Origin: Candidatus Polarisedimenticolaceae bacterium
Lineage (GTDB): Bacteria > Acidobacteriota > Polarisedimenticolia > Polarisedimenticolales > DASRJG01
Assembly (NCBI GenBank): GCA_036275915.1
Contig: DASUCV010000018.1
Location: 355,054 to 419,053 of the forward strand
Length of the DNA: 64,000 nt
Direction of reading: 5' to 3'
Positions 1 to 64,000 of the stretch are shown here, one piece after another. Position 1 is the first letter of the stretch. Each line of letters opens with the position of its first letter. The notes under the pieces were generated by a model. That model was not told the DNA's origin. It ran no database searches and was given only the letters and a program-made list of their open reading frames with translations. A program made the position numbers and the translations under genes.

Positions 1-1006
1 GTGCCCCGAGGACCCCCGCGTCGATCCCGTCCGTCGTCCGGAGGCCGAGAAAGATCGCCTCCTCGAGGCGCCTCGTCGCATCGTACGGCTCGCGCCACGC
101 GACGGGCTCCTCGCCGAGGGCGACGGCCCGGATGTAGCCGTCGAGATCGACGCGGTTGCTCCGCCGGACGCCGCCGAGATAACCGTGCGCCCCGAGGCCG
201 AAGCCCACGTAGGGGCGGTCGGTCCAGTACTTGAGGTTGTGGCGCGAGCGGTGCCCTGGGCGCGCGAAGTTCGAGATCTCGTAGATCGCGAGCCCCGCGC
301 CTTCGAGGACGTCGACGGTCGTCTCGTAGACCTCGGCCATGAGATCGTCGCCGGCGAGCACCGTGCGACCGGCCCGCACCGAGCGGCCGAGCGGCGTGTC
401 CTTGTCGGATTCGAGGAGATAGACGGAGACGTGATCGGGCCCCCACCCGGCGACCGCGCGAAGGGTCTCGTCCCAGCGGCCGAGGTCTTCGCCGGGAAGC
501 CCCGCGATGAGGTCGGCCGACACCGAGGCGAGGCCGGTGCGACGAGCCCGGGTGACGGCGTCCCGCGCGTCGGCGGCGTCGTGCGCCCGGCCGGCCTTCG
601 CGAGCACACGATCGTTCAGCGATTGCGTGCCGACGCTGATCCGGTTGACGCCGGCGTCCCGGCAGCCCGCGAGCACGTCGTCGGTGAGCGACTCCGGGTT
701 TCCCTCGAGCGTGATCTCGGCATCGGCCACGAGCGTGAACCGTCCTTCGATCGCTCTCAAGACCCCGGCCACCTGGGCCGGCGACATCCGCGACGGGGTG
801 CCGCCGCCGAAGAAGATGGTGTCGACCTCCCCTGCCGCGTCCGGCTGGCCATCCGCGATCTCGCGGCCGAGCGCGTCCAGGTACGCGGCGATCCGCTCGT
901 CCTGCCCGGCGACGGTGGGAAAGTCGCAGTACGAGCACCGGACCGAGCAGAACGGAAAGTGGACGTAGACCCCGAGGGGCCCGGCGTCAGATGCGCTCGG
1001 CGGCAT
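1..1006 (-). CDS. hemW: HemW-like radical SAM heme chaperone (3' end cut by window edge)
   Basis: The minus-strand frame is open from an ATG at 1006 to the window edge (335 codons; the family is usually about 380, so the C-terminus is missing). Residues 14-30 contain VHFPFCSVRCSYCDFPT, the CxxxCxxC cluster motif with the HemW form of its surroundings. Further on come FFGGGTPS, EGNPESL, RISVGTQSLN, GLPGE and YEISNFA, all typical of HemW/HemN-type enzymes. HemW delivers heme to apoproteins in the cytoplasm; it is often mislabelled as oxygen-independent coproporphyrinogen oxidase. CSVRCSYC fits HemW rather than HemN. The start overlaps the end of batE by 20 bp, so this is the last visible gene of the moxR-bat operon. 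Confidence 0.92.
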   Translation of the reverse strand, partial: MPPSASDAGPLGVYVHFPFCSVRCSYCDFPTVAGQDERIAAYLDALGREIADGQPDAAGEVDTIFFGGGTPSRMSPAQVAGVLRAIEGRFTLVADAEITLEGNPESLTDDVLAGCRDAGVNRISVGTQSLNDRVLAKAGRAHDAADARDAVTRARRTGLASVSADLIAGLPGEDLGRWDETLRAVAGWGPDHVSVYLLESDKDTPLGRSVRAGRTVLAGDDLMAEVYETTVDVLEGAGLAIYEISNFARPGHRSRHNLKYWTDRPYVGFGLGAHGYLGGVRRSNRVDLDGYIRAVALGEEPVAWREPYDATRRLEEAIFLGLRTTDGIDAGVLGA

Positions 1007-1739
1007 CGTCGGGAATCCACCCGGTGGCGCCGTTCGGCAGCGCGACCTGAAGCCACCCCGGCCTGTCGCCGCGCACCTCGACGGTCGTCCCCTCGTGGAG
1101 CGTGAACTGCGAGGTGTTGTTGAGGCCCGGCCCCGCGAGCGCTTCGGCCGTCGGGTGGAGGACGACGGCTCGCCGCGTTCCCGAAAGACGCGTCCACGTC
1201 GCCTGCCACGAGAGCGCGACCACGATCGTCGCGAGAACCGCCGCCGAGAGCGCCCACCCCCATGCCGGCGTGAAGCCGCCGCGCCTCGAGGCGCACCAGG
1301 TCACGATGCCCGCGACGACCCAGAGCCCCGCGAGGGCGGCGATCGCCTGCGCCCCCGGGCCGATCCGGTCCTGCCAGGCACGCCAGGCCGTGAGCGCGCC
1401 GCCCGAGTCCGGGTCCTCGATGACGTCGCGGATACGCGAGCGGGCCAGCGCGAGGTTGCCGAGGACGTCCGGATCCGACGGCGCCAAGCGCCGCGCCCGC
1501 TCGTAGTGCAGGATCGCCTCGCCGAGGCGGCCTCGCTTGTACTCGGCGTTCGCGAGGTTGTACTCGAGCCGCGGGTCGTTGAAGCCGTACCGCAAGAGCT
1601 CACGGAATCCGTCGGCGGCCTCGTCCCATTTCCCCTGCGCATAGGCCTGGCAGGCACGCTCGAACGCGGCCTCGGGATTCTGCGCGCGCGCCGACGACAC
1701 GGCGAGGACGAGGGCGAGGAGCAGCCGGCGCGCGATCAT
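987..1739 (-). CDS. BatE-like TPR and SH3 membrane protein
   Basis: This 250-residue protein has a signal peptide (about residues 1-20, ending AQN), TPR repeats at about 25-95 (LEYNLANAEYKRGRLGEAI), two membrane segments at about 125-170 and an SH3b-like C-terminus (WLQVALPNGATGWIP). It is the TPR partner normally found at the end of Bat (aerotolerance) operons, probably acting on the periplasmic side of the inner membrane; its molecular role is not known. The ATG at 1739 overlaps the batD stop as ATGA, which fixes the start. The name BatE rests on architecture and position, since family members diverge strongly in sequence. Confidence 0.85.
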   Translation of the reverse strand: MIARRLLLALVLAVSSARAQNPEAAFERACQAYAQGKWDEAADGFRELLRYGFNDPRLEYNLANAEYKRGRLGEAILHYERARRLAPSDPDVLGNLALARSRIRDVIEDPDSGGALTAWRAWQDRIGPGAQAIAALAGLWVVAGIVTWCASRRGGFTPAWGWALSAAVLATIVVALSWQATWTRLSGTRRAVVLHPTAEALAGPGLNNTSQFTLHEGTTVEVRGDRPGWLQVALPNGATGWIPDDAAERI

Positions 1740-3565
1740 GCGATTTCCTCGAGCGCGCGGACGAGCGAGCGCGCCTCGGCGACGAGATCGGTCCGCGCCT
1801 GCGGCCGGCCTGCGTCGGGAACGTACCGCGCGAAGTCGCACGACTCGAGGCAGGCGCGGTAGCGCCGCCTGAGATCGGCGGAGACCCCGCGCGCGGCGAG
1901 GATCTCCTCGAGCTGGTCGTAGGTGAGCCCCGCCGCCGAGCGGTTCGCGCGGTCCGCGACGTAGTCGACGAGCGCCCCCGCGACCTCCTCGTGGAACGCC
2001 GTCGAGGACTCGCCCGCACGCGTGCCGGCGCGATCGAGGCGCTTGGCCGCGGCACGGGCGGCGCGGCGCGCGCGTGCGAAGCCGTGGTCCAGGAGGAAGC
2101 GCTCGCGGCGCCGTCCGACGAGGATCCCGATCGGCACGAGGAGGAGGGGCGCCAACGCCGCGACGACGAACCAGCCGGTGCGCTGGACCGGCGCTGCCGC
2201 GGTCTCGAGCGGTCCCCGGAGAGCCTTCAGGAACGCGATGTCCTTCGCCGCGGCCTGCACTTCGGACCGTGCGATCCCGACGTCGGGCTGCGCGGCGCCG
2301 CGATTGACCGCGATCTCGGGAATCTCGCCGTGCAGCTCCTTGTACGCGCCGGCAACCGGGTCGAAATAGGCGAACACGGGCGCCGGGAGGCGCAGCGTCC
2401 CGGGCGCCAGCGGCACGACGACCCACTCCCAGCTCTTCTTCGCGCCGAGGTGCTGGGGTCCCGCGCCCTGGTCCTCGACGACTTTCGGATCGTAGACCTT
2501 GACGTCGGGAGGCGCCTCGAGCTTCGGCGGGCCGACGCCCTGGAGCGACCCCGCTCCCTCGACCGTCGCACGCACCGCCACCGCGTCGCCGGCGTTCACG
2601 GTCTTGCGGTCGGCGGTCGTCGTGAAGCGGTACGCGCCGACCGCCCCCGTGAACGACGCGGGCCGCCCCGTCTCGGGGAGCGGCTTGACCTCGAGCTTGA
2701 GAGCGTTCGATTTCCGGACGAGGTTCGCGAACCGCCCCAGCGAGAAGAACGATCCGAACGGGTCGCGCGACGCGCGGCGGACCTGGACCTGCCCCGTGTA
2801 CGCCGGGACCGCGAGCGTCCCGCTGCTCGTCGGGACGAGGAGCTTCCGCGCGACCGGGAAGGCGTCGTACCGGCGGTTGTTCATCGTGACGATCGTGTGC
2901 TCGCGCTGTGCGTCGACGGGGATGTCCTCGGTCCAGAAGCCGGTCATGGACGGGATGTCCGTCCATCCGAAGCCGCCCAAGGGCGCCGCGGCGTAGAGCG
3001 TCATCTCGAGCACGACCGCCTGACCCGCCCATACCGACGTCTGCGACAGCTTGGACTGAAGGAAGACGTCGGAGAGATCGGCGCCCTCGTCCCCCTCGTC
3101 GTCGTCGCTCCCGCCGGACGGCGCTCCCGGCCTGCGACCGGCCGGCGGAGCCGGCCCGCTCCGGCCAGGTGCGATCTGGAACTGGAGCGGCTCGGTGCGG
3201 TAGCTCGTCCCCCCGACGTTGACGACGAATGCGGGGATCACCGCGGACCCCGTTCCCTTCGGCGTCAGGAAGTAGGTCAGGATGAGCGAGTTCGACGCGT
3301 TGATGCGCCCGTTCTCGAACACGTACGACGAGCTGCGTGAGGTCTGCGGACCGCCGGCGACGGCGAGGTTCGTCATCGTCGGAAGGCTCGGCGCGGAGAC
3401 CTCGGGGATCGAGGAGCCGTCGATCTCGATCTGGAGGCGCACCTCGGTCGTCTCGTAGATCGCGCCGCGCGGGAGGACCGAGGCGCGCACACGGACGTCG
3501 TCCGCGCGCGCAGCCGGCAGCGCGAGCGTGACGAGGAGCAGGGCGCCGAGCGCGCGGAGGCTCAC
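1736..3565 (-). CDS. batD: BatD family membrane protein
   Basis: The protein has about 609 residues: an N-terminal signal peptide ending near ARAD, a long beta-rich periplasmic region with the BatD features (ILTYFLTPKGTG, YRTEPL, WAGQAVVLEMTLY), one membrane helix at about 468-490 (FVVAALAPLLLVPIGILVG) and a helical cytoplasmic tail. BatD is thought to act with the VWA proteins BatA and BatB at the membrane. I chose the GTG at 3565 because it overlaps the batC stop as GTGA; a TTG one codon upstream (3568) is possible but unlikely. It lies in the middle of the moxR-bat operon and is probably co-translated with its neighbours. Confidence 0.9.
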   Translation of the reverse strand: MSLRALGALLLVTLALPAARADDVRVRASVLPRGAIYETTEVRLQIEIDGSSIPEVSAPSLPTMTNLAVAGGPQTSRSSSYVFENGRINASNSLILTYFLTPKGTGSAVIPAFVVNVGGTSYRTEPLQFQIAPGRSGPAPPAGRRPGAPSGGSDDDEGDEGADLSDVFLQSKLSQTSVWAGQAVVLEMTLYAAAPLGGFGWTDIPSMTGFWTEDIPVDAQREHTIVTMNNRRYDAFPVARKLLVPTSSGTLAVPAYTGQVQVRRASRDPFGSFFSLGRFANLVRKSNALKLEVKPLPETGRPASFTGAVGAYRFTTTADRKTVNAGDAVAVRATVEGAGSLQGVGPPKLEAPPDVKVYDPKVVEDQGAGPQHLGAKKSWEWVVVPLAPGTLRLPAPVFAYFDPVAGAYKELHGEIPEIAVNRGAAQPDVGIARSEVQAAAKDIAFLKALRGPLETAAAPVQRTGWFVVAALAPLLLVPIGILVGRRRERFLLDHGFARARRAARAAAKRLDRAGTRAGESSTAFHEEVAGALVDYVADRANRSAAGLTYDQLEEILAARGVSADLRRRYRACLESCDFARYVPDAGRPQARTDLVAEARSLVRALEEIA

Positions 3566-4281
3566 CAATCCTTCTCCGGCTTGCGCTCTCCCGGCTTCGT
3601 CGCCTGCGCCGCCTGGCGCTTGACGTTCTGCTTCTCCTCGTCGTTCAGGCGGTCGAGGAGCTTGTTCGCCTCGTCCTTGCTCATCTCGCCGGGCTTCGGC
3701 TGAGGCTGCGGCTTGTCGCCCTTCTTCTTCTCGTCGCTACTGCCCTTCTTCTGGTCGTCGGGCTTCTGCTTCTCGTCGCCACCGCCCTGCGGCTTCTGCT
3801 CCTGATCTTTCTTCTGGTCCTGCTTCTGCTGCTGTTGCTGTTGCTGCTGCTTCTGTTTCTGCTCCTGAAGCGCCCGGAGCGCGAGCTCGAGATTGTGCTT
3901 CGCGTCGCCGTCCTGGGGCGCCGCCTTGAGCGCGCGCATGTACGCCTTCACCGCGTCGTCGTACTTCTCGTCCTTGAACAGCGCGTTCCCGAGGTTGTAC
4001 GCCGCCTTCGGCGCGAGCTCGGGGCCTGCCGCGCCGAGCGCGCGCTCGTACGCTTCCGCGGCGCCGGCCCAGTTCTCCTGCCGGTAGAGGACGTTGCCGA
4101 GATCGTAGCGGAGCTGGGGCGCCTCGGGGATGATCGACTGCGCCTTCTGGTAGCTCTCGAGCGCCGCGTCGTTCTTCCCCTGCGTGTAGGCCTTGTTTCC
4201 CTGCTCGGTGCGGCGATGCGCCTCGCCCCCGAGGAACGTCGACACGCCGGCGAGGAGGATGAGGGTGACCGGTCGGATCAT
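3562..4281 (-). CDS. batC: BatC-like TPR protein with Q/K/E-rich tail
   Basis: This 239-residue protein starts with a signal or anchor segment (residues 1-16), then TPR repeats at about 20-125 (GNKAYTQGKNDAALESYQKA; YDLGNVLYRQENWAGAAEAY; YNLGNALFKDEKYDDAVKAY). From about 130 it becomes low complexity, dominated by Gln, Lys, Glu, Asp and Pro, including a run of eight Gln. This is the usual BatC layout, a TPR adaptor beside the two VWA proteins. The ATG at 4281 overlaps the batB stop as ATGA; a longer reading frame to 4365 exists but would overlap batB by 88 bp. The tail is probably disordered and its length may vary between strains. Confidence 0.87.
   Translation of the reverse strand: MIRPVTLILLAGVSTFLGGEAHRRTEQGNKAYTQGKNDAALESYQKAQSIIPEAPQLRYDLGNVLYRQENWAGAAEAYERALGAAGPELAPKAAYNLGNALFKDEKYDDAVKAYMRALKAAPQDGDAKHNLELALRALQEQKQKQQQQQQQQKQDQKKDQEQKPQGGGDEKQKPDDQKKGSSDEKKKGDKPQPQPKPGEMSKDEANKLLDRLNDEEKQNVKRQAAQATKPGERKPEKDW
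3821..3866. repeat. CTG/TTG-type triplet repeat encoding the BatC poly-Gln tract
   Basis: Imperfect trinucleotide runs (tgctgctgttgctgttgctg and flanks) lie inside batC and encode the Gln/Lys stretch on the minus strand. Such runs can change length by slippage in multiples of three without breaking the frame. Confidence 0.6.
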
Positions 4282-5285
4282 GACGACCTCCTCTCCGAGA
4301 TCAAGACTTCCGCGAAGAGCGCCAGGAGCGCGAACGCCAGCGGGATCTGGAACCGCTCGGCCCAACGCGTCTTGAGGACGGTGCCCGCGCCGGTCGCGTC
4401 CATCGCCGCGAGCGCCGACGCGATCTCGTCGACCTCGCCGCCGGCGGCGGTCGCCCGGTAGTACTTCCCGCCGCTGTCGAGCGCCAACGTCCGGAGCGGT
4501 CTCTCGTCGAGCCGCGTCGTCACGAGCTTGCCCTCCGCATCCTTCTTATACGCGCCCGAGGGTCCGGTCGGAATCGGGGCGCCCTGCTCCGTTCCGGTGC
4601 CGATCGCATAGACGACGACGCCCGCTCGCTTCAGCCCGTCGACGATCCCTTCGAGCCCCCCTTCGTGGTCCTCGCCGTCGCTCACGACGACGAGGGCCCG
4701 TCCCTTCGCCTCCGACCCCTCGGCGGGCGGGGGGCCGAGCGCGCGGATCCCCTCGCGGATCGCGTCGGCGAGCGCCGTTCCGGGAACCGAGACCGCTTCG
4801 ACGTCCACTGCATCGAGGAAGAGGCGGACCGCCTCGTGATCGACCGTCAGCGGACAGGCGAGCGCCGGCGCCCCCGCGAAGGTGACAAGGCCGACGCGGT
4901 CGCCTTCGGTCCGGTCGATGAGGGTCGAAGCCTCGTGAACCGCGCGCGCGAGGCGCGAAGGGGTGACATCGGCCGCCGCCATGCTGAGCGACGTGTCGAG
5001 GACGATGACGGCGTCGATCCCCTTCCGGGAGATCGTCTCGGTCCCCTGCCCCCACTGCGGCCGCGCGGCCGCGAGGATCCCGGCGGTCGCCGCTGCGAGG
5101 AGACAGAGCGCCTTCGCCGCCCTGCGGTGGGCGCTCACCGATGCGCCCGCGCGCTCCCCTTGAGCCGCGCCTCCCGCGAACGCAGCGAGGGCGCGACGCC
5201 GGAGCGCGGCACCCAGCGCGAAGAGCCCGGCGATGGCCGGCACGGCCAGGAGGGCCCAGAGCAGCTGCGGCTCCGCGAAGCGCAT
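4278..5285 (-). CDS. batB: BatB-like VWA-domain membrane protein
   Basis: This 335-residue protein has an N-terminal membrane helix (about 7-26), a second at about 58-73, a von Willebrand factor A domain at about 88-290 with a MIDAS metal site (DTSLSM, then the Thr/Asp loops near TFAGAP and VVVSDGEDHEGG), and a C-terminal helix (about 308-325). That is the standard BatA/BatB topology, with the VWA domain facing the periplasm. The start at 5285 overlaps the batA stop as TGATG, so translation is probably coupled. VWA proteins of this type bind protein partners through the MIDAS ion and are handled by MoxR ATPases; the target here is not known. Confidence 0.9.
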   Translation of the reverse strand: MRFAEPQLLWALLAVPAIAGLFALGAALRRRALAAFAGGAAQGERAGASVSAHRRAAKALCLLAAATAGILAAARPQWGQGTETISRKGIDAVIVLDTSLSMAAADVTPSRLARAVHEASTLIDRTEGDRVGLVTFAGAPALACPLTVDHEAVRLFLDAVDVEAVSVPGTALADAIREGIRALGPPPAEGSEAKGRALVVVSDGEDHEGGLEGIVDGLKRAGVVVYAIGTGTEQGAPIPTGPSGAYKKDAEGKLVTTRLDERPLRTLALDSGGKYYRATAAGGEVDEIASALAAMDATGAGTVLKTRWAERFQIPLAFALLALFAEVLISERRSS

Positions 5286-6280
5286 CAGGGGATCCTCCGG
5301 AGGCGCGTGCCGGCGAGCAGCAATTCGAGCGCGAGCAGGCCCGCGGCGGGGAGGAGCAAGAAACCGAACTTCTCCGTGTAGAGCATCCGCACGCGGCTCT
5401 CGATCTCGGTCCTCTCGAGCCGGTCGATCTCCTGGAACGCCATCTCCATGCCCGACGCATCGGTCGCGCGGAAGTACCGCCCCCCGGTCGACGTCGCGAT
5501 CTTCTGGAGGAGATCCTCGTCGAGATCGGCGGTCGTGACCTCGTAGTGACGCCCGCCGCGCGGATCGTCGACGAGGCATTGGACCTCGCCGTCCGAGCCG
5601 ACGCCGACCGTGTAGACCTTCACGCCGAGCGCCTGCGCCGCGGCCGCCGCCGCTTCGGGACCGACCTGGCCCGTGTTGTTCCGTCCGTCGGTGACGAGCA
5701 CGACCACCTTGCTCTTCGCCTGCGAGGATCGCATCCGGTTGATCGACGTCGCGAGCCCCATGCCGAGCGCCGTGCGGCTCTCACCGATCGGGGCGAAATC
5801 CAGCTCGTCCACGAACCGCTGGAGCATCTCGTGATCGAGAGTGAGCGGGCAGCGGGTCGTCGCCACGCTCGCGAAGGCGACGAGCCCGAGCCGGTCGTTC
5901 GGCCGGCCCTCGACGAACTTCGCGATGCACGCCTTGGCGACGCCCAGGCGGTTGCGCCGCGGCGTGTCCTCGCAGCGCATCGATCCGGAGATGTCGAGCC
6001 CGACGAGGATGTCGACCCCCTTCGACGAAACCGACGTCACCGACGCCCCCGATTGCGGCCGCGCGAGGGCGAAGACGAGGAGCCCGAGGACGAGCCCGCG
6101 CAGCCACGGGAGGATGCGCTCGAGCCTCACCCACGGGCTGATGGGAAGCCGCGCGATCCCCTCGACGTCGGGGAAAGCGATCCGCGGCCCGCCGCGACGG
6201 AGGCGGCGCAGGAGCACCCAGACCGCGACCGCCGCGAGCGGCAGCGCGGCGAGCGCCCACGGCATCGCGATGCGGGTCAC
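5285..6280 (-). CDS. batA: BatA-like VWA-domain membrane protein
   Basis: This 331-residue paralogue of the next gene has membrane helices at about 6-24 and 54-72, a VWA domain at about 86-290 with MIDAS motif DISGSM, and a C-terminal helix (about 308-325). The loop VVVLVTDGRNNTG supplies the downstream metal-site Asp. I took the GTG at 6280 because it overlaps the upstream stop as GTGA; an ATG five codons later (6265) is an alternative. BatA and BatB are expected to form a pair at the inner membrane. The VWA core matches family length and shows no lost motif. Confidence 0.9.
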   Translation of the reverse strand: MTRIAMPWALAALPLAAVAVWVLLRRLRRGGPRIAFPDVEGIARLPISPWVRLERILPWLRGLVLGLLVFALARPQSGASVTSVSSKGVDILVGLDISGSMRCEDTPRRNRLGVAKACIAKFVEGRPNDRLGLVAFASVATTRCPLTLDHEMLQRFVDELDFAPIGESRTALGMGLATSINRMRSSQAKSKVVVLVTDGRNNTGQVGPEAAAAAAQALGVKVYTVGVGSDGEVQCLVDDPRGGRHYEVTTADLDEDLLQKIATSTGGRYFRATDASGMEMAFQEIDRLERTEIESRVRMLYTEKFGFLLLPAAGLLALELLLAGTRLRRIP

Positions 6281-7212
6281 GACGCCGGTCCTGCCGGCGC
6301 GGGCTCGGGTAGGGCGGCCGGCTTCGTGAGATCGACGAGACGGTAGGCCTCCTCGACGGCGGCGCGGCACTCGGCCGCCCCCGCGGGCTCGCGGGCGAAC
6401 TTGACCCGGTCGGACGAGTCGAGGAGTGCGCGCGCGAGCGTCGAGGCTTCCATCGGAGCCCCTGCGAGCTTGAGGGCCGGCAGGACCTCGGACGTCGTCC
6501 GCTCCATCAGCTCGATCCGGTAGCGGCCCTCGAGGTAGAGCTTCACGATGCGCGTCAGCTCGTCATAGAAGAGTCCGATCTGCCCTTCCTCCGCGAGGCG
6601 CCGTGCGAGCAGGCGCTCGAGCTCCTCGTAGACCCACACGTGCGGCGGCAGCTTGCGGAACGGATCGACGGCGGCGGGGACCGCCGCAAGCTTCGCGGCG
6701 TACCGCCGCCAGAGCCACCACGCGATCCCCGCGCCCACGAGGAGGAGCGCCAGCGCCGCGAGCGCGGCCTTCAGCGGGCCCCAGTCGGCGGGAATGCTGG
6801 CGGGGGGCTTGAGGTCGGCGAGCTCCTTCGCCTTGGGGTCGGCCGGGGCCACCGTGCCCTCGATGGTGACGTCGACCGGCTCGGTCACGGCGACGGCACC
6901 CGCGCTCCCCACGGCGACGCGGACCTCGGGGATCGTCGCCTTCCCGAGCTGGTAGATCGCGATCGACCCCGCCCACGTCCGGACCGCGCTCCCGGGCGCC
7001 GCCGGCTGCCACGCACCGGAGAGAACCTGGGCGGGCCCCCACTCGGTCGGAAGCGCGGAGACGTCGACGGTGCCGTCGCTTCCGGGGTCGACCGTGAGGC
7101 GGACCGGGATCGCGTCACCCAGCTTCGCGGTCTTCGCCGCGATCTCGAGGTGCGCCGACGAGGCGAGCGCGGGCGGGGCCGCCAGGAGCGCGAGGAGCAC
7201 GAGACGTCGCAT
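6277..7212 (-). CDS. Bat-operon membrane protein with BatD-like N-terminal domain
   Basis: The 311-residue protein has a signal peptide (1-18, ALASS), a beta-rich periplasmic domain to about 140 that resembles a short BatD-type domain, one membrane helix at about 150-172 (AALAALALLLVGAGIAWWLW) and a helical cytoplasmic tail (YEELERLLARRLAEEGQ; FYDELTRIVKLYLEGRYRI). Proteins of this layout often sit between DUF58 and BatA genes and have no assigned biochemical role. The ATG at 7212 is one base from the DUF58 stop. I cannot name a family with certainty; position and topology argue for a structural partner in the MoxR/VWA complex. Confidence 0.7.
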   Translation of the reverse strand: MRRLVLLALLAAPPALASSAHLEIAAKTAKLGDAIPVRLTVDPGSDGTVDVSALPTEWGPAQVLSGAWQPAAPGSAVRTWAGSIAIYQLGKATIPEVRVAVGSAGAVAVTEPVDVTIEGTVAPADPKAKELADLKPPASIPADWGPLKAALAALALLLVGAGIAWWLWRRYAAKLAAVPAAVDPFRKLPPHVWVYEELERLLARRLAEEGQIGLFYDELTRIVKLYLEGRYRIELMERTTSEVLPALKLAGAPMEASTLARALLDSSDRVKFAREPAGAAECRAAVEEAYRLVDLTKPAALPEPAPAGPAS

Positions 7213-7213
7213 C

Positions 7214-8100
7214 TCAGCCCCCCGCGCGCGTGGCACGTCGCGCGCGCTCGCGGAAGAAGCCGACGAGCTGCCGGTCGTAATCGGTCCCGGTCGACAGCTC
7301 GAGGAGGTCGGTCCCGGCGCGCTTGATCGCGGAGCGCATCTGCTCGCGCTCTCTCTGCCGCCTCTCGGCGTAGAGGCGCCTTACCGCGGTGCTGCCGGTG
7401 TCGATGAGGACGGGACGGCCGGTCTCGGCATCTTGGACCGCGACGAGGCCGATCCGCGGCAGCGTCTCCTCGCGCGGGTCGGAGATCGAGATCGCGACCA
7501 TGTCGTGCTTGAGGTTCGCCGCCCGGAGCGAGGTTTCGTAACCCTGCGCCTGGAAGTCCGAGAGCAGGAAGACGACCGACCGCTTGGAGACGACCCGGCG
7601 CAGGACCTCGAGCGCGCCCTTGAGATCGGTCCCCCGCCCCTCGGTCTCGAAGGCGAGCAGCTCGCGCAGCACGCGCAGGCCGTGATCGCGCCCCTTCCGC
7701 GGGGGCACGAAGCGCTCGACGCGATCGGTGAAGAGGATGAGGCCGACGCGGTCGTTGTTCCGGATCGCCGAGAAGGCGAGGAGCGCGCTGATCTCGGCCG
7801 CCGTCTCGAGCTTCGTCGCGACCGACGTCCCGAAGCGCCCCGAAGCCGACGCGTCGACGACGAGCATGACGGTCAGCTCCCGCTCCTCGGTGAACTTCTT
7901 GACGAACGGATGCCCCATCTTCGCGGAGACGTTCCAGTCGATCGTGCGGACGTCGTCGCCCGGCTCGTACTCGCGCACCTCGGCGAACTCGACGCCGCGC
8001 CCCCGAAACACCGAGTGGTAGGACCCGGCGAGGCTCTCGTCGACCAGGCGCCGCGTGCGGATCTCGAGGCGGCGCACCTTGCGGAGCACCTCCCGAGCGG

Positions 8101-8104
<4 letters not shown>
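7214..8104 (-). CDS. DUF58 domain protein (VWA-like, MoxR partner)
   Basis: The 296-residue protein has the DUF58 signature near residues 30-60 (YHSVFRGRGVEFAEVREY; GDDVRTIDWNVSAK), followed by a VWA-like fold (VMLVVDASASGRFGT; VVFLLSDFQAQGY). No membrane segment is evident. DUF58 proteins almost always accompany a MoxR AAA+ ATPase and are thought to link it to the membrane VWA proteins. The GTG start overlaps the moxR stop as GTGA. The length is normal for the family and the MIDAS-like DASAS motif is intact. Confidence 0.92.
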
Positions 8105-9087
<983 letters not shown>

Positions 9088-9145
9088 GCCAGCTCCCGCT
9101 TCATCTCGACGTTCGACGCCCCAGGGACCGAAAAGTCGACGAAGG

Positions 9146-9174
9146 ATTGTAGAAACGCTCGTCCGGGGTGTCAA
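9146..9174 (-). promoter_or_regulatory. Sigma-70 promoter of the moxR-bat operon
   Basis: On the minus strand TTGACA (9174-9169) is followed after exactly 17 bases by TACAAT (9151-9146). Transcription would start near 9139 and leave a leader of about 50 nt before moxR. It is the best consensus match I found in the window. Confidence 0.75.
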
Positions 9175-9205
9175 AAAGGCTGCTCCCCCGCTGGCCTTCC
9201 CGAGT

Positions 9206-9225
9206 GCCGGAAACCATATTCCGGC
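9206..9225. promoter_or_regulatory. Inverted repeat between moxR and the chemosensory operon
   Basis: GCCGGAA, a 6-base spacer and TTCCGGC form a perfect 7-bp inverted repeat about 30 bp upstream of the MCP start and 32 bp upstream of the moxR -35 box. It could be an operator; no protein is known to bind it. Confidence 0.35.
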
Positions 9226-9254
9226 GCGGGGTTCCTACGCTCGGGGGGTCGCTC

Positions 9255-10496
9255 GTGCAGAAGAAACTCGCGGCATCGTTCCTTCTCGTCACCTTCCTGT
9301 GCACGCTGGTGGCGGTCGTCGTCCCGCGGTTCCAAGAGGACGCGGTCTGGGCGACGGCCCTCGTCGTATGCCTCGACATGGCGATCGGGCTCGGGGGGGC
9401 GTGGCTCGTGTCGTGGCTCGTGGTGCGGCGGATCAAGGCGCTCGCCGCCGCCACCACCGTCATCAGCCGCGGCGACCTGACCCAGGTCGTCTCGATCGAC
9501 GGCGCCGACGAGACCGCCGAGCTCGCGCGCTCGTTCAGCACGATGCTCGCGAACCTCCTCACCGTCCTCAAGGAGGTGCGCGCCACCGCGGAGCGCATCC
9601 ACGACTCCGCCGCGTCGCTCTCGACGACCTCCGAGAGCGTCGACGCCGCCACCGAGGGGATCGCGGAGGCGACGCGCACGATCGCCCAGGGCGCCGACCG
9701 CCAGGCGGAAGACGTCACGCGCACCTCGGCGCTCACACGCGATCTCAACGGAGCGGTCGATCGCGTGGCCGACGCGGCGAAAGCGGTTCACACCGCCGCC
9801 GAGAACGCCGCCGAGCGCGCGCACGCCGGCTCCGCGGCCGCGCGCCGCGCCGCGGACGGCATCGTCGAGGTCTCCCGCGCGGTCGACGCGTCGGCGAACG
9901 CCGTGGACGGATTCCAGGGCCGCGCCGACGAGATCGGCAAGATCGTCACCTTCATCGTCTCGCTCGCGGAACAGACGCATCTCCTCGCGATCAACGCCAC
10001 GATCGAAGCGTCGCGCGCGGGGGAAGAGGCGCGCGGCTTCGCCGTGGTCGCCGAGGAGGTCCGGCGTCTCGCCGACCACGTCCGTGGCTTCGCCGACCAG
10101 ATCTCGTCGGTCGCCGACGAGATCCGCGGCGGGTCGCATACGATCGCGACGAGCATCCGCGACAGCGCGCGCGCGGCGGGCGAAGCCCGCGCCCTCGTCG
10201 ACCGGGCCTCCGCGGCCTTCGACGGCGTCCTCGAGGCGACGCGCGGGACGACCGAGCGCGCCCGGGCGATCGACCGGAGCGCCGAGGAGCAGCGGTCGCT
10301 CGCGCGCCAGCTCGACGAGGCCCAGAAGCGGATCGTCGACGTCGCGCGGGACAACGCGCGCAGCAGCGTCGAGACCTCGGCGGCGACGTCGGGCCAGTCG
10401 ATCTCGGTTCAGGCCCTCTCGAGCTCGGCCCGAGATCTGGCGCGGACCTCGGATCAGCTCAAGGAGCTCCTCGCGACCTTCCGCCTGCGCGATTGA
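9255..10496 (+). CDS. Methyl-accepting chemotaxis protein without a sensor domain
   Basis: The 413-residue protein has two membrane helices (about 5-26 and 36-60) joined by only some ten residues, then HAMP (about 58-112) and a long MCP coiled coil. The CheA/CheW-binding tip is clear: [20 protein letters not shown] followed by [13 protein letters not shown]. With no periplasmic ligand domain, the input must come from the membrane, cytoplasm or a partner. The GTG at 9255 has GGGGGG seven bases upstream; a frame extending to 9168 adds a polar leader and is less likely. It is the first gene of a three-gene operon with cheW-like and cheA. Confidence 0.9.
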
Positions 10497-10498
10497 CG

Positions 10499-10891
10499 AT
10501 GGACCTGCTGTTCTTCCACCTCGACTCCGGCCCGTACGCGCTCCGGCTCGATGCGGTCGCGGAGGTCGTCCGGTCCGGGACGCTCCACCCGGTGCCGCTC
10601 GCCGGCCCCGCCGTCCGCGGCCTCGCCGAGCGCCGTGGCCGGCCCCTGGCCGTCATCGACCTGCCGCGGGTCCTCGACGATCGCTCGCCGGAGATCCCGG
10701 GCGCCCACCTCGTGCGTCTCGCGCCCCCGCTCGAGGGAACCGCGCTGTGGATTCCGGCCGAGGTGTTCTCGGGCTCCGGGCACGTCGACGGGGACGCGGC
10801 GTCCGATCTCCCGCACGTCTTCATCGACGGCCGTCTCCACGTCCTCCTCGAGCCCGAGGCGCTCGTCCGCCGCGCGGCGGTCGGTCTCTGA
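10499..10891 (+). CDS. CheW-like coupling protein
   Basis: This 130-residue single-domain protein fits the CheW fold (FFHLDSGPYALRLDAVAEVV; GLAERRGRPLAVIDLPRVL; near the end HVFIDGRLHVLLEPEAL). It should link the upstream receptor to CheA. It is somewhat short and diverged from standard CheW, so the call leans on position. It starts two bases after the MCP stop and its TGA overlaps the cheA ATG as TGATG. Confidence 0.8.
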   Translation: MDLLFFHLDSGPYALRLDAVAEVVRSGTLHPVPLAGPAVRGLAERRGRPLAVIDLPRVLDDRSPEIPGAHLVRLAPPLEGTALWIPAEVFSGSGHVDGDAASDLPHVFIDGRLHVLLEPEALVRRAAVGL

Positions 10892-12765
10892 TGGACCTCT
10901 CGCGCTACCTCGAGCTGTTCGTCCAGGAATCGCGCGAGCATCTCTCCGCCGCTTACGCGCTCGCCTCCGTGGCCGAGCAGGCGCAGGCGGCGCCCGTCGA
11001 CGACGCGATCCGCGACATCTTCCGCCACGTCCACTCGGTCAAGGGGATGGCCGCCTCGATGGGCTTTCCGGCGATGAGCGCTCTCGCGCACGACACCGAG
11101 TCGCTCATGGACCGCCTGCGCGACCACCGGATCGCGGCCCCTCCCTCGACGACACGCCTCCTCATGGCGTCGCTCTCGTGCCTCGAGCGGATGGCCGAGC
11201 GCGCCGGAAGGAACGACGACGTCGACGACGGCGAGCGCGTCTCGATCCAGGCGGGCCTGCGCGAGATCCTCGCCGCGGGCGGCGAGACCGAGGCCCCCGT
11301 CCCCCTCGTGAGGCGCCGGACCGCGGAGACCGTCTCTCACGTCAACGTCGCCGTCATCGTGCGGCGCGACCGCTCGTTCCCCGCGGTCCGCGCGGCGATC
11401 GTCCTCGGGCACCTCGGCAAGCTCGGCCGCATCGTGCGCACGGAGCCGCCGATGGCCGCGCTCCGGACCGGCCGGTTCGACGGCCGCCTGCTCGTGACCC
11501 TGCGCATCGGCGAGGAGGCGCGCACCATCGCGGGGAAGATCGCCGCGATCGACGAGATCGAGACGTTCACGCTCGTCCCGGTCGAGATCGACGAGCCCAG
11601 GGTCGATCTCCGTCCGCCCTCACCTTCGCTCCGGATCCCCGCGACGCGGATCGACGCGCTCCTCGAGGACGTGCTCGAGCTGATGTCGTCGCTCGGACGT
11701 ATCGAGGCGCGCGGCGGCGGAACTCCGGGGTCGCCCGATGCGCGCGAGGGCGAGACCGCGCGGCGTCTCGCGCGCGGGCTCTACGACGCGCTCGTCGAGC
11801 TGCGGCTCGTGCCGTTCGAGACCGTGACGCAGCGCCTCGTGCGCGCGGTCGACGAGCTCGAGCACCGCCTCGGCAAGAACGTCGTCCTCGAGGTCCAGGG
11901 CCAGGAGGTCCGGATCGACCGGAGCCTCCTCGAGCAGATCACCGATCCCCTGCTGCACATGGTCCGGAATGCGGTCGACCACGGCATCGAGCCGCAGGCC
12001 GTCCGCGAGAAGGCGCGCAAGCCTGCCGCCGGTCGTCTCGCCGTCCGCCTCGTGCGCGAGGCGGCGCGCGTCACCCTCGTCGTCGAGGACGACGGAGCCG
12101 GCCTCGATCCGCGCCGCCTCAAGCAGGCGGCGATCGAGCGCGGCCTCCTCACGCCCGGCGAGGCGGTCAGGATGGACGACGCGCGCGCCCTCGAGATGAT
12201 CACCCTCCCGGGATTCACGACCGCCGAGCGCACCACCGAGATCTCCGGCCGCGGCGTCGGCATGGACGTCGTCAAGAGCACCGTCGAGGCGCTCGGCGGA
12301 ACCCTCCGGATCTCGTCGGCGCCGGGCCGCGGGACGAGATTCGAGGTCACGCTCCCCTCGTCCGTCGCGCTGGTCCAGGCGTATCTGGTGCGCGCCGGCG
12401 GGGCCGTCTTCGCGGTCCCGCTCGCCTCGATCGCGCGCATGGCTCCGATGGACGACCAGAGCACCGCATGGCGCGACGGCCGCCGCTTCTGGAGCGTCGG
12501 TGCGAGCGACGTCCCGGTGCGCTCCCTCGCGGCGGTCCTCGGCCTCGACGCTCCGAAGACGGCGAGGGACGGCATGGCGCTCGTCGTCGAAGCCGACGAC
12601 GGTCCGTCGGGGATCGAGGTCGACGAGGTGGTCGAGCGCTGCGAGCTGGTCGTGCGCCCGCTTCCCGCGCCCCTGGCCGGCCTCAGGGCCTATTCAGGGG
12701 CCGCCGTCCTCGACGACGGCACGATCGTCCTGGTCCTGGATCCGGCGCGTCTTCCGCGCCTGTGA
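10891..12765 (+). CDS. cheA: CheA-type sensor histidine kinase
   Basis: This 624-residue protein has an HPt (P1) domain at about 5-105 with phospho-acceptor His48 in HSVKG, a P2-like region (about 145-235), a dimerisation helix pair (about 250-325), an HATPase domain (about 330-500: HMVRNAVDHGIE N-box, DDGAGLD G1, GRGVGMD G2) and a CheW-like P5 domain to the end. It autophosphorylates on His48 and passes phosphate to a response regulator. No cheY, cheB or cheR lies nearby, so the partner regulator is encoded elsewhere or the output is not motility. The start overlaps the CheW-like stop. Confidence 0.95.
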   Translation: MDLSRYLELFVQESREHLSAAYALASVAEQAQAAPVDDAIRDIFRHVHSVKGMAASMGFPAMSALAHDTESLMDRLRDHRIAAPPSTTRLLMASLSCLERMAERAGRNDDVDDGERVSIQAGLREILAAGGETEAPVPLVRRRTAETVSHVNVAVIVRRDRSFPAVRAAIVLGHLGKLGRIVRTEPPMAALRTGRFDGRLLVTLRIGEEARTIAGKIAAIDEIETFTLVPVEIDEPRVDLRPPSPSLRIPATRIDALLEDVLELMSSLGRIEARGGGTPGSPDAREGETARRLARGLYDALVELRLVPFETVTQRLVRAVDELEHRLGKNVVLEVQGQEVRIDRSLLEQITDPLLHMVRNAVDHGIEPQAVREKARKPAAGRLAVRLVREAARVTLVVEDDGAGLDPRRLKQAAIERGLLTPGEAVRMDDARALEMITLPGFTTAERTTEISGRGVGMDVVKSTVEALGGTLRISSAPGRGTRFEVTLPSSVALVQAYLVRAGGAVFAVPLASIARMAPMDDQSTAWRDGRRFWSVGASDVPVRSLAAVLGLDAPKTARDGMALVVEADDGPSGIEVDEVVERCELVVRPLPAPLAGLRAYSGAAVLDDGTIVLVLDPARLPRL

Positions 12766-12766
12766 T

Positions 12767-13111
12767 TCAGCGGGGTGCCGCCGCCAGGTGCCGCTGGATC
12801 AGCCCGCGGAGCGACTCCTTCGGCTGCGAGCCGATCGTCTGATCGACGAGGCGTCCGTCCTTGAAGACGAGCAGGGTGGGGATGTTGCGGATGCCGAAGC
12901 GCGCGGAAAGGTCGCCGTTCTCGTCGACGTTGACCTTCGCGATCGTGACCTGGCCGGCCATCTCGGCGGCGAGCTGCTCGAGCGAGGGTGCGATCGCCTT
13001 GCACGGTCCGCACCAGGAGGCCCAGAAATCGACGAGGACCGGTCCGTTCGCGTTCTTGATGGCTTCGTCGAACGAGTCGTCGGTAAGATGCACGACCTGA
13101 GAGCTTTCCAT
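12767..13111 (-). CDS. trxA: Thioredoxin
   Basis: This 114-residue protein has the redox centre WCGPC at 33-37 within DFWASWCGPCK, and the cis-Pro loop IRNIPTLLVFKDGR. It reduces cytoplasmic disulfides. It converges on cheA with one base between the stops and diverges from rsmA with 17 bases between the starts, so the two start regions overlap. GGAG precedes the ATG by five bases. Confidence 0.96.
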   Translation of the reverse strand: MESSQVVHLTDDSFDEAIKNANGPVLVDFWASWCGPCKAIAPSLEQLAAEMAGQVTIAKVNVDENGDLSARFGIRNIPTLLVFKDGRLVDQTIGSQPKESLRGLIQRHLAAAPR

Positions 13112-13128
13112 GCGAACTCCTTCACTCC

Positions 13129-13941
13129 GTGCGCCGTCAGCAATCTAGCACGCGCCGACAAGCGCCCCGGGCGCGGCGGCGCTTCGGCCAGCACTTCCTG
13201 GCCGACCGCTCCGCGATCGCGCGGATCGTCGCGAGCCTGGGGCCGATCGAGGGGGTCGCGGTCGTCGAGATCGGGCCCGGGCGCGGTGCGCTCACCGAGG
13301 CGCTGCTCGCGGAAGGAGCGCGCGTCGTCGCGATCGAGATCGATCGCGACCTCGCCCGCGCCCTCGCGGACGCCCACGCCGATCCTCCGCTCCGCGTGAT
13401 CGCCGCCGACGTCCTCGAGGTGCCGCTCGCGTCGCTCGGCCGCGACCTCCTCGTCGTCGGCAACCTGCCCTACAACGTCTCGAAGCCGGTCGCGATGAAG
13501 CTCTGCGAGGAGCAGGGCGCGGTGGCGCGCGCGGTCCTCATGTTCCAGCGCGAGGTCGCCGACCGTCTGACCGCGGCCTGCGACACCGGCGCCTACGGTC
13601 CGCTCACCGTCCTCGCCGGCCTCATTTTCCGGATCGAGCGCCTCTTCGACCTTCGCCCCGGTGCCTTCCGGCCGCCGCCCGAGGTGACCTCGACCGTGAC
13701 CCGCTGGACGCGCCGCGACGATGCGTTGGCCGCGGCGCTCGTCCCGGCGCTCAAGACGACGCTCAAGATCGCCTTCGCGCGGCGGCGGCAGACGCTCCAG
13801 AAGAACCTGCGCGCCGGCCTTCACGTGGACGAGCGCCGGGCGGCCTCGTGGCTCGAGGAGGCCGGGCTCGACGGGAGCGTGCGTGCGGAGGCGGTTCCGC
13901 CCGACGGGTTCCTGCGGCTGGCCGCGGTGCTGCCGTCCTGA
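13129..13941 (+). CDS. rsmA: 16S rRNA adenine dimethyltransferase RsmA (KsgA)
   Basis: The 270-residue protein carries RRFGQHFLADRSAIARIV at the N-terminus, the SAM motif EIGPGRGALTEAL, the acidic loop EIDRDLA and the catalytic motif GNLPYNVSKP. The enzyme dimethylates two adjacent adenines near the 3' end of 16S rRNA during 30S maturation. The GTG at 13129 gives a basic N-terminal extension and has no clear ribosome binding site, so the exact start is uncertain. The length is normal. Confidence 0.95.
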   Translation: MRRQQSSTRRQAPRARRRFGQHFLADRSAIARIVASLGPIEGVAVVEIGPGRGALTEALLAEGARVVAIEIDRDLARALADAHADPPLRVIAADVLEVPLASLGRDLLVVGNLPYNVSKPVAMKLCEEQGAVARAVLMFQREVADRLTAACDTGAYGPLTVLAGLIFRIERLFDLRPGAFRPPPEVTSTVTRWTRRDDALAAALVPALKTTLKIAFARRRQTLQKNLRAGLHVDERRAASWLEEAGLDGSVRAEAVPPDGFLRLAAVLPS

Positions 13942-13944
13942 CGG

Positions 13945-13950
13945 TATAAT
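13945..13950 (+). promoter_or_regulatory. TATAAT -10 box upstream of RNase J
   Basis: A perfect TATAAT lies 31 bases upstream of the RNase J GTG, just after the rsmA stop. I see no good -35 box at 16-18 bases, so it may be weak or need an activator. GGAGG at 13973-13977 is the ribosome binding site. Confidence 0.4.
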
Positions 13951-13981
13951 TCAGCGGCGAACCCCGAGTTGCGGAGGCCCC

Positions 13982-15640
13982 GTGTCGCGTCCGCGCGCGC
14001 TCGAGATCATCCCACTGGGCGGTCTCGGCGAATTCGGCATGAACCTCATGGTCTACCGGTACGGCCGCGACTGTGTCGTCGTCGATGCCGGCATGATGTT
14101 CCCCGGCGCCGAGCACCTCGGCGTCGACGTCGTCGTGCCGAACATGGAGTTCCTGGACGATTGCGGCACCGTCCACGCCGTCCTCCTCACCCACGGCCAC
14201 GAAGATCACATCGGCGCCCTGCCCTACCTCCTCGCGCGCCGTGAGGTGCCCGTCTACGGCGCCCCGTACACGCTCGGGCTCGTCCGCGGCCGCCTCGCGG
14301 AGCACGATCTCGGCCGCGCGCGCCTCCAGCCGTTCCCGCCGTCCGGCAACCCGCTCGTGCTCGGACCGTTCTCGGTCGAGACCCTGCCGGTCTCGCACTC
14401 GATCCCGCAGTCGGCGATGCTGATCCTGAGGACGCCGGTCGGCACGATTGTCCACACCGCCGACTTCAAGCTCGACCCGTACCCCCTCAAGGGGCCGGGG
14501 ACCGACCTCGTCCGTCTCGCACGCCTCGGCGAGGAGGGCGTGCTGGCGCTCCTGTCGGACAGCACGAACGCCGACCGCCCGGGGTTCACGCCGGGCGAGC
14601 GCACGGTCGGCCCCGCGCTCGACCGCGCGATCGCGGGCGCGCCGGGGCGCATCCTCGTGACGACCTTTTCGAGCAACATCGACCGCATCCAACAGATCGT
14701 CGACATCGCGCGCGCCCGCGGGCGGTCGGTCGCCATCGTCGGCGCATCGATGGAATTCCACACGGAGATCGCCGAGCACCTCGGCTTGCTCCGCATCCCC
14801 CCGGGCATCCGCGTCGCCGCCGAGACGGCGATGGGGCTGGCCCCCGAGCGGGCACTCTTCCTCGTCACCGGCTCGCAGGGGGAGCCGACCTCCGCGCTCG
14901 CGCGGATCGCCGTCGACAAGCACCGCGACGTCGTCCTCTCCGCCGGCGACCTCGTGCTGCACTCCGCGCGCTCGATCCCCGGCAACGAGAAGCCGATCGC
15001 GCGCATGACGAACCACCTGCTGCGTCGCGGGGCCACGGTCGTCACGGGGTCCGACGCGCCCATCCACGTCTCGGGCCACCCTTGCCGCGACGAGCTGCGC
15101 CTCCTCATCCACCTCCTGCGTCCGCGCTTCCTCCTCCCGATCCACGGCGAATACCGCCAGCTCGCCGCGCACGCCGCCGTCGGCCGGGCGTGCGGCCTCG
15201 CCGACGAAGGCGTCGTGCTCGCGGACACGGGAGACCTCCTCGAGCTGACGCCCGAGTCCCTCCGCCGCGCCGGCCGCGTCCCCGTGGGCCAGGTCTTCAT
15301 CGACGGCACGCAGGACCAGATCGACGTCGCCATGCTGCGCGACCGGCGGCAGATCGCCGGCGACGGCATCGTCGTCGCGGTCGTGGCGGTGCACCGCGGC
15401 ACCGGGCGGGTCGACGGTCCGGCCGAGATCGCGAGCCGGGGCTTCGTCTCGGACGCCGAGGAGGAGGAGCTGCTGCGCGAGGCGCGCTCCGCGGTCGCCG
15501 CCGCCCTCGCCGAAACCTCGGAGGAGGAGCGCGCCGACGAGGGGCTGCTCAAGGCGAAGATCCAGGCAGGCCTCCGGCGGTTCCTCAGGAAGCGCACGCA
15601 GAAGCGCCCACTCATCATTCCGGTTGTCGTTGAGTTATAA
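13982..15640 (+). CDS. rnj: Ribonuclease J
   Basis: The 552-residue protein opens with PLGGLGEFGMNLMVY, has the metallo-beta-lactamase zinc motif HGHEDH at 71-76, HTADFKLDP, SDSTNADRPG and the beta-CASP region (LVTTFSSNIDRIQQ; GSQGEP; HVSGHPCRDEL). RNase J is a 5'-3' exoribonuclease and endonuclease of the RNA degradation machinery. The GTG at 13982 has a good GGAGG site; the frame extends upstream into rsmA without reason to start there. The C-terminal domain is present and the length is normal. It is followed after 12 bases by ftsK. Confidence 0.96.
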   Translation: MSRPRALEIIPLGGLGEFGMNLMVYRYGRDCVVVDAGMMFPGAEHLGVDVVVPNMEFLDDCGTVHAVLLTHGHEDHIGALPYLLARREVPVYGAPYTLGLVRGRLAEHDLGRARLQPFPPSGNPLVLGPFSVETLPVSHSIPQSAMLILRTPVGTIVHTADFKLDPYPLKGPGTDLVRLARLGEEGVLALLSDSTNADRPGFTPGERTVGPALDRAIAGAPGRILVTTFSSNIDRIQQIVDIARARGRSVAIVGASMEFHTEIAEHLGLLRIPPGIRVAAETAMGLAPERALFLVTGSQGEPTSALARIAVDKHRDVVLSAGDLVLHSARSIPGNEKPIARMTNHLLRRGATVVTGSDAPIHVSGHPCRDELRLLIHLLRPRFLLPIHGEYRQLAAHAAVGRACGLADEGVVLADTGDLLELTPESLRRAGRVPVGQVFIDGTQDQIDVAMLRDRRQIAGDGIVVAVVAVHRGTGRVDGPAEIASRGFVSDAEEEELLREARSAVAAALAETSEEERADEGLLKAKIQAGLRRFLRKRTQKRPLIIPVVVEL

Positions 15641-15652
15641 AGTGGGGCCTCG

Positions 15653-17974
15653 ATGGACGTGACGTTCGCCAAGTGGCGCAAGAAGCGCTGGTTCGACGAG
15701 GTCGCCGGCCTCCTCCTGCTCCTGTTCGCCGTGCTCGCGACCTGCGCGCTCGCCAGTTACCACGGGACCGACGCGACCTGGTTCCAGCGGCAGCCGGATC
15801 TCCACCGGGCGGCCAACTGGATCGGCCGGGTCGGCGCCACGCTCGCCGAGCTGCTGCTCCAGCTCCTCGGCACGGCGTCGTTCCTGGTCCCGGTCGTCCT
15901 CGCGATCACCGGCTGGAACCGCTTCCGTGGGCGGAGCGTCGCCGCCTCGTACGGGCGCCTCCTCGGCCTCGTCGCGCTCCTGGTCGCGCTCGCGACCCTC
16001 CTCGACCTCCTTTACGGAAGGATCGTCTACGGCGGAGAGGGGTTCGGCGCGGGCGGCTACGTCGGCGCACGCCTCGCCGGCGCGCTCTCGGATCTCATGA
16101 ACCCGCTCGGCGCGATGCTCACCGCGGGGACGTTCCTCGCCGCGACGATCGTCCTCACGACACGCTTCTCGTTCGCCCGGACCGCCGAAAAGGTCGGGGC
16201 CGGCATGGGCGCACGCGTCGAGAACGGACTCGCGCTCTGGAAGGCGCGGCGGGAGGCCAAACACAAGGAGCAGCAGAAGCGCGCCGTCGAGAAGAAGCAC
16301 GCGAAGTCGGCGAGCGCGAGAGAGAAGGTCCCCGATCCCACGATGCCGCCGGGGAGGCGCCCCGCGATCCCCCTCGCCGAGGACCGCGAGGACTTCGATC
16401 TCCCTCCGCGGCCCGCGCCGCCCTCGGCCCCTCCCAAGGTCACCACGCGCGCGGCAGCCCCCACCAAGAAGGAAGCTCCCGCGAAGCAGGCGACGCTGCT
16501 CGAGGCGGCGCCGGCGGGCGGCTACAGCCTGCCGCCGCTCGAGCTCCTGAACGAGCCGAAGCCCCAGGAGGGAGAGAGCGAGCAAGACCTCCTCGCGCGC
16601 GCGCAGATCATCGCCGACAAGTTCCGCGAGTTCGCGGTCGACGGGAAAGTCGTCGCGATTCACCCCGGTCCCGTGGTGACGACGTTCGAGTACGCGCCGG
16701 AGGCTGGCGTCCGGTATTCGAAGATCGTCGGCCTCGTCGACGACCTGTGCATGGGCCTGAAGGCGGAGTCGATCCGCATCGACCGGATCCCGGGCCGTTC
16801 GACCGTCGGCATCGAGGTGCCGAACCGCCACCAGGAGGTGATCTTCCCGCGCGAGCTGCTCGCCTCCGACAAGTACCGCGCGTCGAAGTCGAAGCTGACG
16901 ATGGCGTTCGGCAAGGACATCAACGGCGAGGTCTTCACCGCGGAGCTCGAGCGGATGCCCCATCTTCTCATCGCGGGCGCGACGGGCGCGGGCAAGTCGG
17001 TCGGCTTGAACGGGATGATCACGAGCATCCTCTACAAGGCGACGCCGGCCGACGTCCGCTTCATCATGATCGACACGAAGATGATCGAGCTGGGGATGTA
17101 CGCGGAGATCCCCCACCTCCTCATCCCCGTCGTCACCGATCCCAAGCACGCGTCGACCGCGCTCAAGTGGGCCGTGCGCGAGATGGAGCAGCGCTACAAG
17201 AAGCTCGCCTCCATCGGCGTTCGCAACATCGACCAGTTCAACCACGCGCTCGCGGAGACGCCGAGCCGCACGATGAAGGACGAGCGCACCGGCGAGGAGA
17301 AGGCGCTCTCCCCGCTCCCCTTCATCGTCATCGTCATCGACGAGATGGCCGACCTCATGATGGTCTCCTCCGCGGACGTCGAGGAGTCGATCATGCGCCT
17401 CGCGCAGATGGCGCGTGCCGTCGGGATTCACCTCATCCTCGCGACCCAGCGGCCGTCGGTCGACGTCATCACCGGGACGATCAAGGCGAACTTCCCCGCG
17501 CGCATCGCGTACCGCGTCAGCCAGCGCGTCGACTCGCGGACGATCATCGACCAGCAGGGCGCCGAGCACCTGATCGGCCGGGGCGACATGCTGTTCCTGC
17601 CCTCGGGCTCGGCGCGCCTTTCGCGCCTCCACTCCGGCTACATCACCGAGCCCGAATTGAACCGGATCGTCGCCTTTCTGAAGAAGCAGGCGAAGCCGGT
17701 CTACGACGAGTCGGTCTTGAAGGACCCGGAGGAGGAGAAGTCGGGCACCTTCGACGCCGGCGACCGCGACACGATGTACGTGGAAGCCGTCCGGCTCGTC
17801 CTCCAGGAAGGGATGTGCTCGATCACCCTCATCCAGCGCCGCATGCGCCTCGGCTACGCGCGGGCCGCGCGCATCGTCGACATGATGGAACAGGAGGGGA
17901 TCATCGGCCCCGCCGACGGCAGCAAGCCGCGTGAGCTCTTGGTCGGCTCCGAGATCCTCGAAACGCTCGCGTGA
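15653..17974 (+). CDS. ftsK: FtsK/SpoIIIE DNA translocase
   Basis: The 773-residue protein has four N-terminal membrane helices (about 18-175), a charged Pro/Ala-rich linker (about 200-290), the FtsK alpha/beta motor with Walker A GATGAGKS (442-449) and Walker B FIVIVIDEMADLM, LATQRPSVDVITG, and a C-terminal winged-helix gamma domain (ITLIQRRMRLGYARAARIVD) that reads KOPS-type sequences. It pumps chromosomal DNA through the septum during division. The linker is short, as in most non-enterobacterial FtsK. The stop overlaps the next start as GTGA. Confidence 0.97.
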   Translation: MDVTFAKWRKKRWFDEVAGLLLLLFAVLATCALASYHGTDATWFQRQPDLHRAANWIGRVGATLAELLLQLLGTASFLVPVVLAITGWNRFRGRSVAASYGRLLGLVALLVALATLLDLLYGRIVYGGEGFGAGGYVGARLAGALSDLMNPLGAMLTAGTFLAATIVLTTRFSFARTAEKVGAGMGARVENGLALWKARREAKHKEQQKRAVEKKHAKSASAREKVPDPTMPPGRRPAIPLAEDREDFDLPPRPAPPSAPPKVTTRAAAPTKKEAPAKQATLLEAAPAGGYSLPPLELLNEPKPQEGESEQDLLARAQIIADKFREFAVDGKVVAIHPGPVVTTFEYAPEAGVRYSKIVGLVDDLCMGLKAESIRIDRIPGRSTVGIEVPNRHQEVIFPRELLASDKYRASKSKLTMAFGKDINGEVFTAELERMPHLLIAGATGAGKSVGLNGMITSILYKATPADVRFIMIDTKMIELGMYAEIPHLLIPVVTDPKHASTALKWAVREMEQRYKKLASIGVRNIDQFNHALAETPSRTMKDERTGEEKALSPLPFIVIVIDEMADLMMVSSADVEESIMRLAQMARAVGIHLILATQRPSVDVITGTIKANFPARIAYRVSQRVDSRTIIDQQGAEHLIGRGDMLFLPSGSARLSRLHSGYITEPELNRIVAFLKKQAKPVYDESVLKDPEEEKSGTFDAGDRDTMYVEAVRLVLQEGMCSITLIQRRMRLGYARAARIVDMMEQEGIIGPADGSKPRELLVGSEILETLA

Positions 17975-19605
17975 AGCTCCGCCCGCTTCTGCTCCTCCTC
18001 GGGGCGGTGCTCCTGACCCATCTTCCCCTGCTCCGCGCCGGCTACGTCCAGGACGATCACGTCGCCGTCGAGGCGGCGCACGGCACCGGCGGCATCCTCG
18101 AATCGTCGTACTGGGAAGGGCTCAAGGGCGCAGACCGCTCGCTCTGGCGACCGGTCACCGTCGCGACGTACGCCGCCGAGCGCGCGGTCTTCGAGACTCC
18201 GTTCCCGGCGGCCTCTCACGCGATCAACCTCGTCCTCCACGCCGCGGTCGGCCTCCTCCTCTTCTCGATCGCGCGGGCGCTCGGCTTCGGCGAGACCGCC
18301 TCGCTCCTCGGCGCGCTCCTCTTCGCGGTGACGCCTGCGAAATCGGAGGCCGTCGCGAACGTCGTCGGGCGCGCGGAGATCCTGGCTGCGCTTTTCACGC
18401 TCGCCGCCGTGCGGCTCGCCCTCTCCCGTCCCTCTCGCCCGGCCGCCTGGGGCGCCGGGCTCGCCGTCCTCCTCGCGTGCGCGTCGAAGGAGACGGGGTT
18501 CGCTGCGCTTCCTCTCGTGGCTCTTGCGCTCCTCGTCTCGCGAGCGCGCGGACGCGACCTCGCGGGCATGCTCCTCCCGTCGGTCCTGGCCGTCGTCGTC
18601 GTCGCGATCGCGCGGACGCACGCGCTCGAGTCGTTCTTCCCGCCTCAGACGATCCCGGTGATGGACAACCCGCTCGTCGCCGAGACCGCCATGCGCAGGC
18701 TCGCGACCGCGCTCGGGCTCGTCGCGCGCTACGCCCGGATCGTCCTCTTTCCCTGGCACCTCTCGAACGACTATTCCGGAGCTTCGATCGCGATCGAGAC
18801 GAGCTTCCTCGCCTTCCGGCCGCTCGTCGGCATCGCGCTGCCGGTGGCCGGCCTCGTCCTGGCACTTCGAGGAAGGCGATCGGCGCTCCTGGTCGCCGTC
18901 GTGCTCCTCCCCTATCTCCTCGTCGGCAACCTCCTCGTTCCCGTCGGCGCGATCATGGCCGAGAGGTTCCTTTATCTCCCCGTGGCCGGCCTGGCGCTTC
19001 TCGCCGCGGCGCTCCTCGACCGGTGGGACGGCCGAGCGGCCCCTGGCGTCACCGGCGTCCTCGTCGCCTTCCTCGCCGTTCACATGTTCGCGCGCGCGAT
19101 CGAATGGCGGAGCGACGCGACGATCTTCGCCGCGACCGAGCGGAACAACCCCGGGAGCCCGCGCGCCCCGTACTGGCTCGGCTCGATCGCGGAAGAGCGC
19201 GGCGACATGGACGCGGCCTCACGAGAGCTCGACAAGGCGATCCGCAACTGGCCCGCGTTCGCGCCTGCATGGCTCGACAAGGGCTTGGTCCTTGCCCGCC
19301 GCGGACGGCTCGACGAGGCGCGCGGCGCCTTCGCCGAGGCGGTGCGCCTCGAGCCGCAGTGGGCGCAGGCCCACCTCGACCTTGCTCTGGCGCTCCACCG
19401 TGCCGGCGACCCCACGTCGGCGCTCAAGGCGGCGCGCAAAGCGACGCTCGCCGATCCTGCCGACGCCAAGGCGTGGGCGGAGGCCGGGCATCTCTTCTAC
19501 GAGACGGAGGACTTCGCCGGCGCCGCGGCCGCCTACCGGCATGCGGTCGATCTCGGCCGTTCGGATCTGGCGGCGCGCCTGAGGGACGCCGCGTCGCGTC
19601 GCTAG
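17971..19605 (+). CDS. TMTC-like (DUF1736) GT-C membrane protein with TPR tail
   Basis: The 544-residue protein has about ten membrane helices (to about 375) followed by TPR repeats (about 395-535). The first loop contains GYVQDDHV, the acidic motif of GT-C glycosyltransferases. The segment EAVANVVGRAEIL, then CASKETGFAALPL, LFPWHLSNDYS and AERFLYLPVAG match the pattern of TMTC/DUF1736 proteins, which in animals are protein O-mannosyltransferases. The bacterial substrate is unknown. The GTG start overlaps the ftsK stop. Its TAG stop and that of the convergent lyase gene share the palindrome CTAG. Confidence 0.8.
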   Translation: MKLRPLLLLLGAVLLTHLPLLRAGYVQDDHVAVEAAHGTGGILESSYWEGLKGADRSLWRPVTVATYAAERAVFETPFPAASHAINLVLHAAVGLLLFSIARALGFGETASLLGALLFAVTPAKSEAVANVVGRAEILAALFTLAAVRLALSRPSRPAAWGAGLAVLLACASKETGFAALPLVALALLVSRARGRDLAGMLLPSVLAVVVVAIARTHALESFFPPQTIPVMDNPLVAETAMRRLATALGLVARYARIVLFPWHLSNDYSGASIAIETSFLAFRPLVGIALPVAGLVLALRGRRSALLVAVVLLPYLLVGNLLVPVGAIMAERFLYLPVAGLALLAAALLDRWDGRAAPGVTGVLVAFLAVHMFARAIEWRSDATIFAATERNNPGSPRAPYWLGSIAEERGDMDAASRELDKAIRNWPAFAPAWLDKGLVLARRGRLDEARGAFAEAVRLEPQWAQAHLDLALALHRAGDPTSALKAARKATLADPADAKAWAEAGHLFYETEDFAGAAAAYRHAVDLGRSDLAARLRDAASRR

Positions 19606-20432
19606 GCTTCGCCCAAGATCCTGCGGGCGACGGTGACGTGGAGCGCCTCGATCATCTCGCCGTCCACGGTCACGATCCCGTGCGCGTCGCCTTCCCCGTC
19701 GCGCCAAGCGGCGAGCACGCGCTCGGCCCACGCGATCTCCTCCGGGGCGCGCGCGTAGACCTCGTGGATCGGCTCGATCTGTGACGGGTGGATGCAGCTC
19801 TTCCCGTCGAAGCCGAGGTCGCGGGCGATCACGGCGTGACGCTTCAGGCCCTCGTCGTCGCGGTAATGGAAGTAGACGGAGTCGATCGCGGCAGCGCCGT
19901 GCATGCGCGCCGCGATCACGATCTCGCCGAGCGCGTGCCGCTCCCAGCTCCGCCTCTCGTCGGGACGCGCGCCGAGCGAAAGACGGAGATCGGCCGACCC
20001 CAGGATGAGCATCCTTACGCTCGGGTGCGCGCCCGCGAGATCCTTGGCGGAGGCCACGCCGCGCGCGCTCTCGATCATGAGCGCCGTCGCCGTTCCGTGC
20101 TCGGCGAATCGCGCGGCGAGCATGCCCGCCCGTTGCGGATCTTCGGCCTTCGGGAGCACCACCGCGGGCGGGTGCGCGTAGCCGACGAGGGTCAGGTCGG
20201 CCGGAGGGGGGCCGATCGGGCCGGCGTTGACGCGGAGCATCCACGGACGCCCGCCGAGGAGCCCGCGATCGACCGCCTGCCGCACGTGCTCGCGCGCCGC
20301 GTCCTTCTCGGCCGGAGCGACGCCGTCCTCGAGGTCGACGATGATCAGATCGGCGCCGGCCGAGACGGCCTTCTCGAGCCGCCTCTCGTTCGAAGCGGGG
20401 ACGTAGAGCACGCTGCGCGGCGCGCGGGTCAT
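19602..20432 (-). CDS. CitE-like CoA ester lyase (HpcH/HpaI aldolase family)
   Basis: The 276-residue protein begins RSVLYVPASNERRLEKA and has ADLIIVDLEDGVAP, VVLPKAEDP, MIESARGV, LILGSADL and GKSCIHPSQIEPI, the consecutive metal- and CoA-binding motifs of CitE-type lyases. It should cleave or make a CoA thioester of a hydroxy acid (citramalyl-, malyl- or methylmalyl-CoA type); the substrate cannot be read from sequence. There are no CitD/CitF genes, so this is not citrate lyase itself. The ATG overlaps the amrS stop as ATGA. Confidence 0.88.
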   Translation of the reverse strand: MTRAPRSVLYVPASNERRLEKAVSAGADLIIVDLEDGVAPAEKDAAREHVRQAVDRGLLGGRPWMLRVNAGPIGPPPADLTLVGYAHPPAVVLPKAEDPQRAGMLAARFAEHGTATALMIESARGVASAKDLAGAHPSVRMLILGSADLRLSLGARPDERRSWERHALGEIVIAARMHGAAAIDSVYFHYRDDEGLKRHAVIARDLGFDGKSCIHPSQIEPIHEVYARAPEEIAWAERVLAAWRDGEGDAHGIVTVDGEMIEALHVTVARRILGEA

Positions 20433-21520
20433 GCCGCCCGCCCCTGCCAGTACCCGGCGATCGAGCTGCCGCAGGCCGCGCACGCGCCTCCGGGCGTGAG
20501 CGCGCGAACCTCGACCGCATAGCCGCGCCGCGCGACGAGCGTCGCCCCGCACGACGGGCACCGCGTGTCTTCATGGGTGCCGACCGCGCCCGGCAGATTT
20601 CCGGCATAGACGAATCGCAGGCCCGCCGCGCGTCCGGTCTCGGCCGCGCGGAGGAGATCCGACGCGGTCGTCGCGCGCGTCCCGGTCATCTTGTAGTCGG
20701 GATGGAACGCGGTGACGTGCCACGGGATGTCCGGCGACACCGACGCCAGGAAGGACGTGAGGTCGGCGATCTCCGCCGGATCGTCGTTCACGCCCGGGAT
20801 GAGGAGCGTGACGATCTCGAGCCAGATCCCGCTCTCCTTCAGGCTGCGGATCGTGTCGAGGACCGGAGCGATGCGGCCGCCGAGATCGCGGTAGTGCTCG
20901 TTCCGGAAGCCCTTGAGGTCGACCTTGTAGAGATCGAGGTGCGGACGGAGGTAGGCGAGGACCTCCGGCGTCGCGTGCCCGTTCGAGACGAACCCGCAGA
21001 CGAGTCCCGCGGCCTTCGCTGCGGAGAAGACCTCCGCCGCCCACTCCGCGGTGATGAGCGGCTCGTTGTACGTCGAGACGAGGACGGGACAGCCTCGCGC
21101 CTCGGCGGCGGCGACGAGGTCATCGGCGCCGACGTCACGCGGGCCGCCGGACGCCGCCGGGTCGCGGAGGGTCTGCGAGGTCACCCAGTTCTGGCAGTAT
21201 GCGCAATGCAGGTCGCAGCCGAGCATGCCGAACGACAGGACCGAAGCACCGGGGAGCGCGTGAAAGAACGGCTTCTTCTCGATCGGGTCGATCTGCAAGG
21301 CGGCGACGTAGCCGCGTGGCACGCGGAGGGTTCCCTCGCGGTTCGACCGGACCCGGCAGATGCCGTCGAGGCCGGGGAGGACGACGCACCGGTGGGCGCA
21401 CGCCAGGCACCGGACCCTGCGCTCGGGAAGGGTCAGGGCGAGCGCGGGCGCGGCCGTGGCGGTGCGTTGCTCCAGCGCCTCGGCAACGGAAACCATCTCG
21501 GGGACGAGGCGGCGTGCCAT
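20429..21520 (-). CDS. amrS: AmmeMemoRadiSam system radical SAM enzyme
   Basis: The 363-residue protein has an N-terminal Cys pair region (RCLACAHRCVVLPGLDGIC), IDPIEKKPFFHALPG, the radical SAM cluster motif GCDLHCAYCQN, STYNEPLI, FVSNGHATPEVL, DLYKVDLKGF, WHVTAFHPDYKM and a C-terminal zinc-ribbon-like pair (CPSCG; CAACG). This is the AmrS pattern. The usual partners, AMMECR1 and Memo, are absent here. An in-frame GTG at 21541 is a possible earlier start; a TACACT box (21534-21529) lies only eight bases before the chosen ATG, which would give a leaderless message. It is co-transcribed with the CitE-like gene. Confidence 0.9.
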   Translation of the reverse strand: MARRLVPEMVSVAEALEQRTATAAPALALTLPERRVRCLACAHRCVVLPGLDGICRVRSNREGTLRVPRGYVAALQIDPIEKKPFFHALPGASVLSFGMLGCDLHCAYCQNWVTSQTLRDPAASGGPRDVGADDLVAAAEARGCPVLVSTYNEPLITAEWAAEVFSAAKAAGLVCGFVSNGHATPEVLAYLRPHLDLYKVDLKGFRNEHYRDLGGRIAPVLDTIRSLKESGIWLEIVTLLIPGVNDDPAEIADLTSFLASVSPDIPWHVTAFHPDYKMTGTRATTASDLLRAAETGRAAGLRFVYAGNLPGAVGTHEDTRCPSCGATLVARRGYAVEVRALTPGGACAACGSSIAGYWQGRAA

Positions 21521-21564
21521 CGGTGCCGAGTGTACCCGCACGGCCCCTTGGTAGCATCCCGTCC

Positions 21565-23025
21565 GTGAGCCGCTCCCTGAAGCACGCCCTCTTCGCCGCC
21601 GCGGTCGCGACGGCGCTCTACCTGCCGTCGCTCCGGTTCGGCTTCACCTACGACGACGCCGCGGTCGTCGAGAACCAACCGCAGATCACCGGCCACGCCT
21701 GGGGAGCGATGCTCGTCTCGCCCTACCACACGGGCGCCACGACGCGGACGCCGACCGGCCTCTACCGGCCCCTGGCGACCCTGTCCCTTGCTGCGAACCA
21801 CGCGGTGAGCGGACTCCACCCGTGGAGCTACCACCTGCTCAACGTCCTCCTCCACGCGCTCGTCGCGGCGCTCGTCGTCGCGCTCGGCGCGGCGCTGGGG
21901 CTGCCTCCGCAGGCCTCCCTCGTCGCCGGCCTGGCGTTCGCCGTCCACCCGGTCCACGTCGAGCCGGTCGCGAACGTCGCCGGCCGCGCCGAGCTCCTCT
22001 CCTCGGCGTTCGCCGCCGCCGCGCTCGCTCTCTACCTGCAAGGCCGGCGCGTCGCGGCCTCTGTCCTCGCCCTCGCTGCCTGCTTCTCGAAGGAGAACGC
22101 GGTCACGCTCGCCGGCATCGTCCTTCTGTGGGAGGTCGTCAATCGTGCTCCGCTCCGGGCCGCGCTCAGGCGCGCTGCGGTCGTGATCATCCCGGCCGTC
22201 GCCTACCTCCTCGTCCGCGTCGCGGTGCTCGGCGGCCTGACCGTTCCCGCGGCGTCGGTGACCGCGGTCGAGAATCCGGTCGTCGGCCTTCACGGCCTCG
22301 CGCGCGCGGGCACGCTTCTCGCGACCTTCGCACGCGCGGCCGCGCTCGTCCTCACCCCCCTCCGCCTCGCGCCGGATTACGGCTTCGCGGACACGGTCGC
22401 CTCGCGCTCGCTCCTTTCGCCGGGCCCGCTCGCGGGCCTCGCCGTGCTCGCCGCGCTCACCGCGGGGATCGTCTGGGCCTGGCGCCCTGCGCCCCGCGTT
22501 GCGTTCCTCTTCGGCGCGAGCGCGATCGCCTACGCGATCGTGTCGAACGTGCTCGTCGTCATCGGGACGATCCTCGGCGACCGGCTCCTCTACTTTCCCT
22601 CGGTCTTCCTGTGCCTCCTCTTCGGCATTGCCGTGGCGAGGATCTCGGGGTGGGCGTCCTGGACGTTGGCCGCGATCGTCCTCGCCGCTCTCACGGTCCG
22701 CGCCGCGATCTACCTACCGAAGTGGCGCGACGACACGACGCTCTTCGCGTATGCGGCGCGTGTCGCGCCCGACAGCGTGCGGAGCGTCGGAAGCTGGGGC
22801 GCGCTCCTCGCCGAGTCCGGAAAGCTCGAGGAGGCGCGCCCCTTGCTCGATCGCGCCGTCGCGCTCGCGCCCGATTTCATCCCCGCGCGCCTGAACCGCG
22901 CCGCCGCCGAGATGATGGCGGGAGACCTCGACGCCGCCGAGGCCGACGCGCGTCATGTCCTGAGTCTCGACCCGGACGACCCGATGGCGCGGCGGCAGCT
23001 CGCCGCGATCGCCGCGCGGCGCTAG
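21565..23025 (+). CDS. Second TMTC-like (DUF1736) GT-C membrane protein with short TPR tail
   Basis: The 486-residue protein has about ten membrane helices and a TPR tail of about two to three repeats (about 405-480). The motif set repeats that of the gene at 17971: FTYDDAAVV, EPVANVAGRAELLSSAF, CFSKENAVTLAG, LAPDYGF and GDRLLYFPSVF. It is a paralogue rather than a recent copy, as identity outside the motifs is low. It is probably a lipid-sugar-dependent membrane glycosyltransferase of unknown target. Its GTG lies 44 bases from the amrS start on the other strand. Its stop again shares CTAG with the convergent neighbour. Confidence 0.8.
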   Translation: MSRSLKHALFAAAVATALYLPSLRFGFTYDDAAVVENQPQITGHAWGAMLVSPYHTGATTRTPTGLYRPLATLSLAANHAVSGLHPWSYHLLNVLLHALVAALVVALGAALGLPPQASLVAGLAFAVHPVHVEPVANVAGRAELLSSAFAAAALALYLQGRRVAASVLALAACFSKENAVTLAGIVLLWEVVNRAPLRAALRRAAVVIIPAVAYLLVRVAVLGGLTVPAASVTAVENPVVGLHGLARAGTLLATFARAAALVLTPLRLAPDYGFADTVASRSLLSPGPLAGLAVLAALTAGIVWAWRPAPRVAFLFGASAIAYAIVSNVLVVIGTILGDRLLYFPSVFLCLLFGIAVARISGWASWTLAAIVLAALTVRAAIYLPKWRDDTTLFAYAARVAPDSVRSVGSWGALLAESGKLEEARPLLDRAVALAPDFIPARLNRAAAEMMAGDLDAAEADARHVLSLDPDDPMARRQLAAIAARR

Positions 23026-24473
23026 TTCTTGTCGTCGTCTTCCGCGGCGGGAGCCGAGCCCTCGTCCAAGATGTGGACGTCTTGCTGGGCCACGACGTGG
23101 ATGACGGGTCGCGAGCCGTTGTTGACCGGGCCCTGCGCCTCCTTGTCGTCGTTCAGGACGCGGACCGTCGCGATCGAGGAGTCGACGCGGCCGTACTTCG
23201 ACTTCGCCTCGACCCGGCACGCGGCGCTCGACGGGAACTTGAGCGTCACGCCGCCGCTCTTGTTCACGATCTGCGAGTCCTTGTCCGCGCTCAGCGAGGT
23301 CCACGAGACCTCGGCTTCGCCGCCGTCGAGGTCGAGCTGAACCGAGCCGATCCCGTCGGTGAGATGGACGTCGGCGCCGACAACGACCGCCTTGACCGCC
23401 CCCTGAGCGCGCTGCACGGTGAGGCTCCCGCGATCGAGGTGCAGATCGCAGGTCGTCGGCTTGTCGATATTGAAATCGGAGACGCTCGCCTCGACGTACG
23501 TCTCGCCGCCGACGTCGACGATCTTCGCCTTGATCCCGTCCCCCTGCACCCGCAGGCCGTCCTGGATGCCTTCGATGTTCAGCTCCGAGTTCCGGAGCCT
23601 CACCTCGAGAATGCCGGCGTTGTCCTTGCCGCGGACGTTCCCGCCGTAGAGATCGAAGTGCAGCGCGGCCGCCATCTGCTGAAACTCCACGGTCGCGTCG
23701 CTCGTGACCGTGATGTCCCCCTTGCCGTCTTGGAGCATCAGAGGGGCGCCCGTGAGCTGGAGCTCGCCGCCGGCGAGCCCCTTCGCCGTCACCGAGCCCC
23801 GGCTGGCCTTGACGTGAATCAGCGCCGTCGCGCCGTCGATCGTCACCTTCGCGTCTTCCGCCTCGACGTCCGCCGCCGCCGTGAGATTGTGGAGGCCGAC
23901 GAGGCCGCCCGACGCGTGGACGTTCACGCCGCCGTTGTTGTCGGTCACCGTGAGCGACGTCCCGCGGGTCCGCAGAACGAGATCGTGCGAGCTCGTCACG
24001 GTGAGGTTGCCGCCGGCGACGTCCGCCGCGACCGCGCCGGACGTCTGGATGGTCGATCGTAGCTCCTTGCCGCCGAGATCGATGGCACCGTCGATCCCGT
24101 CGATCGCGACGTCGGAGCTCGACGCGACGACCCGGACGTTGAACGTGCGCGGGACGTCGATCCGAAGGGTCCGAGGCGCTTCGCCCTGCCCTTGCGCCGG
24201 GCCGACGATCAGCCTCGCGCCGTCCTGCCAGATCGCGACCGGAAGCTCCTTCCCTTCGGGACCGGCCGCGCGGGAGACGACGCGAAGCTCGCGCTCGTCA
24301 CGGCCGGAGACGACGATCTGACCGGAGAGTCCCATCACGTCGAGACTGGATTCCTGGTCGACCGGCACGATCGCCGTCGCTTCGACCGCGAGAGGTGGGG
24401 TCGTGGGCAGGTCGGCGGCGAGCGCGCCGGCCACGCCGAAGAGCACACCGGCCAGGATGGCGCCTCCTCTCAT
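23022..24473 (-). CDS. Secreted DUF4097-like beta-solenoid protein
   Basis: The 483-residue protein has a signal peptide (1-19) and then a long series of short beta-strand repeats rich in V, T, G, D and N (NLTVTSSHDLVLRT; DITVTSDATVEF; VQLDLDGGEAEVSW), typical of DUF4097/DUF2807-type solenoids. These proteins are exported and lack a known activity. The C-terminus is acidic. The ATG at 24473 follows GGAGGAG closely; a frame to 24557 exists without a site. It follows rnc by 28 bases, so it may share its transcript. Confidence 0.72.
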   Translation of the reverse strand: MRGGAILAGVLFGVAGALAADLPTTPPLAVEATAIVPVDQESSLDVMGLSGQIVVSGRDERELRVVSRAAGPEGKELPVAIWQDGARLIVGPAQGQGEAPRTLRIDVPRTFNVRVVASSSDVAIDGIDGAIDLGGKELRSTIQTSGAVAADVAGGNLTVTSSHDLVLRTRGTSLTVTDNNGGVNVHASGGLVGLHNLTAAADVEAEDAKVTIDGATALIHVKASRGSVTAKGLAGGELQLTGAPLMLQDGKGDITVTSDATVEFQQMAAALHFDLYGGNVRGKDNAGILEVRLRNSELNIEGIQDGLRVQGDGIKAKIVDVGGETYVEASVSDFNIDKPTTCDLHLDRGSLTVQRAQGAVKAVVVGADVHLTDGIGSVQLDLDGGEAEVSWTSLSADKDSQIVNKSGGVTLKFPSSAACRVEAKSKYGRVDSSIATVRVLNDDKEAQGPVNNGSRPVIHVVAQQDVHILDEGSAPAAEDDDKN

Positions 24474-24501
24474 CGCTCCTCCACGCACCAGGATCCGCTC
24501 G

Positions 24502-25194
24502 TCACGCGCGCTCCGCAAGATCGCGAAGCGCGGCACGCGCCGCCGCACGCTCGGCATCCTTGCGGCTCGCGCCCGACCCTTCGCCGGCAGGGCGCTCCTC
24601 GAGCAGGACCTCCGCGGTGAAGGTGCGCGCGTGCGCCGGGCCCGAGATCCCGACGATGCGATAGCGCGGGGTCACCCGCCACTTCGCCTGGACCAGCTCC
24701 TGGAGGGTCGTCTTCGCATCCTCGGCGGGGGCCACGACGCCGACGGTCGCGGCCAGCTCGGCCTTGAGATGGCGCCGCACGAAGGCGCGCGCCGAGCGGA
24801 TGCCGCCGTCGAGGTACACCGCCGCGAGGACCGACTCGAACGCGTCGGCGAGCAGCGACGGTTTCGTCCGGCCCCCGCTCTGATCTTCGCCACGTCCTAG
24901 GCGCAGCGCCTCGCCGAGACCGAGGCGGCGCGAAACCTCGGCGAGCGCGCCGGTGCGGACGACCGACTGCTTGCGCCGCGTGAGCGTCCCCTCGTCCGCC
25001 GCGGGGTCGTCGCCCATCAGTCGCTCGGAGACGAGGAAGCCGAGGAGCGCATCGCCGAGGAACTCCATCCTCTCGTAATGATCGCGTGGGACCGACGAGA
25101 CCTTCTCGTGCGCGCTCGACCGGTGCGTCAGAGCGCGCTCGAGGATCGAGCGATCGCCAAAGCGGTAGCCGAGCCTCGTCTCGAGGGATTTCAC
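24502..25194 (-). CDS. rnc: Ribonuclease III
   Basis: The 230-residue protein has the RNase III signature ERMEFLGDALLGFLVSE, ALTHRSS near the N-terminus, LLADAFESVLAAVYLDGG with the metal-binding Asp/Glu, and a C-terminal double-stranded RNA-binding domain (DAKTTLQELVQ and GSGASRKDAERAAA). It cuts structured RNA including the rRNA precursor. The GTG at 25194 overlaps the upstream lipoprotein stop as GTGA, which decides the start against a longer frame to 25302. Confidence 0.96.
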   Translation of the reverse strand: MKSLETRLGYRFGDRSILERALTHRSSAHEKVSSVPRDHYERMEFLGDALLGFLVSERLMGDDPAADEGTLTRRKQSVVRTGALAEVSRRLGLGEALRLGRGEDQSGGRTKPSLLADAFESVLAAVYLDGGIRSARAFVRRHLKAELAATVGVVAPAEDAKTTLQELVQAKWRVTPRYRIVGISGPAHARTFTAEVLLEERPAGEGSGASRKDAERAAARAALRDLAERA

Positions 25195-25691
25195 GGAGCC
25201 CTCGGCGGCTCGGCGATCCCGTCGGCGACTTTCGCGAACGAGCGCTGCGGACGCCCGGCGCCCTCGTAGTGATTGCCGTCGCGGTCGAGCGTGTAGTTCC
25301 ACAGGGTCATGCCGTCGTCCTTGACCTCCATGACGTCGGTGTAGCGGAAGGTCTGCTTGTCGGGAATCAGCCGCTCTTCGACCGTGTCGGTGTACAGCTT
25401 CGCGTCATCGTAGCGGGTCGTGATCGCGTACGTCGCGACGAGCTGGCCGTTCAGCTTCTCCTCGCAGTGCCCGTTCCAGTCGCAGAGGATCGAGTACTTC
25501 CCGTCGAACGAGCGCTTGGTCCACCGGAAGAGCCAACGCTCGCCGACGCGCGTGATCGCGACGATCGAGACGTTCCGGTCATTCCCCCGCCGCCACGTTC
25601 CCCGGTAGCCGGTATCGGAGATCGTCGGCGGCACGCCGCAGGCGCCGAGCAACGAGACGATCGCCAGAACCGCGGCCCCGTGTCCCTTCAT
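25191..25691 (-). CDS. Putative small lipoprotein, unknown function
   Basis: The 166-residue protein begins with a lipoprotein-type signal (AVLAIVSLLGAC, Cys22) and is otherwise a beta-rich domain with many aromatic residues (WLFRWTKRSFDGKYSI; YAITTRYDDAKLYTDTVEE). A pair of Cys sits in LCDWNGHCEEK. I recognise no family. The ATG at 25691 follows GGGGGAGGA and overlaps the upstream stop as ATGA. It is the fifth gene of the run that starts with the inactivated sulfatase-like gene, and precedes rnc. Confidence 0.75.
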   Translation of the reverse strand: MKGHGAAVLAIVSLLGACGVPPTISDTGYRGTWRRGNDRNVSIVAITRVGERWLFRWTKRSFDGKYSILCDWNGHCEEKLNGQLVATYAITTRYDDAKLYTDTVEERLIPDKQTFRYTDVMEVKDDGMTLWNYTLDRDGNHYEGAGRPQRSFAKVADGIAEPPRAP

Positions 25692-27400
25692 CGATGTCCT
25701 CCCCCGACCGCTTCGATCAATCCAGGCTCGAGCGCGATTCCGGCCGTCTCCGCGCGTTTCACGGCGGCCCGCGCCTCTGCCGGCTCGCCCGCCGCCACAT
25801 AAGCCACGATCAGGTTCGTCCACGCCGCCTCATGGCGCGGCCACGCGGCGACCGCACGTTCCAGCAGGGCTCCCGCCTCCGCCGGCCGTCCGGTCGCGAC
25901 GAGGATCCCCGCGAGGTTCGCCGCCGCGTCCGGCTGTTCGGGATCGGCGGCAAGCGCCTGCCGGTAATCCTGCTCGGCAGCTTGAGGCCGATGTTGCGCC
26001 GCCTCGATCGCACCCAGATTGAACCACGCGATCGCGTTCGCAGGATCGATCGTCGTCGCCCGGCGAGCCGCCGCCTCGGCGGCGCCGAGATCGCCCGCCC
26101 GCCTGTGGACATCCGCGAGCGTCGCGAGCGCCCCGGCGCGCTCGGTCCGCACGAGATCGCCCGAAGGCACGGCGAACGAGAGCCCCGCGGCCAGAAGACC
26201 CACGGCCATCGCCAACGGACGCGCCGCCTTGAGACCCGGGACACCGCACCCCGCGGGAACGGCCAGGAGGCACGCCACCGGGAGCCGGTGGCGGCTCGAC
26301 ACGTAGAAGAGGAGCGGCGCCAGCGCGGCGACCGCGACCGCCGACCAGAGCGGGAACCCGCCGGTCCTGACCCATCCGCTCCCCGCGACGCCGAACGCCG
26401 CCAGGCCGATGATCACGGCGAACGGCACCGGCGCGATCCAGCGCAGAGGGTTCGGGTCGAGCGCCGGCGCGTCGTCGAGCCCGTGCTCGGCGTCGTCGAT
26501 CGTGAGCGCGGCCCGTCGGGCGAGGAGGACGAGCGATCCCCCGGGGTCCGCGAGGCGGGCCTGCAGTCCCTTCCTCCACCAGAAGGAGTCCGCGGTCACG
26601 GCGTCGAGAGGACGGCCGCTCTCCGCTCTCGCCTCCGCGATCGCCTCCGCCTGCTGCGTCGCGAGCGCTCCGCTGAACCCCCGCGACGGCGTGTAGACGC
26701 CGACGGCGCCGGGAGCGTTCCCCAGCCAGAACACGACGCCGCCGTTCGCCGACACGGGCACGAGGTGCCCCGATACGGCGCGGTTGTGGCACGCGGTCGG
26801 AAGCACGACGAGGGCCGCGGCGCCCACCGTCCCCACGGCGCGCGCCCAGCGGCGGCTCACGAGATCGCGCGCGGCCCAGACGACCGAGACCGGCAGGAGG
26901 TTCGGGCGCACGAGCGCGGCGAGCCCGGAGGCCACACCCGCGCCGAACCCGCCGGCGATCGCCACCGCGGCAGCCAAGGCGAGAAGCGCCAGCGGCTCTC
27001 CGAGCGGGCGCGACGCGAAGAAGAGCGCCGGATGGTAGAGGAGCACCAGGGCCGCCGCGGCGAGCCCGGCGCCGTCCCCTGCCGCGCGGCGCGCGACGAT
27101 GCCCAGAAGTCCCGCCGCCGCGACGATGGCCGCATGCTGAAAGAGAAAAAGCACGCTCCACGCTTCGCCGAAGAGACGGAAGAAGACGGCGAGCGCCGCC
27201 GGGTAGAGCGGCGGCATGTAATAGACGCTCGCCGGCAGGCCGTGCGCGAGGAGGGAGCGGGCGGCATCGACGTAGTACGCGCCGTCCAGGATGGGGTGGC
27301 CGAATGTCGGATCGAACCGGGGCTGGAGGACGACGTAGGCGACGCGGAGGACGAACCCCGCCGCGAGGATCGCTCCGAGGCGGCGCCCGAACCGGCTCAC
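25688..27400 (-). CDS. GT-C glycosyltransferase-like membrane protein with TPR tail
   Basis: The 570-residue protein has about ten membrane helices (to about 405) and TPR repeats at about 420-560 (AIAWFNLGAIEAAQHRPQAA; AAANLAGILVATGRPAEAGA). The first loop has an acidic site (ILDGAYYVDAARSLL) and YYMPPLYPAALAVFFRL, as in PMT_2/ArnT-like enzymes that use polyprenyl-phosphate sugars. The acceptor is unknown. The GTG start overlaps the SpeE-like gene stop as GTGA, so it is coupled to it. Confidence 0.8.
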   Translation of the reverse strand: MSRFGRRLGAILAAGFVLRVAYVVLQPRFDPTFGHPILDGAYYVDAARSLLAHGLPASVYYMPPLYPAALAVFFRLFGEAWSVLFLFQHAAIVAAAGLLGIVARRAAGDGAGLAAAALVLLYHPALFFASRPLGEPLALLALAAAVAIAGGFGAGVASGLAALVRPNLLPVSVVWAARDLVSRRWARAVGTVGAAALVVLPTACHNRAVSGHLVPVSANGGVVFWLGNAPGAVGVYTPSRGFSGALATQQAEAIAEARAESGRPLDAVTADSFWWRKGLQARLADPGGSLVLLARRAALTIDDAEHGLDDAPALDPNPLRWIAPVPFAVIIGLAAFGVAGSGWVRTGGFPLWSAVAVAALAPLLFYVSSRHRLPVACLLAVPAGCGVPGLKAARPLAMAVGLLAAGLSFAVPSGDLVRTERAGALATLADVHRRAGDLGAAEAAARRATTIDPANAIAWFNLGAIEAAQHRPQAAEQDYRQALAADPEQPDAAANLAGILVATGRPAEAGALLERAVAAWPRHEAAWTNLIVAYVAAGEPAEARAAVKRAETAGIALEPGLIEAVGGGHR

Positions 27401-30400
27401 GGCTTCGCGAGCTTGCGGCGGGCCTCGTCGCGCCCCGCCATGACGCCTTCCGTCGTGTCGCCGAGCGCGACCGCCGCGTCGAACTGCTCGAGCGCTCCCG
27501 TCGCATCCCCGCGCGCGAGGAGCAGGCCGCCGAGGAGGCCGCGCGGCGGGCCGAGCCTCGGCGAACGCTCGATCGCGTTCCGGTAGAGCCGCTCGGCGTC
27601 GTCCGTCCGGCCTTGCATCTGCCGGAGCGCGCCGAGCCGGTACGCGGCGCCCGCGCTCCTGGGGTAGAGCGCGACGGCGCGCGTGAGCAGCGTCTCGGCC
27701 TCCTCGAAATGCCCGTCGAAGAGATCGAGGTAGCCGACACCGACGAGCGACTCGAGGCGATCGGGCTCGTAGCGCCGCGCGAGCTCGAACGCTGCCTTCG
27801 CTTCCGCCGGGTGTCCCTCGGCCTGGAGCTTCTGGCCGCTCTTCTCGAAGTAGTCGGCGAGCACGTTGCAGGCGTACCTCTGACCGGAATCGGCGACCGG
27901 CTGAACCAGCGCGATTCCTTCCTCGAAACGCCCCGCGAGCATGGCGCTCTCCCCGGCCGCAACCGCGTCGGTTCCGGCGGCGAGCTTCAGGAATGCCTCC
28001 CGGTCGTCACCTTGGAGCCCGAGCCGGCGCGCGCGCTCCTCGGGGCTCGGCCTGAGCTCGCGGATGCGGTCGAGGTTGATGCCGACCGTCGAGGAGAACA
28101 GGGACCGCGGCGCGAAGAACTCGGTCCTCGGGCGGTCGTCGGTGTTCCTTGGAGCACCCTCGGAAAACTTCCGCGCTTCGGCCTCGTCGAACTGGTAATA
28201 CGAGAGGAACTCGATCGGCCCGCGCACGCCGATTTCGCGGAGGCTCGCCGCGACCTTCGGGTCGCCGATGCGGCGCGTCAGCTCGGCGACGTCCACCGGG
28301 GGGAACGGCTCCATCCGTCCGAGCACGACGAGGCTGAGCCCCGTGTGGAAGACGCGGACGTACGGGAAGACGTCGGCGAACGTGCCGAGGATCGTGCCGA
28401 CGTCCACCGTCTGCATGCGCCAGATCGGGACGAACTGGCAGATGACGCCGCCCGGGGCGAGGCGCGCCCGTGCGATCTCGAAGAACTCCTTGCTGAAGAG
28501 CGCGCCCGAGCCGGTGAGCGAGGGGAAGTTCGGCGCCGACGAGATGACGTCGAACTTCTCCTTCGTGAGCTTGAGGTAGTTCTTGCCGTCGTCGATCTTC
28601 ACTTCGAGCTTGGGGTTGTCGAGGAGGCCGTTGTTCTCCTTCTCGAAGAACCGGCTGGCGACGAAGACCCCCTTCTCGATCTCGACGCCGATGAGGCGGT
28701 CGACGTCGTAGAGCGCGATCGAGCCGGCGGTGACCCCTGCGCCGAGGCAGATGATGCACGCCTTCTTCGGTTTGACGGGCGCCAACGCCATCGGGAGATC
28801 CCCGAGCATCCGCTGGATGAACATGTCCTCGAAGTGATTCGACGCGGTCGTGCTGCCGTTCACCGTGATGAAGCGGCCCTTGGGGCTCTCGTACGAGATG
28901 ATCGTCTCGTTGTATCCCTCGGTGTAGGTCATGAGCTGATAGTCGGCGAGCACCCCGTCGAGCGTCGGCTTCTGTCCCTGGTCGATGAAATTCTGGGGCT
29001 CGAAGTAGACCCCGGCGCCGAGAAGGGCTCGATTCCATCGCGGGCCGAAGAGCGCGATCGCGGCGATCGCGGCGAGGGCGATCCCGGTGGGGAGGACCAC
29101 CTTCGGCTGGAGCGAGCCCTTCTCGGCGGCGATCGTGCCCACGGCGAGGACTGCGCTGACGAGGATGACGAGGACTAGAGTGCGCTCCATGCCGATCGTC
29201 GGCAGGAGAACGAAACCCGCGCCGAACGAGCCGAGGATCGCCCCGACCGTGTTCCACACGTAGACGAGGCCGATGCGCCCGCCGGTCCCTCGGCCCCTCG
29301 CGGGCGCGAGCTTGACGACCAGCGGGAAGGTGGCCCCGAAGAGGAGCGCGGCGGGGAGGAGCACGATCGCCGAGAGCAGGAACTTCGTCTCGTTGATCCC
29401 GTGGAAGTCGAGCCCGAAGGCGATGAGCCACTTCAGGAACCGGAGCGGCATCCAGTTCACCGCGAGTGCTCCCAGAAGCGAGAAGAGCGCGACGCCGCCC
29501 TGGGTCCACGCGAGGAGACGCACGGGTGACTTCACGCGATCGGCGAGCGCGCCGCCGCCGATCGATCCGAGCGCGAGCCCGAAGAGGAACACCGAGAGCA
29601 TCGCGCTGAACGAGTAGACCGTCGACCCGAACACCAGGATGAGGACGCGAAACCACACCACCTCGAACGCGAGCCCCGCGAGGCCGCTGCCGAAGGTCAC
29701 GGCGAACGGCCACCACGCCGGCGACGTCTCGTGAGCCGGCGCCTCATCGGCCGCGGCGGGCGGCATGTCGTCGGACGTGCGGCGATCGAGCAGGAACGCC
29801 ACGGTGGCGACGAACGCGTTGCCGGCGAACGCCACCCACGTCGTGCGCTCGAGGCCGAGGGTGGGAAGCATCAGGAACCCGGCGAGGAAGCAGCCGATCG
29901 ATGCGCCGAGCGTGTTGACGAAATACAGGAGCCCGATCCCGACGCCGATCGAGTCGCGCCGGCTCAGGAGACCACGGCCGAGAGCCGGAAGGGTGGCGCC
30001 CATCAGCATCGTCGGCACGAGGAGGAGGGCGAGACAGAGCACGAACCGCACGATCGACCGGACGAGAAAGCTGTCGGGGAGCGCCGGCCAGAGCGCGGCA
30101 TAGAGCAAGTCCGTCAGCTTGAGGAGCCACGGGAGGAGGAGCGCGTAGACTCCGATCCCGGCCTCGAGCATCGCGAACATCCGGAGCGGACGCCGCGTCC
30201 GGTCCGCCCGCCGGCCGAGGAGCCCCGCGCCAAGCGCCATCCCTCCCATGAACGAGACGAGCACGGTGCTGACGGCGAACGCGGTGACGCCGAAGACCTC
30301 CGCGAGGAGGCGGCTCCAGACGACCTGATACGTGAGCGCGCACGCGCCGCTGACCACGAAGAGGGAGGCGAACGCCAGCAGGTGGACCGGCCGCCCGGCG

Positions 30401-30408
30401 CGCGCCAT
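27397..30408 (-). CDS. Membrane SpeE-like (spermidine synthase-type) fusion with TPR tail
   Basis: The 1003-residue protein has about 13-14 membrane helices in two MFS-like halves (about 8-450), a Rossmann methyltransferase/aminopropyltransferase domain at about 470-720 (CIICLGAGVTAGSIALYDV; VEIEKGVFVASRFFE; SGALFSKEFFEIARARLAPG) and TPR repeats at about 850-995. Such fusions are commonly annotated as spermidine synthases, but the true reaction is unproven; the catalytic Asp expected in polyamine synthases is replaced in SSAPNFPSLTG. The ATG lies one base from the sulfatase-like stop. A longer frame to 30630 would run deep into that gene. Confidence 0.82.
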   Translation of the reverse strand: MARAGRPVHLLAFASLFVVSGACALTYQVVWSRLLAEVFGVTAFAVSTVLVSFMGGMALGAGLLGRRADRTRRPLRMFAMLEAGIGVYALLLPWLLKLTDLLYAALWPALPDSFLVRSIVRFVLCLALLLVPTMLMGATLPALGRGLLSRRDSIGVGIGLLYFVNTLGASIGCFLAGFLMLPTLGLERTTWVAFAGNAFVATVAFLLDRRTSDDMPPAAADEAPAHETSPAWWPFAVTFGSGLAGLAFEVVWFRVLILVFGSTVYSFSAMLSVFLFGLALGSIGGGALADRVKSPVRLLAWTQGGVALFSLLGALAVNWMPLRFLKWLIAFGLDFHGINETKFLLSAIVLLPAALLFGATFPLVVKLAPARGRGTGGRIGLVYVWNTVGAILGSFGAGFVLLPTIGMERTLVLVILVSAVLAVGTIAAEKGSLQPKVVLPTGIALAAIAAIALFGPRWNRALLGAGVYFEPQNFIDQGQKPTLDGVLADYQLMTYTEGYNETIISYESPKGRFITVNGSTTASNHFEDMFIQRMLGDLPMALAPVKPKKACIICLGAGVTAGSIALYDVDRLIGVEIEKGVFVASRFFEKENNGLLDNPKLEVKIDDGKNYLKLTKEKFDVISSAPNFPSLTGSGALFSKEFFEIARARLAPGGVICQFVPIWRMQTVDVGTILGTFADVFPYVRVFHTGLSLVVLGRMEPFPPVDVAELTRRIGDPKVAASLREIGVRGPIEFLSYYQFDEAEARKFSEGAPRNTDDRPRTEFFAPRSLFSSTVGINLDRIRELRPSPEERARRLGLQGDDREAFLKLAAGTDAVAAGESAMLAGRFEEGIALVQPVADSGQRYACNVLADYFEKSGQKLQAEGHPAEAKAAFELARRYEPDRLESLVGVGYLDLFDGHFEEAETLLTRAVALYPRSAGAAYRLGALRQMQGRTDDAERLYRNAIERSPRLGPPRGLLGGLLLARGDATGALEQFDAAVALGDTTEGVMAGRDEARRKLAKP

Positions 30409-30409
30409 G

Positions 30410-32326
30410 TCAGCCCGCCTTCTTGGGCGCGATCGTCTCGTCGAAGCCCGGTATCGCCTTGAGCGGCGCCATGAGCGGTTCCGAGCGGAGGCGATCGACG
30501 TTCGTGTACCCCGCCGCCATCGCTTTCTCGAGCGCCGCCTTGGCCGCCGCATCGTCCTTCGCCATCGCGCGGCAGAGCGCATGCAGAACGTGGAACCCGG
30601 GGTCGGGGTTCTTGCGGCCGAGCGCGGCAAGCACGATCGGCTCGGCGTCGCGCGGGCGCTTCTCAGCGATCAAGGTCAGGGCAAGGGAATAGACGAGAAT
30701 CGGCTCGTCGGGGAACTTTTCGAGCCCCTCGCGGAACGCCTTCTCGGCGCCGGGATAGTCCTTCCGCGCGACATAGGTACGGCCGAGGGTCACGCGCGCC
30801 GGAAGCGATTCGGGGTACTTCTCGATCGTCTTGCGGGCGTAGCGTTCCGCGTCGTCGAAGTTCCGGAGGCCCGCCGAGGCGTCGGCGGCGCTCTGGAGCG
30901 CGAGCCGGTTGTCCGGATCGTTCGCGAGCACGCCGGGGATCGCGAGCATGGCGTGGGCGTAGTCGCGCTGCGTCATGAAATCCTGGATGAGCAGCAGCTC
31001 GCTCTCCAGGTGCACGAGATCCTTGGGGTTCCTCCCGCTCCACTTCGCGGTCGAGACGGTTCCGCCGATGTAGCCTAGGCTTGCGAGCCGCGCCAAGGTG
31101 TCGGGATCGGCGGGCACCTCGCTCGCAGAGGCGGGCGCGCTCTTGGACCAGCGCGCGACGTCGTCCTCGAGCACCGACGTCAGGTCCGTCACCAGGTCCT
31201 TGTTGCTCCCGGCCAGGTTCTCGTTCTCCGCGGGGTCCTTCTCGAGATCGTACAGCTCCGGATCGGAGCTCCGGATCAGCTTCCACTTCCCGCGGCGAAT
31301 CCCCTCGATCGGACTCCATCCGAACGCCAGCGATCCGGCGAGCGTCTCGAAGTAGAGGGTCCGCGCCGGCGGCTCCGTCCCCCGGAGCGCCTCACGGAGA
31401 GTGATCCCGTCCAGCCCCGAAGGAACGGGTTGGCCCGCGAGATCGAGGATCGTCGGCGCGACGTCGGCCAGCGTCACCGGCACCTTCACGACCGTGCCGG
31501 AGCGCGCACCCGGCGCCTTCACGAGGAGCGGGACGCGAAGGGTGGATTGATAGGCGAGCTCCGAGTGCATGCGCTCGCCGTGCTCGTAGAGCCCTTCGCC
31601 GTGGTCCCCCGCGACCACGATCGCGAGGCGGTCCCACAGGCCGCGCTTCTTGATCTCCTCGAAGAGCACGCCGAGCTGCTTGTCGATGAACGCGATCTCT
31701 CCGTCGTACGGGTGCTCGCGGAACTTCGCGGAGAACGGGAAGGGAGGATCGTAAGGGTAGTGCGCGTCGTAGTAGTGCAGCCACAGGAAGAACGGCTTCG
31801 CGCCGACGCCATCGATCGCCTCGAGGCCGAGCTTCGTGACCTCGGACGCGGGCCGGGAGGTTCCCGGCGCCAGGTTCGCGCCGTTCGGCCCGGAGAACAG
31901 GTCGAGGTAGACGTCGAAGCCCTGCCCGAGGCCGCTCGACGCGGCGACCGGCGCCGCCGCGGGGACCGCACGTGTCGCGAACCCCGCGTCGTGAAGGCGT
32001 TTGGCGACCGTCACGCTCGCGTCGGTCAGCCGGAACATCCCGTTGTAGCGCACGCCGTGCGACGGCGGATAGACGCCGGTGAACATCGTCGCGTGCGACG
32101 GGAGGGTCGTCGGAACGGCGGTCATCGCCTGCTCGAACCGCACGCCCTCCTTCGCCAGCGCGTCGAGATTCGGGGTGACCGCGGCGGCGTCGCCATAGCA
32201 GCCCAAGTGGTCGGCGCGCGTCGTGTCGAGCGTGATGAGGACGATGCCCGCAGGACGCGAGGCGCCGCCGCAGCTCATGGCGAAGAGGGCGATCGCGAGG
32301 AGGACCGCGACCTTACGTCCGATCAT
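30410..32326 (-). CDS. Sulfatase/phosphodiesterase-fold lipoprotein with TPR tail
   Basis: The 638-residue protein has a signal segment ending FAMSC (Cys19, a possible lipid anchor), an alkaline phosphatase-superfamily domain (about 25-400) and TPR repeats (about 460-600). Metal ligands are present in LITLDTTRADHLGCYG and AGDHGEGLYEHG. The sulfatase C-x-P-S-R motif reads T-L-P-S-H (Thr74), so the Cys that becomes formylglycine is absent; a Thr nucleophile as in EptA/LtaS or NPP enzymes suggests a phosphodiester or phosphotransfer reaction. The ATG overlaps the next upstream gene's stop as ATGA. Confidence 0.87.
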   Translation of the reverse strand: MIGRKVAVLLAIALFAMSCGGASRPAGIVLITLDTTRADHLGCYGDAAAVTPNLDALAKEGVRFEQAMTAVPTTLPSHATMFTGVYPPSHGVRYNGMFRLTDASVTVAKRLHDAGFATRAVPAAAPVAASSGLGQGFDVYLDLFSGPNGANLAPGTSRPASEVTKLGLEAIDGVGAKPFFLWLHYYDAHYPYDPPFPFSAKFREHPYDGEIAFIDKQLGVLFEEIKKRGLWDRLAIVVAGDHGEGLYEHGERMHSELAYQSTLRVPLLVKAPGARSGTVVKVPVTLADVAPTILDLAGQPVPSGLDGITLREALRGTEPPARTLYFETLAGSLAFGWSPIEGIRRGKWKLIRSSDPELYDLEKDPAENENLAGSNKDLVTDLTSVLEDDVARWSKSAPASASEVPADPDTLARLASLGYIGGTVSTAKWSGRNPKDLVHLESELLLIQDFMTQRDYAHAMLAIPGVLANDPDNRLALQSAADASAGLRNFDDAERYARKTIEKYPESLPARVTLGRTYVARKDYPGAEKAFREGLEKFPDEPILVYSLALTLIAEKRPRDAEPIVLAALGRKNPDPGFHVLHALCRAMAKDDAAAKAALEKAMAAGYTNVDRLRSEPLMAPLKAIPGFDETIAPKKAG

Positions 32327-34047
32327 CGACCGTGAGTCCGGAGGAGCGCCGGGAATCCGCGATCAGCCCGGACCGCGGCGAGATCGGGGTCCTTGTCGAT
32401 CCAGTCCCAGTTCCTGTACCCCGCTCCCAGCGCGTGATCGAGCGCCGCGAGCGCTCCCGCAACGTCCCCGCGGCTCGAGCGCACGCACGCGAGGTCGTAG
32501 TGCATCTCCGGCTCGACCGGCCCGACGGCGATCGCCGCATCAAGAAGCGCCGCGGCCTGCTCGTAGCGCTTCTGGACCAGCTCGAGGTGGGCCGCCCAGT
32601 GGAGCGCGTCGGACCGGTTCGGGTAGAGCTTGAGGAACTTGTCGAGGATCGCCGGTCCTTCGCCTCCCGGCGCCGAGGAGAAGAAGAACGCGCGTGTGAT
32701 GAGCGCGGCGAGCGCATCCGGCGATTGCTGGAGCATGTCCCGGGAGTGCCTCGCGGCGAGCTTGGGACGGTTGACGTTGAGGAATCGGCGCACGAGCTGA
32801 AGATTCCTCAGAAACGCTTCGGAGCTCCCGCCCGCGGCGACCGGCACGTAGTCCTTCCCCACGGTGAGGCCCGCGTGCGCGATCGCCTCGCGCGCGGCGG
32901 GAGGCAGGTTGCGCGCTCGCGCGACGGCCGGGCGCGCGGCGGCACCGGCGCTTCCGACCTTAAACTGCCCACCCTCGCGGGTCGCGACCTCCGGAGGCCA
33001 TCCGAGCTCGTCGTCGACGGCGTAATTCCAGGCGAAGCGCACCCGATCGTGCGGCGGCGCCGTCGCGAGCGGGACACCCTCGGCACGGGAATCGAGCGCA
33101 ACGTGAAGATCCTGCGCGAGCGTTGCCGCGACGTCGGGGAGCCAGGTCGGCCTCGAGTCTTTCTTCCCGCCGGCTCCGGCCGGCTCGATCCGCACGAGCG
33201 GGACGCGCAGCGTCTCATCGGCGAGCCAGAACGCCTCGCCGAAGCGCCCGCCTTCCCCGAGATACGTGCCCTGCGTCCCGACGATCGTCCACGACGGGGT
33301 GCCCCCGGACTTGCCGACCGCGTCGCGGACCGCGCCGATCGCCGCGTCCACCACCGCCAGCTTCCCGTCGTAGAGCGGGAAGTCGGTGTCGGGAGCGCCT
33401 TGCATCTTGACCTTTTGGAGGTCGAGCGGGACGGAAGCCCCGCTCAGGTCGGCGAGATGGATCCAGACGAAGTACGGCTTCGACGCATCGCGCGAGGCAA
33501 GCCATTCACCGAAATGGGCCGCCACCTTGTCAGCGGAGGTCACCGGGGGATTGTGCTGCACCGGTCCGACCACCACCGCCTCGGGGCCGTCGAAGAGATC
33601 GAATCCTCTCTGGAGGCCGCTTGCGTACGACGCGAACGGCGTCGAGACGAACGCTGCGGTCTCGAACCCCGCCGCCTTCGCGCGCTCTGCGAGCGACGAG
33701 AGATCGGCCGGAAGGGCGTCGTGGATGTTGTCTCTTACGCCGGAGCGATCGGTCGCGACGCCCGTCATAATTGTCACAAGGGCGGGCCGAGCGAGCGTCG
33801 TGCAGGATACGGCATCCTCGAAGATCGTTCCCGTTGCTGCCAGCTCCGCGAGCTTCGGCATCGCGATCGTGCCGCCGAACGGCGTGATCCGCCGCGGCGC
33901 CATCGACTCGATCGTGATCAGGATCTCCGAGGGGCGCGCGACCGGTGCGGGGGCGGCGGTGCCTCCTCCGGAGCCCTTATCACCGTGACACCCTGCCGCC
34001 AAGAGGACGAGCGCGGCGAGAGCCGCAAGAACTGGTCGAGGACGCAA
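32323..34047 (-). CDS. Inactivated sulfatase-fold lipoprotein with TPR tail
   Basis: The 574-residue protein starts with a lipoprotein signal (LAALAALVLLAAGC, Cys19), then a domain collinear with the sulfatase fold of the next gene, and TPR repeats (about 445-560). Metal-binding positions are lost: LDTTRADHLG becomes IESMAPRRIT, and GDHGE becomes GTQGT; the Thr of CTTLARPALVTIMTG remains. It is therefore probably a pseudoenzyme. I chose the TTG at 34047, which has GGGAGG seven bases upstream and gives a compact signal peptide; an ATG at 34089 is in frame but has no clear site. It is the first gene of the TPR-tail operon. Confidence 0.78.
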   Translation of the reverse strand: MRPRPVLAALAALVLLAAGCHGDKGSGGGTAAPAPVARPSEILITIESMAPRRITPFGGTIAMPKLAELAATGTIFEDAVSCTTLARPALVTIMTGVATDRSGVRDNIHDALPADLSSLAERAKAAGFETAAFVSTPFASYASGLQRGFDLFDGPEAVVVGPVQHNPPVTSADKVAAHFGEWLASRDASKPYFVWIHLADLSGASVPLDLQKVKMQGAPDTDFPLYDGKLAVVDAAIGAVRDAVGKSGGTPSWTIVGTQGTYLGEGGRFGEAFWLADETLRVPLVRIEPAGAGGKKDSRPTWLPDVAATLAQDLHVALDSRAEGVPLATAPPHDRVRFAWNYAVDDELGWPPEVATREGGQFKVGSAGAAARPAVARARNLPPAAREAIAHAGLTVGKDYVPVAAGGSSEAFLRNLQLVRRFLNVNRPKLAARHSRDMLQQSPDALAALITRAFFFSSAPGGEGPAILDKFLKLYPNRSDALHWAAHLELVQKRYEQAAALLDAAIAVGPVEPEMHYDLACVRSSRGDVAGALAALDHALGAGYRNWDWIDKDPDLAAVRADRGFPALLRTHGR

Positions 34048-34127
34048 GCTCGAACCTCCCAGGACGAACTCGTGGCGACGGCCATTCATCGTATCGGCTC
34101 GTCCCGGGCGATGCCAGAGCTGTCGAG

Positions 34128-34152
34128 AAAAACCCGGCGGATCCGGCCCGGC
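34128..34152 (-). terminator. Possible intrinsic terminator after the secreted protein gene at 34153
   Basis: On the minus strand a GC-rich, self-complementary stretch (CCGGGCCGGATCCGCCGG) directly follows the stop codon and is followed by TTTTT. The stem is short and imperfect, so the call is weak. Confidence 0.35.
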
Positions 34153-35022
34153 TCAGTGGTCGAGCGTCGTCTCGTGCCGCTTCGGGACGATCTTGTACTT
34201 CGGGTCCGCGAGAGCCGGGTTGCACAAGAGCCGTATCGGCTGACTGACCGAGGTACTGACGATCGCTCCCCCCTCGAAGCTCAGCTGGGTCGCGATCCAA
34301 TCGTCGGTCCCAAGGTCGGAACAATCGGCGGCGACCACCCCCGTCGTCGCCACACCGCCCGGCGCCGGAAACGTCCCAAGAACAGTCGGGTAGCAGGAGG
34401 CATCGCGACAGGGAGTCGTCGGCGATTTGACGGAGCGGACGACGTAGCCGGTCACGGCGGATGCAGCGTTCGGACCGTAGAAACCCGCCTCGACCGACGG
34501 CAGGGAAAGGTTGAGATTGATGGCGCCGCCGGTGCCACGCATCGAAGAGAGGACACGCGGACGTGGGAGCTCGATCAGGTCGTGATCGCCCTGCGTGCCG
34601 TAGTCGAAGTTGATCGCCGAAGCCGGGGTCTCGGCGATCGTGGCGAGGAGGAAGTTGGTCTTCCCGCCGAACTGCGGCTGGTGCTGCGCGAGGACGGCAA
34701 GGGTCGAACCGTTCGACGGGCACCCGGCCCCGCAGGAGCCGAGGCTCAGGTTGACGTTGATCCCCTGCGCGTTGATATACATCCAGGAGAACGTGCTGCA
34801 GTTCACGACGCCGCCGTTGCTGTTCCACGTGCCGGGCGCGCCGAGCTGCCAGGAGAGGCCGCTCACGGTGCCGTCGGTCGTCGTGCTGTGCCAGTAGGCG
34901 TACACCCCAGTGATCGGGTTGAAGGTCGACGCGGACTTGTCAGGAATGCACGAGGCGGACGTGGCGGGCGGCATGAGGGCGGCCGCGGCGACGATCGCCA
35001 GTTCCAGGATGATCCTTCTCAT
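34153..35022 (-). CDS. Secreted protein, paralogue of the gene at 35134
   Basis: The 289-residue protein has a signal peptide (cleavage near TSAS, residues 24-28) and a beta-rich exported domain with conserved Cys residues (SLGSCGAGCPSNGSTLAVL; VVNCSTFSWMY). It aligns along its full length with the next upstream gene, with shared blocks SWQLGAPGTWN/TWQLGAPGTWN, YGPNAASAVTGYVVRSV and CNPALADPK. I know no function; a surface or extracellular structural role is a guess. The ATG at 35022 sits just after GGGGGAGAAG; an in-frame ATG upstream (35037) lies inside that site. It is separated from its paralogue by a strong terminator. Confidence 0.75.
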   Translation of the reverse strand: MRRIILELAIVAAAALMPPATSASCIPDKSASTFNPITGVYAYWHSTTTDGTVSGLSWQLGAPGTWNSNGGVVNCSTFSWMYINAQGINVNLSLGSCGAGCPSNGSTLAVLAQHQPQFGGKTNFLLATIAETPASAINFDYGTQGDHDLIELPRPRVLSSMRGTGGAINLNLSLPSVEAGFYGPNAASAVTGYVVRSVKSPTTPCRDASCYPTVLGTFPAPGGVATTGVVAADCSDLGTDDWIATQLSFEGGAIVSTSVSQPIRLLCNPALADPKYKIVPKRHETTLDH

Positions 35023-35076
35023 CTTCTCCCCCTCCAAGTGAACGAACGCTGGGACGACGATAGGAGGACCAGGTCC

Positions 35077-35111
35077 AAAAAGAAAGGCCGTGGGGTCGCC
35101 CCCACGGCCTT
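35077..35111 (-). terminator. Strong rho-independent terminator after the gene at 35134
   Basis: A perfect 12-bp stem (35084-35095 with 35100-35111) closes on a 4-base loop, and on the minus strand is followed by TTTCTTTTT. It lies 22 bases past the stop codon of the upstream secreted protein and should limit read-through to its paralogue at 34153. Confidence 0.88.
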
Positions 35112-35133
35112 CGTCAAAAACGCTGAGACGAGA

Positions 35134-36006
35134 TCAGTTGTTCGGGTTGAGCGAACCGGCCTTCTTGGGGACGATCTTGAACTTCGGATCGGCGAGAGCC
35201 GGGTTGCACTTGACCTGCGTCGGCTCGCTGACGACCTGGCTGACGACCGCGCCGCCCTCGAAGCTGAGCTGCGTCACGACCCACTGGTCGTTGGCGATGT
35301 TCGAGCAGTCGACGCCGACCGCCGCCGACGCCGCGACGCCGCCGGAAGCCGGGAACGTCCCGAGGACGGTGCCGTACGAGGCCGCGTTGCGGTCCGGACG
35401 GGCCGACGCCGACACGCTGCGGACGACGTAACCGGTCACGGCCGACGCCGCATTCGGGCCGTAGAGGCCGCCCGCGATCGACGGGAGCGAGAGGTTGAGG
35501 TTGACGGTCGAGCCGGCGCGCGACGACGAGACGACGTGCGGGCGCGAGAGCTCGACGAAGTTGTGGTTGCCCTGCGCGCTGTAGTCGAAGTTGACGGTGT
35601 TGGCCGGCGTCTCGACGACGGTGGCAAGGATGAAGTTGGTCTTCGTGCTGCCGGCGGGCTGGTGCTGCCCGAGGACGGCGAGGGTCGAGCCGTTCGCCGG
35701 GCAGCCGGAGCCGCAGGAGCCGAGGTCGAGGTTGACGTTCGCGCCGGCGGGGCTGAAGTACATCCAGCTGAACGTGTTGCAGTTCACGACGCCGCCGTTG
35801 CCGTTCCACGTGCCCGGGGCACCGAGCTGCCAGGTCAGGCCGAGGAGGTTGCCGTCGGTCGAAGTGCTCGTCCAGTAGGCGTACTGGCCAGCCTGCACGT
35901 TAAACGATTGCGCCGACTTGCCGGGAATACAAGAAGCCGACGCCGGCATCGCGACGAGAGCCGCGACGGCGACGATCGCCAATCCCAAAACAATCTTCTT
36001 AGTCAT
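35134..36006 (-). CDS. Secreted protein, paralogue of the gene at 34153
   Basis: The 290-residue protein has a basic signal peptide start (MTKKIVLGLAIVAVAALVA, cleavage near ASAS) and the same exported domain as the gene at 34153, with SCGSGCPANGSTLAVLGQHQ and VVNCNTFSWMYFS. Two Cys pairs are conserved between the copies, which suggests disulfides. It starts 20 bases after the repeat protein at 36027 and ends at a strong terminator, so the two were probably made from one message. Function unknown. Confidence 0.78.
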   Translation of the reverse strand: MTKKIVLGLAIVAVAALVAMPASASCIPGKSAQSFNVQAGQYAYWTSTSTDGNLLGLTWQLGAPGTWNGNGGVVNCNTFSWMYFSPAGANVNLDLGSCGSGCPANGSTLAVLGQHQPAGSTKTNFILATVVETPANTVNFDYSAQGNHNFVELSRPHVVSSSRAGSTVNLNLSLPSIAGGLYGPNAASAVTGYVVRSVSASARPDRNAASYGTVLGTFPASGGVAASAAVGVDCSNIANDQWVVTQLSFEGGAVVSQVVSEPTQVKCNPALADPKFKIVPKKAGSLNPNN

Positions 36007-36026
36007 GTTCTTCTCTTCCTCCCTGA

Positions 36027-36692
36027 TCAGTAGTGGGACGGCGTGTAGTTGACGGACGTCTGCATCTTGACGAAGTACGCCTCACCGGGCGCCAAAGCGA
36101 AGACCGCGCCGGTGCCCTTGCGGCCCGTGTACGTCGAAAGGGTGTCGGTCGCCTTGAGGAACTTCTGAACGTTGGTGACATTGGCGAAGCCGATGTCGTC
36201 CATCAGGCCCTTCGCGTCCGCCGCCGTCTGGTGGTAGTTGTACGCGAAGAAACTCGTGCCCGAGTTCGACGTGCCGCCGCCCGCCTGCGAAAGGCTGTAG
36301 GCAACCGAAGGATCGTCCGAGCCGACGACGATGTAGTTGACCGTCGTCTGCATCTTGACGAAGTAGCCTTCACCCGCGGCCAGTGAGAAGACCGCGCCGG
36401 TGCCCTTGCGGCCCGTGTAGGTCTGAAGGGTGTCAGTCGCCTTGAGGAACTTCTGGATGTTCGTCACGTTGTTGAACGTGATGTCATCCATGAGGTTCTT
36501 GGCGTCCGCCATCCCCGTCTGCCGATTGTCCGGAAGCGCGAGCGTGTTCGTTCCGGAATTCGACGTGCCGCCCCCGGCCTGGCTCAACGTGTAGTTGAGC
36601 TTGAAGCCCATGTTGGAGGCGACGAGAGCGCTGCCGGTCAGCGCTACGGCGGTCACAACCGCCATCGCCCCGAAGAACGTCTTCTTGGTCAT
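36027..36692 (-). CDS. Secreted protein made of two tandem ~96-residue repeats
   Basis: The 221-residue protein has a signal peptide (about 1-25, start MTKKTFFGAMAVVTAVALTG) and two copies of one domain (about 29-124 and 125-221). Shared blocks are LSQAGGGTSNSGT, MADAKNLMDDI / AADAKGLMDDI, TGRKGTGAVF and GEGYFVKMQT / GEAYFVKMQT. GGAGGAG stands seven bases before the ATG. A promoter with an overlapping palindrome lies 85-110 bases upstream. I recognise no named family; repeats of this kind are seen in exported proteins. The first residues resemble those of the gene at 35134, so both signal peptides may share an origin. Confidence 0.78.
   Translation of the reverse strand: MTKKTFFGAMAVVTAVALTGSALVASNMGFKLNYTLSQAGGGTSNSGTNTLALPDNRQTGMADAKNLMDDITFNNVTNIQKFLKATDTLQTYTGRKGTGAVFSLAAGEGYFVKMQTTVNYIVVGSDDPSVAYSLSQAGGGTSNSGTSFFAYNYHQTAADAKGLMDDIGFANVTNVQKFLKATDTLSTYTGRKGTGAVFALAPGEAYFVKMQTSVNYTPSHY
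36099..36131. repeat. 33-bp direct repeat, copy 1 (inside the repeat protein gene)
   Basis: This segment is identical to 36387-36419, 288 bp away (96 codons, in frame). It encodes the YTGRKGTGAVF block. Exact DNA identity over 33 bp suggests a fairly recent duplication or gene conversion between the two domains. Confidence 0.85.
36387..36419. repeat. 33-bp direct repeat, copy 2 (inside the repeat protein gene)
   Basis: Second copy of the repeat at 36099-36131, in the same frame, encoding the matching block of the first protein domain. Confidence 0.85.
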
Positions 36693-36770
36693 CCGATCTC
36701 CTCCGAAGTCTTGGCCATCCCGAGCCCGAGAGCCCGGAACCTCCCGTTAAGGACCCCTACCGCAAAATCC

Positions 36771-36786
36771 CCCGTGAATTTACGGG
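36771..36786. promoter_or_regulatory. 16-bp near-palindrome over the -10 box (candidate operator)
   Basis: CCCGTGAATTTACGGG reads nearly the same on both strands (one mismatched pair). It covers the predicted -10 box of the secreted-protein operon, the usual place for a repressor site. Confidence 0.45.
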
Positions 36787-36804
36787 AAACCCGCGTTGGG
36801 TCAA
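36777..36804 (-). promoter_or_regulatory. Sigma-70-like promoter of the secreted-protein operon
   Basis: On the minus strand TTGACC (36804-36799), a 16-base spacer and TAAATT (36782-36777) precede the repeat-protein gene by about 85 bases. It is a moderate consensus match. Confidence 0.5.
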
Positions 36805-36863
36805 GCGAAAGGTGCCGGATTATCGAGTCCCCCTGACGACCATGGTTGAAAAAACGGTCCCGA

Positions 36864-37307
36864 TCAATCAATTCTATAAAAAACGAGGTTCGGCCCCCCC
36901 GTAGCTTCATCGGTGTAACGGTTGCCGGCCATATGCGTCGGCGATGCGTTGCTCAGTCCTCGTGGGTCGGTCGAGCGGCGGACGACGTGGCTCGAATTGC
37001 CATTGGCCAGGGTGAAGACGACCTGCCCGTCGACCTTGGCGGCCGACAGGTGCGCCATCGGCGAAGGGTGCCGTTCCGTGGCGACGAAGAGCGCCGATGC
37101 GATCGCCAGGACCGGAACGGAGCCGAGGAACGCCCAGCGCCACGCCTTGGTGAGAGCCGGGATGAACGCTGCCTCGCGTCCCTGCCCCATCGCGCGAACC
37201 TCGTCGAAAAGAGCTGTGCGGGCGGCCCCGGAGAGGGTTTCGTCCTGAGATTCAGCGCGCCAGGCGGCGACCGCATCGTCCAGGATGTCGTGCTTGCGTG
37301 TTTCCAT
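36864..37307 (-). CDS. Small single-pass membrane protein downstream of the ECF sigma factor
   Basis: The 147-residue protein has a soluble N-terminal part (DAVAAWRAESQDETLSG), one membrane helix at about 70-90 (FLGSVPVLAIASALFVATE) and an external C-terminal domain of about 55 residues. It follows the sigma gene by 45 bases, the normal place for an anti-sigma factor, and its topology fits, but there is no zinc-finger HxxxCxxC motif. The ATG at 37307 follows GAGGAGAGG; an ATG at 37325 lies upstream of that site. Anti-sigma function is an inference from position and topology only. Confidence 0.65.
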   Translation of the reverse strand: METRKHDILDDAVAAWRAESQDETLSGAARTALFDEVRAMGQGREAAFIPALTKAWRWAFLGSVPVLAIASALFVATERHPSPMAHLSAAKVDGQVVFTLANGNSSHVVRRSTDPRGLSNASPTHMAGNRYTDEATGGPNLVFYRID

Positions 37308-37352
37308 AGCCTCTCCTCTCGTCATGGAATACCGGAGGGGAGGGACGTTCGT

Positions 37353-37931
37353 TCAACGAGCCGGAATCTTTTTTTCCTGGAGCGCCTGCCGGAGGCGGTC
37401 CTTGGCAAGCCCGAGGTGCCGCCGGATGGTGATGGCGGTGATTCCGAGGACCCGAGCCGCCTCGTCCCGGTCGAGCCCTTCCATCTCGATGAGGACGAAA
37501 ACCGCGCGTTCCCGCTCCGTCAGGGTCTCGAGCGCCCCCTCGAGACGCCGGGCCAGGTCGAGCCGGTCGGCCGCCGAGAGGGAGGCCGGGGCGGTCTCCT
37601 CGACCGCGTCGTCCCAGGGGGCCTCCTCCCGCCGCTTCTGGTCCGACTGCCCCCTCCAGTCCAGGGCGGCGTTGGCCGAGACCTTGTACACCCACGACGC
37701 GAACGGCCGGCCCTTCTGGAAGCCGTCGAGGCCGCGGAAGAGCCGGAGAAAGACGTTCTGGGCGACGTCCTCGCGATCCGACACCGGCACTCCGAGCAAC
37801 CGGAGCACGCGGAGCACGCGTGCCTCGTGGCGCCGGAGAAGGGCCTCGAACGCACGGGCGTCCCCCGCGCGCGCCGCCTCGATCAGCGAGGCTTCGGACG
37901 CGTCGTCGTCAGAAAGGGCTCTTGTTGCCAC
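37353..37931 (-). CDS. ECF-type RNA polymerase sigma factor
   Basis: The 192-residue protein has region 2 (about 20-100: DREDVAQNVFLRLFRGLDGF; FASWVYKVSANAALDW) and region 4 (about 130-185: LTERERAVFVLIEMEGLDRD; EAARVLGITAITIRRHLGLA), with nothing else. It should direct RNA polymerase to a specific promoter set. The GTG at 37931 lies 23 bases inside the end of the C25 protease gene, so it is translated in tandem with that protease, an unusual link. Target promoters are unknown; the nearby secreted-protein operon and the peptide locus are candidates. Confidence 0.92.
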   Translation of the reverse strand: MATRALSDDDASEASLIEAARAGDARAFEALLRRHEARVLRVLRLLGVPVSDREDVAQNVFLRLFRGLDGFQKGRPFASWVYKVSANAALDWRGQSDQKRREEAPWDDAVEETAPASLSAADRLDLARRLEGALETLTERERAVFVLIEMEGLDRDEAARVLGITAITIRRHLGLAKDRLRQALQEKKIPAR

Positions 37932-40900
37932 GGGCGTCCACAGCGAGGACCGAATAGTACTGGCTCGCGGCGGGCGCGGTCACGCTGAATGAAGGGCTCG
38001 TCGGAGAGCCGAGGAGAGGCACCGTGCCGTTCTTGACGTCGGTGCGAGTGAAGGGGTGGTCGCTCGCGTAGACCTCGTAGTGCTGGATCGCGAGCGGGTT
38101 TCCGTCGAAGTCGGTCGTCACCGCCGGCCAGCTCAGGCCGAGGTTGTAGCCGCCGGAGCCGTCCGGCGTCTTCGAGAGCGTGAGCACGTCGATCCCGTTG
38201 GGGAGCTGATTGCCGAGGCCGCCGACGTTGCCGGAGGTGTCCACGGCGCGCACGAGCCAGTAGTAGTTGTTCGCGTCCGCCAGGATGCCGGTGTCGGTGA
38301 AGGTGGCGGCTGTCGGCGTGGCGATCCTGTTCCCGGGACCCGGGATGAAGTCGGGCGTCGTTCCCCGATAGACCTCGTAGTTCGCGACCGTCTCGGCCTT
38401 CCCGTAGATGTCGGTCGTCACCGCCGGCCACGTGAGCACGGCGCTCGTCCCCGACTTGTCGACGTGCAGCCCCGAGATGAACTCCGGCGAGCGCACGCCG
38501 CGCACGAAGGTCGGCGTCCCCTGCTGCTCCCCGGAATATCCGGAGGTGTGGCCCGAGGTGTTCGACGCGGTGATCGCGACGTAGTACGTCGTGCCGTTCG
38601 TCAGGCTCGTAAGCGTGTAGCTCGTCGCCTTCCCCGCGCTGCCCGAGAACGTGTAGGTGCCCGGCGCCGTTCCCCACCACACGGTGTAGTGGTCGAAGTC
38701 GGACTCGAGGTTCGCGGCCCACGAGAGGTTGAGCTTCCCGCCGGTCTCCGGGTCGGTGACCGTGAGGCCGGTCGGCGCCGCCGGCGATCCGGGGTTGAGC
38801 GGCGTCGCCTGGACGCAGTCCGGACCGTTGACGGCGCAATCGCTGTTGAAGTTCGACCAGCGGCTCTCGAACCCGCTCGTGTCCTCCGCGACGACGTAGT
38901 AGAGATAGCTCTTCGCGTTCGTGACCGTCGTGTCGCTGAACGACGTCGTCGTGAGGAGCGAGGCGATCTTCGTGTACCCCGGGATCGCCCCCACCGCACG
39001 GTAGACGTCGTACTTCGCCCCCGCCGTCGTGCTCGCCGTCCACGTGAGGTTGACGACCGCATTGCCCGCGGCCGCGACGAGCGCCGTCGCCGGGTTCACC
39101 GCAGGGAAGATGAGACGCGTCGAGGGGTCACCGAGCAGAACGTAGTTCTGGCACGCCTGCGCGGCGCCGAGCTGGCAGGCGAAGTTCGTGCCCACCGCGA
39201 CAGCGTTCCCGAGCATGCGCTCCTTGTACTTCCCGAAGAGGTCCTCGAACATCTGGTCGGAGATGTCCTGCGTCTGATAGCCGTCGGTCAGCCCGGAGGG
39301 CGCGAAGACGGCGATCGCACCGCCGCCGCTCCGTTTCAAGAAATCCTCGCCGAGCGTGACGTCGTTCGTGTCTTCGAAGCCGCCGGTGAGGCAATTGTGT
39401 GCGATGAGCCAGGGCTGCTTCGTGGCGTTCACGAGCCCGTTGACGTCGAAGATCGCGTTGGGCGGCGGGGGCCAGCCTTCGGCGAAGAACGCGTCGTCGG
39501 ACCAGACGTTGAAGTTCCCGTGGCCGACGTACTGCATGATCGAGGCGCCGTCGGAGATCCCGTCGGTGCCGTTGAGCGCCTTCTTGATGTCCGAGCGGAG
39601 CGACTCCGGCTGGCAGCTCGAAGGGTTCTGGTTGCAGTAGTCGGTCCAGTACCGCAGCGTCCGCGCGGTGTGCGGCGGGATCTTCATGTGGCTCTTCGCG
39701 AGGTCGTTCGTCGCCTCGAAATCGGCGGCCTCGTTCACGTCGTAGTTCTTGCCGCGGTCGGAGACGAAGAGGGCGTGGCGCCGCCAGTTGCCGGTCGGCG
39801 GATTCTGCTCGTACGCGAGGATCTTCTGGAGAACGATGTTCGTCTGCGCGTCGCTGCGCGTCGAGATGCGGCCCACCACGAGATCGGGTGTCGTGTCGGT
39901 GCCGGTGACGTCCATGAGGATCGAGTCGCTCGCGTAGTAGCCGAAGGCGGGGTCGTCCTTGAAGAGGATCTGCGTCGGCACGTAGCTGCTGAGCGGGACC
40001 GACGTGTCGTTGTACTTGTAGTCGTACGAGCCGTCGCCGATGAGGAGGACGAACGCCGGCTTTCGCCCCGACCAGCTCGCCATGGCATAGGCCATGAAGC
40101 TCTTGATCGCTTGGGGGGTGACGAGGCCGTCGCCGAACTCGTCGTAGACGTCCTGGATCATGACGACCTTCGACGTCAGGCCCTGGTTCGCGAGCTTCCA
40201 GCTCAGAAGCGAATTGAGCGTCGCCGTCGACGTGGCGCCGAGCGGCGTCGGGTGCGCGATGACGATGAGGTCGGCCTGGTTCGAAGGATCGCGTAGGGTC
40301 GTCGGAGGATCGGACGCGAAGTCCGCCGCGGCCGGGACCGCGATCGCGTTCGCTCCCGCCACGACGAAGCGCCGCGGCGTGCCGTCGGGAATCGACGGGT
40401 CGTTCGCAATGTGGAAACGCACGCTGAAGTTGCCGGCGGCCCCGCCGACCGTCCCTCCCGTGATCTTGACCGGGGAGGCGTTCGCGCTCGCGCCGACACG
40501 GCCGGTGACCTCCCAGACCTCGGGCGCGTTCGTCGCCAATCCCGTGACCTGGATCTCGGTGTCGCCGTCGGGCCAGTCGAAGGTCAAGGCGTCGCCCGTC
40601 GCCTGGAAGCTCCGCTTGTAGTGGATCTCGATGAAGTCGAGGATGATCTGGTTCTTGTACCCCGCCGATCCGGCGACGGCCAGCGCGTCGATCGTCACCT
40701 GAGCCGGGTCGCTGAGCGCCGCTCCCGAGCCGGGATAGGTCCACGTGAAGTCGTGCGTGTAGACCATGCGTCCGTCGAACGTGCCGTCGTCGTTGTTGGT
40801 CGCGAGGGTCGCGCTCGAGGCGTTCTTGAGCGTGATCCGCGTCTTGTGGTCGGACGCGGTCGTGTCTTCCGTGAGCCCGCGCAGGCGGACGAGCACCTCC

Positions 40901-42225
40901 GCCGGGTCGGTCGTCGTGGCGAGGCCGGGAAGCGGCACCGAGACGGTCCGGGTGATGCTCGCGGCCGGCGGGCCGACGACCGCAGGGTTCGACTCGGAAG
41001 GCGACCAGTACCACGGGTCGGCGCCGCCGAGGGGCCGGAACGCGTTGTCGGTCTCGAGATGCTGCACCGCGTCGAACTTCGTCGCCGGCGCCGAGAGATC
41101 CGGGGGCGCGCTGCGGGTCGCCAGACGCGCGCGGGCACCGGCCTCGGCGGTCAGGTAGTAGGCGTTCTCATCGGTGAAGTCGCGCGCCTCGTAGATGTTC
41201 GTCCCGCCGGGAAACTCGGTGTTGAGGATGGTCTTCGGCTCGTCGTCGAGCGGCTGTCCGTAGAACTCGATCCAGTCGCCGGAGTCGAGCTGGTCGTTCC
41301 CGTTGACGTCGTTGACGAGGATCGGGATCTCGTTCCCCCTCTCGGTCAGCTTGTACGTCGAGATCGGCTGCGTCTCGAACCCCGTCCCGTTGAGCTTGGT
41401 GAAGTCGAGGCGGACGATCCCGTATGCGCGAACTTTGACCTTGTAGCGGGGGCCCGCGAGCGGCGCGGCCGGTGCCGCCGCCATCGCCATCGCCTCCGGC
41501 GCGGTCCCGGTGCGGAACGTCGTCCCCTGCGCGTAGTTCGCGAACATCGACCGGTACTGATCTTCCGCGAGTGGGTCGAGCGCCGGCGCCGACCGTGCGC
41601 CCTCGTCGCCGTCGAAGGCGACGGTGACCTGGAACGAGCGCGCCACGCGGAGCCCGCGGATCCGCGGGTCGAACCGCACGGGCGTGACGACGACGTCGAC
41701 GTAGCGCTGATTGCGGAACGTTCCGACGTCGCCGAGCCGCGCGATCGCCGCCGGGAAAGGATCGTGTCCCTGGAAGATCGTCGCGTCGGGCTCGAGAACG
41801 GTGTCGCGACGCACGCGCGGACCATCCCCCACCGGCGCGGTCAGATCGGTCTCGGGGTCGAGCTGGGCCGAGACGCGGGGCACCGGGCGCGGCATGGTGC
41901 CCGGCATCGTGTCTTCTCGAGCGGCGCCGAGGATCAGGCGCGGTGTCGTCCCCTCGGGGATCGCCACGCGCACGACGTGGAACGGCAAGTCCGGGACGCC
42001 CGGACGGACCTGTCTTCCCGCGAATCCATCGAGCCGGATTTGCGTCGAGCCGTCGGGGTGACTCGACAGGAGGAGCGCCGGGGTCGTGACCTGAAAGGTG
42101 AAACTCGCTTTGTCACGAGCTTCTTCGATCGGCGCTACGAAAGACGACGGCGGGGCCGCGAAAGCGAGCCCCGCCGTAACTCCCGCCAAGAACCCCCAGA
42201 GGAAAACGCTCCTGGGAGCCCTCAT
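37909..42225 (-). CDS. Gingipain-type C25 cysteine protease with Fn3 tail
   Basis: The 1438-residue protein has a signal peptide (1-23), a long N-terminal propeptide and beta region (to about 640), a C25 peptidase domain (about 650-1040) and four fibronectin type III-like domains (about 1045-1438). The catalytic pair is visible: His near 899 in IMQYVGHGNFNVW and Cys near 945 in LIAHNCLTGGFED. C25 enzymes cut after Arg or Lys once matured. No type IX secretion C-terminal domain of the Bacteroidetes kind is evident. It starts 55 bases after the small peptide gene and overlaps the sigma factor gene. No clear ribosome binding site precedes the ATG. A likely role is cleaving the neighbouring peptide or surface proteins. 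Confidence 0.9.
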   Translation of the reverse strand: MRAPRSVFLWGFLAGVTAGLAFAAPPSSFVAPIEEARDKASFTFQVTTPALLLSSHPDGSTQIRLDGFAGRQVRPGVPDLPFHVVRVAIPEGTTPRLILGAAREDTMPGTMPRPVPRVSAQLDPETDLTAPVGDGPRVRRDTVLEPDATIFQGHDPFPAAIARLGDVGTFRNQRYVDVVVTPVRFDPRIRGLRVARSFQVTVAFDGDEGARSAPALDPLAEDQYRSMFANYAQGTTFRTGTAPEAMAMAAAPAAPLAGPRYKVKVRAYGIVRLDFTKLNGTGFETQPISTYKLTERGNEIPILVNDVNGNDQLDSGDWIEFYGQPLDDEPKTILNTEFPGGTNIYEARDFTDENAYYLTAEAGARARLATRSAPPDLSAPATKFDAVQHLETDNAFRPLGGADPWYWSPSESNPAVVGPPAASITRTVSVPLPGLATTTDPAEVLVRLRGLTEDTTASDHKTRITLKNASSATLATNNDDGTFDGRMVYTHDFTWTYPGSGAALSDPAQVTIDALAVAGSAGYKNQIILDFIEIHYKRSFQATGDALTFDWPDGDTEIQVTGLATNAPEVWEVTGRVGASANASPVKITGGTVGGAAGNFSVRFHIANDPSIPDGTPRRFVVAGANAIAVPAAADFASDPPTTLRDPSNQADLIVIAHPTPLGATSTATLNSLLSWKLANQGLTSKVVMIQDVYDEFGDGLVTPQAIKSFMAYAMASWSGRKPAFVLLIGDGSYDYKYNDTSVPLSSYVPTQILFKDDPAFGYYASDSILMDVTGTDTTPDLVVGRISTRSDAQTNIVLQKILAYEQNPPTGNWRRHALFVSDRGKNYDVNEAADFEATNDLAKSHMKIPPHTARTLRYWTDYCNQNPSSCQPESLRSDIKKALNGTDGISDGASIMQYVGHGNFNVWSDDAFFAEGWPPPPNAIFDVNGLVNATKQPWLIAHNCLTGGFEDTNDVTLGEDFLKRSGGGAIAVFAPSGLTDGYQTQDISDQMFEDLFGKYKERMLGNAVAVGTNFACQLGAAQACQNYVLLGDPSTRLIFPAVNPATALVAAAGNAVVNLTWTASTTAGAKYDVYRAVGAIPGYTKIASLLTTTSFSDTTVTNAKSYLYYVVAEDTSGFESRWSNFNSDCAVNGPDCVQATPLNPGSPAAPTGLTVTDPETGGKLNLSWAANLESDFDHYTVWWGTAPGTYTFSGSAGKATSYTLTSLTNGTTYYVAITASNTSGHTSGYSGEQQGTPTFVRGVRSPEFISGLHVDKSGTSAVLTWPAVTTDIYGKAETVANYEVYRGTTPDFIPGPGNRIATPTAATFTDTGILADANNYYWLVRAVDTSGNVGGLGNQLPNGIDVLTLSKTPDGSGGYNLGLSWPAVTTDFDGNPLAIQHYEVYASDHPFTRTDVKNGTVPLLGSPTSPSFSVTAPAASQYYSVLAVDARGNKSPF

Positions 42226-42235
42226 GATGTTGCCG

Positions 42236-42268
42236 GAGGGCCGCCTAACCCCCGACGATGCGGCCCTC
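42236..42268 (-). promoter_or_regulatory. Hairpin between the peptide gene and the C25 protease gene
   Basis: A perfect 9-bp stem (42236-42244 with 42260-42268) with a 15-base loop begins 12 bases past the peptide stop and ends 10 bases before the protease ATG. There is no U-run, so it is not a classic terminator. It could protect the short peptide message or limit translation of the protease, giving more peptide than protease. Confidence 0.6.
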
Positions 42269-42280
42269 GCTAGATCTTGC

Positions 42281-42394
42281 TCAGCTCTGGATCGGTCCGG
42301 CGCCGCAGCTGTCGTCTGCCTTGGCGCAAGCCACTGCACGAGCCTCGAGCTTCTCGGTGTGAATGATCGCCGGACGTTCGTAGGTCTTCCTCAT
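42281..42394 (-). CDS. 37-residue two-cysteine peptide, candidate RiPP precursor
   Basis: This short gene encodes 37 residues. It starts MRKTYERP, has a charged leader-like part to about residue 19, and ends in a core-like segment ARAVACAKADDSC followed by GAGPIQS. Cys23 and Cys30 are the only cysteines. A strong site GGGGGAGGA stands three bases before the ATG, and a good sigma-70 promoter lies about 90 bases upstream. It sits between a radical SAM/SPASM gene (with a PqqD-like gene) and a C25 protease, which is the setting expected for a ribosomally made, enzyme-modified peptide. Codon use is ordinary for this genome. Possible modifications are thioether (sactipeptide or ranthipeptide) or C-C crosslinks. 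Its product is not identified; precursor status is inferred from context. Confidence 0.8.
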   Translation of the reverse strand: MRKTYERPAIIHTEKLEARAVACAKADDSCGAGPIQS

Positions 42395-42479
42395 GTCCTC
42401 CCCCTGAATGGAGCGCGTGTTGACCCAAAAAAAGTGCAGTCTTTCAATCCCGCCCGGCTACCGTGCCGGAAGCGCCTTG

Positions 42480-42508
42480 GTTATACGGTGCGAGGGTATC
42501 GTTTTCAA
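42480..42508 (-). promoter_or_regulatory. Sigma-70 promoter of the small peptide gene
   Basis: On the minus strand TTGAAA (42508-42503), exactly 17 bases, then TATAAC (42485-42480). Both boxes match the consensus at five of six positions. Transcription would start near 42473, about 80 bases before the peptide ATG. It separates peptide expression from that of the modifying enzymes. Confidence 0.68.
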
Positions 42509-42516
42509 CCACTTTT

Positions 42517-43596
42517 TCAATGCCCCGGTTCGCCGATCTGGAGCAATTCGTAAGAGCGGCGGACCGATTTCGCATTCAGGTCGGCCTGCGGGTAGATCCC
42601 GAGCGGGTCCCCCACCTGCTTTTCGGCCACACCGAGACAGAACTGGAAGTAGGCGCCGTTCTCGTGCTTGTTGAGCTTCGTACGCGCATCGACGGCGAGC
42701 TGCCGGACCTCGTTCAGGACCGGATTCGTTCCCCAGATGTCGTTGAACGAATTGATCTCGAGGACATTCGCGATCGCCCGGCGGAAGGCCACGCAGGGCA
42801 GGATGTTCCCGTACGGGTCGATCGTGAATCCGCTCCGCCCGGTGCCGCAGTTCGCCTCGACGCCGTCGGCGGCGCAATGGTTCTGGCGCGGCGGTTTCTT
42901 GCCGTGGTGGAGGTCGAGGTACCACTCGCCCCAGTACTTCTGGAGGAAGTCGTCGTCGGGACGAAGGGCGAGTGGATCGAGGTTCCCGTCGTCCTTGGGG
43001 GTGATCACGGCGTCGAACGTGGTGTGGCAGCCGAGGCTGTCCGCAAGATCGCGGATCTGGAACAGCTCGTGCTGGTTGAGCTTCGTGATCGGCACCTTGA
43101 GCTCGACCTTGACGCCGGCGTCGCGCAGGTTCCGGATCCCCTGCACCGTCTTGTCGAACGAGCCCTTGATCCGCGTCAGCGCATCGTGCGTCTCGCCCCT
43201 CGCGCCGTGGATCGAGATCTCGACCTCCATCGGCTTGAGGTCGACGACGCGCTTCGCCATCGCCTTGTCGGCGAGGAGGTAGCCGTTCGTGTAGATGCGC
43301 AGCGCCATGCCGAGGCGGCGCGCCTCGGCGGCGATCTTGAAGAAATCCTTGTGGCAGAGCGCCTCGCCGCCGGTGAGCGTGAGGTAGAGGACGCCGAACT
43401 CGGAGACCTTGCGAAGCGTTTCGAAAATCTCCGGCGTCGTCATCTCGCGCCGGCCTTCGGGCGAGTTGTAGCAGAACGTGCAGAGGTGGTTGCAGCGGAA
43501 TGTCAGCTCGAACTGCGCCGACAGCGGGATCGCATCGGCGAAGGCCTTCTCAACGAGTCTGCGATAGGGGCTGGGCTGCTCGGCGGCTGCGCTCAT
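42517..43596 (-). CDS. Radical SAM/SPASM peptide-modifying enzyme (PqqE/MftC type)
   Basis: The 359-residue protein has the radical SAM cluster motif CNHLCTFC (Cys35, 39, 42), LTLTGGEAL, IYTNGYLL and EISIHGA, then a C-terminal SPASM/twitch-like region with Cys241, 250, 268 and 320 around GFTIDPYGNILPC. Four cysteines would hold one auxiliary iron-sulfur cluster rather than the two of full SPASM enzymes. Relatives (PqqE, MftC, sactisynthases) make C-C, thioether or decarboxylated products in short precursor peptides with help from a PqqD-type protein. The ATG overlaps the PqqD-like stop as ATGA. The substrate is probably the 37-residue peptide encoded just downstream. Confidence 0.93.
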   Translation of the reverse strand: MSAAAEQPSPYRRLVEKAFADAIPLSAQFELTFRCNHLCTFCYNSPEGRREMTTPEIFETLRKVSEFGVLYLTLTGGEALCHKDFFKIAAEARRLGMALRIYTNGYLLADKAMAKRVVDLKPMEVEISIHGARGETHDALTRIKGSFDKTVQGIRNLRDAGVKVELKVPITKLNQHELFQIRDLADSLGCHTTFDAVITPKDDGNLDPLALRPDDDFLQKYWGEWYLDLHHGKKPPRQNHCAADGVEANCGTGRSGFTIDPYGNILPCVAFRRAIANVLEINSFNDIWGTNPVLNEVRQLAVDARTKLNKHENGAYFQFCLGVAEKQVGDPLGIYPQADLNAKSVRRSYELLQIGEPGH

Positions 43597-43877
43597 GTCT
43601 CCAACATCCCTTCCCGTTGCAGGTCGTGCAGGAACGAGACGACGCCTTCCCGGGCCTCGGTTTCGTCGATCTCGAACTCGGCCATGACCGCCTCTTTCAG
43701 CGCGTTCAGGTCCCGCGTCCCGTCCAACAGGGAAAATACGACGATCCCGACGGGATTCAAGACCTTGACCTCGGCGCGGCCGGGAAGGACGACGAGACCG
43801 CCGTCATCGCCGATCTTGCGAAACGCCGTGTCGGGATGCCGGCGTGGCTTGGCCGGAAGGGTCTCGAGATCGGTCAC
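43593..43877 (-). CDS. PqqD-like peptide chaperone (RiPP recognition element)
   Basis: The 94-residue protein carries the PqqD fold pattern: RKIGDDGGLVVLPGRAEVKV, LNPVGIVVFSLLDGTRDLN, then the helical part EAVMAEFEIDETEAREGVVSFL. PqqD-type domains bind the leader of a precursor peptide and present it to the radical SAM partner. I chose the GTG at 43877 with GGAGA five bases upstream; the frame runs far upstream into another gene without a plausible start. A promoter lies just before it. It is the first gene of the peptide locus and is coupled to the radical SAM gene. Confidence 0.9.
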   Translation of the reverse strand: MTDLETLPAKPRRHPDTAFRKIGDDGGLVVLPGRAEVKVLNPVGIVVFSLLDGTRDLNALKEAVMAEFEIDETEAREGVVSFLHDLQREGMLET

Positions 43878-43899
43878 GTGGTCTCCGAGGAAGGCCGAA

Positions 43900-43928
43900 A
43901 GTGTACGGTGCGGGTCCCATTTTGTCCA
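43900..43928 (-). promoter_or_regulatory. Sigma-70 promoter of the PqqD-radical SAM pair
   Basis: On the minus strand TGGACA (43928-43923), 17 bases, TACACT (43905-43900). The predicted start is about 15 bases before the PqqD-like GTG. It lies in the 68-base gap after the GT-C/TPR gene, so the peptide locus is an independent unit. Confidence 0.58.
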
Positions 43929-43945
43929 CCCGGAACCGGACCTGT

Positions 43946-46189
43946 TCAGTGCGCCGGCGCCGCCTGGGAAAGCTTGTCGGCATAAGCGGTTCCGTCGGGG
44001 GTCCCGAGAGCCGACAACGCGCGGGCGCACTCCCCCGCTCCCTGGGTGTCTCCGGCCATCGTGAGCGCGAGGCCGAGGAGGTAGAGCGCCCGCTCCGACT
44101 CCGGATCGCGCCGCACCGCTTCCCGGAGCTCGCCGACCGCCTCCTGCAGCTTCCCGGCGCGCACGAGCGCGAGGCCGAGGTTCTGCCGCGCCGGTGCCAG
44201 GAACGGGTCGAGCGTCAGTGCCCGATGAAGGGCGTCGACGCCGCCGTCGAGATCGCCGCGGCGGACGAGGATCGTTCCCAGGTTGTACCAGCCCTCGGCA
44301 TCGCCTTCTCCGGCGAGCGTCCGGAAGATCGAGATCGCCTCGTCGTCGCGGCCGGCCTCGGCCAGCGCCGCTCCGAGCGTGGCGCGCACCTCCTGCGACC
44401 CGGGCTCGCGCGCGAGCCTCGCACGCTGCGCCGCGATGACGAGGTCGAGGAGCGCCGCGTAGGACGAGGGCTCGCCGAGCGGGAGGAAGCGGAGCCTGGG
44501 GAACCGCGCGGCTGCTTTTTCCGGCCCTTGCGGCAGCCTCGCGACGATCACGTCGCCTTCGCCCGTCTCCGCGAACCAAGCCGCAGACGACGCCGCGTGC
44601 GCTTGCTCGGCGGTCCACAACAAGGCGTCGTCGTCGCTGCGGTAGAGCAGATGGACCGGATGCTCGGACCAGAGATCGACCCCCGCCTGCGCCGCATACT
44701 CGATCGTCGCTTGGCGGTCGTGCGCGAGATATCGGAACGCGTTCGGCGCCGAGTGCGCGACCACCGCGTCGGTCAAGCCGAGCCGGTCGAGGACGCGCAG
44801 GTTCGAGTCATACGGGATCGCGCCGACGGCGCTGATCGCGATGTGGGTGTCCGCGGGCAGCGTGCCACCGGCGACGAGCTGCGCGAGCCGCCTCCCTTCG
44901 GGGGCGACGGTCGCGAGGAAGAGCGCGTGTTCTTCTTGGCGGACACCGGCGAGCCGCGAGGTCGTGAGGCGGAGGAGCTTCCGGTGTGCCTCGCCCAGGC
45001 TGCGGAGCCCCGGCCACCGCAGGAACGGATCCCTCGCGGGGTCGAGGAACGCCGCGCGCTCCTGGGGAGCACCCATGCCGGGAAATCCCGGGCTGTAGTC
45101 CCGCGGGAACTGTCGGTGAGATTCCCAAGGAAGGATGACGAGACCGAGCGCGATCGCCGACGCGTACGCGGCGACCGCCCAACGCGGGAAGGTCATCGAG
45201 GCGAGCCCGCGCGCGATCAAGAGGAAGAGCAGCGGGAAGTAGAGATCGAGGGGCCGGTACTCGAAGTGGTCGCCGCCGATCGATGCGATGTAGATCGCGT
45301 GCGGAACGATGACGGCGCCGATCACCAGCGGGATCTCGGAGCGCCGCTCGCGGACCTCTGCGCCGATTCCCGCGACGAGCGGCGGGATCCAAAGCCACGC
45401 GGCGTACTCGAGAGCGCAGCACGCGACGTACGCGCCGCCCATCCCCCACCACGCGCGGCCTCCGACCTTCGCGTAGTACGTGTTGGGCAGCCACGCCCCG
45501 TAATACGCGTGACGAAAGAGGAGATGCCCGCCGACGATCGCGCCGAACACCCCGGCGTGGAGGACGGCATCGGCGATCCTGAGCCGCCGCCGCACGACCA
45601 AGACCGCGCCTGCGGCCGCCATCGCGGCCCCGCCGATGAGCATCCCGTCGGGACGCGTCAGCGCGGCGAGCCCGAGGAGCACGGCGGCCCACGGGACGCG
45701 CGCGCGGCTCCCGGAATCCGCCGCGGCGACGCCGTCGATGAGACACAGGACGCCGGCGACGGTGAGCACCTCGAAAAGGCGCGTCTCGAGCCCGCTCGTC
45801 GACCAGACCGCGACACTTCGCGTGAGCGCCATCCACGCCGCGGGAAGGACGACGAGGAACGGTGACGCGCGCGGCGGCAGGAAGCGCACGCTCGCCGAGA
45901 CGACGAGCCCCCACAGCACGATCGTGAGCAGGATCGAGAGGACCGGTGCGACGTGCTCGGGCCGGAGTCCCACGCGGTCGAGCGCCGCGAGCACCACGAC
46001 CCACAGGAAGTTCGTGTACCCCTCGACCCGCTCCCCGCCCGGATTGAAGACGAGGCCGGCGCCGGAGGCCAGGTTCTTCGCGTAGCGGAACGAGATGAAG
46101 GCGTCGTCGCACAGGAAGCGGTAGACCGCCGCGTGCGCGAGGAGCACCGCGAGCGTGACGAGGAGGGCCGCGCGCAGGCGCCAGGTCAT
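43946..46189 (-). CDS. GT-C glycosyltransferase-like membrane protein with TPR tail
   Basis: The 747-residue protein has about ten membrane helices (to about 375), a periplasmic region (about 375-580) and TPR repeats (about 590-725: EGWYNLGTILVRRGDLDGG; ARQNLGLALVRAGKLQEA). The first loop reads FLCDDAFISFRYAKNLASG and NPGGERVEGYTNFLWV, a pattern shared with AftB-like and related GT-C arabinosyl/mannosyltransferases. The donor should be a polyprenyl-phosphate sugar; the acceptor is unknown. Start and upstream stop overlap as ATGA. Confidence 0.8.
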   Translation of the reverse strand: MTWRLRAALLVTLAVLLAHAAVYRFLCDDAFISFRYAKNLASGAGLVFNPGGERVEGYTNFLWVVVLAALDRVGLRPEHVAPVLSILLTIVLWGLVVSASVRFLPPRASPFLVVLPAAWMALTRSVAVWSTSGLETRLFEVLTVAGVLCLIDGVAAADSGSRARVPWAAVLLGLAALTRPDGMLIGGAAMAAAGAVLVVRRRLRIADAVLHAGVFGAIVGGHLLFRHAYYGAWLPNTYYAKVGGRAWWGMGGAYVACCALEYAAWLWIPPLVAGIGAEVRERRSEIPLVIGAVIVPHAIYIASIGGDHFEYRPLDLYFPLLFLLIARGLASMTFPRWAVAAYASAIALGLVILPWESHRQFPRDYSPGFPGMGAPQERAAFLDPARDPFLRWPGLRSLGEAHRKLLRLTTSRLAGVRQEEHALFLATVAPEGRRLAQLVAGGTLPADTHIAISAVGAIPYDSNLRVLDRLGLTDAVVAHSAPNAFRYLAHDRQATIEYAAQAGVDLWSEHPVHLLYRSDDDALLWTAEQAHAASSAAWFAETGEGDVIVARLPQGPEKAAARFPRLRFLPLGEPSSYAALLDLVIAAQRARLAREPGSQEVRATLGAALAEAGRDDEAISIFRTLAGEGDAEGWYNLGTILVRRGDLDGGVDALHRALTLDPFLAPARQNLGLALVRAGKLQEAVGELREAVRRDPESERALYLLGLALTMAGDTQGAGECARALSALGTPDGTAYADKLSQAAPAH

Positions 46190-48015
46190 CTTACGTAGCC
46201 CAGGCTCCTGAGACGCTCGAGCACCTCGGGATCTTCGTCGGACAGAGCCTCGACTGCCGGCGCTCCGCGGCGTCCCCACGTCGCGATCGGCGGCGGGGAC
46301 GAATCTTCGAAGCAGCGCGCGGGCGACTTCCCCGGCATGTCCTTCGAGGCCGGCAGGTCGAGCGCGCGGAGGATGACCGGGGCGACGTCGAGGTCGCCGA
46401 TCGTCGGCCCGACGCACGCCGGCACCGCACCCGGTCCCGTGACCGCGACGAACCCCTCCGCGTCCGCTCCCGCGCTCCGGCCGGGATCGGCGATGAGGAC
46501 GACACGCGACGCCCAGCCCGCGCCGAGCGTCGCGAAGACCCTCGCGTCGAGCCACCTCACGTAGCCCTCGATCGCTTGCGCCGCGACGAGCGCTTCGGCG
46601 GTCCCGGGCGGCGTGCGCGCGAGGCGCGTGCGCAGGATGTCGAGACCGGGAAGGTAGACGAACGCCGAGCCGGCGGCGGGATCGGCGGTCAGCCGCGTGG
46701 CCGACGTCCAGGCGAACGCGTCGATGACGAGCGACTCGCAAACGAGCGCGCGCGGCCCCTCGGGGATCGTCGCGAACCGTTCCGCGCACTCACGCCGCCA
46801 CCCGTCGCGATCGGCCGCGAAGGTTCCCGCGAGCCGGTCGAAGAGCGAGGCCGGCGAGGTGTCGCGGTCCTCCCGCGATCCCGCGAGCAGCTTGACGAGC
46901 GCGCGATCCGAGACGACGTAGCCGCCGGCGGGGTCGCCTTCCGTGCCCCGCGCCGGCCACGACGCCCACCAGCCGACCGAGACCGACGGGTGCGCGAGCG
47001 CGGCGATCTCCCAGACGGTGCGCACGCGCCGGCCGGCGCCGGAGGAGGGAACGGTCCGTGAGGGCAGGAGGAAGCGCAGCGCGGCGTCGAGCGCCGCGGG
47101 TCCGGTCCCACCGGCGATCGGTGCTGCGACCCCGGGGAGCCGGCGCGCTCCGGCGGCGCGGACGCCGTGCATCTCGGCCGGCATCCCCGTCGCGATCGTC
47201 GTCCACACCTCCGCGGGCTCGAGACCGTCGGCGCGGTGGGTCGGGCTCATCGCGCCGCGCGCGATCGCGGCGAGGAGGTGGTCGACCGCCCCCGACGGCG
47301 CGAGCGCCTCGACGAGGGCGCCGTCGAGCCCGTCGATCCCGGCGACGAGGACACGGTCCGCCCGTGCCGGTGCCTGGAACGGCGACGCCGGGACCGGATG
47401 CGCGGATCCCGCGCGCCACACCGGAAGGAGGAGCACCACCGCCGCGAGCGGGACGAGGACCGCGGCGCCGGCCGCTGCGGCGCGACGGTTACGATCGGGC
47501 ACCTCACCGGTCGCGCCGACGATCGCCGCCAGCGACACGATCCCCGCGAGCCAGGCGATCATGGCGCTCACCGCGACGGCGCCCGCCAGGAAGAGCGCGT
47601 CCTCGCTCAGGCCGCGCTCCGGACGTCCCACCGCCCACACCGCGACGACGTACGCGAGGACCGGCGCCGCGACGAGCAGGCCGGCGCGCACGCTGTCGCT
47701 CGGCCTCGCCCCGCGGCGGCGCGCCCACGCCCTCGCGGCGGAGGCGCCGAGGAGATCGAGGACGAAGAGCGAGACGCCCGCGAGGGCCGCGAAGTACCCC
47801 CAGAGGACGAGCGCGTCGCGCGCGCCCAGGGCCGGGCGGTTCGCGGCGACGGTCGAGGCGGCGAGGAGCGCGCCGAGGAGCGGTCCGCCGATGACCGAGG
47901 CCTTGAACGCGGCGCGAAGGAACCCGAGGTCGCGAAGGACGAAGCGCTCGATCGGGCCCTGGAGGTAACCGTGCTCGACGAGCTGGCGCCTCACCCGGTC
48001 GTACGGCTCGGTCAT
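46186..48015 (-). CDS. Membrane protein with phosphodiesterase/pyrophosphatase-like domain
   Basis: The 609-residue protein has five or six membrane helices (about 35-205) and a periplasmic domain related to type I phosphodiesterases (VLVAGIDGLDGALVEALAP; EVWTTIATGMPAEMHGV, with the Thr nucleophile). The second metal site looks altered: where DHG is expected the sequence reads LIADPGRSAG, and the Asp-x3-His site reads LPGLDILRTRLA. Activity is therefore doubtful. It lies between a polyprenyl synthase and a GT-C gene, which suggests a part in lipid-linked sugar or envelope chemistry. It is 13 bases from the ispA-like stop. Confidence 0.75.
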   Translation of the reverse strand: MTEPYDRVRRQLVEHGYLQGPIERFVLRDLGFLRAAFKASVIGGPLLGALLAASTVAANRPALGARDALVLWGYFAALAGVSLFVLDLLGASAARAWARRRGARPSDSVRAGLLVAAPVLAYVVAVWAVGRPERGLSEDALFLAGAVAVSAMIAWLAGIVSLAAIVGATGEVPDRNRRAAAAGAAVLVPLAAVVLLLPVWRAGSAHPVPASPFQAPARADRVLVAGIDGLDGALVEALAPSGAVDHLLAAIARGAMSPTHRADGLEPAEVWTTIATGMPAEMHGVRAAGARRLPGVAAPIAGGTGPAALDAALRFLLPSRTVPSSGAGRRVRTVWEIAALAHPSVSVGWWASWPARGTEGDPAGGYVVSDRALVKLLAGSREDRDTSPASLFDRLAGTFAADRDGWRRECAERFATIPEGPRALVCESLVIDAFAWTSATRLTADPAAGSAFVYLPGLDILRTRLARTPPGTAEALVAAQAIEGYVRWLDARVFATLGAGWASRVVLIADPGRSAGADAEGFVAVTGPGAVPACVGPTIGDLDVAPVILRALDLPASKDMPGKSPARCFEDSSPPPIATWGRRGAPAVEALSDEDPEVLERLRSLGYVR

Positions 48016-48028
48016 GGGGCCGCCGGGC

Positions 48029-48922
48029 TCAACGGTCGCGGTCGCGGACCATGTCGGCGAGACCGGCGAGAACGGCCGCCCTCTTGCCGAACGGCTCGAG
48101 AGCGGAGATCGCCGTCTGGCAGAGCTCGTCGGTCAGGCGCCGCGCGCCGTCGATGCCGGCGACGTTCGCGAACGTCGTGCGGTTCCGGTCGAGGCCGGCA
48201 TCTTTGCCGGTCGTCGCGGGATCGCCGCTGTAGTCGAGCAGGTCGTCGGTGATCTGGAACGCCAGCCCGAGATTCTTCGCGTACCGCCGGAGCGCCTCGA
48301 CGTCCCGCGCGCGCCCCTGCGCGGCGACCGCGCCGAGCTCGGCCGCGGCGATGAAGAGCGCTCCAGTCTTGTGGGCGTGGATGTACTCGAGCGCGTCGAG
48401 GTCGAGCCGCCGCCCGGTCGCCTCGAGATCGGCGAACTGGCCTCCGATGAGCCCCGAGGAGCCGATCGCGGCGGCGAGGCACGCGCTGGCCTCGCGCTTC
48501 CCGCGGTCCTTGAGCGCTGCCGCGGATTGGATCTGCGCGAACGCTTCGTTCAAGAGGCCGATCGCCGCGAGGATCGCGTTCGCCTCGCCGTAGACGCGGT
48601 GGAGCGACGCCTTCCCTCGCCGGAGCGTCGCGTTGTCCATCGAGGGCAGATCGTCGAGGATCAGGGACGACGCGTGGACCATCTCGACCGCGACGGCGAG
48701 CGGGACGGCGTCCTCGCGTGCGCCGCGGAGCATCTCGCAGGCGGCGAGCACGACGACCCCGCGAAGGCGCTTGCCCGGGAGGAGGAGCGTGTACCGCATC
48801 GCCTCGTGGAGGGTCGCGGGAGGCGTTCCGAGGGGCGGCAGCGCGCCCTCGAGCGCCACGTCGACGAGCGCGCGCCCCTCCTCGAGGAAGGCGGACGGCC
48901 GTGCGGGGGCCGAAGGGGTCAT
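48029..48922 (-). CDS. ispA: Short-chain polyprenyl diphosphate synthase (farnesyl/geranylgeranyl)
   Basis: The 297-residue protein shows GKRLRGVVVLAACEM, the first Asp-rich motif DDLPSMD, GGQFADLEA, HKTGALF and the second Asp-rich motif DDLLDYSGD. It condenses isopentenyl diphosphate with allylic diphosphates to C15 or C20 products, precursors of quinones and lipid carriers. The motif spacing (two residues between the Asps of the first site) fits the bacterial type II FPP synthase. The start lies 27 bases after the hydrolase stop. Confidence 0.94.
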   Translation of the reverse strand: MTPSAPARPSAFLEEGRALVDVALEGALPPLGTPPATLHEAMRYTLLLPGKRLRGVVVLAACEMLRGAREDAVPLAVAVEMVHASSLILDDLPSMDNATLRRGKASLHRVYGEANAILAAIGLLNEAFAQIQSAAALKDRGKREASACLAAAIGSSGLIGGQFADLEATGRRLDLDALEYIHAHKTGALFIAAAELGAVAAQGRARDVEALRRYAKNLGLAFQITDDLLDYSGDPATTGKDAGLDRNRTTFANVAGIDGARRLTDELCQTAISALEPFGKRAAVLAGLADMVRDRDR

Positions 48923-48949
48923 CGCCGCACTTTATCAGGCTTGGGGGGC

Positions 48950-49867
48950 TTACCGGATCGAGAGGCGGGAGACGAAGAAGTCGACGACCTTCTTGTGGTA
49001 GCGGGCCAGCTCGTCGGCCGAGAGGCCCGACGCCCGCGTCGCGGGGAGCGTGATGAGGTTGCGCTCGGAATCGCGCCGCTCGGGGAGGGTCGCGTACATC
49101 GCCTTCATCGCGTCGTCGAGCCTCCCGTCGCCGGCGGGAGAGACGAGGAGCAGATCGCGCCCGGCCAGCTCGGGGAGAACGTCCGCCGCGCGGCGGGACG
49201 ACGGCGCGCTGCCGGAGAGGAGCGCGAACATCGCCATCGGAACGCCGCCGACGTGGTCCTGGCCCCACGACCAGTCGGGGAGCGCGCCGCGCACGAGCCT
49301 CCAGCGCACGTCGGGCCACAGGCCGTCGAGGACGAGGACGCGGAGCGCGGGGCGGTCGGCCGCGGCGAGCACGGCGGCGTGCGCCCCCATCCCCGCGCCG
49401 AAGATGCCGATCGCCCGACCGTCGACCTCGCCCTTCGGAAGCGTCGCGACGAAATCGACGGCGCCGGTCACGTCGCGCGCCTCGTCGATGCCGAGCGTCG
49501 AGGCGCCGCCTCCGCTCGCGCCGTGCCCGCGGAAGTCGAACGTGAGCACCGTGAGCCCCTCACGGTTGAGCGCGATGGCGAGGTTGATGAGCGCGCTCTT
49601 GTTCTCGCCGAGGTCGTGGCAGAGGATGACCGGCGCCCTGCCCTTGGCCCCGTGGAGGAGCCAGCCGGCCAGCGGGACGCCGTCCGCCGAGGCGAAGCTC
49701 ACCTCGTCCACCCGCGCGAGCTCCGCGCCGAGGTCGCCCTCGGCGGCGGCGGTCCGCGCGGGATGCATGAGGCGCTGGACCTGGACCGCGGCCATGACGA
49801 AGCCGGCCGCCGTGCCGAGGAGCGACACGAGGACCACGGCCCCGGGGATCGACCGCCAGAATCTCAT
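48950..49867 (-). CDS. Alpha/beta hydrolase-fold protein lacking the catalytic serine
   Basis: The 305-residue protein has an N-terminal membrane anchor (about 8-28) and an alpha/beta hydrolase fold: VILCHDLGENKSALINLA, FDFRGHGASGGG and the nucleophile elbow GIFGAGMGAHAA. The expected G-x-S-x-G has become G-A-G-M-G, so the serine is absent. It is probably not a hydrolase, or uses another residue. A promoter-like pair (TTGTAG, 16 bases, TATATT) overlaps the uvrC end and would start transcription at or very near the ATG. Confidence 0.82.
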   Translation of the reverse strand: MRFWRSIPGAVVLVSLLGTAAGFVMAAVQVQRLMHPARTAAAEGDLGAELARVDEVSFASADGVPLAGWLLHGAKGRAPVILCHDLGENKSALINLAIALNREGLTVLTFDFRGHGASGGGASTLGIDEARDVTGAVDFVATLPKGEVDGRAIGIFGAGMGAHAAVLAAADRPALRVLVLDGLWPDVRWRLVRGALPDWSWGQDHVGGVPMAMFALLSGSAPSSRRAADVLPELAGRDLLLVSPAGDGRLDDAMKAMYATLPERRDSERNLITLPATRASGLSADELARYHKKVVDFFVSRLSIR

Positions 49868-49874
49868 CGAGGGG

Positions 49875-49902
49875 AATATAGGAACGGAGCGCGGATCTAC
49901 AA
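49875..49902 (-). promoter_or_regulatory. Possible leaderless promoter of the hydrolase-fold gene
   Basis: TTGTAG (49902-49897, overlapping the uvrC stop), 16 bases, TATATT (49880-49875), and the ATG only seven bases later. No ribosome binding site is visible before the ATG, consistent with a leaderless transcript. Confidence 0.4.
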
Positions 49903-51702
49903 GGTGGCGTGAGAACGGGCGATTTCGCGGGCGACCTTCGGCCCGCAGACCGCCGCCAGCTCCGGCTCCGTCGCCTTTTTCACCCCCTCGACGCTCCCGA
50001 AGGCGCGGAGGAGCTTCTTCGCCAGGACCGGGCCGACGCCGGGGATCTCGAGCAGGGAGGTCGTCAGCGTCCGGCGCGCGCGGCGTGCCCGGTGCTTGCC
50101 GACCGCGAAGCGGTGGGCCTCGTCGCGGATCCTCTGGAGCAGGTGGAGGGCCGGCGAGCGCCGGTCGAGCCGCACCGGCTCTCCCCCGCCCTGCAGGTAG
50201 ATCTCCTCCTCGCGCTTGGCGATGCCGACGAGCGGCAGCGTCGGCAGGCCCTCCGCGGCGAGCGCGCGAACCGCCGCGCCGAGCTGCCCGGCGCCGCCGT
50301 CGATGAGGACGAGGTCGGGAAGGCGCCGTCCCTCGTCGATGAGACGGCGATAGCGCCGCGTGACCGCCTCGGCGATCGACGCGAAGTCGTCGGGCCCCGA
50401 GACCGACCGGATGTTAAAGATGCGGTAGTCGGACTTCTTCGCTGCCCCGCCCTCCCACACGACCATCGAGGCCACCGCGTCGGTCCCCTGGATGTTCGAG
50501 ATGTCGAAGCACTCGATCCGGTTCGGCACGTCGGGAAGGCCGAGCGCCTCGGCGAGCGCCTCCGCGGCGGCGACGCCGTGGCTGTGGCGCGCGCGAAAGC
50601 GCGCCTCGAATGCGAGCGCGGCGTTCTTCTCGACCATCGCCAAGAACTTCCGCTTCGTCCCCCGCTCGGGGACGCGCAGGCGCACGCGGCCCCCGCTCCG
50701 ATCCGCGAGCCAGCGTTCGACGAGCGGTGCTTCGGTCGGCAGCGCAGGCAAGAAGACGTCGGGCGGAGGAGGGGCATCCGCGTAGAGCTGCACGAGCACC
50801 TGGGCGTAGAACGCCGCGGGAGTCGCCTCGACGTCGTCGAAGGTGAACTCGCGGCGCGCGGAGATCTTCCCGCCGCGCATCTCGAAGAGCTGGAGCGCCA
50901 CCTCACGGCCCTCGGCGTGGTGCGCGAGATAGTCCTGGTCCTCGAGCCCCGCCGAGAGGATGTTCTGCCTCACGGCGAGACGCTCGACGGTCTTGAGCGT
51001 GTCGCGGAACCTCGCGGCCTTCTCGTACTCCTGCGAGCCCGACGCCTCCTTCATCTTCGTCGTCAGCGACGCCGACAGCTCGCGGTCGCGGCCCTCGAGG
51101 AACAGCTTCGCGTCGGCGACGGCGCGCCCGTATTCCTCGGGCGTCGTCTTTCCGGCGCACGGCGCCAGGCACTGCTCGAGGTGGTAGTAGAGACAAGGCC
51201 GCCGCTTGCCGTCGAAGACCTCGCCACACGTCGCGACCTGGAAGAACCGCGGGATCAGCTTCATCGACCGCCTTGCGACCGACGCCGGGATGAACGGACC
51301 GTAGTACGCGTTCTTGTCGAGCTTGGCCTGACGGACGAGCGAGACGCGCGGGAACGTGTCCGCGAGCGACAGCTTCAAATACGGGAAGTTCTTGTCGTCG
51401 CGGAGGACCACGTTGTACGGCGGCCTCTCGCGCTTGATGAAGTTCGCCTCGAGGATGAGCGCCTCCATCTCCGTGTCGACGACGATCGTCTCGAGATCGC
51501 TCACCTCGGCGACGAGCTGCGCGGTTCGCGGGGGGTGCTGGGCGGAGGGCTGGAAGTACGACCGCACGCGCGAGCGCAGCGACTTCGCCTTGCCTACGTA
51601 GAGGAGCTTGCCGCCTACGTTCCGGTAGAGGTAGACCCCGGGCCGGTCGGGAAGACCGGCCACCTTCTCCTTGAGACGATCGTCTTCGGGCACGAGGAGC
51701 AT
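49897..51702 (-). CDS. uvrC: Excinuclease ABC subunit C
   Basis: The 601-residue protein has the GIY-YIG nuclease at the N-terminus (GVYLYRNVGGKLLYVGKAKS), the Cys-rich CLYYHLEQCLAPC segment, a UVR domain (about 195-235), the RNase H-like half (ECFDISNIQGTDAVASMVV; DLVLIDGGAGQLGAA) and a C-terminal helix-hairpin-helix pair (LLEIPGVGPVLAKKLL). It makes both incisions in nucleotide excision repair. The ATG at 51702 is supported by family length; the longer frame to 51870 overlaps the divergent gene. Starts of this and the next gene are 28 bases apart. Confidence 0.97.
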   Translation of the reverse strand: MLLVPEDDRLKEKVAGLPDRPGVYLYRNVGGKLLYVGKAKSLRSRVRSYFQPSAQHPPRTAQLVAEVSDLETIVVDTEMEALILEANFIKRERPPYNVVLRDDKNFPYLKLSLADTFPRVSLVRQAKLDKNAYYGPFIPASVARRSMKLIPRFFQVATCGEVFDGKRRPCLYYHLEQCLAPCAGKTTPEEYGRAVADAKLFLEGRDRELSASLTTKMKEASGSQEYEKAARFRDTLKTVERLAVRQNILSAGLEDQDYLAHHAEGREVALQLFEMRGGKISARREFTFDDVEATPAAFYAQVLVQLYADAPPPPDVFLPALPTEAPLVERWLADRSGGRVRLRVPERGTKRKFLAMVEKNAALAFEARFRARHSHGVAAAEALAEALGLPDVPNRIECFDISNIQGTDAVASMVVWEGGAAKKSDYRIFNIRSVSGPDDFASIAEAVTRRYRRLIDEGRRLPDLVLIDGGAGQLGAAVRALAAEGLPTLPLVGIAKREEEIYLQGGGEPVRLDRRSPALHLLQRIRDEAHRFAVGKHRARRARRTLTTSLLEIPGVGPVLAKKLLRAFGSVEGVKKATEPELAAVCGPKVAREIARSHATL

Positions 51703-51730
51703 CTTACGATTCGGATAAGATCGGCCGCTC

Positions 51731-53983
51731 GTGAGACGCCTCGCGGTCGTTCCCGTCTTCGCCCTCTCCACTTTTCTCGCCGCGGCGCTCCTCTTCCTCG
51801 TGGAGCCGATGGTGGGGAAGATGGTCCTGCCCCTCCTCGGCGGGAGCGCCTCGGTCTGGACGACGTGCATGCTCTTCTTCCAGGCCGGCCTGCTCGCAGG
51901 CTACGCGTACGCGCATCTCCTCGGGACGAGGCTTCCGGCGCGCGCGCAGGCCGCGGTGCATCTCGCGGTCGTGCTCCTCGCGTTCCTCGCCCTCCCGCTC
52001 TCGCGCGGCGTCCTGGCCCCCCCGCAGGGCTCCGGTGCTCCCGTCGCCTGGCTCCTCGGCGCGCTGACCGTTCTCGTCGGCGCGCCGTTCTTCGCGCTCG
52101 CGGCGACCGGGCCGCTCCTCCAGCGCTGGCTCCACGGTGCGTCTCCGGCGCGCGATCCTTACTTCCTCTATGCGGCGAGCAATCTGGGAAGCTTCTCCGG
52201 CCTCCTCCTCTACCCGCTCGTCGTCGAGCGTCTCCTGCCGATCGAAGGGACGCACGGATCGTGGAGCCAGAGCCGCCTCTTCTCCACCGGCTTCGCCGTC
52301 TTCGCGGCGGTGATCCTCGCCGCGGGAATCCTCGCGCGCACCGCCGGCCGCGAGGCGCCGGTGAGAACCGAGGCACCCTCGTGGCGCCGCCGCGGCCTCT
52401 GGGTTCTCCTGGCGTTCATCCCCTCGAGCGCCGTTCTCGGCGTCACGCAGTACGTGACCGCGGAGATCGCTCCTGTTCCGCTGCTGTGGGTCGTTCCGCT
52501 GGCGATCTACCTCGCGACGTTCGTCGTCGCGTTCTCGCCGCGCGTCACGATCGGGCCGTGGTCCGGTCTCGCGCTCGCCGTCACGACCGCATCGGTGGCC
52601 GCGTGCATGATGCCGGCGGTCCGCTCGGGCGGGCACCTGCTCGTCGTCGTCCACTTCGCCGCCCTCGCCGCCGTCGGGCTCGCGCTCCACGGCCGCCTCG
52701 CCGCGACGCGGCCGCAGCCGGGGCGGCTCACCGAGTTCTATCTCTGGATCGCGCTCGGCGGCGTCGCCGGCGGAGTCTTCAACGCCGCCGTGGCGCCGCT
52801 CGTCTTCAAGTCGATCGCCGAGTATCCGCTCGCCCTCGTCCTCGCCGCCCTCGTGCGGCCGCTCTGGCCTGACGATCGCGCGGAGCCTCGCCGGCCGCTC
52901 TCGTACGCCTTCGACCTCGTCGTCCCGCTCGCGATCGCCGGGTTCGCGATCGTCGCCCGCGGGACCGAGACCGCGTCGCCCGTGGCGCCCGGCTGGCCCG
53001 CGATGACCGTTCAGGCGATCGTGCCGGCGCTCCTGTGCCTCGGCGCCGCCGGATGGCGCGTGCGCTTCGCGCTCTCGCTCGGGGCGCTCCTCCTCGTCGG
53101 GTGGTGGCAGACCGCGGCCCCGCAGGCGAGCCTCGACCGCGAGCGCACGTTCTACGGCGTCCATCGCGTCGTCCCGAGCTACGGGCCCTGGTTTCGCCGG
53201 GGCGACTCCGAATCGCCGGCGCGCGTCGAGTTCCACATGCTCATCCACGGCGCGACGCGACACGGCCTCCAGGCGGTCGATCCGGACCGGAGGAGGACCC
53301 CGACAACGTACTACCACCGCTCGGGGCCGCTCGGTCAGGCATGGGACGCGCTCGCGCTCGATGGGTCGAAGGAGATCGGAATCGTCGGCCTCGGCGCGGG
53401 GACGATCGCGGCGTACGGCCACGCGGGCCAGCATTTCACCTACTTCGAGATCGACCCCGCCGTGGTACGGATCGCCCGCGACCCGCTCTTCTTCACCTAT
53501 CTCGCCGATTCTGCCGCGCGGGTCGACGTCACCGTCGGCGACGGCCGCCTCTCCCTCGCACGAACGGCGGACGGCGCCTTCGACGTCCTCGTCCTCGACG
53601 CGTTCAGCTCGGACGCGATCCCCGTCCACCTCCTGACGCGCGAGGCCGTCGATCTCGCCCTACGGAAGCTCGCGCCCGACGGCGTGCTCCTCATCCATCT
53701 CACGAATCATTACCTGCGCCTCGAGGAGGTCGTCGACGCGATCGCGCGCGATCTCCACGCGAGCGCGTTTCTCGAAGGCGACCGCACGATGACCGACGCC
53801 TGGACGATCGAGGGGAAGGAGCCGTCGACGTGGGCGATCCTCGCGCGCTCGCGCGAGCGGCTCGCCCCGCTCGCCGCCGATCCGCGCTGGACGCCGATGC
53901 CGCTGCCCCCGCATCCCGGAGCGAAGGACGTGCTCTGGACCGACGACCGGTCCGACCTCTTCACCGTCCTCCGGCACTTCTGA
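51731..53983 (+). CDS. Membrane SpeE-like (spermidine synthase-type) fusion
   Basis: The 750-residue protein has about 13 membrane helices (to about 470) and a Rossmann SAM/aminopropyltransferase-like domain (about 540-730: GIVGLGAGTIAAYGHAG; YFEIDPAVVRIARDP; VLVLDAFSSDAIPVHLL). The motif LDAFSSDAIP keeps the acidic residues lost in the fusion at 27397, so the two proteins may differ in activity. There is no TPR tail. Substrate unproven. The GTG at 51731 is the only sensible start. It converges on the HPr-kinase-like gene with a 23-bp overlap. Confidence 0.85.
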   Translation: MRRLAVVPVFALSTFLAAALLFLVEPMVGKMVLPLLGGSASVWTTCMLFFQAGLLAGYAYAHLLGTRLPARAQAAVHLAVVLLAFLALPLSRGVLAPPQGSGAPVAWLLGALTVLVGAPFFALAATGPLLQRWLHGASPARDPYFLYAASNLGSFSGLLLYPLVVERLLPIEGTHGSWSQSRLFSTGFAVFAAVILAAGILARTAGREAPVRTEAPSWRRRGLWVLLAFIPSSAVLGVTQYVTAEIAPVPLLWVVPLAIYLATFVVAFSPRVTIGPWSGLALAVTTASVAACMMPAVRSGGHLLVVVHFAALAAVGLALHGRLAATRPQPGRLTEFYLWIALGGVAGGVFNAAVAPLVFKSIAEYPLALVLAALVRPLWPDDRAEPRRPLSYAFDLVVPLAIAGFAIVARGTETASPVAPGWPAMTVQAIVPALLCLGAAGWRVRFALSLGALLLVGWWQTAAPQASLDRERTFYGVHRVVPSYGPWFRRGDSESPARVEFHMLIHGATRHGLQAVDPDRRRTPTTYYHRSGPLGQAWDALALDGSKEIGIVGLGAGTIAAYGHAGQHFTYFEIDPAVVRIARDPLFFTYLADSAARVDVTVGDGRLSLARTADGAFDVLVLDAFSSDAIPVHLLTREAVDLALRKLAPDGVLLIHLTNHYLRLEEVVDAIARDLHASAFLEGDRTMTDAWTIEGKEPSTWAILARSRERLAPLAADPRWTPMPLPPHPGAKDVLWTDDRSDLFTVLRHF

Positions 53984-54782
53984 TCAGGAGCGGGACGAAC
54001 GACGCGTCCCTCGCGAACGCGAGCGTTCGATGAGGAACGTCGTGGACCAGGCGGTCGAGGAGACGGTCGAGCGCTCCGCCGCTTCCCCATCCGTCGACGG
54101 CGAACGGCGCGTTGGCGGCGAGACGCGCCTGCGTCTTGATCGCGGGCTCTTCGGCCAGAGACGCCGCCTTCGCGTGCGAGGCCGCGAGCACCGCGGCGAG
54201 CGGCCACCGTCCCGGCACGCGCAGCGTCGACGCCTCCGCGCGGAACGGGCAGGCGAGCGCCTCGCGCCGGTGGACGAGCACGAGATCGTCGCCCAGGACC
54301 TCGGCCCCCGCCTCTCGCGCGAGCGAGGCCCACGTCGATTTTCCGGTGCCTTCTCCCCCGACGAGAACGAACGCGCGCCCGTCGAGCACGATCCCCGCGG
54401 CGTGGAGGAGCACGGCGTCCATCTCGGGCAGGCGCCACGCGATCGCCGCCATGAGCAGGTTGACGAGCCCCGCGGCCTGGAGCTCGGTCGTCGTCGCCAC
54501 GAGGCAGATCGTGATCGCGCCGGAGCGCGAGACGACCGCGGTGCCCTGATCGATCGCGAACGAGGCGCCGCCGTCGGCGATCTCGGACCGCATGGTCTTC
54601 GGCGCGAACGGGTGCACGCGCGCCGAAGGAGGCTCGGCCTCGACGGTGACGGAGAAGACGGGCTCTCCCTGGAGCGCCGTGACGAATCGTCCCCACCGGT
54701 GCGCGAGCGCAGCACCGAGAAGATCGGAGAGGCCGGTCACGCGAACGCCGATCCCCGAGAGATCGACGTCGAGGCGGGTCAC
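53961..54782 (-). CDS. HPr kinase-like P-loop protein, copy 1
   Basis: The 273-residue protein has the HPrK core: His127 in LLHAAGIVLDGRA, P-loop GGEGTGKST (142-150) and the Asp pair 165-166 in VLGDDLVLV. The N-terminal 120 residues match no domain I know. True HPr kinase has a hexameric C-terminal core and PTS partners, none of which appear here, so another substrate is likely. HPrK-like enzymes also occur in some peptide-biosynthesis clusters. The GTG overlaps the stop of copy 2 as GTGA. Confidence 0.8.
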   Translation of the reverse strand: MTRLDVDLSGIGVRVTGLSDLLGAALAHRWGRFVTALQGEPVFSVTVEAEPPSARVHPFAPKTMRSEIADGGASFAIDQGTAVVSRSGAITICLVATTTELQAAGLVNLLMAAIAWRLPEMDAVLLHAAGIVLDGRAFVLVGGEGTGKSTWASLAREAGAEVLGDDLVLVHRREALACPFRAEASTLRVPGRWPLAAVLAASHAKAASLAEEPAIKTQARLAANAPFAVDGWGSGGALDRLLDRLVHDVPHRTLAFARDASFVPLLIRSAGGR

Positions 54783-55717
54783 AGCCCCGCCGCGTCGATC
54801 GCGTCCCAGTAGCTGTCGTCCTTGCGGAAGACGAGATGCCGGAGCGGCACCTTCGAAAAGGCCGCTTCGACCGAAGCGAAGAGATCGGGGCGCGCGCCGA
54901 ACGCCTCGGCGACGAAGGTCAGGTTGCCGACGAGCTGCCCGAAGACGATCGCGCGCGGCGCGTCCTTCACCTCGGCCGCGGGACCTTTCAGGATCCGGAA
55001 CGCCGCGGCGAGCGGGAACCGGCCGACGACGGGCGGGCCCTCCTCGTAGGTCCCGCGGAACGGGCTGCCGACGACGTCGAGGCCTCCACCGGGCCGCGGG
55101 AGCAGCAGCGTGAGGTCGTCGCTCACGACGGTCGCGCGATCGGTCACCGCGGAGAGCGTCGACTTCCCCGCCCCGGACTCGCCGAAGAACAAGTACGCGC
55201 GCCCGTTCCGCACGGCGCTCGCGCCGTGGACGAGCGCCCCGCCGCGGGACGCCGCGTCCCACGCGACCGCGCAACGGAGGTAGTTCTCGATGGCGCGGAG
55301 GTCCGGCTCCACGCCGCCCGACGCGAGGACGAGCCGTCCGTCACGCGCGGCGGTATCGAACCAGCCGGCGACGCGGAGGCCGAGATAGCGGACACGCGTT
55401 CCGTCGCAGGCGATCCAGATGGGGTTGAACTCGAGCTCTCCCGCAGGCTCGATGAAGTGCGGGCGCTCGTCGATGCCGAAGTGCACGGCGATCGGCGCAT
55501 GCGCGGCCGCGGCGTACGGGCCGTACCGCGCACGAAGCGCCTCCGCACGCTCCTCGTCGATCCCGACGAGCGCGAGCCCGACCGCGTCGAGCGCGAGGTC
55601 GAAGCGCGCGCCTCCCGCTGCCGGCCACTCCCGGTCGAAGAAGCTCATCGGCGGCGGCTCGCCGTGGCGTGCCGGATACGACTTGCCGCCCTTGGAGCTG
55701 TACCGGCTCGTCGTCAC
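54779..55717 (-). CDS. HPr kinase-like P-loop protein, copy 2
   Basis: The 312-residue protein has the same HPrK core: His164 in [15 protein letters not shown]-loop GESGAGKST (179-187) and Asp200-Asp201 in VSDDLTLL. The N-terminal region differs from copy 1. The GTG at 55717 overlaps the uvrB stop as GTGA and adds 23 residues ([14 protein letters not shown]) before an ATG at 55648 that is an alternative start. The two copies are adjacent and co-translated, so they may act as a pair. The link to uvrB is probably only transcriptional. Confidence 0.8.
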
Positions 55718-57705
55718 GCGAGGACGCCCTTCGTCTCGAGGTAGCGGATGCGGTCGCGGTGCGCCGCGGCCTCCTCGAAGTCGAGCCGCTCGGCGGCCGC
55801 CCGCATCGCCTTGTCGAGGCGCGCGATCTCGGCGACGAGCGCTTCCTGGTCCTCGAAGATCTCCTCCGCATCCTCTTCGTCGAGCGGCACGGTCGAGTAG
55901 TCGGCCGCGACCGGCGAGAAGAGCAGGTCGTCGATGCTTCGGCGGATCGACTCGGGTGTGATCCCGTGCTCGGCGTTGTACGTCTCCTGGCGCGCGCGGC
56001 GCCGGCTCGTCTCCGCGAGCGCGGCGCGCATCGAGTCGGTCTCGACGTCGGCGTAGAGGATCGCGCGGCCGTTCACGTTCCTCGCCGCGCGGCCGATCGT
56101 CTGGATGAGCGAGCCCGTGGAGCGCAGGTAGCCCTCCTTGTCCGCATCGAGGATCGCGACGAGGGAGACCTCGGGGAGGTCGAGCCCTTCGCGGAGCAGG
56201 TTGACGCCGACGAGCACGTCGAACTCCCCCTTGCGAAGATCCCGCAGGATCTTGACCCGCTCGAGCGTCTCGACGTCGGCGTGCAGGTACTCGACGCGGA
56301 CGCCGACGTCGCGGTAGTACTCGGTCAGGTCCTCCGCCATCCGCTTCGTGAGCGTCGTCACGAGCACGCGCTCGCCCGAGGCCGCGCGCGTGCGGATCTC
56401 GCCGAGGAGGTCGTCGACCTGCCCCGCGATGGGACGCACGATGACTTCCGGATCGATGAGGCCCGTCGGCCGCACGACCTGCTCGACGACCTCGCCGCCG
56501 GCGAGGCGCAGCTCGTACGGAGCCGGCGTCGCCGAGACGTAGATCGCCTGGCCGCGGCGCTCCTCGAACTCGTCGAACGTCAGCGGGCGGTTGTCGAGCG
56601 CGGACGGGAGTCGGAACCCGAAGTCGACGAGCGTGAGCTTGCGCGAGCGGTCGCCGTGGTACATCGCGCGGACCTGCGGCATCGACGCGTGGCTCTCGTC
56701 GACGACGAGGAGCGCGTCGCGCGGGAAGTAGTCCATGAGCGTCGGCGGCGCCTGGCCGGGGTGGCGGCCGGTGAGATGGCGCGAGTAGTTCTCGATCCCG
56801 TGGCAGTAGCCGACCTCGCGCATCATCTCGAGGTCGAAGTGCGTGCGCTGGTGCAGGCGCTGCGCCTCGAGGAGCTTCCCCGCGGCCTCGAGCTCGGGGA
56901 GGCGGACGTTCAGCTCCGCCTGGATCGACTCCATGGCGCGGATCATCGTTTCGCGGGGGGTCACGTAGTGAGAGTTCGGGTAGACCGGGTGCCGGTCCAG
57001 CACCTCGAGCACCTTCCCGCGCACCGTGTCGATCCGCGAGACCGTCTCGACGACGTCGCCCCAGAACTCGACGCGGATCGCCTCCTCGGAATACGACGGC
57101 CAGATCTCGAGGACGTCCCCTCTGACCCGGAAGGCCCCGCGCTCGAGGTCTCCCGGGACGCGCCGGTACTGGATCTCGACGAGCTTCCTGAGCGCGACCT
57201 CGCGGTCGAGCGGGGCGCCGCGCTCGATCATGAGGAGCATCCCGTGGTACGCCTCGGGCGAGCCGAGGCCGTAGATGCACGACACCGACGCCACGATCAG
57301 CGCGTCGCGGCGCTCGAAGAGCGCGCGCGTCGCCGAATGGCGCATGCGGTCGATCTCTTCGTTGATCGTCGATTCCTTCTCGATGTAGGTGTCGGATTGC
57401 GGGACGTACGCCTCCGGCTGGTAGTAGTCGTAGTACGAGACGAAGTACTCGACCGCGTTCCGCGGGAACAGGCGCTTGAACTCCTGGTAGAGCTGCGCCG
57501 CGAGCGTCTTGTTGTGCGCGAGGACGAGCACCGGACGGTCGGCGGCCGCGACGACGTGCGCGATCGTGAACGTCTTCCCGGACCCCGTGACGCCGAGGAG
57601 CACCTGGTCGCGGCGGCCTTCCTTCAGGCCCGCCGAGAGGCGCTCGATCGCGCCGGGCTGATCGCCGGCGGGGCGAAAGTCGGAGACAAGCTCGAAAAGC
57701 GCCAT
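55714..57705 (-). CDS. uvrB: Excinuclease ABC subunit B
   Basis: The 663-residue protein has Walker A GVTGSGKT, the beta-hairpin region ([20 protein letters not shown]), DESHASMPQ, the helicase motif [27 protein letters not shown] and a C-terminal UVR domain for UvrC contact. It loads onto damaged DNA with UvrA. The length is normal. uvrC lies 4 kb away on the same strand, uvrA is not in the window. A TAGAAT box stands about ten bases before the ATG, but without a clear -35 box. Confidence 0.98.
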
Positions 57706-57723
57706 GGGATCGACATTCTAGTC

Positions 57724-57753
57724 GGACGTGTCAGGAAGGCGCCCGGGACGTGT
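57724..57753. promoter_or_regulatory. Direct repeats between uvrB and the penicillin-binding protein gene
   Basis: GGACGTGT occurs at 57724-57731 and 57746-57753, 22 bp apart (two DNA turns), and the second copy forms an inverted repeat CGTGT/ACACG with 57762-57766. The divergent gap may hold a regulator site for uvrB. It does not match the LexA boxes I know. Confidence 0.35.
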
Positions 57754-57845
57754 TTCCGTGGACACGAACGCACATCGCACGGAAGAAAAGGAGCGATGCG
57801 GGGGCAGGTCACGCACGGCACGCCGCATGCTAACCTCCGACTGGC

Positions 57846-60407
57846 ATGAAGCCCTTGAAGCGACGCACCCTCGTCCTCGGCGCGTTGATCCTTCCGGTTG
57901 CGATCGGAGGCGCCACCCTCGGTTACGGCCTCAAGCTCGATCTTCCCGACGTCGAGGCCCTCGACCGCTACACCCCGCCCTTGAATACCCGCGTGCTCGC
58001 GCGCGACGGCTCGACGATCGGCAGCTTCGGCGAGCAGAAGCGCACCCTCCTGGCGCAGAAGGACATCCCCAAGGTCTTCACCCAGGCGCTCATCGCGGTC
58101 GAGGACGCGAGCTTCTACGAGCACAGCGGCCTCGACTTCAAGGGGATCGCGCGCGCGGCGTGGCACGACCTGACCTCGATGTCGTTCGCTCAGGGTGCCT
58201 CCACCCTCACCCAGCAGCTCTCCCGCAACCTCTTCCTCAAGCCCGACAAGACCCCCAAGCGGAAGGTCGAGGAGATGCTCCTCGCCGTCGAGGTCGAGCG
58301 CCGGTACTCGAAGGACGAGATCCTGCGTATGTACTGCAACCAGGTCTACATGGGTCACGGCCGGTACGGCCTCGAGGCGGCCTCCGAGTTCTACTTCGCC
58401 AAGCATGCGAGCGAGCTCGACCTCCCCGAGGCCGCGCTCCTCGCCGGCCTGATTCAGAGGCCCGAAGGCCTCTCCCCCTTCAAGAACCCGGACGGCTCGA
58501 TCAAGCGCCGCAACCACGTCCTCGACCGGATGGTCGACGCCGGCACGCTCACCCCCGCCCAGGCCTCCGAGGCCAAAAAGGCGACGCTCACGCTCTCGAC
58601 CCGCCGCGACGCGACCGAGATCGCCCCCTACTTCGTCGAGGAGGTCAGGCGATCCCTCCAGGCGAAGTACGGCGACGAGGGGATCTACCAGCAGGGGCTC
58701 GAGGTCAGCACCGGGATCGACCCCGCCTTCCAGCGGATCGCGTCCGCCGCGGTCGAGCACGGCCTCCGGACGCTCGACAAGCGCCAGGGCTGGCGCGGCA
58801 GGACCGACCACGTCGCCGACCCGGAGAAGTGGGCCTCCGCGTCCTGGCGCGACGGCGTGACGGAAGGCGGCATCTACGACGGCGTCGTCCTTCAGACGAC
58901 GAAGGGACGCGCCCGCGTCCGCGCCGGCACCGTCACCGGATGGATGGACGCCGACGGCATCAAGTGGACCGGCCGCGGCGACCCCGCGGCGCTCGTCCAC
59001 GCCGGCGACGTCATCCGCGTGCGCGTGCTCTCCGCCAAGATCCCCGAGCAGGCGGTGTTCGCCCTCGAGCAGGAGCCGCGCGTCCAGGGCGCGCTCGTCG
59101 CGATCGATCCCAAGACCGGCGCCGTGCGCGCACTCGTCGGCGGCTTCGACTTCAGCAAGAGCGAGTTCGACCGCGCGGTCCAAGCGCGAAGGCAAGCCGG
59201 CTCGTCGTTCAAGCCGTTCGTCTACGCAGCCGCGATCGAGCGCGGCCTCACGCCCTCCGACCGGATCCTCGACGCGCCGACCGTGTTCGTCGAGCCGGGA
59301 ACGTGGAGCGTGTACGAGCCCGAGAACTACGGCAACAAGTACTACGGCCTCCTCACCGCGCGCGAGGCGCTCGAGAAGTCGGCGAACATCTCCGCCGTGA
59401 AGGTCCTCGACCGCGCCGGCTTCGATCCGGTGATCCAGCTCGCGCGCCAGCTCGGTGTGACGACCGAGCTCAAGCCGTACCCGTCGATGGCGCTCGGCGC
59501 CTTCGAGGTCAGCCTCCTCGAGATGACGAGCGCCTACGGCACCTTCGCCAACGAAGGCGTCCACGTCTCGCCGTACCTCGTCGAGGAGGTGAAGAACCGC
59601 GAAGGCACCTCGCTCGAGCGCGTGCGCCCCGAGGTCCAGGAAGCGCTCACCCCCGAGATCGCCGCGATGATGAACTCGCTCCTCGAAGGGGTCATCACCG
59701 ACGGCACCGGCGCCGCCGCCGCGAGCCTCGGCCGCCCGCTCGCCGGCAAGACGGGAACCACCGACGACTTCACCGACGCCTGGTTCATCGGCTACACGCC
59801 CGACCTCGTCGTCGGCGTATGGGTCGGCTTCGACACGAAGAAGACGCTCGGCTCGAAGGAGACCGGCGCGCAAGCGGCGCTCCCGATCTGGCAGGAGTTC
59901 ATCCAGGAATCGATGCGCGACGTCCCGCCCGTCCCCTTCCCCGACGCACCCGGTGTGACGAAGATCACCGTCGACCGCCAGACCGGCCTGAGGGCCGCCG
60001 CCGGCGCCGGCTGCACCGAGCTCATCGAAGAGACCTTCCTCGCCGGCACCGAGCCCTCCACGGAATGTTCCGCCGCCGAGCACGAGCGCCTCGCGATGCC
60101 GTGGACGGTCCAGCGCTACCCGCTCGACGAGAGCGGCACTATCCTCGTCCCCGACGTCGACCTCGCCGCGCTCCAGCGCGACGAGCCGTTCCTCTCGATC
60201 GACGGCCGCTCGATCGGCCTCGCCGCGCCCGGCGGCATGGTCAAGCTCCCGCTCCGCATCACGAGCGGCGCGACGCCGCGCATGCCCGCCTCGCTCGAAG
60301 GCCACGTCGATCCCACGCCGTGGGTCGGCAAGGACGGCCGCCCCGCCGAGGTCGTGCTCTTGGGCGAGGCCGCGCGCGCGGACACGGTGGCGAAGCTGGG
60401 TCAGTAG
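57846..60407 (+). CDS. Class A penicillin-binding protein 1A
   Basis: The 853-residue protein has a membrane anchor (about 10-30), a GT51 glycosyltransferase domain (EDASFYEHSGLDFKGIARA; GASTLTQQLSRNLFL; RRYSKDEILRMYCNQVYMG) and a transpeptidase domain with S453-S-F-K, SAN in KSANISAVK and KTG in GKTGTTDDF. It polymerises and crosslinks peptidoglycan. An OB-like insert lies between the two domains. The C-terminal 120 residues are a proline-rich extension. No clear ribosome binding site precedes the ATG. Confidence 0.96.
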   Translation: MKPLKRRTLVLGALILPVAIGGATLGYGLKLDLPDVEALDRYTPPLNTRVLARDGSTIGSFGEQKRTLLAQKDIPKVFTQALIAVEDASFYEHSGLDFKGIARAAWHDLTSMSFAQGASTLTQQLSRNLFLKPDKTPKRKVEEMLLAVEVERRYSKDEILRMYCNQVYMGHGRYGLEAASEFYFAKHASELDLPEAALLAGLIQRPEGLSPFKNPDGSIKRRNHVLDRMVDAGTLTPAQASEAKKATLTLSTRRDATEIAPYFVEEVRRSLQAKYGDEGIYQQGLEVSTGIDPAFQRIASAAVEHGLRTLDKRQGWRGRTDHVADPEKWASASWRDGVTEGGIYDGVVLQTTKGRARVRAGTVTGWMDADGIKWTGRGDPAALVHAGDVIRVRVLSAKIPEQAVFALEQEPRVQGALVAIDPKTGAVRALVGGFDFSKSEFDRAVQARRQAGSSFKPFVYAAAIERGLTPSDRILDAPTVFVEPGTWSVYEPENYGNKYYGLLTAREALEKSANISAVKVLDRAGFDPVIQLARQLGVTTELKPYPSMALGAFEVSLLEMTSAYGTFANEGVHVSPYLVEEVKNREGTSLERVRPEVQEALTPEIAAMMNSLLEGVITDGTGAAAASLGRPLAGKTGTTDDFTDAWFIGYTPDLVVGVWVGFDTKKTLGSKETGAQAALPIWQEFIQESMRDVPPVPFPDAPGVTKITVDRQTGLRAAAGAGCTELIEETFLAGTEPSTECSAAEHERLAMPWTVQRYPLDESGTILVPDVDLAALQRDEPFLSIDGRSIGLAAPGGMVKLPLRITSGATPRMPASLEGHVDPTPWVGKDGRPAEVVLLGEAARADTVAKLGQ

Positions 60408-60419
60408 CCGGCCATCGGC

Positions 60420-61160
60420 ATGCCCAAGAAAAGGCTTTCACGCAACGCCAAGCGGGCAGACCGATGGATCCAAGTTCTCTTGCTGGCGCACTTCATTGCA
60501 GGAGGAGTGGTCGCCCAAGCGGTGTGTCTGGAGCCAACTGCGAAGGTGTGCGCCGAGTATGCTCATCGCGACCTCATTGCCGTCGTGACAGCCGTGTCGA
60601 AGCGAGAGGTTCCAGATGCCCAGGACCCCGGCGAAGTCATGGGAACAATGTTTCACGTGCGCGTCGAACGTGTCTTGAAGGGCCCGGCCATCAAAGTTGA
60701 CGATATCTTCACCGAGAACGCGAGCGATCGTTATCCGCTCGAGATTGGCGTGAGGTACTTGATCTTCGCGTCCTTCAACGCGAACCTCAACACGTGGGAA
60801 GTCACCAACTGCAGTCTCTCGCGCCCGTTCGCCGAAGCCGCTCAGACGATGAAGGAGATTGAACGCGTCAAGACCGCGAAGGATGGTGTGATCGAGGGGA
60901 GAGTCGTTAAGCGGTCGACTTGGAAAGGCATCGCCGGCGTCAGCGTACTCGTTGTGTCTCAGATTCCTCCAGGCATGAAATCACTCGCGACAACCGATCG
61001 CGGTGGGTGGTTCCATCTGAAAGTGCCCCCGGGCGATTATGTCGCGTCAGTCGACCGAGCCGGCGTTCGGCCTTTCGACTTGAGCTATGACGATCCAAAC
61101 GGATTTCGCGTGCCCGTGGGTGGTTGCGGCCTTCTCCAGTTCGTCGAGGAGAATGAGTAG
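60420..61160 (+). CDS. Secreted protein with NTR/TIMP-like and carboxypeptidase-regulatory-like domains
   Basis: The 246-residue protein has a basic N-terminus and a membrane or signal segment (about 17-33), a domain resembling TIMP/NTR modules (VCAEYAHRDLIAVVTAVSK; YLIFASFNANLNTWEVTNC) and a C-terminal Ig-like regulatory domain (GVIEGRVVKRSTWKGIAGVSV; TTDRGGWFHLKVPPGDYVAS). GC content is visibly lower (about 55 % at the start of the gene, against about 70 %) with AT-rich codons, which suggests recent acquisition. It starts 12 bases after the penicillin-binding protein gene. Function unknown. Confidence 0.75.
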   Translation: MPKKRLSRNAKRADRWIQVLLLAHFIAGGVVAQAVCLEPTAKVCAEYAHRDLIAVVTAVSKREVPDAQDPGEVMGTMFHVRVERVLKGPAIKVDDIFTENASDRYPLEIGVRYLIFASFNANLNTWEVTNCSLSRPFAEAAQTMKEIERVKTAKDGVIEGRVVKRSTWKGIAGVSVLVVSQIPPGMKSLATTDRGGWFHLKVPPGDYVASVDRAGVRPFDLSYDDPNGFRVPVGGCGLLQFVEENE

Positions 61161-61205
61161 CTGGCTGACTTCAGGCCGTTGCAAGTCAGAGAAAAGCTTT
61201 CGCAC

Positions 61206-61228
61206 ACACTATCAGGGCCCAATAGTGT
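61206..61228. other. Inverted repeat between convergent genes
   Basis: ACACTAT, nine bases containing GGGCCC, and ATAGTGT form a perfect 7-bp hairpin in the gap between the gene at 60420 and lipM. It may act as a weak bidirectional terminator, but has no U-run. Confidence 0.3.
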
Positions 61229-61252
61229 CTGAGAGCGCCTATCGACCTCCGA

Positions 61253-62110
61253 CTAACTTCCGACCAACCCCAACGCCGGCCCCCAATGCTGCTCGCGATC
61301 GCCGAGCTTCGCGTCGAGCGTCCAGGCCATCGAGTCGTACTTCCAGCAACGCAGCTCGGCGGCGCGGAGCGCTTCGGACTCGGTGAGCGCACCCTTCACG
61401 AGTCGAATGCCGAACGTCTCCTCGAAGGCGGAGACGAACGCGGCGTCGATCTCGTCCTCGCTGACCGGCCGGCCCATCGCGGACTCGAGGTCGGTGAAGT
61501 GCGTGGGATCGACCCTGACGCCGGTCAGAGCGGCGAGACGGGCGCCGTCGAGGCGCCAGGGCAATGAGCCGTGCTGGAGGAACGCGCGGCGCTTGCGGAA
61601 CTGCGACGAGCCGAGGATCTTGCGGCCGCCGACGGTGATCTCCCAGGCGCCGGTGCGCTCGAAGCAGATCGCTCCGGGTTTGGCCCGCGGGCCGGGCGGC
61701 GGCTCGGCGGAGGTCGCTTCGAGGCCGAGACGGCGGAGCGCGCTGACGAGCGCACGCGCGATCTGGCGGTAAACGTCGACCGGCCCACCTTCGAACGGAG
61801 GCGTGCCCGCCGCGCCGATGACGGCGTAAGTCCTTTCGTGCTCGTGCAGGACCGCTTCGCCGCCGGTGGGGCGGCGCACGAGGTCGACCGCTTCCGCCGT
61901 CAGCGCGGCGGGTACGTGCGCGCCGGCGGCCCGCTGAGACTTACCGAGAGAGAGCGCCGCCGGACGCCACCCATAGAGGCGGAGCGTCGGGGGCGGTGGC
62001 GAAGGCGCCGTCTCGTAGCCCTCCAGGATCGCCTCGTCGACCGCCATGTTGCAGGAACCGTCCTGGCGGTCGTCCGAGAGGAGGCGCCACGTGCCGGCGC
62101 CGTCGCTCAC
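61253..62110 (-). CDS. lipM: LipM-type octanoyltransferase
   Basis: The 285-residue protein belongs to the lipoate ligase/octanoyltransferase superfamily: RRPTGGEAVLHEHERTYAV, then KPGAICFERTGAWEI with Cys149, and GGRKILGSSQFRKRRAFLQHGS. A Cys at this place is the acyl-enzyme residue of LipM; LplA enzymes lack it. It moves octanoate from acyl carrier protein to lipoyl domains. No lipoyl synthase is adjacent. The GTG overlaps the regulator stop as GTGA. Confidence 0.85.
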   Translation of the reverse strand: MSDGAGTWRLLSDDRQDGSCNMAVDEAILEGYETAPSPPPPTLRLYGWRPAALSLGKSQRAAGAHVPAALTAEAVDLVRRPTGGEAVLHEHERTYAVIGAAGTPPFEGGPVDVYRQIARALVSALRRLGLEATSAEPPPGPRAKPGAICFERTGAWEITVGGRKILGSSQFRKRRAFLQHGSLPWRLDGARLAALTGVRVDPTHFTDLESAMGRPVSEDEIDAAFVSAFEETFGIRLVKGALTESEALRAAELRCWKYDSMAWTLDAKLGDREQHWGPALGLVGS

Positions 62111-62988
62111 GAAACGTCGAGCGCCGCGTGCGACTGACCGCGGAAGGTCGACGACCGGATATCGTGCTTGCGGAGGAGGCGCTGGAGAGCGGAGCGCAAC
62201 ATTCCGGACGACTCGGCCGCCGCGGTGACATTGCCGCCGTGCCGCTTGAGCAGGTCCGAGAGGTACGACTGCTCGAACGCATCGACGACGGAGCGCTTCG
62301 CCTCGCGGAAGCGCCGGTCGGCACGCACGCCGCTCGCCGCACGGCCGCGGACCGCGGCCGGCAGGTCCTTCACGCGGATCGTGCCGTCCGAGGCCAGGAT
62401 GACCGCCGTCTCGACGGCGTTCCGGAGCTCCTCGGGCTTGCCGGTCCAGTCGAAGTCGGCGAGGGCGTCGAGCGCCTCCGCGGAGATCTCGATCGGCGGC
62501 AAATTGTTGAGACGGCAGAGTCCTTCGACGAAGCGGCGGGCCAGGGCGGCGACGGCTTCGTGCGTGTCGAGGTCACCGTCGGCGCCGAGGTCGCCGCGCA
62601 GGCGGCCGACCTCCTCGAGCAGCTCGTGCTGCGCGAGGGCGCGGGCGGTGAACGTGCCGATGCGGGTGGCGGGCACGGGACGTGGCAGCACGTCGAAGAC
62701 GCCGGCGCGCATGGCCTCGGAGGCCGCCGCGTCGCCGTCGGCGTCGAGCACGGCCAGCACGGTCGTGGGCCGCAAATGACGCAGGCGCTCGACGACATCG
62801 AGCGTCGCGCCTCGGGAGCCGTTCATGCCGATGACACCGACCGCCACGGGTCTGGCTCTGACCAGATCGAGCGCATCCGTTCCCGACGAGACGTCGACGA
62901 CGTCCAGTCCGGCGAGGCGCATCGCATCCGCGGTTGATGAGCGAATACCTTCTTCGCTGTCCCAGACAAAGGCCAGCGGGAGACGCAT
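62107..62988 (-). CDS. NtrC-like regulator with the AAA+ core deleted
   Basis: The 293-residue protein starts with a receiver-like domain (1-125) in which the phospho-Asp is missing (VAVGVIGMNGSRG where D is expected). It then jumps to the lid of an NtrC-type AAA+ domain (PPIEISAEALDALADFDWTG, with the usual WPGNVREL changed to WTGKPEEL) and ends in a Fis-type helix-turn-helix (HGGNVTAAAESSGMLRSALQ). Walker A, Walker B and GAFTGA are absent, so it cannot drive sigma-54 promoters. AGGAGG precedes the ATG at 62988 by seven bases. It is probably a DNA-binding repressor or scaffold. Confidence 0.85.
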   Translation of the reverse strand: MRLPLAFVWDSEEGIRSSTADAMRLAGLDVVDVSSGTDALDLVRARPVAVGVIGMNGSRGATLDVVERLRHLRPTTVLAVLDADGDAAASEAMRAGVFDVLPRPVPATRIGTFTARALAQHELLEEVGRLRGDLGADGDLDTHEAVAALARRFVEGLCRLNNLPPIEISAEALDALADFDWTGKPEELRNAVETAVILASDGTIRVKDLPAAVRGRAASGVRADRRFREAKRSVVDAFEQSYLSDLLKRHGGNVTAAAESSGMLRSALQRLLRKHDIRSSTFRGQSHAALDVS

Positions 62989-63035
62989 GTCGATCCTCCT
63001 CCTCGGCCGTCGACGGACACCCCCGTAACGCGAAG

Positions 63036-63065
63036 AGTATAGACACGAGATGTGGCGCGTGAAAA
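63036..63065 (-). promoter_or_regulatory. Candidate promoter of the regulator-lipM pair
   Basis: On the minus strand TTTTCA (63065-63060), 18 bases, TATACT (63041-63036). The -10 box is good and the -35 box weak. It lies about 50 bases before the regulator start. Confidence 0.42.
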
Positions 63066-63079
63066 CGGTAACGGGCCTA

Positions 63080-64000
63080 TCAGGGACTAAGGTTTCGCCT
63101 GATGTCCTGGACACGCCGCTCGACGTCCCGGTAGCTCGGCTCGACGGCGGCGATCTGCGTGAAAAGATCGAGCGCGCCGTGCGTGTCACCCGTTTGGAGC
63201 AAGATTTCCGCGAGGTCGTAACGTAGCCCGGAGAGCGGCGCTTCCTCGTCGCCGGGGGCCTCGAGCGCCGCGCGGTACCACTGGATGGCCGCGTCCGACT
63301 CCCCGCGCTCCCAGTGGCAAAGGCCGAGCATGCTGCACGCCTCGCGGTAAAGCTCCGGAGCGCCGCTCGCGGTGCGGAACTCCTCGATCGCGTCGTCGAC
63401 GAGCCCCATCTCTTTGTAGGCGATGCCGAGATCGTAGTGTGTGCGGAAGTCGCCGCCGTCCACCTCGGCGCGGACATGCTCCTTGAACGCCGCGAACACC
63501 TCGTCGATCGACTCCTCGGCATCGGGATCCGCGGGGCGCGCGGCGGCATCCGCGGCCGTGCCGGCGGCGCCGTACTCGGCGTCGAGCGCCGCGGCGATCG
63601 AGCTGAGCTCGTCCTCGTCGAGGCGGTCGTGACCGCCGGATTCCATCTCGATGACCGGCTCGGCCACCGGCTCGGCGGGCGCGGGTGCGGCGGCTGCGGC
63701 CGAGGCGCTCGCTTCGAGAGCGTCGAGCCGCGGCCCCCCACGACCGGCCGCGCGCGCCGCGGCGATCCGGGTGAGGGCGTCCGCGTTCATCCCCTGCCCG
63801 ATGTAGAACTCGATCTCCTCCAGCCACTCCGCGTCGCCGGCGGCCGCCGCCGGGGCGGCCGTGTCGTCGGCGTCGTCGAAGAGGATCTCGAGGTCTTCCT
63901 CCTCGGCTCGCGAGGTCGCCGGCGGGGGCGGCGGCGGAGCGGGAGCCTTCGGCTCCGGCTTCGCCTGTGCCGCCGGTGCCTTCGGCGCCGCGGCTGCTGC
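63080..64000 (-). CDS. TPR protein (5' end cut by window edge)
   Basis: The frame is open to the right edge, giving 306 residues of the C-terminal part. The visible order is a Pro/Ala/Lys-rich linker (APKAPAAQAKPEPKAP), an acidic helix (EDLEILFDDADD), EWLEEIEFYIGQGMNADAL, a second Ala/acidic linker and then TPR repeats (THYDLGIAYKEMGLVDDAIE; SMLGLCHWERGESDAAIQWY; YDLAEILLQTGDTHGALDLF). An ATG at 63790 lies inside the protein and is probably not the start. TPR adaptors of this form occur next to type IV pilus or gliding genes, but no such gene is visible here. Confidence 0.8.
   Translation of the reverse strand, partial: AAAAAPKAPAAQAKPEPKAPAPPPPPPATSRAEEEDLEILFDDADDTAAPAAAAGDAEWLEEIEFYIGQGMNADALTRIAAARAAGRGGPRLDALEASASAAAAAPAPAEPVAEPVIEMESGGHDRLDEDELSSIAAALDAEYGAAGTAADAAARPADPDAEESIDEVFAAFKEHVRAEVDGGDFRTHYDLGIAYKEMGLVDDAIEEFRTASGAPELYREACSMLGLCHWERGESDAAIQWYRAALEAPGDEEAPLSGLRYDLAEILLQTGDTHGALDLFTQIAAVEPSYRDVERRVQDIRRNLSP

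Follow-up and report, generated by a model that had tools for sequence, protein, structure and literature searches.

The described systems closest to the locus reported here are the sactipeptide and ranthipeptide systems of SkfB, StsB/StsC and PapB (freyrasin), in which a radical SAM maturase acts on a cysteine-bearing core and the leader is recognised by an RRE. The sactisynthase SkfB has a Twitch domain holding one auxiliary cluster (PMC6231123); its RRE is fused, whereas the cassette described below has a discrete PqqD-like protein and a C25 peptidase. An HprK-like kinase accompanies a PqqD-like protein and a radical SAM enzyme in the SynChlorMet (ScmC/ScmD/ScmE/ScmF) and HprK_rel_A/PqqD_rel_X cassettes of NCBIfam. 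Lasso systems with a B1 protein and an HPr-kinase-like kinase share with our locus the YxxP leader motif and the discrete PqqD-like protein, but they employ a B2 protease and an Asn-synthetase-like cyclase where we find a radical SAM enzyme and a two-Cys core. The lasso kinases described earlier than BsfK act on the C-terminal Ser of their peptides, which they phosphorylate (PMC10368454). PqqD-family domains from various RiPP classes, StsC and lasso B1 among them, bind motifs of the form W/Y/LxxP/L/I (PMC12710340). PQQ biosynthesis (PqqA/PqqD/PqqE) likewise pairs a PqqD-type chaperone with a radical SAM enzyme on a short precursor. PorU, the type IX secretion sortase, and the gingipains are C25 peptidases with a catalytic His and Cys and a propeptide domain.

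We analysed a 64,000-nucleotide stretch (the window) from a 4.5 Mb, 98% complete genome of a Candidatus Polarisedimenticolaceae bacterium (Acidobacteriota), which contains what is probably a RiPP biosynthesis cassette for a previously undescribed precursor family. Its features are as follows.

43593-43877, minus strand: PqqD-like discrete RiPP recognition protein, 94 aa, GTG start (Pfam PqqD, 1.4e-11)
42517-43596, minus strand: radical SAM enzyme, 359 aa (Pfam Radical_SAM, 1.5e-23), in 4-base ATGA overlap with the PqqD-like gene
42395-42516, minus strand: gap of 122 bases from the radical SAM gene to the peptide gene, with Shine-Dalgarno-like GGGGGAGGA and no sigma-70-like site
42281-42394, minus strand: precursor peptide, 37 aa, MRKTYERPAIIHTEKLEARAVACAKADDSCGAGPIQS, of a conserved family under purifying selection
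37909-42225, minus strand: peptidase C25 (gingipain/PorU family), 1438 aa, by Pfam; in relatives, too, it adjoins the peptide gene on the same strand
53961-54782, minus strand: HprK-like P-loop kinase gene, a possible phosphorylating partner (26.5 bits to HprK_rel_A, far under the 200-bit cut-off)
54779-55648, minus strand: second HprK/PEPCK-like P-loop gene, in ATGA overlap with the first (22.6 bits to ScmC, below cut-off)

The PqqD-like, radical SAM and peptide genes lie where a first-pass annotation had placed them, with the ATGA overlap, the PqqD-like identity and the 37-residue peptide with Cys23 and Cys30 behind GGGGGAGGA all confirmed; that annotation had overlooked the C25 gene, which starts 55 bases downstream of the peptide stop, and the HprK-like pair (53961-55648). 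It had also given the peptide its own promoter, which we did not recover: a sigma-70 consensus scan, covering that promoter type only, placed its sole site upstream of PqqD and none between the radical SAM gene and the peptide. The genome holds a single copy of the peptide and a single C25 peptidase; the radical SAM enzyme has one close match in it, and all others score at most 51 bits. The gene directly upstream of PqqD (43946-46189, minus strand) encodes a TPR protein whose N-terminal part resembles a membrane protein, and related loci often have in this position either a TPR protein or a conserved protein of 600 residues. Downstream of the C25 gene is a 221-aa protein of a conserved family (36027-36692, minus strand), also present in three related loci (L043, L045, L046), with a signal-peptide-like N-terminus and only sub-threshold Pfam matches. 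Among the neighbouring genes searched with Pfam, which are part of the window genes, no lasso B2 protease or cyclase was found.

The radical SAM enzyme carries the CX3CX2C motif at C35, C39 and C42, and beyond this only C250, C268 and C320, in the C-terminal domain, are conserved. The cysteine set of a full SPASM domain, with two auxiliary clusters, is absent, and by its sequence the C-terminal domain is truncated and Twitch-like. Of the earlier label 'radical SAM/SPASM', the first half stands; the second corresponds to a marginal match (21.9 bits, cut-off 21.5) with three conserved auxiliary cysteines. SkfB, likewise Twitch-type, and PqqE headed a profile search of the PDB, with SkfB the best match, and a Foldseek search with the predicted structure (pLDDT 93.7) ranked BlsE, SkfB, PqqE and SuiB. 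Matches to curated families all fell below cut-off: StsB was the top NCBIfam match of the enzyme, yet at 117.4 of 625 bits, with SkfB at 74.8 of 300 and ScmE at 96.4 of 400, and ScmD was the top match of the PqqD-like protein at 30.8 of 100. Kinases in related loci match ScmC, and here too all SynChlorMet-type scores are below the curated cut-offs. The best solved relative of the PqqD-like protein is the lasso B1 protein TfuB1 (6jx3).

The peptide is a real gene under purifying selection. Of 60 relatives, 35 have it, the identity being 81-86% for most members of the same order and down to 43% elsewhere, and a profile search recovered it in 60 of 396 Acidobacteriota genomes, spread over 46 of 210 genera. 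Named public-genome relatives include Candidatus Polarisedimenticola svalbardensis and Acidobacteria bacterium Mor1, and a search of genome contigs gave four close loci, all Acidobacteria-type. In an alignment of 39 relatives, Y5, P8, A20 and C23 are invariant and K3, E14, E17, R19, G33, P34 and S37 nearly so. Across 14 species pairs pN/pS was 0.00-0.18, the value of 0.00 belonging to a pair with identical peptides, so the ratio near 1 that would mark an unconserved frame is not seen.

The window peptide consists of a predicted leader with a YxxP motif (Tyr5-Pro8), the predicted two-Cys core CAKADDSCGAGPIQS and a C-terminal Ser. Each of the 71 distinct relatives carries YxxP in a leader free of Cys, followed by a core with exactly two Cys, counts that partly reflect the profile by which the sequences were selected, as it contains those features; a terminal Ser is present in 66 of the 71. 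The YxxP motif is of the type that PqqD-family domains bind (PMC12710340), suggesting that the leader is the part recognised. A Cys-x3-Asp motif is present in 33 of the 71 cores, the Asp thus not being universal. We weighed cleavage at a basic site in the leader and rejected it, since Arg19 is not retained in distant members. The peptide matched no curated family in NCBIfam or Pfam, with only weak, sub-cut-off DUF5972 hits, which in the window peptide cover its residues 2-11; this supports the earlier placement of the peptide outside any named class. Sibling YxxP peptides lie beside radical SAM, PqqD and HprK-like genes, and mostly also a C25 gene, at further loci (L157-L159, L161, L163-L165, L167, L172, L187, L151-L153); two such families are LRPEEAVLG-x-CK...C...C and APG-x-QTLG-x-GCK, and three sibling peptides searched gave no convincing curated family match. 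The precursor family looks like a genuine, previously undescribed one within a known kind of RiPP system. We found no paper describing the cassette in a literature search largely without subscription journals.

A short, conserved precursor gene linked to genes for a radical SAM enzyme and a recognition protein is the arrangement expected of a RiPP locus, and the linkage extends across the phylum. Among the 396 genomes, the radical SAM subfamily (E<=1e-100) occurs in 52 of the 60 with the peptide vs. 7 of the 336 others (p 1.7e-48, a value that overstates the evidence because related genomes are not independent), and the order PqqD-radical SAM-peptide-C25 is kept in genomes of the same order and of other classes. 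Several of the eight peptide genomes lacking a strong radical SAM hit are incomplete assemblies; in one (G021) the copy is cut short where the contig ends, and another (G295) gives two partial hits. Of the seven genomes with the enzyme and no peptide, four carry a related YxxP/two-Cys peptide (L107, L166, L173/L174, L190), in one the locus sits on a contig of 3.8 kb (L169), and two lack an explanation; radical SAM loci without this peptide thus do little to weaken the proposed pairing, as most hold a related peptide or are truncated. Homologues of the peptide mostly, though not always, share a genome with this radical SAM family (52 of 60). Extra or orphan copies without an adjoining radical SAM gene were found at L041, L058-L061, L064, L066-L070 and L073, some of them with histidine kinase, PilZ, EAL or HD-domain genes as neighbours. 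One group of families has the peptide about 12-15 kb away from the PqqD-radical SAM-C25 set, where it follows genes for an ECF sigma factor, surface proteins and an anti-sigma factor, seemingly in the same operon. A conserved run at L048-L051 and L057 comprises C25, an ECF sigma factor, a thrombospondin-3 protein, an FG-GAP protein, a zf-HC2 anti-sigma factor, two secreted-looking proteins and the peptide. In viral contigs the radical SAM profile recovered remote radical SAM proteins alone, at <=32% identity. Taken from co-occurrence, phylum-wide adjacency and the YxxP leader motif, the peptide is very probably the substrate of this radical SAM enzyme and its PqqD-like partner, as the first-pass annotation had proposed.

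The adjacent peptidase belongs to family C25 (Pfam 239.8 bits against a cut-off of 23, 7.3e-71) and comprises an N-terminal signal-peptide-like hydrophobic stretch, a propeptide domain, a catalytic domain with His902 and Cys945, and an fn3 domain. Its best PDB match is PorU (6za2); it scores below the cut-off of the NCBIfam PorU model (208.8 of 420 bits) and, unlike PorU and the gingipains, is encoded with a RiPP cassette in Acidobacteriota. Its structure model was too poor for comparison (mean pLDDT 63.5). The catalytic residues are retained across linked C25 copies (His in 61 of 61, Cys in 60 of 61). C25 is a frequent partner of the precursor family: a C25 gene is present in 32 of 65 peptide loci, in all 32 on the same strand, and in 49 of 60 peptide genomes vs. 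86 of 336 others (p 1.9e-16, likewise overstated by relatedness). No C25 match was found in the remaining 11 of the 60, so peptide and C25 are not obligate partners. Some C25-free loci have a signal-peptidase/S24-like gene instead, and in three of one family (L139, L140, L174) signal-peptidase/S24-like and HprK-like genes stand between the peptide and PqqD, these being mostly weak matches. Counting against joint action of the two, the C25 protein seems to carry a signal peptide and the precursor does not, and no transporter came to light.

In 63 of 85 loci an HprK-like gene is found no more than 2.5 kb from the radical SAM gene; the set is not random, as part of it (L151-L190) was chosen for a nearby C25 gene. 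The kinase gene adjoins PqqD in many relatives; the pair in the window, which matches curated families weakly and below cut-offs, is about 10 kb upstream. As the lasso kinases target a C-terminal Ser in known cases (PMC10368454), the terminal Ser of the peptide is a plausible kinase target. We put the chances that the HprK-like kinase acts on the peptide at about even.

The reading we consider likely is that the PqqD-like protein binds the YxxP leader and so offers the core CAKADDSCGAGPIQS to the Twitch-type radical SAM enzyme. This enzyme would most likely use the two invariant Cys to form a cross-link, or two of them. Our first guess is a thioether, of sactionine or ranthionine type; the Cys pattern, with Cys-x3-Asp in the 33 cores that have it, is compatible with this, and thioether chemistry could as readily prove right as wrong. 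Tyr, Trp and Phe are absent from the window core and any of them is present in just 16 of the 71 cores, which argues against cyclophane or Glu-Tyr chemistry. The C25 peptidase, catalytically intact by sequence, would then process the product or act with it outside the cytoplasm, and the conserved C-terminal Ser may be phosphorylated by the HprK-like kinase, which most relatives encode close by. That C25 is specifically the processing peptidase for the peptide is a balanced proposition.

The biological role of the peptide is open to other readings, of which one has the modified peptide regulate the adjacent C25 or inhibit it as a substrate mimic. A Lys-bearing ring between the two Cys would offer a P1 residue to a trypsin-like C25, in the manner of canonical inhibitor loops: Lys or Arg stands between the Cys in 67 of the 71 peptides, followed by Ala, Ser or Gly in 47, and at the two loci with two C25-peptide pairs beside a single radical SAM gene (L077, L133) every C25 has its own peptide. 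Peptides from C25-free genomes (L139-L141) nevertheless retain the Lys, which may therefore serve the maturase or another partner, and for this reason we downgrade the inhibitor role to an unlikely one. Alternatively, the peptide could function without C25, as an antimicrobial or signalling RiPP, and have the protease as a neighbour through shared regulation alone. The C25-free peptide genomes and the orphan copies beside histidine kinase, PilZ and EAL genes would fit such independence, but the same-strand linkage to C25 extends across several classes. Antimicrobial RiPP cores tend to diversify, whereas leader and core here evolve slowly under purifying selection, and we consider a C25-independent role improbable. 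Such slow change in the core points to housekeeping or regulation and away from warfare.

A PqqD-like protein, a radical SAM enzyme and a peptidase beside a highly conserved precursor are also the common parts of a pathway to a small redox cofactor of the PQQ or mycofactocin type. The precursor differs from that of PQQ, however, the enzyme is Twitch-like, the scores fall far short of the curated models (PqqE 78.4 of 381 bits, PqqD 24.7 of 46, mycofactocin maturase 98.4 of 265), and the scarcity of aromatic residues in the cores counts against it as well, making a cofactor precursor very unlikely. That the 37-codon frame, short as it is, arose by chance is refuted by its conservation and purifying selection in dozens of genomes, and we give this next to no credence.

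Returning to the RiPP cassette, the literature searched, from which subscription journals were largely absent, held no precedent for RiPP chemistry linked to C25 peptidases: we found nothing joining RiPPs, with or without radical SAM, to peptidase C25, nothing joining radical SAM and PqqD to gingipain, and nothing on Polarisedimenticolia with RiPP or on peptidase family C25 with Acidobacteri. A radical SAM subfamily spread over Acidobacteriota now has a testable substrate, recognition protein and enzyme. In its fullest form, which we put forward tentatively and hold to be rather doubtful, the cassette would represent a phylum-wide RiPP family in which a cross-linked, C-terminally phosphorylated two-Cys peptide is the dedicated partner (substrate, activator or inhibitor) of a surface C25 peptidase. 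If this were true, RiPPs would control or mature surface proteolysis in these bacteria, a new use for such peptides.
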